Source: Chloroflexota bacterium
Lineage (GTDB): Bacteria; Chloroflexota; Anaerolineae; Anaerolineales; UBA4823
Reading direction: 5' to 3'
Assembly (NCBI GenBank): GCA_030613705.1
Contig: JAUWLJ010000045.1
Span: 1 to 10,115, forward strand
DNA length: 10,115 nt
Every line of letters starts with the position of its first letter. Positions within the stretch are counted from its first letter, which is position 1. Below are positions 1 through 10,115 of the stretch, piece by piece. The position numbers and the translations under genes were made by a program. The notes beneath the pieces are model-generated. The model was given only the letters and a program-made list of their open reading frames with translations. It was not told the DNA's origin and did no database searches.

Positions 1-375
1 AAGGTTGGCGAAGTGAGCCTAAAACGCTCCAGAAGTATAGATAAGAAAAGAAGGTTTTCCCCGCATAAAGGTAATGGCAAAAATCACCGCAAACAAGAAA
101 ATCGCCGTAGAAATGGCAAACCAGATTTTTCGCATGAAGAAGGGATGGTGCGTCTGAGCCTGGCGCACGGCCGCACGCACGGCGTCAGTCCCGGCGAAGT
201 TGTCGGGACGATTGCCTCACGGGCCGATATTCCTGGTTATGTGATTGGTAAAATCTTGATCCGCGACCAGCATACCCTGGTAGACGTGCCGGAAGAATAT
301 GTTTCCCGTGTCTTGGGCCAAACAGGGTCGTATAATTTCCGCGAATACCAGAATGTGACTATCGAACGGGCTTAG
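1..375 (+). CDS. DEAD-box RNA helicase, C-terminal part (DbpA-type RNA-binding domain), 5' truncated by window edge
   Basis: The frame is open from base 1, so this is the last 124 codons of a gene that starts before the window; the first possible start inside (GTG at 13) is not a real start. The first 45 or so residues are a Lys/Arg/Asn-rich basic linker, typical of the segment after the helicase core. The rest, from about MVRLSLAHGRTHGVSPGEVV, matches the DbpA/CsdA RNA-binding domain: the GVSPGEVVGTIA stretch, the ADIPGYVIGKI turn and the LVDVPEEYVSRVL strand-helix are characteristic. Such domains anchor DEAD-box helicases of the DeaD/CshA/DbpA type to structured RNA, for example in ribosome assembly or cold adaptation. 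The helicase core motifs lie outside the window, so the exact subfamily cannot be named. The stop is TAG at 373-375, and a strong hairpin follows 20 bases later. Confidence 0.85.
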   Translation, partial: KVGEVSLKRSRSIDKKRRFSPHKGNGKNHRKQENRRRNGKPDFSHEEGMVRLSLAHGRTHGVSPGEVVGTIASRADIPGYVIGKILIRDQHTLVDVPEEYVSRVLGQTGSYNFREYQNVTIERA

Positions 376-395
376 ATTTAGTCAAATATAAAGAA

Positions 396-430
396 CTGAG
401 GCTTGCTCTTGCTGGAAGAGCAAACCTCAG
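396..430. terminator. Strong hairpin between convergent genes, probable bidirectional terminator
   Basis: CTGAGGCTTGCTCTT (396-410) pairs with AAGAGCAAACCTCAG (416-430) across a 5-base loop. This is a 15-bp stem with a single C/A mismatch. The outer AAGAA (391-395) could pair again with TTCTT (437-441) across a bulge. It lies just after the helicase stop and downstream of the minus-strand oxidoreductase remnant. On the plus strand the stem is followed by TGAAGGTTCTT, a poor U-tract. On the minus strand it is followed by TTCTTTATATTTG, which is more U-rich, so it may end transcription better from the right. Confidence 0.7.
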
Positions 431-516
431 TGAAGGTTCTTGCCAGGGTATCTTCATCTTCTGAAATGAGTGTCTATCTCTGCCGCAAACTAATTGTTGA
501 ATTCAACTTTTGAAGT

Positions 517-1113
517 TCAAATGGCAGCCACCCAGCCCAAATCTAATTCCTCCAGTTTGTCACGGGTGGGTATGCCAGTTTCGACATCCCAACCGCATAA
601 CTCAAAGTATTTATCCAGCGCGGCCACAACTTCGTCACGGTCGAGCTTCCAACCATCACTCACACCACCCTTCAAAGGTTTGTAGAGTTTCTCTGGCAGC
701 ACATCAGCCCGGCGGTCAATTCCTTCGCGAGCATTGAACGCCCGCATCATATTGAGCCGCCGTTCGCCCACTTTCTGCAGCTCATCAAAATCTACATCTT
801 CCCAACCTGTGACGGTCCGCACCAACTCGACCATATCTTCAGGGCCATAAAGCTGCCAGGCAGGACCATATACAAACTGGCACAGGTTCAGGCTTTCCAT
901 CGCACTATACATGTGTTGGGATACCATAGCGAAACGGATTTTCTCGTCACTCAACGATTGGGGTTCCTGTGCTTTACTGAAGCCTAAAACTGCCATGCGC
1001 TCAGTGTAAAACTCAAAATCGCCTTCGATGGCAGGATCATGCTCGTGAGACTGGTGGTCTGCGCCGAAGGGGTTCGTGGTATTTTTCTCTCCAGATGTTT
1101 TTTCTGGATTATA
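517..1113 (-). pseudogene. Aldehyde:ferredoxin oxidoreductase, C-terminal fragment (5' truncated remnant)
   Basis: The best in-frame ATG is at 996 and gives 159 residues, but the same frame stays open to the stop at 1114-1116. The upstream codons read NPFGADHQSHEHDPAIEG and then DFEFYTER, which is also oxidoreductase-like, so recognisable homology begins near 1080 and no true start exists. Downstream, the ESLNLCQF stretch (Cys at residue 39 from the ATG) corresponds to the C-terminal cysteine ligand of the [4Fe-4S] cluster. The LNMMRAFNAREGIDRRADV and GWDVETGIPTRDKLEELDLG segments are typical of the family's C-terminal domain. Full proteins are about 600 residues, so only the last third or so is present; the N-terminal pterin-binding domain and three cluster cysteines are missing. 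It cannot make an active tungsten/molybdenum enzyme. No promoter is visible for it. A short real protein is possible but unlikely. Confidence 0.75.
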
Positions 1114-1174
1114 TTAAACTTTTGCTGATTGCGCGAGTCTTAGACTTGTTTTTCAACAATCTCAGTTAATTAAT

Positions 1175-1203
1175 TTGACATTCAAACAATAATATTGTAT
1201 TAT
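1175..1203 (+). promoter_or_regulatory. Near-consensus sigma-70 promoter of the DeoR-family regulator gene
   Basis: TTGACA (1175-1180) and TATTAT (1198-1203) are separated by exactly 17 bp in an AT-rich stretch 36 bp upstream of the regulator ATG. The -35 box is perfect and the -10 box matches 5 of 6 positions. Transcription would start near 1210, inside the GAACAT repeats, as expected for a self-repressed gene. Confidence 0.7.
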
Positions 1204-1205
1204 AT

Positions 1206-1244
1206 GAACATAAACGAACATCATTTAAGAAAATAGTCATGTTC
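1206..1244 (+). promoter_or_regulatory. Candidate operator: GAACAT direct repeats plus inverted ATGTTC over the start codon
   Basis: GAACAT occurs at 1206-1211 and 1216-1221, exactly one helical turn apart. Its inverse ATGTTC lies at 1239-1244 and includes the start codon of the regulator. Read on the other strand the core is ATGTTCGTTTATGTTC, similar in style to the TTCGTTT-type repeats bound by several DeoR-family repressors. The position, just downstream of the -10 box, suits autorepression. That the adjacent DeoR protein binds here is inference. Confidence 0.45.
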
Positions 1245-2000
1245 ATTAGCAAACGCCATCAGATAATCCTGGACCGCCTGGATAAGAACGGTTCAATCCA
1301 AGTTGGTGAACTCGTTGATATGTTCGATGTCTCAGAGATGACCATCCGTCGAGACCTGGACATGCTTGAGCGCAAAGGTTTGCTACGCCGGGTACACGGC
1401 GGAGCGGTGTGTAACCGGGGGAGAAGCTACGAACCACCATTTCTTTCTCGTGCTGCTTCTCGCCAGGAACATAAGCAGCGTATAGGCGAAGCAGCCGCCA
1501 AGCTGATCCACAACGGCGACTCGGTCATGTTTGATGTGGGGACAACAACCCTAGAAGTCGCCCGTGCCATCACCAAAAATCAGAATTTAACCGTGCTCAC
1601 CTCTAGCTTTCAGATTGCCGCCTTGCTGGCAGAGCAACCTGAAATACGCTTGATCCTGACAGGCGGTATCCTGCGCCCGGATGAGCTTTCCATGGTGGGG
1701 CATCTAGCGGAGCGGTCGGTGCGAGATTTCTACGTCGACAAGCTCTTTTTAGGAGCAGCGGGGATCGACCTGGATGCCGGGATTACAGAGTTCAACCTGG
1801 AAGATACGCTGGTTAAACAAGCGATGCTAGACCAAGCAAAAGAGATCATCCTGGTCGTCGATGCGCATAAATTTGGCAAGGTTGCTTTTACGGCCATTGC
1901 TCCTATTACCGATGTGCACCATATCGTCACAGATAATGAGCTACCCGCAGAGATAGCTCAGCAGATAGAGCAGATAAATATTGAGCTCACTCTAGCTTGA
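1239..2000 (+). CDS. DeoR-family transcriptional repressor of carbohydrate metabolism
   Basis: This 253-residue protein has the usual DeoR-family length and both domains. Residues 5-57 are a winged helix-turn-helix with recognition helix VSEMTIRRDLDMLE and the family hallmark RRVHGGAV at its end. Residues 78-235 are the DeoRC sensor domain, with FDVGTTTLEVA (98-108), LTSS (120-123), LTGG (140-143), FLGAAGID (170-177) and VVDAHKFGK (206-214), the elements that form the sugar-phosphate pocket. Family members typically repress a nearby sugar or polyol operon and are released by a phosphorylated intermediate. The ligand here is unknown, but the FGGY kinase of the downstream cassette could make it. 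The start codon has only a weak A-rich ribosome site (AAGAAAA), yet the domain begins right after it and no in-frame upstream start is better. The gene has its own promoter and is followed by a 184-bp gap before the cassette. Confidence 0.92.
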   Translation: MFISKRHQIILDRLDKNGSIQVGELVDMFDVSEMTIRRDLDMLERKGLLRRVHGGAVCNRGRSYEPPFLSRAASRQEHKQRIGEAAAKLIHNGDSVMFDVGTTTLEVARAITKNQNLTVLTSSFQIAALLAEQPEIRLILTGGILRPDELSMVGHLAERSVRDFYVDKLFLGAAGIDLDAGITEFNLEDTLVKQAMLDQAKEIILVVDAHKFGKVAFTAIAPITDVHHIVTDNELPAEIAQQIEQINIELTLA

Positions 2001-2018
2001 TGGCCATAAAACCAATTT

Positions 2019-2037
2019 AACATCATGAATTGATGAT
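2019..2037 (+). promoter_or_regulatory. Candidate operator dyad upstream of the catabolic cassette
   Basis: CATCA (2021-2025) and TGATG (2031-2035) form a short dyad around a 5-base centre, extendable as ATCAT/ATGAT. The octamer AACATCAT at 2019-2026 also occurs in the regulator promoter region at 1217-1224, overlapping the second GAACAT element. A shared word in both control regions fits one regulator acting on both. In the rest of 2001-2184 I see A-rich sequence, a TTGAAA (2078-2083) without a convincing -10 partner, an AAAGGAG (2108-2114) with no suitable start, and the GGAGGT (2175-2180) serving the next gene. Low-confidence site. Confidence 0.25.
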
Positions 2038-2184
2038 ATCGATGTAACTGGAAGCTAAATCAAAAAAAAGGAAACTATTGAAAAAATTAGGTTTATCAAA
2101 TACTGATAAAGGAGATGTTCTTTATCCCGACGCACTCTCTTCATTACGCGATACACGAAGTTCAAGTTATATACGGAGGTCGAG

Positions 2185-3003
2185 ATGACAGACAAAGTCA
2201 AAGCATGGTTTGGAGTACCCAAAGCAGTTATCGCAATGGCCCATTTCCCCGCTTTGCCCGGCACACCGCGCTATGATCCCAATCAAGGAATTGAAGGGAT
2301 GGTGGAGCTCATGCGCGCTGACATGAATGCTTTGCTTGCGGGTGGCGTGGATGCTATCATGTTTTGCAACGAAGACGATCGCCCTTACTCTTTCCAGGCA
2401 GATTTCGAAGCTGTGGCAGTCATGACCCGGGTGATCGCGGAGCTGCACCCAACCGATCGTCCCTTTGGGGTGGATTTCCTTTGGAATGCCAAAGCACCAC
2501 TGGCGATCGCCAAATCCACCGGGGCATCATTTATCCGCGAGGTTGTGACCGGAGTTTATGAGAGCGACATGGGGCTTTGGTCACCTGACACGGCGGCCAT
2601 CTTCCGCTACCGTCAGCAGATCGACGCTGAAGATGTACGCATCTTCGCTAACATCACTCCAGAGTTCGCCTCCCCACTGGGTAATCGCAGTGTCGCCCAG
2701 CGCGCCCGCAGCACGGTGGTCTCCTCACTTGTTGACGCTATCTTGATAGCTGGACCGATGGCCGGCGCAGAGCCAGACCTTTCCACTGTCCAAGAGGTCA
2801 GGCGGGCTGTTGACGATGATTTCCCAGTTCTACTGAATACCGGCGCTCGGCTGGAAAATATCCGTCATTTTCTCAACGTAACGGATGGGGTAATCGTCGG
2901 TTCCAGCCTGAAAGTCGACGGATACACCTGGAATCCAGTGGATCCTGCACGGGTTAAAGTGTTCATGGATCTGGTCAAGCAAATCCGGAAGGAGATAGCA
3001 TGA
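2185..3003 (+). CDS. BtpA/SgcQ-family TIM-barrel protein
   Basis: The 272-residue product has the length and landmarks of the BtpA family (relatives include E. coli SgcQ and cyanobacterial BtpA). These are the N-terminal AVIAMAHFPALPGTPRYD (14-31), the AIMFCNEDDRPY loop (57-68), PFGVDFLWNAKAP (93-105), IREVVTGVYESDMG (117-130), and the C-terminal VLLNTGARLENI (215-226) with DGVIVGSSLKVDG (234-246), which resembles a phosphate-binding end of a TIM barrel. The biochemical role of the family is not settled. BtpA was linked to photosystem I assembly in cyanobacteria, while SgcQ-type members sit in sugar-uptake operons as here, so an enzyme step on a sugar-derived intermediate is likely (inference). 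The start is supported by GGAGGT at 2175-2180, four bases before the ATG. Its stop overlaps the next start in ATGA (3000-3003), so the two are translationally coupled and probably work together. It is the first gene of the cassette. Confidence 0.88.
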   Translation: MTDKVKAWFGVPKAVIAMAHFPALPGTPRYDPNQGIEGMVELMRADMNALLAGGVDAIMFCNEDDRPYSFQADFEAVAVMTRVIAELHPTDRPFGVDFLWNAKAPLAIAKSTGASFIREVVTGVYESDMGLWSPDTAAIFRYRQQIDAEDVRIFANITPEFASPLGNRSVAQRARSTVVSSLVDAILIAGPMAGAEPDLSTVQEVRRAVDDDFPVLLNTGARLENIRHFLNVTDGVIVGSSLKVDGYTWNPVDPARVKVFMDLVKQIRKEIA

Positions 3004-4508
3004 GCCATGCAGTGTTCTTGGGTATAGACATTGGCACCACAGCCACCAAAGTAATCTTGATCGATACCGAGGGACACATCGTAGGCGAGTCTTCACGGCC
3101 GGCTACCTTGCATTCCCCAAAAGCCAATTGGGCTGAGGAAGATGCCAATGAATGGTGGCGCAACGTATGCCAGGCGGTTCCGGAATGCTTGGTCAAAGCT
3201 GGCGTTGGGGCCTCCCAAGTGCATGCGGTCGGAGTGAGCGGGATGGTACCCACCACCATTCTGGTAGACGAGCAAGGAAAGCCCTTGCGACGTTCAATTC
3301 AGCAGAACGACGCTCGCTCACATGTTGAGATCGATGAGTTCAAGATCAATATGGACGAAAAAGCAGTCTTCCAACGCACCGGCTCAGCTATAACACAGCA
3401 GAGCATCGGCCCGAAACTTCGTTGGATCGCCAAGAATCAACCTGAACTTTACCGTCAGGCTGTGTGGGTGATGGGCTCTTATGATTACATAAATTACAAG
3501 TTGACTGACCAACCAGTATTGGAGAGCAATTGGGCGCTGGAGAGTGGCTTGTACGATCTACACGCTAAGGATTGGATAGGGGAGTTACTCGAGCTTTCCC
3601 ACTTGCGGCGCGATCAGCTACCCCCTGTTTTTAATCCAAGCGAGGTGATTGGAATAATCAGCGCCCAAGCCGCCCGCGAGGCGGGTCTGCAGCAAGGCAC
3701 ACCTGTGGTCGCCGGAAGCGCAGACCATGTAGCTTCGGCATTTTCGGTTGGGCTGAAGGAGAACGGTGACCTACTGGTCAAACTGGGAGGAGCGGGAGAC
3801 ATTCTTTACTCCCTGGATCGCTTGGAGATCGACGAGCGCCTGTTCATCGATTACCACGTTATCCCTGGTTTATTCCTTCTCAACGGATGTATGGCTTCCA
3901 GCGGATCGATAATCAAATGGTTCCGTAACAACTTTGCACCCGAATTGGACTATCCCGCACTGGATGCAGAGGCAGCGGGTATTCCGGCTGGCTCGGGCGG
4001 GGTGGTGCTGCTACCGTATTTCATTGGAGAGAAAACGCCGATTTTCGACCCGCTTGCTCGCGGTATTCTATTTGGCTTGACCCTGCAAAACACACGCGCC
4101 AATATTTACCACGCTATCCTGGAAGGTATTTCCTACGGCTTTTACCAGCACCTAGAAGTGCTCGCTGAACGCGGTTTCAGCATCAACTTGGTACGTGTGG
4201 CGAACGGCGGCGCGCGCAGCGCTTTATGGCGACAAGTAACTGCGGATGTGATCGGCTATCCCTTGGAAGAGGTCGCTAATCACCCCGGATCTTCCCTTGG
4301 AGCAGCCTTCGTAGCCGGTATGGGCGTTAAGGGTTTCGACTCCTGGGAAGATATCGAACGCTATATTCAGGTGGCTGCTGTCACCCAACCCGATATGCAT
4401 AACCATGAGAAGTATAAACAGCTTTTCCAATTGTATAAAGAAATTTACCAGAAAAATAAGCATATTTTCAGGCAACTGGCGAAGATTGAAGGCGTGACAG
4501 CGGAGTAA
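3000..4508 (+). CDS. FGGY-family carbohydrate kinase (xylulokinase-like, substrate unknown)
   Basis: At 502 residues this is a full-length two-domain FGGY kinase. The N-terminal domain opens with the phosphate loop GIDIGTTATKVILID (8-22). GSADHVASAF (239-248) carries the probable catalytic base Asp242. KLGGAGDILY (261-270) and NGGARSALWRQVTADVIG (402-419) are the ATP-side motifs of the C-terminal domain, and HPGSSLGAAFVAG (428-440) is the usual FGGY ending. The family moves the gamma-phosphate of ATP to a sugar or polyol hydroxyl. Where xylulokinases carry the Met-His-Gly sugar signature, this protein reads SGMVPTTILVD (80-90), followed by IQQNDARS (100-107). The closest general class is xylulokinase-like, but I would not call it XylB. 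It overlaps the BtpA gene by four bases and is followed 16 bp later by a permease gene. The product probably feeds central metabolism and may be the inducer of the DeoR-family regulator (inference). Confidence 0.88.
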   Translation: MSHAVFLGIDIGTTATKVILIDTEGHIVGESSRPATLHSPKANWAEEDANEWWRNVCQAVPECLVKAGVGASQVHAVGVSGMVPTTILVDEQGKPLRRSIQQNDARSHVEIDEFKINMDEKAVFQRTGSAITQQSIGPKLRWIAKNQPELYRQAVWVMGSYDYINYKLTDQPVLESNWALESGLYDLHAKDWIGELLELSHLRRDQLPPVFNPSEVIGIISAQAAREAGLQQGTPVVAGSADHVASAFSVGLKENGDLLVKLGGAGDILYSLDRLEIDERLFIDYHVIPGLFLLNGCMASSGSIIKWFRNNFAPELDYPALDAEAAGIPAGSGGVVLLPYFIGEKTPIFDPLARGILFGLTLQNTRANIYHAILEGISYGFYQHLEVLAERGFSINLVRVANGGARSALWRQVTADVIGYPLEEVANHPGSSLGAAFVAGMGVKGFDSWEDIERYIQVAAVTQPDMHNHEKYKQLFQLYKEIYQKNKHIFRQLAKIEGVTAE

Positions 4509-4524
4509 TTGGCAGGAGAGACAG

Positions 4525-5352
4525 ATGCTCATCTCCTTACGAAAAAATATCGGTCTTTACATCACACATGCCATTTTAATCTTGGCAACCCTGTTCGTGC
4601 TATTGCCCATCCTATGGGTAGCGCGCACTTCGCTCGCAAACCGCTTAATCGCATATAAAATCCCGCCGGTCTGGATCTTCACCCCCACCCTGGAAAACTA
4701 TCGCACTATTTTCCAGCAATACCCCTTCCAAAGATATTTCCTCAACAGCCTGGTTGTCGCTTCAGTCGCTAGCCTGATTGCTTTAATCCTTGGATCGCTA
4801 GCCGCCTATTCCATCGCCCGATTCCGAACCGGTGATCCCGTCTTGCGCCTGAGCATGCTCAGCACCCAGATGCTGCCTGCCATTACACTGGTGATTCCGA
4901 TATTCCTGCTCGCCAGGCTGGCCCATTTGTGGGACTCGCCTTTCGCTTTAATCTTGGCCTATTTATCCTTTAATTTACCATATACGATATGGATCCTGAT
5001 CGGATTTTTTCAATCCATACCTGTGGAATTAGAAGAGGCCGCAATGATTGACGGCTGTTCGCGCACCCAGACCCTATGGCGTGTCGTCATCCCTGTAGTT
5101 TTACCTGGATTACTGGCTGCTGGGGTTTTCAACTTCATTCTTAACTGGAACGAATTTCTATTCGCTCTGATATTGACCGGGAGAGACACGCGCACCCTGC
5201 CGGTAGCAGTAGCAGCCCTTTGGACGCAGCAAGGTGTCCAGATTGGGGCGGTCTCGGCTTCCACCGTGCTGGTCGTGCTGCCGGTCATTTTGTTGACCTG
5301 GATTATCCAGAAATCACTGGTGCGCAATTTGACCTTCGGTTCGATTAAATGA
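4525..5352 (+). CDS. Carbohydrate ABC transporter permease, MalG-type (CUT1 family)
   Basis: This is a 275-residue inner-membrane protein with about six hydrophobic spans, roughly at 12-32, 72-95, 108-130, 140-162, 190-212 and 243-263. The cytoplasmic EAA loop that docks the ATPase is clear: EEAAMIDGCSRTQTLWRVVI (170-189) with the conserved EAA...G pattern. The N-terminal WVARTSLAN (31-39) and the basic C-terminus LVRNLTFGSIK (265-275) are typical of MalG-like subunits. It should pair with the MalF-type subunit encoded after the binding protein. AGGAG at 4513-4517 lies just before the ATG. It follows the kinase by 16 bp, so kinase and transporter are co-transcribed. Substrate cannot be read from the sequence. 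No ATPase gene is present in the window, so a shared MsmK/UgpC-like ATPase elsewhere is presumed. Confidence 0.9.
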   Translation: MLISLRKNIGLYITHAILILATLFVLLPILWVARTSLANRLIAYKIPPVWIFTPTLENYRTIFQQYPFQRYFLNSLVVASVASLIALILGSLAAYSIARFRTGDPVLRLSMLSTQMLPAITLVIPIFLLARLAHLWDSPFALILAYLSFNLPYTIWILIGFFQSIPVELEEAAMIDGCSRTQTLWRVVIPVVLPGLLAAGVFNFILNWNEFLFALILTGRDTRTLPVAVAALWTQQGVQIGAVSASTVLVVLPVILLTWIIQKSLVRNLTFGSIK

Positions 5353-5371
5353 CTCGTTGTTCCGTTTTTTC

Positions 5372-5381
5372 AGGAGGTGAT
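5372..5381 (+). promoter_or_regulatory. Perfect 10-base anti-16S (Shine-Dalgarno) match with no well-placed start
   Basis: AGGAGGTGAT is complementary to the 3' end of 16S rRNA (ATCACCTCCT) over ten bases. The following ATG (5380-5382) overlaps its end and is too close for normal initiation. The frame from there (to 5571) runs into the binding-protein gene in another frame and looks non-coding. The rest of the 121-bp gap (5353-5473) holds only a T-run (5365-5370) and the normal GGAGGA (5463-5468) of the next gene. It may be a standby ribosome site, the relic of a lost gene, or chance. Confidence 0.35.
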
Positions 5382-5473
5382 GGTATCGAAAAAATTCCAA
5401 CAACCACCGACCTGCAATGTACAGCAAATAACCAATTATCCACCTTACCATAAAGATTTTCCGGAGGAAAGTC

Positions 5474-6784
5474 ATGAAAAAACGAATACTATTCACCATA
5501 TTCGGCATTCTCATTGTGCTGAGCCTGCTATTGAGTTCATGCCAACCCACCACAACCCAACCCCCAGCTGAGGAACCCACAACGGAAGAACCTGTAGCTG
5601 AGGGAAAGCCCTTCGAGGGCGTCACTATCAATATCATGATGGAGGGCGTCCCCGATACGGAGTTTGTCCAGGAGCTGTTACCCCAATTTGAGGAACAGAC
5701 CGGCATGAAAGTCAACATCGAGGTACTCAACTACGCCATGATGCATGAAAAGCTAGTTCCGCAGCTTACCGCTCCCGAAGGGGGGGGCAGCTACGATGTG
5801 ATCGTGGTCGACAACTACTGGGTGGGCGAGTTCATCTATGCCGACTGGCTAATGGAGCTGGACGACCGTCTAGCCAATAGCGAGACGATAAGTCTGGACG
5901 ACTACTTGCCATCCATGGTCAACATGGTTGGTGTGCTGGGCGACAAAGCCTACATGGTCCCGTTCTACAACTATGCCATGGCGCTGATCTATTGCAACGT
6001 ACCGGAGGTGGAAGGCAAAGTTGGCGAAATACCCAACTCCATCCCAGAGTACGTGGAACTGATCAAAAGCCTGACCGATGCCGACGCTGGTTTTTACGGA
6101 GCTTCGATGATGGGGTTGCGCCCTGACCCAATCACCATGGAGTGGCTCAACTACCTGTATAGTTCAGGCGGTTTGATCTACGATGAAGATTGGAATGTTA
6201 TCGTTAATAACGAGAATGGTGTAGAAGCACTCACTCAGTACGTGGACGCCATGAAGAACGCTGCCTCCTCTGGTGCGCCTGCTTACGGGTTCGACGAGAC
6301 CTTCACAGAAGTGGCCCAGGGTAAAGCCTTCGGCTTCATCACCTTTAACTGGATGCTGCCGCAATTGAACGACCCAGAGATGTCGCAAGTCGTGGATATG
6401 TGTACTGTGACTAGCGTACCAGGCGGCAAAGGCTTACTAGGTGGTTGGGGTTGGGCTATCCCCAAATCTTCACACAGCCCTGATGCAGCCTGGGCTTTCA
6501 TCGAGTGGGCAGAGTCATTCGATGTTGCCAAGGCGCGCGCGCTGGCAGGTGGCGCTCCGACGCGTATAGACGTCTTCGAGGACTCGGATGTATTGGCTGC
6601 ATATCCCTACTACAAGGAAGTCGAACAGATCGTTGGTGAAGCAATTACCTTCCCGATTATGTCCCGCAGCCCTCAAGTAGTCGAGGTTCTCGGACGTGTT
6701 TTATCTGAAGCCGTCATTGGCTCGAAATCTCCTCAAGAAGCGTTAGATGAAGCCGCTGCTGAGCTTGCAGGCCTAGTAGATTAA
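5474..6784 (+). CDS. Extracellular sugar-binding lipoprotein of a CUT1 ABC transporter
   Basis: The 436-residue precursor starts with MKKR and a hydrophobic stretch (5-20) ending in the lipobox LSSC, so Cys23 should become the lipidated N-terminus of the mature protein. A Thr/Pro/Glu-rich flexible linker (24-47) tethers it to the membrane. The remainder is a type I sugar-binding fold: VTINIMMEG (51-59), LLPQFEEQTGMKVNIEVL (69-86), SYDVIVVDNYWVGEF (101-115), and a C-terminal half with GLLGGWGWAIP (319-329) followed by SPDAAWAFIEWA (334-345), which is typical of maltose/oligosaccharide-type binding proteins. It captures the substrate outside the cell and hands it to the two permeases. The strong ribosome site GGAGGA (5463-5468) six bases before the ATG suggests high translation. 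A large hairpin directly downstream may stabilise this part of the mRNA. Confidence 0.92.
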   Translation: MKKRILFTIFGILIVLSLLLSSCQPTTTQPPAEEPTTEEPVAEGKPFEGVTINIMMEGVPDTEFVQELLPQFEEQTGMKVNIEVLNYAMMHEKLVPQLTAPEGGGSYDVIVVDNYWVGEFIYADWLMELDDRLANSETISLDDYLPSMVNMVGVLGDKAYMVPFYNYAMALIYCNVPEVEGKVGEIPNSIPEYVELIKSLTDADAGFYGASMMGLRPDPITMEWLNYLYSSGGLIYDEDWNVIVNNENGVEALTQYVDAMKNAASSGAPAYGFDETFTEVAQGKAFGFITFNWMLPQLNDPEMSQVVDMCTVTSVPGGKGLLGGWGWAIPKSSHSPDAAWAFIEWAESFDVAKARALAGGAPTRIDVFEDSDVLAAYPYYKEVEQIVGEAITFPIMSRSPQVVEVLGRVLSEAVIGSKSPQEALDEAAAELAGLVD

Positions 6785-6803
6785 TCACGTCTAGAATGTT
6801 CCT

Positions 6804-6838
6804 CATCAGTGAGGCGGGCAAAACCCGCCTCACTGATG
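6804..6838 (+). terminator. Perfect 15-bp stem-loop between binding-protein and permease genes (attenuator or mRNA stabiliser)
   Basis: CATCAGTGAGGCGGG (6804-6818) pairs without mismatch to CCCGCCTCACTGATG (6824-6838) around the loop CAAAA. It starts 20 bases after the binding-protein stop. No U-run follows (CAGATAGATTATA), so full intrinsic termination is unlikely. By analogy with the hairpins between malE and malF in enterics, it may protect the upstream message from 3' exonucleases and lower permease output, giving excess binding protein (inference). Confidence 0.75.
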
Positions 6839-6855
6839 CAGATAGATTATACGAA

Positions 6856-7773
6856 ATGAAATCAATCGTAAGAAAGCGCCGGAGTGAAGCGCAGCACAGC
6901 TACCGGCAGTCAGAGCGCAGGCTCCGGATATATCTGATCGTCCCCGCTATCATTGGTATCTGGATGGTAGTTGGTTTTCCATTGTTGTACGCTTTTTATG
7001 TCAGCTTCCACGATTACGTACTGTCTAAAGGTGGATTGGGCGCTGTCAACCTTGCCAACTATCTCAATATATTTGAAGATACCCAATTGCTGGTCGCGAG
7101 TAAGAATACGTTTATTCTGACCTTCAGCGTAGTCAGCTTGGAGTTCTTGATCGCTTTCGGCCTAGCCTTACTGCTAAATAATAAACGCCTGCACGGGGGT
7201 AATATTTATCTGCTGATCCTGCTCATCCCCATGCTGATGCCCCCCATCACCGTTGGTTTGATCTGGCGCATGCTTCTGCACCCCGAGTTGGGTATTATCA
7301 ATTATTCGCTTGGGCTTATTCATATGCCGCAGCCCGCCTGGTTGGGTGACCCACGCCTGGCGATGATTACAATCATCATTGTCGATATCTGGCACGAGAC
7401 ATCCTTCCTGCTGCTGATTCTGCTGGCTGGTCTAACCGCCCTGCCGGACGAGCTTTATGAGGCCGCTGTGATCGATGGCGCTACCAGCAGTCAGAAATTC
7501 CGCTTCCTGACGATCCCATTGATGATGCCCACCATCCTGGTTGCTGTGTTGATCCGCGTGATCGCTGCCCTTAAGACCTACGATCTGATTTATATCTTGA
7601 CACGCGGTGGACCCGGAGTCTCTACCGAGACGATCAGTTACTATATTTATCGAGTTGCCTTCGTCTTCCTAGACATGGGCAAGAGTTCAGCCTTGTCATT
7701 CTTGTTGCTGGTTTTAATCATTATCCTCACCATCATCCTGATGCAAGCAATGCGGTCTGAAGATACAGTTTGA
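6856..7773 (+). CDS. Carbohydrate ABC transporter permease, MalF-type (CUT1 family)
   Basis: I place the start at ATG 6856 (MKSIVRKRRSEAQ, 305 residues). An in-frame ATG at 6796 would add 20 residues, but that stretch is encoded by the perfect hairpin at 6804-6838 and has no homology I recognise; neither start has a good ribosome site. Counting from 6856, six hydrophobic spans lie near 23-50, 85-107, 117-138, 168-192, 221-240 and 278-298. The ATPase-docking EAA loop is LYEAAVIDGATSSQKFRFLT (200-219). A MalF/UgpA-like segment YDLIYILTRGGPG (242-254) precedes the last span. The short basic N-terminus followed by RLRIYLIVPAIIGIW is the normal beginning of this subunit. It pairs with the MalG-type permease encoded upstream of the binding protein. 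The dehydrogenase gene follows after 26 bp. Confidence 0.9.
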   Translation: MKSIVRKRRSEAQHSYRQSERRLRIYLIVPAIIGIWMVVGFPLLYAFYVSFHDYVLSKGGLGAVNLANYLNIFEDTQLLVASKNTFILTFSVVSLEFLIAFGLALLLNNKRLHGGNIYLLILLIPMLMPPITVGLIWRMLLHPELGIINYSLGLIHMPQPAWLGDPRLAMITIIIVDIWHETSFLLLILLAGLTALPDELYEAAVIDGATSSQKFRFLTIPLMMPTILVAVLIRVIAALKTYDLIYILTRGGPGVSTETISYYIYRVAFVFLDMGKSSALSFLLLVLIIILTIILMQAMRSEDTV

Positions 7774-7799
7774 AATGAATAAATGAAGAAAGGAAAACC

Positions 7800-8612
7800 G
7801 TGATCTATTCTTTTGAATCTCATACTGTTGTTGTCACTGGGAGTGGAGCAGGCATTGGGAGAGCCATTGCTTTAGATTTTGCTCACGCTGGTGCCCGTGT
7901 GGCTGTAACCGATATCAACCCATTATTTGCCCAGACCGTTGCTCAGGAGATTGAAGCGTTCGGCGGCCTAGCCTTACCGGCTGAGATGGACGTGTTAAAC
8001 CAAGACCAGATTAAGCAGGTTGTCCAAACCGTGACCGCTCGCTGGGGGCGTATCGATATCTGGATCAACAATGCAGGTGTCAGCAGCATGAACCATTTCC
8101 TCGATTTGAGCGAAGAGGATTGGGACCACAACATGGATATCAACGCAAAGGGGGTGTTCTGCTGCTCCCAGGCAGCCTTGCGCCACATGGTCTCCCAGAA
8201 GCCATATCCTGACAGCGGACTGAGAGGCAAGCTGGTCAACGTCGCCAGCATGGCTGGAAAGCGCGGTAATGCGCCTTTCCTGGCCCATTACGTAGCCTCC
8301 AAGTTCGCTGTGGTTGGAATCACCCAGGCTCTGGCGGGTGAGTTTGCGAGCCAGGGGATTACGGTCAACGCCGTGTGTCCTGGGTACGTCAAGACCGCTA
8401 TGCAGGATCGCGAAGCGGTTTGGGAAGCCCAACTGCGTGGAGGGGATGCCACCCCTAATGAAGTCCGCAAGCTATATATCGCTGATACGCCCTTGGGACG
8501 TCTGGAAACCCCCGAGGACGTCTCTGCCGTGGCGCTCTTCTTAGCCTCTCCTGCAGCCAATTTCATCACCGGCGAGGCTATCAACGTTAATGGTGGCTCG
8601 TGGATGGATTAA
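7800..8612 (+). CDS. Short-chain dehydrogenase/reductase (SDR, classical), probable polyol/sugar dehydrogenase
   Basis: The 270-residue product is a classical SDR. It has the Rossmann glycine motif TGSGAGIG (13-20), Asp38 at the end of the second strand (predicting NAD(H) rather than NADP(H)), Asp64 near the adenine ring and NNAG (90-93). The catalytic residues are Asn115, Ser150, Tyr164 and Lys168, the last two in YVASK. CPGYVKTAM (193-201) follows, with the C-terminal FITGEAINVNGGSWMD. These enzymes interconvert alcohols and ketones. With a sugar transporter and an FGGY kinase in the same operon, oxidation of a polyol or sugar hydroxyl before or after phosphorylation is likely (inference). 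The start is GTG at 7800, supported by AAAGGA about five to ten bases upstream and by the hydrophobic first strand right after it. It lies 26 bp after the permease gene and 6 bp before the phosphatase gene. Confidence 0.92.
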   Translation: MIYSFESHTVVVTGSGAGIGRAIALDFAHAGARVAVTDINPLFAQTVAQEIEAFGGLALPAEMDVLNQDQIKQVVQTVTARWGRIDIWINNAGVSSMNHFLDLSEEDWDHNMDINAKGVFCCSQAALRHMVSQKPYPDSGLRGKLVNVASMAGKRGNAPFLAHYVASKFAVVGITQALAGEFASQGITVNAVCPGYVKTAMQDREAVWEAQLRGGDATPNEVRKLYIADTPLGRLETPEDVSAVALFLASPAANFITGEAINVNGGSWMD

Positions 8613-8618
8613 CCCATT

Positions 8619-9392
8619 ATGCCAGACGAGCTTGATACAGCTATTCAGGCTGCCCGCCGCGCAGGCGAGCTGCTAGGCAAGCATTTTGGCCAGGCCATCC
8701 CCGTAGTTTATAAAGGCCGGATCGATCCCGTCACCGAGCTGGATCGCCAGGCCGAGCACTTGATCGCAGATATTTTACTGCAAACTTTCCCCACCTACAG
8801 TCTATTGGGTGAGGAGGAACACCATCCCCAAACCAATGGCCGCCCGCGCTGGCTCGTCGATCCCCTAGATGGTACCACCAATTATGCCCACGGATATCCT
8901 TTGTTCGCCGTATCGATTGCGTTGGAAGTTGAGCGCCAAGTAATCCTAGGTGTGGTTTACAATCCGATCCTGGATGAGCTATTCACCGCTGAGGTCGAGC
9001 AAGGGGCTTTCTTAAATGGCTGTCCTATTAGGGTTTCAAAAGTTGGAGATCTGGGCAAATCGCTAATCGCCTCCGGCTTTCCATACGATGCTTGGACCAG
9101 TGAGAACGACAATGTTGTTGAGTGGGGGCGCTTAGTCAAGATGGTGCTTAGCCCGCGCTGCGACGGTTGCGCCTCATTAGACTTGTGCCATGTAGCCGCT
9201 GGACGATTGGATGGCTACTGGGAGCTCGATCTGGAGCCATGGGATATGGCCGCCGGGGTGCTCATCGCGACGGAAGCTGGCGCCAGGGTCACAGATGCTA
9301 TAGGGGAAGCCTTTGACCTGTATGAACGCTCTGTGCTGGCTGCCAATACTAGCTTACACCAGGAATTGTTTCGATTTCTTAAAGCCACATGA
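8619..9392 (+). CDS. Inositol-monophosphatase-family sugar phosphatase
   Basis: The 257-residue protein has all metal-binding elements of the IMPase family: GEEEH (64-68, Glu65), WLVDPLDGTTNYAHG (78-92, with Asp81, Asp84, Gly85 and Thr86), and the second signature EPWDMAAGVLIATEAGARV (206-224, Asp209). LDLCHVAAGRLDGYWE (187-202) is also typical. Family members are Mg-dependent and dephosphorylate inositol 1-phosphate, fructose-1,6-bisphosphate, histidinol phosphate or other sugar phosphates, and primary sequence does not separate these. The position, six bases after the dehydrogenase stop with no ribosome site of its own, implies translational coupling and a role in the same pathway. Next to a kinase this may relieve sugar-phosphate stress, or it may act on a phosphorylated substrate or a different intermediate. 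It is the last intact gene of the cassette. Confidence 0.9.
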   Translation: MPDELDTAIQAARRAGELLGKHFGQAIPVVYKGRIDPVTELDRQAEHLIADILLQTFPTYSLLGEEEHHPQTNGRPRWLVDPLDGTTNYAHGYPLFAVSIALEVERQVILGVVYNPILDELFTAEVEQGAFLNGCPIRVSKVGDLGKSLIASGFPYDAWTSENDNVVEWGRLVKMVLSPRCDGCASLDLCHVAAGRLDGYWELDLEPWDMAAGVLIATEAGARVTDAIGEAFDLYERSVLAANTSLHQELFRFLKAT

Positions 9393-9412
9393 TCGCTAGA
9401 AACTTTTATATT

Positions 9413-9453
9413 CTCGGAACGCTGGTAGGGATATAATTGCCGCCGAGTGTTTT
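9413..9453 (+). terminator. Weak candidate terminator after the cassette
   Basis: CTCGG (9413-9417) can pair with CCGAG (9443-9447), followed by TGTTTT. The stem is only 5 bp with a 25-base loop, and the loop contains a TATAAT (9432-9437) that lacks a -35 partner. The site is where a terminator is expected, 20 bases after the phosphatase stop, but the structure is weak. I see nothing else in 9393-9488. Confidence 0.2.
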
Positions 9454-9488
9454 ATTAACTGCAATGTTATGAAGCATATCCGGACAGG

Positions 9489-9620
9489 TTGACATTCAAT
9501 AATTGGTCAGAATCAATTCTCAAGGACAATCCAGACACCCGCCCGGGTTATCTGTTTGGCTCACAGGTAGAGGGAGGAACAGGTACACTGAGCGATGCTG
9601 ACTTTTGGGTGCTGTGGTGG
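9489..9620 (+). pseudogene. Nucleotidyltransferase (MNT/MinT-like) N-terminal fragment
   Basis: From TTG 9489 the frame encodes NWSESILKDNPDTRPGYLFG and then SQVEGGTGTLSDADFWVL. This contains an exact GSx10DxD motif (Gly24-Ser25, Asp36, Asp38), the catalytic signature of small nucleotidyltransferases of the MNT antitoxin / KNTase-like type. After about residue 43 the sequence loses any resemblance to the family, and the frame ends at 9746 with unrelated residues. The rest of the domain, including the third catalytic acidic residue, is absent. There is no ribosome site and no partner HEPN gene. I read it as a truncated remnant joined to the PIG-L fragment that follows; the exact break near 9610-9620 is approximate. 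Confidence 0.5.
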
Positions 9621-9651
9621 AGCTGCCCCAGTATTATCGGCCAAGCATTCC

Positions 9652-9900
9652 ATGGACATACTCATCACGAACAAACTACACTCTTTACAAAGTTTTACAT
9701 TTTCCAAATTACTCCGAATCTTAGTTCTGGCCCCTCACCCGGATGACTTCGACGCGATCGGGGTAAGCATGCGTAATTTCTGGAAAAACGGGAATCCACT
9801 GTACCTGGCGGTGGCTACTTCGGGTGAAGATAGAGAGGGCGTCATCCAGATCTCCCAGGACGCGAATATCTACGCCGCCAGACTCATGAATTCAGAATAA
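9652..9900 (+). pseudogene. PIG-L/LmbE-family deacetylase, N-terminal fragment
   Basis: From ATG 9652, residues 19-33 (KLLRILVLAPHPDDF) hold the first strand and the zinc-binding HPDD (29-32) of PIG-L/LmbE N-acetylglucosaminyl deacetylases. They are followed by DAIGVSMRNFWKNGNPLYLA (33-52) and VATSG (54-58), all expected at this point of the family. The frame stops after only 82 residues, against roughly 220-280 for complete members; the second metal-binding region and the rest of the fold are missing. The last stretch, EGVIQISQDANIYAARL, is not one I can place and could reflect an internal deletion. The frame is open back to 9595, in a different phase from the nucleotidyltransferase fragment. 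It cannot encode a functional deacetylase. Confidence 0.6.
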
Positions 9901-10115
9901 ATGGTGTTTACGAATAGTGCGGACAGGCAGGGCCTGGCAAGGATGATAGTGGTCGGTTAGGGCGTTGATCACGTGATTCTTCATGTAGTGCGCAAACTCG
10001 TCTACAATTTCTTGTCCAAACGTGCGAATGAACAGTACATCGCAATAGCGGTCAATCACTCGGGCTGTATCACTTATGGGTTCACCCCGCCCGAGCTGCA
10101 TCTCCTCTGGACGCA
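9892..10115 (-). pseudogene. argF: Ornithine carbamoyltransferase, C-terminally truncated fragment running off the right edge
   Basis: On the minus strand the frame is open from the window edge (codons RPEE precede the ATG at 10101, which is therefore internal). It reads MQLGRGEPISDTARVIDRY, then VLFIRTFGQ, VINALTD and HPCQAL; the HPCQ (codons near 9934-9945) is the carbamoyl-phosphate/ornithine-site signature of this enzyme. After HPCQAL the expected Ala-Asp-Leu-Leu is replaced by Pro-Val-Arg, a TIRKH stretch still fits, and the frame ends at 9892-9894. Complete enzymes are about 310 residues with HPCQ near residue 133, so the ornithine-binding half is absent. The end overlaps the tail of the PIG-L fragment by nine bases. 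It may be a decayed duplicate, with the working argF elsewhere. Confidence 0.75.

Follow-up and report, generated by a model that had tools for sequence, protein, structure and literature searches.

A gene cluster of several bacterial phyla that joins BtpA to an FGGY kinase and an SDR dehydrogenase probably imports and degrades a sugar alcohol such as ribitol

BtpA/SgcQ-family proteins occur in archaea as well as in bacteria such as E. coli and the cyanobacteria. The classical ribitol/pentitol operons, as in Klebsiella, carry a ribitol 2-dehydrogenase of the SDR type. One ribitol locus is described as consisting of ribitol 2-dehydrogenase, D-ribulokinase and a polyol permease (PMC12307932). 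As regards BtpA itself, the cyanobacterial protein is reported to interact with glutamyl-tRNA reductase (GluTR) and to stabilise it (PMC11449065), while PMC13343008 presents the function of the E. coli sgc genes as not established and reports sgc deletion mutants without growth defect in the conditions tested. An earlier, sequence-only reading of the locus studied here held that the BtpA family has no settled reaction, a view that we share. The window (the whole stretch of 10,115 nucleotides analysed, from a Chloroflexota genome) contains a cassette that offers a metabolic context for testing what this widespread and unexplained family does.

The seven genes formerly read as one same-strand cassette (2185-9392) are all on the forward strand, and profile scores confirm their families (Table 1). 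BtpA and kinase overlap by 4 bp, 16 bp separate the kinase from the MalG-type permease, and a further 121 bp lead to the binding protein; the permease-SDR and SDR-IMPase gaps are 26 and 6 bp. Binding protein and second permease stand 71 bp apart if the latter starts at 6856, and 11 bp apart if its first in-frame ATG (6796) is the start, so that the spacing first given for the cassette is right throughout provided that the later start is used; by eye, neither start has an obvious ribosome-binding site. The DeoR gene, missing from the earlier gene list, ends 184 bp 5' of BtpA on the same strand and belongs with the seven-gene set. Of the 74 related loci with room for one, 46 have a same-strand DeoR match immediately 5' of BtpA; the best NCBIfam match of the window's regulator is AgaR, at 230.3 below the cut-off of 260, and the protein probably senses a phosphosugar. 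Rfam and tRNA scans gave no lead.

Table 1. Genes of the cassette and its upstream regulator, in window coordinates
Feature	Coordinates	Strand	Evidence
DeoR/GlpR-family regulator (R), probable operon regulator	1239-2000	+	DeoRC 184.7 bits, HTH_DeoR 73.3
BtpA/SgcQ-family protein (B), predicted phosphate-binding TIM barrel	2185-3003	+	PF03437 230 bits; TIGR00259 226
FGGY carbohydrate kinase (K), 3IFR-like subfamily	3000-4508	+	FGGY_N/C domains
ABC permease (G), MalG/GlcU type	4525-5352	+	PF00528 72.7 bits; GlcU 92, MalG 85, both below cut-off
Solute-binding protein (S), sugar-binding lipoprotein, lipobox by eye	5474-6784	+	Best solved match 5IAI (ribitol complex)
ABC permease (F), UgpA/MalF type	6796-7773, alternative start 6856	+	PF00528 58.9 bits; UgpA 106, MalF 98, both below cut-off
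SDR dehydrogenase (D), GTG start	7800-8612	+	adh_short_C2 205 bits; TGxxxGIG and S-Y-K pattern
Inositol-monophosphatase-family phosphatase (P, IMPase)	8619-9392	+	PF00459 228 bits (cut-off 27); DPLDGT and WDxAAG

The possibility that the combination is unique to this genome is rejected, as the BtpA-kinase-SDR trio occurs in 38 of the 80 BtpA loci kept and on plasmids of Thermus, Rhizobium and Salipiger; the co-occurrence search for BtpA, FGGY kinase, SDR and IMPase that had been proposed shows the association to be real and conserved over at least four phyla. Acidobacteria are left uncounted, three trio loci titled as such (L038, L047, L050) grouping with Acidimicrobiaceae by their kinase. With one best match per locus at fixed thresholds, 46 of the 69 loci that leave room have an FGGY kinase directly downstream of BtpA (one of them, L004, with a kinase of the sister group), and in 23 no kinase directly adjoins it; an SDR is present in 37 of the 44 kinase-positive loci with room. 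One locus with a kinase split in two frames (L016) was missed in these adjacency counts and added to the trio count. Starting from the kinase, 14 non-self matches were found in 150 genomes of the class. BtpA is directly upstream in 8/8 of those at 58-63% identity and in the operon in five of the six at 49-51%, the remaining one (G159) being cut before the BtpA position. This makes 13 of 13 resolvable matches with BtpA (in G081 as a BtpA fragment truncated where the contig begins) and 13 of 14 with an SDR beside the kinase; several of these genomes are the same contigs as BtpA loci, and the two sets of counts are not independent. In some trio loci, amino-acid or peptide transporters and GH20 replace the sugar importer.

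What the cassette may take up is suggested by its binding protein, whose best solved match, both by sequence and by structure, is 5IAI, described as a ribitol complex (PMC8468352). By sequence, 5IAI is only slightly ahead (136.9 bits) of a trehalose/maltose binder (131.7 bits), and since identity to 5IAI is only about 27-28%, the ligand may differ from ribitol. A protein 92% identical to 5IAI is encoded on R. leguminosarum pRLN4, with DeoR, SDR, BtpA and FGGY genes within 16 kb. No ABC ATPase was found among the window ORFs scanned. A shared ATPase was considered; the best ATPase match in the window's own genome (48%, contig C100), itself 58% complete, adjoins another binding protein and permease, and therefore no partner ATPase is shown in that genome. 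The TGxxxGIG and S-Y-K patterns are present in all 44 SDRs examined, that of the window included. The kinase scores 412 bits against solved 3ifr and 213 against E. coli XylB, from which its motifs differ; it was rejected as a XylB equivalog, at 358.6 below the TIGR01312 cut-off of 380.25, 3IFR itself being filed under xylulokinase (PMC3245297). Most kinases of BtpA loci fall in two sister groups apart from XylB, with five exceptions outside both (L025, L035, L077, L078, L087). To say that these families together match no catabolic pathway was an overstatement: SDR, FGGY kinase and polyol importer make up the classical pentitol scheme, and the closest solved binder holds ribitol. Our literature search found no paper on this cassette; its SDR-plus-FGGY kernel is that of classical pentitol catabolism.

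On balance, we lean towards an operon of polyol catabolism, its substrate most likely being ribitol, a near relative of it or another pentitol, in which SDR, kinase and BtpA would act in that order. What the data show directly are the genes present, their conserved linkage, the barrel fold predicted for BtpA and the sequence motifs of SDR, kinase and IMPase. In the scheme that we infer, substrates, reactions, cofactor and step order alike, the polyol would enter through the binding protein and both permeases, powered by an ATPase whose gene lies elsewhere. The SDR would oxidise it to a ketose, probably with NAD, and the FGGY kinase would phosphorylate the ketose. BtpA would then bind the phosphosugar in a barrel of the ribulose-phosphate type and convert it by epimerisation, isomerisation or cleavage to a form usable by central metabolism. 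The E. coli sgc genes, with a PTS and no FGGY kinase beside SgcQ, fit an action of BtpA after phosphorylation; against the scheme, if ribitol were the substrate, D-ribulose-5-phosphate would need no BtpA step. Further points against it are the 23 loci without an adjoining kinase, the kinases outside the two sister groups, the trio loci with other transporters, the different gene partners of other BtpA subfamilies, the reported GluTR role of the cyanobacterial protein and the superfamily level of the structural matches to BtpA. The linkage of kinase, BtpA and SDR, together with the context of the Rhizobium ribitol binder, narrows the likely substrate of BtpA to a sugar phosphate derived from a polyol, and makes the family accessible to assays of three purified enzymes on a few candidate substrates.

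The phosphatase is an optional member of the cassette. DPLDGT and WDxAAG, both metal-site motifs, are found in 10/10 IMPases examined, including the window's, which was rejected as SuhB (186.3, cut-off 332) or HisN (165.7, cut-off 275.15), well below both equivalog cut-offs. An IMPase lies 3' of the same trio in L002, L003, L005, L006, L009, L012, L016, L022 and L128, with varying gene orders in between, and 12 trio loci with a sugar importer, some of them possibly cut short, have no IMPase match. In Salipiger and Labrenzia the kinase has HAD genes as neighbours; five loci contain metallophosphoesterase-like genes. Since other phosphatase folds stand beside the trio elsewhere, the IMPase is likely to work either at entry or on a different intermediate; and because many trio loci lack a phosphatase and others have one of a different fold, kinase and phosphatase, to judge from gene content, need not oppose each other as was first supposed. 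In the pathway that we favour, the IMPase would be an accessory enzyme dephosphorylating a different intermediate, most probably the compound taken up in a phosphorylated form.

A possible but less probable alternative is that the substrate enters as a polyol phosphate ester, which IMPase, HAD protein or metallophosphoesterase would dephosphorylate before SDR, kinase and BtpA act, kinase and phosphatase thus working at different positions. The HAD and metallophosphoesterase-like genes agree with such an entry, as do two IMPase-bearing loci, L009 (its IMPase seen in L145) and L128. Both have an additional ABC importer with a binding protein akin to the AfuA/2-AEP organophosphate binders (best solved matches 5t1p at 175.7 bits and AfuA 4r72 at 75.5; PhnS-type NCBIfam scores below cut-off), AfuABC being described as a sugar-phosphate importer (PMC4546632). 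However, the window has a sugar-type importer and no second one of that kind, and the same binding-protein family also contains iron, sulfate and polyamine binders, so that the ligand class is not proven. Five related operons (L123-L127) have the second importer with a xylose-isomerase-like gene instead of an IMPase match, and the 12 loci with a sugar importer and no IMPase match also speak against it.

The protein at the centre of our preferred pathway is predicted, from its model, to be a phosphate-binding TIM barrel acting on a phosphosugar. It exceeds the curated cut-offs of PF03437 (30 bits) and TIGR00259 (153) and falls below the photosystem I biogenesis equivalog NF045918 (163.6, cut-off 400). 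N156, E160 and an NTG pattern, shared with E. coli SgcQ and not with Haloferax and Rhizobium pRL9-type BtpA, place it in the SgcQ subfamily; other subfamilies adjoin IF-2B proteins, peptidases, TenA or PfkB kinases. The AF2 model (pLDDT 95.7) matches HPS-PHI, ThiE, KDPGal aldolase and GGGPS best, at superfamily level only (TM 0.5-0.6), and no close relative appeared in the structural searches, an absence that proves nothing. Among solved structures, a single-sequence search gave no match to E 10 and a profile search gave TrpA as its best, weak match (E 0.019). We would tentatively go further, while regarding it as rather doubtful, and see in SgcQ-type BtpA an undescribed phosphosugar enzyme (epimerase, isomerase or aldolase) that would be central to a widespread polyol pathway. 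This pathway would also account for E. coli sgc, and in Rhizobium and Salipiger, where amidohydrolase or amidase and allophanate-hydrolase genes (in Rhizobium also oxidoreductase genes) neighbour the trio, it would consume the ribityl chain set free from an N heterocycle, for example a flavin or lumazine.

It is unlikely, in our opinion, that BtpA is a non-enzymatic stabiliser or scaffold of kinase or SDR in an ordinary two-enzyme pentitol route, even though the cyanobacterial protein is reported to stabilise GluTR (PMC11449065) and SDR and FGGY kinase could by themselves convert ribitol to ribulose-5-phosphate. Across 68 aligned members (71 sequences were chosen for alignment A1 and 68 for A2, from a larger stock of 94 locus proteins and 120 listed proteins) 34 columns are invariant, polar ones at or just past model strand ends including H20, N62, E63, R118, N156, E160 and N218; the modelled fold is typical of small-molecule phosphosugar enzymes; and BtpA is the least divergent core protein (mean distance 0.355, against 0.39 for SDR, 0.48 for kinase and 0.51 for DeoR), evolving more slowly than its supposed clients. 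Less plausible still is an IMPase that is a general SuhB-like or histidinol-phosphatase-like bystander, an idea that suits a broad family with no match in many relatives but not its recurrence in nine loci of differing gene order or its low equivalog scores.

Among described systems, the cyanobacterial photosystem I BtpA has PF03437 in common with the window protein, its reported role being GluTR stability. The S. meliloti erythritol/adonitol/L-arabitol locus was considered as the same system; the words BtpA and FGGY are absent from the text of PMC3599248. E. coli sgc (sgcR, E, A, Q, C, B, X) resembles the window in that it has a regulator gene and in that its BtpA, at 41% identity, falls in the same subfamily. 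It differs by a PTS in place of ABC importer and kinase, by the M42-like hydrolase SgcX and by the epimerase-like SgcE; the sgc stretch seen contains no SDR or FGGY gene, and PTS IIABC, M42-type SgcX and SgcE epimerase are absent from the window's scanned ORFs. SgcR is a regulator of the DeoR type. The R. leguminosarum pRLN4 cassette (L150) shares with the window a DeoR (36% identity), SDR (50%), BtpA (47%), FGGY kinase (42%) and a sugar ABC importer, but has its own ATPase and no annotated IMPase, and lies among amidohydrolase, isochorismatase-family, allophanate hydrolase, FAD oxidoreductase and questin oxidase genes. On Thermus thermophilus pHB5018c (L092), DeoR, BtpA, FGGY kinase, SDR, permease, binding protein and permease genes follow in one direction; here the SDR precedes the importer instead of following it, no IMPase is annotated, and an ATPase and a xylose-isomerase-like gene are added. 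As in the classical pentitol operon, finally, genes for an SDR, an FGGY kinase and a polyol-type importer are combined in a single operon of the window, whereas its importer is an ABC system dependent on a binding protein and encoded between kinase and SDR, its kinase is 3IFR-like and below the XylB cut-off, and BtpA, often with a phosphatase in its relatives, is added to the scheme.

The cassette, i.e., the seven-gene run of the window, is real and conserved, and it is probably a polyol operon in which BtpA carries out one of the steps. The window is the complete 10,115-base contig C32 of a MAG that is 58% complete in 351 contigs. The gene spacing described in the sequence-only reading was borne out, one gap measuring 71 or 11 bp depending on the start chosen for the second permease. 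The aldehyde ferredoxin oxidoreductase piece looks like a truncated relic next to the DeoR gene, since in-frame stops lie upstream of it.

Features of the window and their positions
Feature	Position	Strand	Description
Seven-gene run	2185-9392	one strand	BtpA, FGGY kinase, MalG-type permease, solute-binding protein, UgpA/MalF-type permease, SDR, IMPase
DeoR regulator	1239-2000		ahead of the seven-gene run
Aldehyde ferredoxin oxidoreductase	517-996	-	C-terminal piece, AFOR_C profile positions 245-385
DbpA RNA-binding domain	1-375	+	open at contig start; probably the tail of a DEAD-box helicase
Short ORF	9595-9900	+	PIG-L deacetylase match below threshold (17.8 vs 28.2 bits); looks like a fragment
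Ornithine/aspartate carbamoyltransferase	9898-10113	-	N-domain fragment, cut at contig end

A BtpA scan of genome contigs yielded 109 relatives, the best 80 of which were kept for counts. Within these 80, the nearest loci are titled Chloroflexi/Anaerolineae. Of the 69 loci that leave 1.5 kb or more of room, 46 have the kinase immediately 3' of BtpA; DeoR lies immediately 5' in 46/74 loci with room, and the SDR was found in 37 of the 44 kinase-positive loci with room. Of the four-gene co-occurrence that the sequence-only reading proposed to look for, the full BtpA-kinase-SDR trio does recur, being present in 38/80 loci. Plasmids of Thermus thermophilus, Rhizobium leguminosarum Norway, Rhizobium ruizarguesonis and Salipiger (SDR divergent in the latter two), and Labrenzia (BtpA at the cluster's far end) carry it too. 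Loci and plasmids together span four phyla or more (Chloroflexota, Actinomycetota, Deinococcota, and Pseudomonadota). Searching 150 genomes of the same class with the kinase (E <= 1e-110) gave 15 matches including the window itself; this count overlaps the former, several genomes being the same contigs as BtpA loci. BtpA is immediately upstream in all eight matches at 58-63% identity. The six at 49-51% are kinase-SDR sets, with permease matches adjoining the kinase in five over the stretch covered; longer contig stretches place BtpA in the same operon in G047, G178, G083, and G139, G081 retains a C-terminal BtpA piece at the contig start, and the contig of G159 ends within the kinase. Altogether, BtpA is in the operon in 13/13 resolvable non-self matches and the SDR in 13/14, none being found within the 16 kb covered in G048. 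Across 37 sets, taken from 36 loci plus the window, BtpA, kinase, SDR, and DeoR diverge in step (pairwise-distance correlations 0.81-0.87), BtpA being the least divergent. Such parallel divergence mirrors species relatedness as well and is no proof of function.

By tree topology alone, the cassette kinases form one group, whose sister group comprises the kinases of BtpA loci L004, L033, L068, L080, L082, and L086, while those of L025, L035, L077, L078, and L087 branch outside both. Cassette kinases share, with variation, the motifs GMVP, QQND, NWALESG, SADH, and KLGGAGD, unlike E. coli XylB; we take these positions to contact the substrate. The window kinase scores 412 bits to the solved structure 3IFR versus 213 bits to E. 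coli XylB and falls under the XylB equivalog cut-off; 3IFR is listed under xylulokinase in an excerpt of PMC3245297. In L102 (12787-14282) and L016 (2950-4424) the kinase is split over two frames, which is a broken gene or a sequencing error.

The phosphatase, which retains the IMPase family motifs, accompanies the trio on its own strand in nine loci (L002, L003, L005, L006, L009, L012, L016, L022, and L128), always downstream. Phosphatases of other kinds also occur: an HAD phosphatase adjoins the kinase in Salipiger and Labrenzia, and a weakly scoring metallophosphoesterase-like gene occurs in L016, L063 (no kinase or SDR in the stretch covered), L069, L074, and L076. The IMPase is divergent beside trio genes in L019, which ends before the SDR, and L076. 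Four of eight same-strand cases examined have no close same-strand ORF behind the IMPase, whereas that of L022 is followed by a ROK kinase along with importer genes. L009 and L128 each encode a further ABC importer; its binding protein is a relative of AfuA and 2-aminoethylphosphonate binders, under curated cut-offs (AfuABC is a sugar-phosphate importer, PMC4546632); five more operons with this importer (L123-L127) contain a xylose-isomerase-like gene, and no IMPase was found in them. We infer that the phosphatase works either at the entry step or on some side intermediate.

BtpA relatives also occur in other settings. In L025, L026, L035, L040, and L044 they adjoin one or two IF-2B-family genes (two of these genes were scanned), with no cassette kinase directly beside BtpA and, except in L040, an M29 aminopeptidase-type gene in the vicinity. 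In L004, L033, L037, L068, and L080, BtpA is found together with an SgcX-like M42 hydrolase gene, and all of these but L037 also have the sister-group kinase. A distant subfamily (30-36% identity; L105 of Rhizobium johnstonii 3841 pRL9, L106, and L107) neighbors phosphotriesterase-like, glutamine amidotransferase, PfkB/ribokinase, and ABC genes, with TenA in L105 and L106. As an IMPase is present in L105 too, the combination of BtpA, a kinase, and IMPase recurs there.

The substrate would be imported, oxidized to a ketose by the SDR, and phosphorylated by the FGGY kinase; BtpA would then convert the phosphosugar, with the phosphatase as an accessory enzyme. The cassette had been said to fit no known pathway; this does not hold for the SDR and FGGY steps, which on our analysis would be classical pentitol logic. 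Against this scheme, plain ribitol would require no third reaction, and cyanobacterial BtpA is reported, in an excerpt of PMC11449065, to stabilize another protein. Transporters of other types in some of the 38 trio loci also speak against it (amino-acid permease in four, peptide-type ABC with GH20 in six, none recognized in nine). Six loci of Acidimicrobiaceae-like MAGs (L038, L042, L046, L047, L053, and L058) have a GH20 hexosaminidase and peptide-type ABC importer upstream of the trio, and a GNAT gene in five; these GH20 loci suggest an amino-sugar source.

Open-access literature on BtpA/SgcQ, including BtpA with sugar phosphate, kinase, and Chloroflexi, yielded no description of the cassette, nor any paper combining three of BtpA, FGGY, short-chain dehydrogenase, and polyol. 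The cassette is of value chiefly because it opens the BtpA question to testing. The function of the E. coli sgc operon, which encodes the BtpA-family SgcQ, is not established, and strains deleted for it showed normal growth under the conditions used, according to an excerpt of PMC13343008. In sgc, a PTS occupies the place held by the kinase in the cassette, which fits with BtpA acting after phosphorylation.
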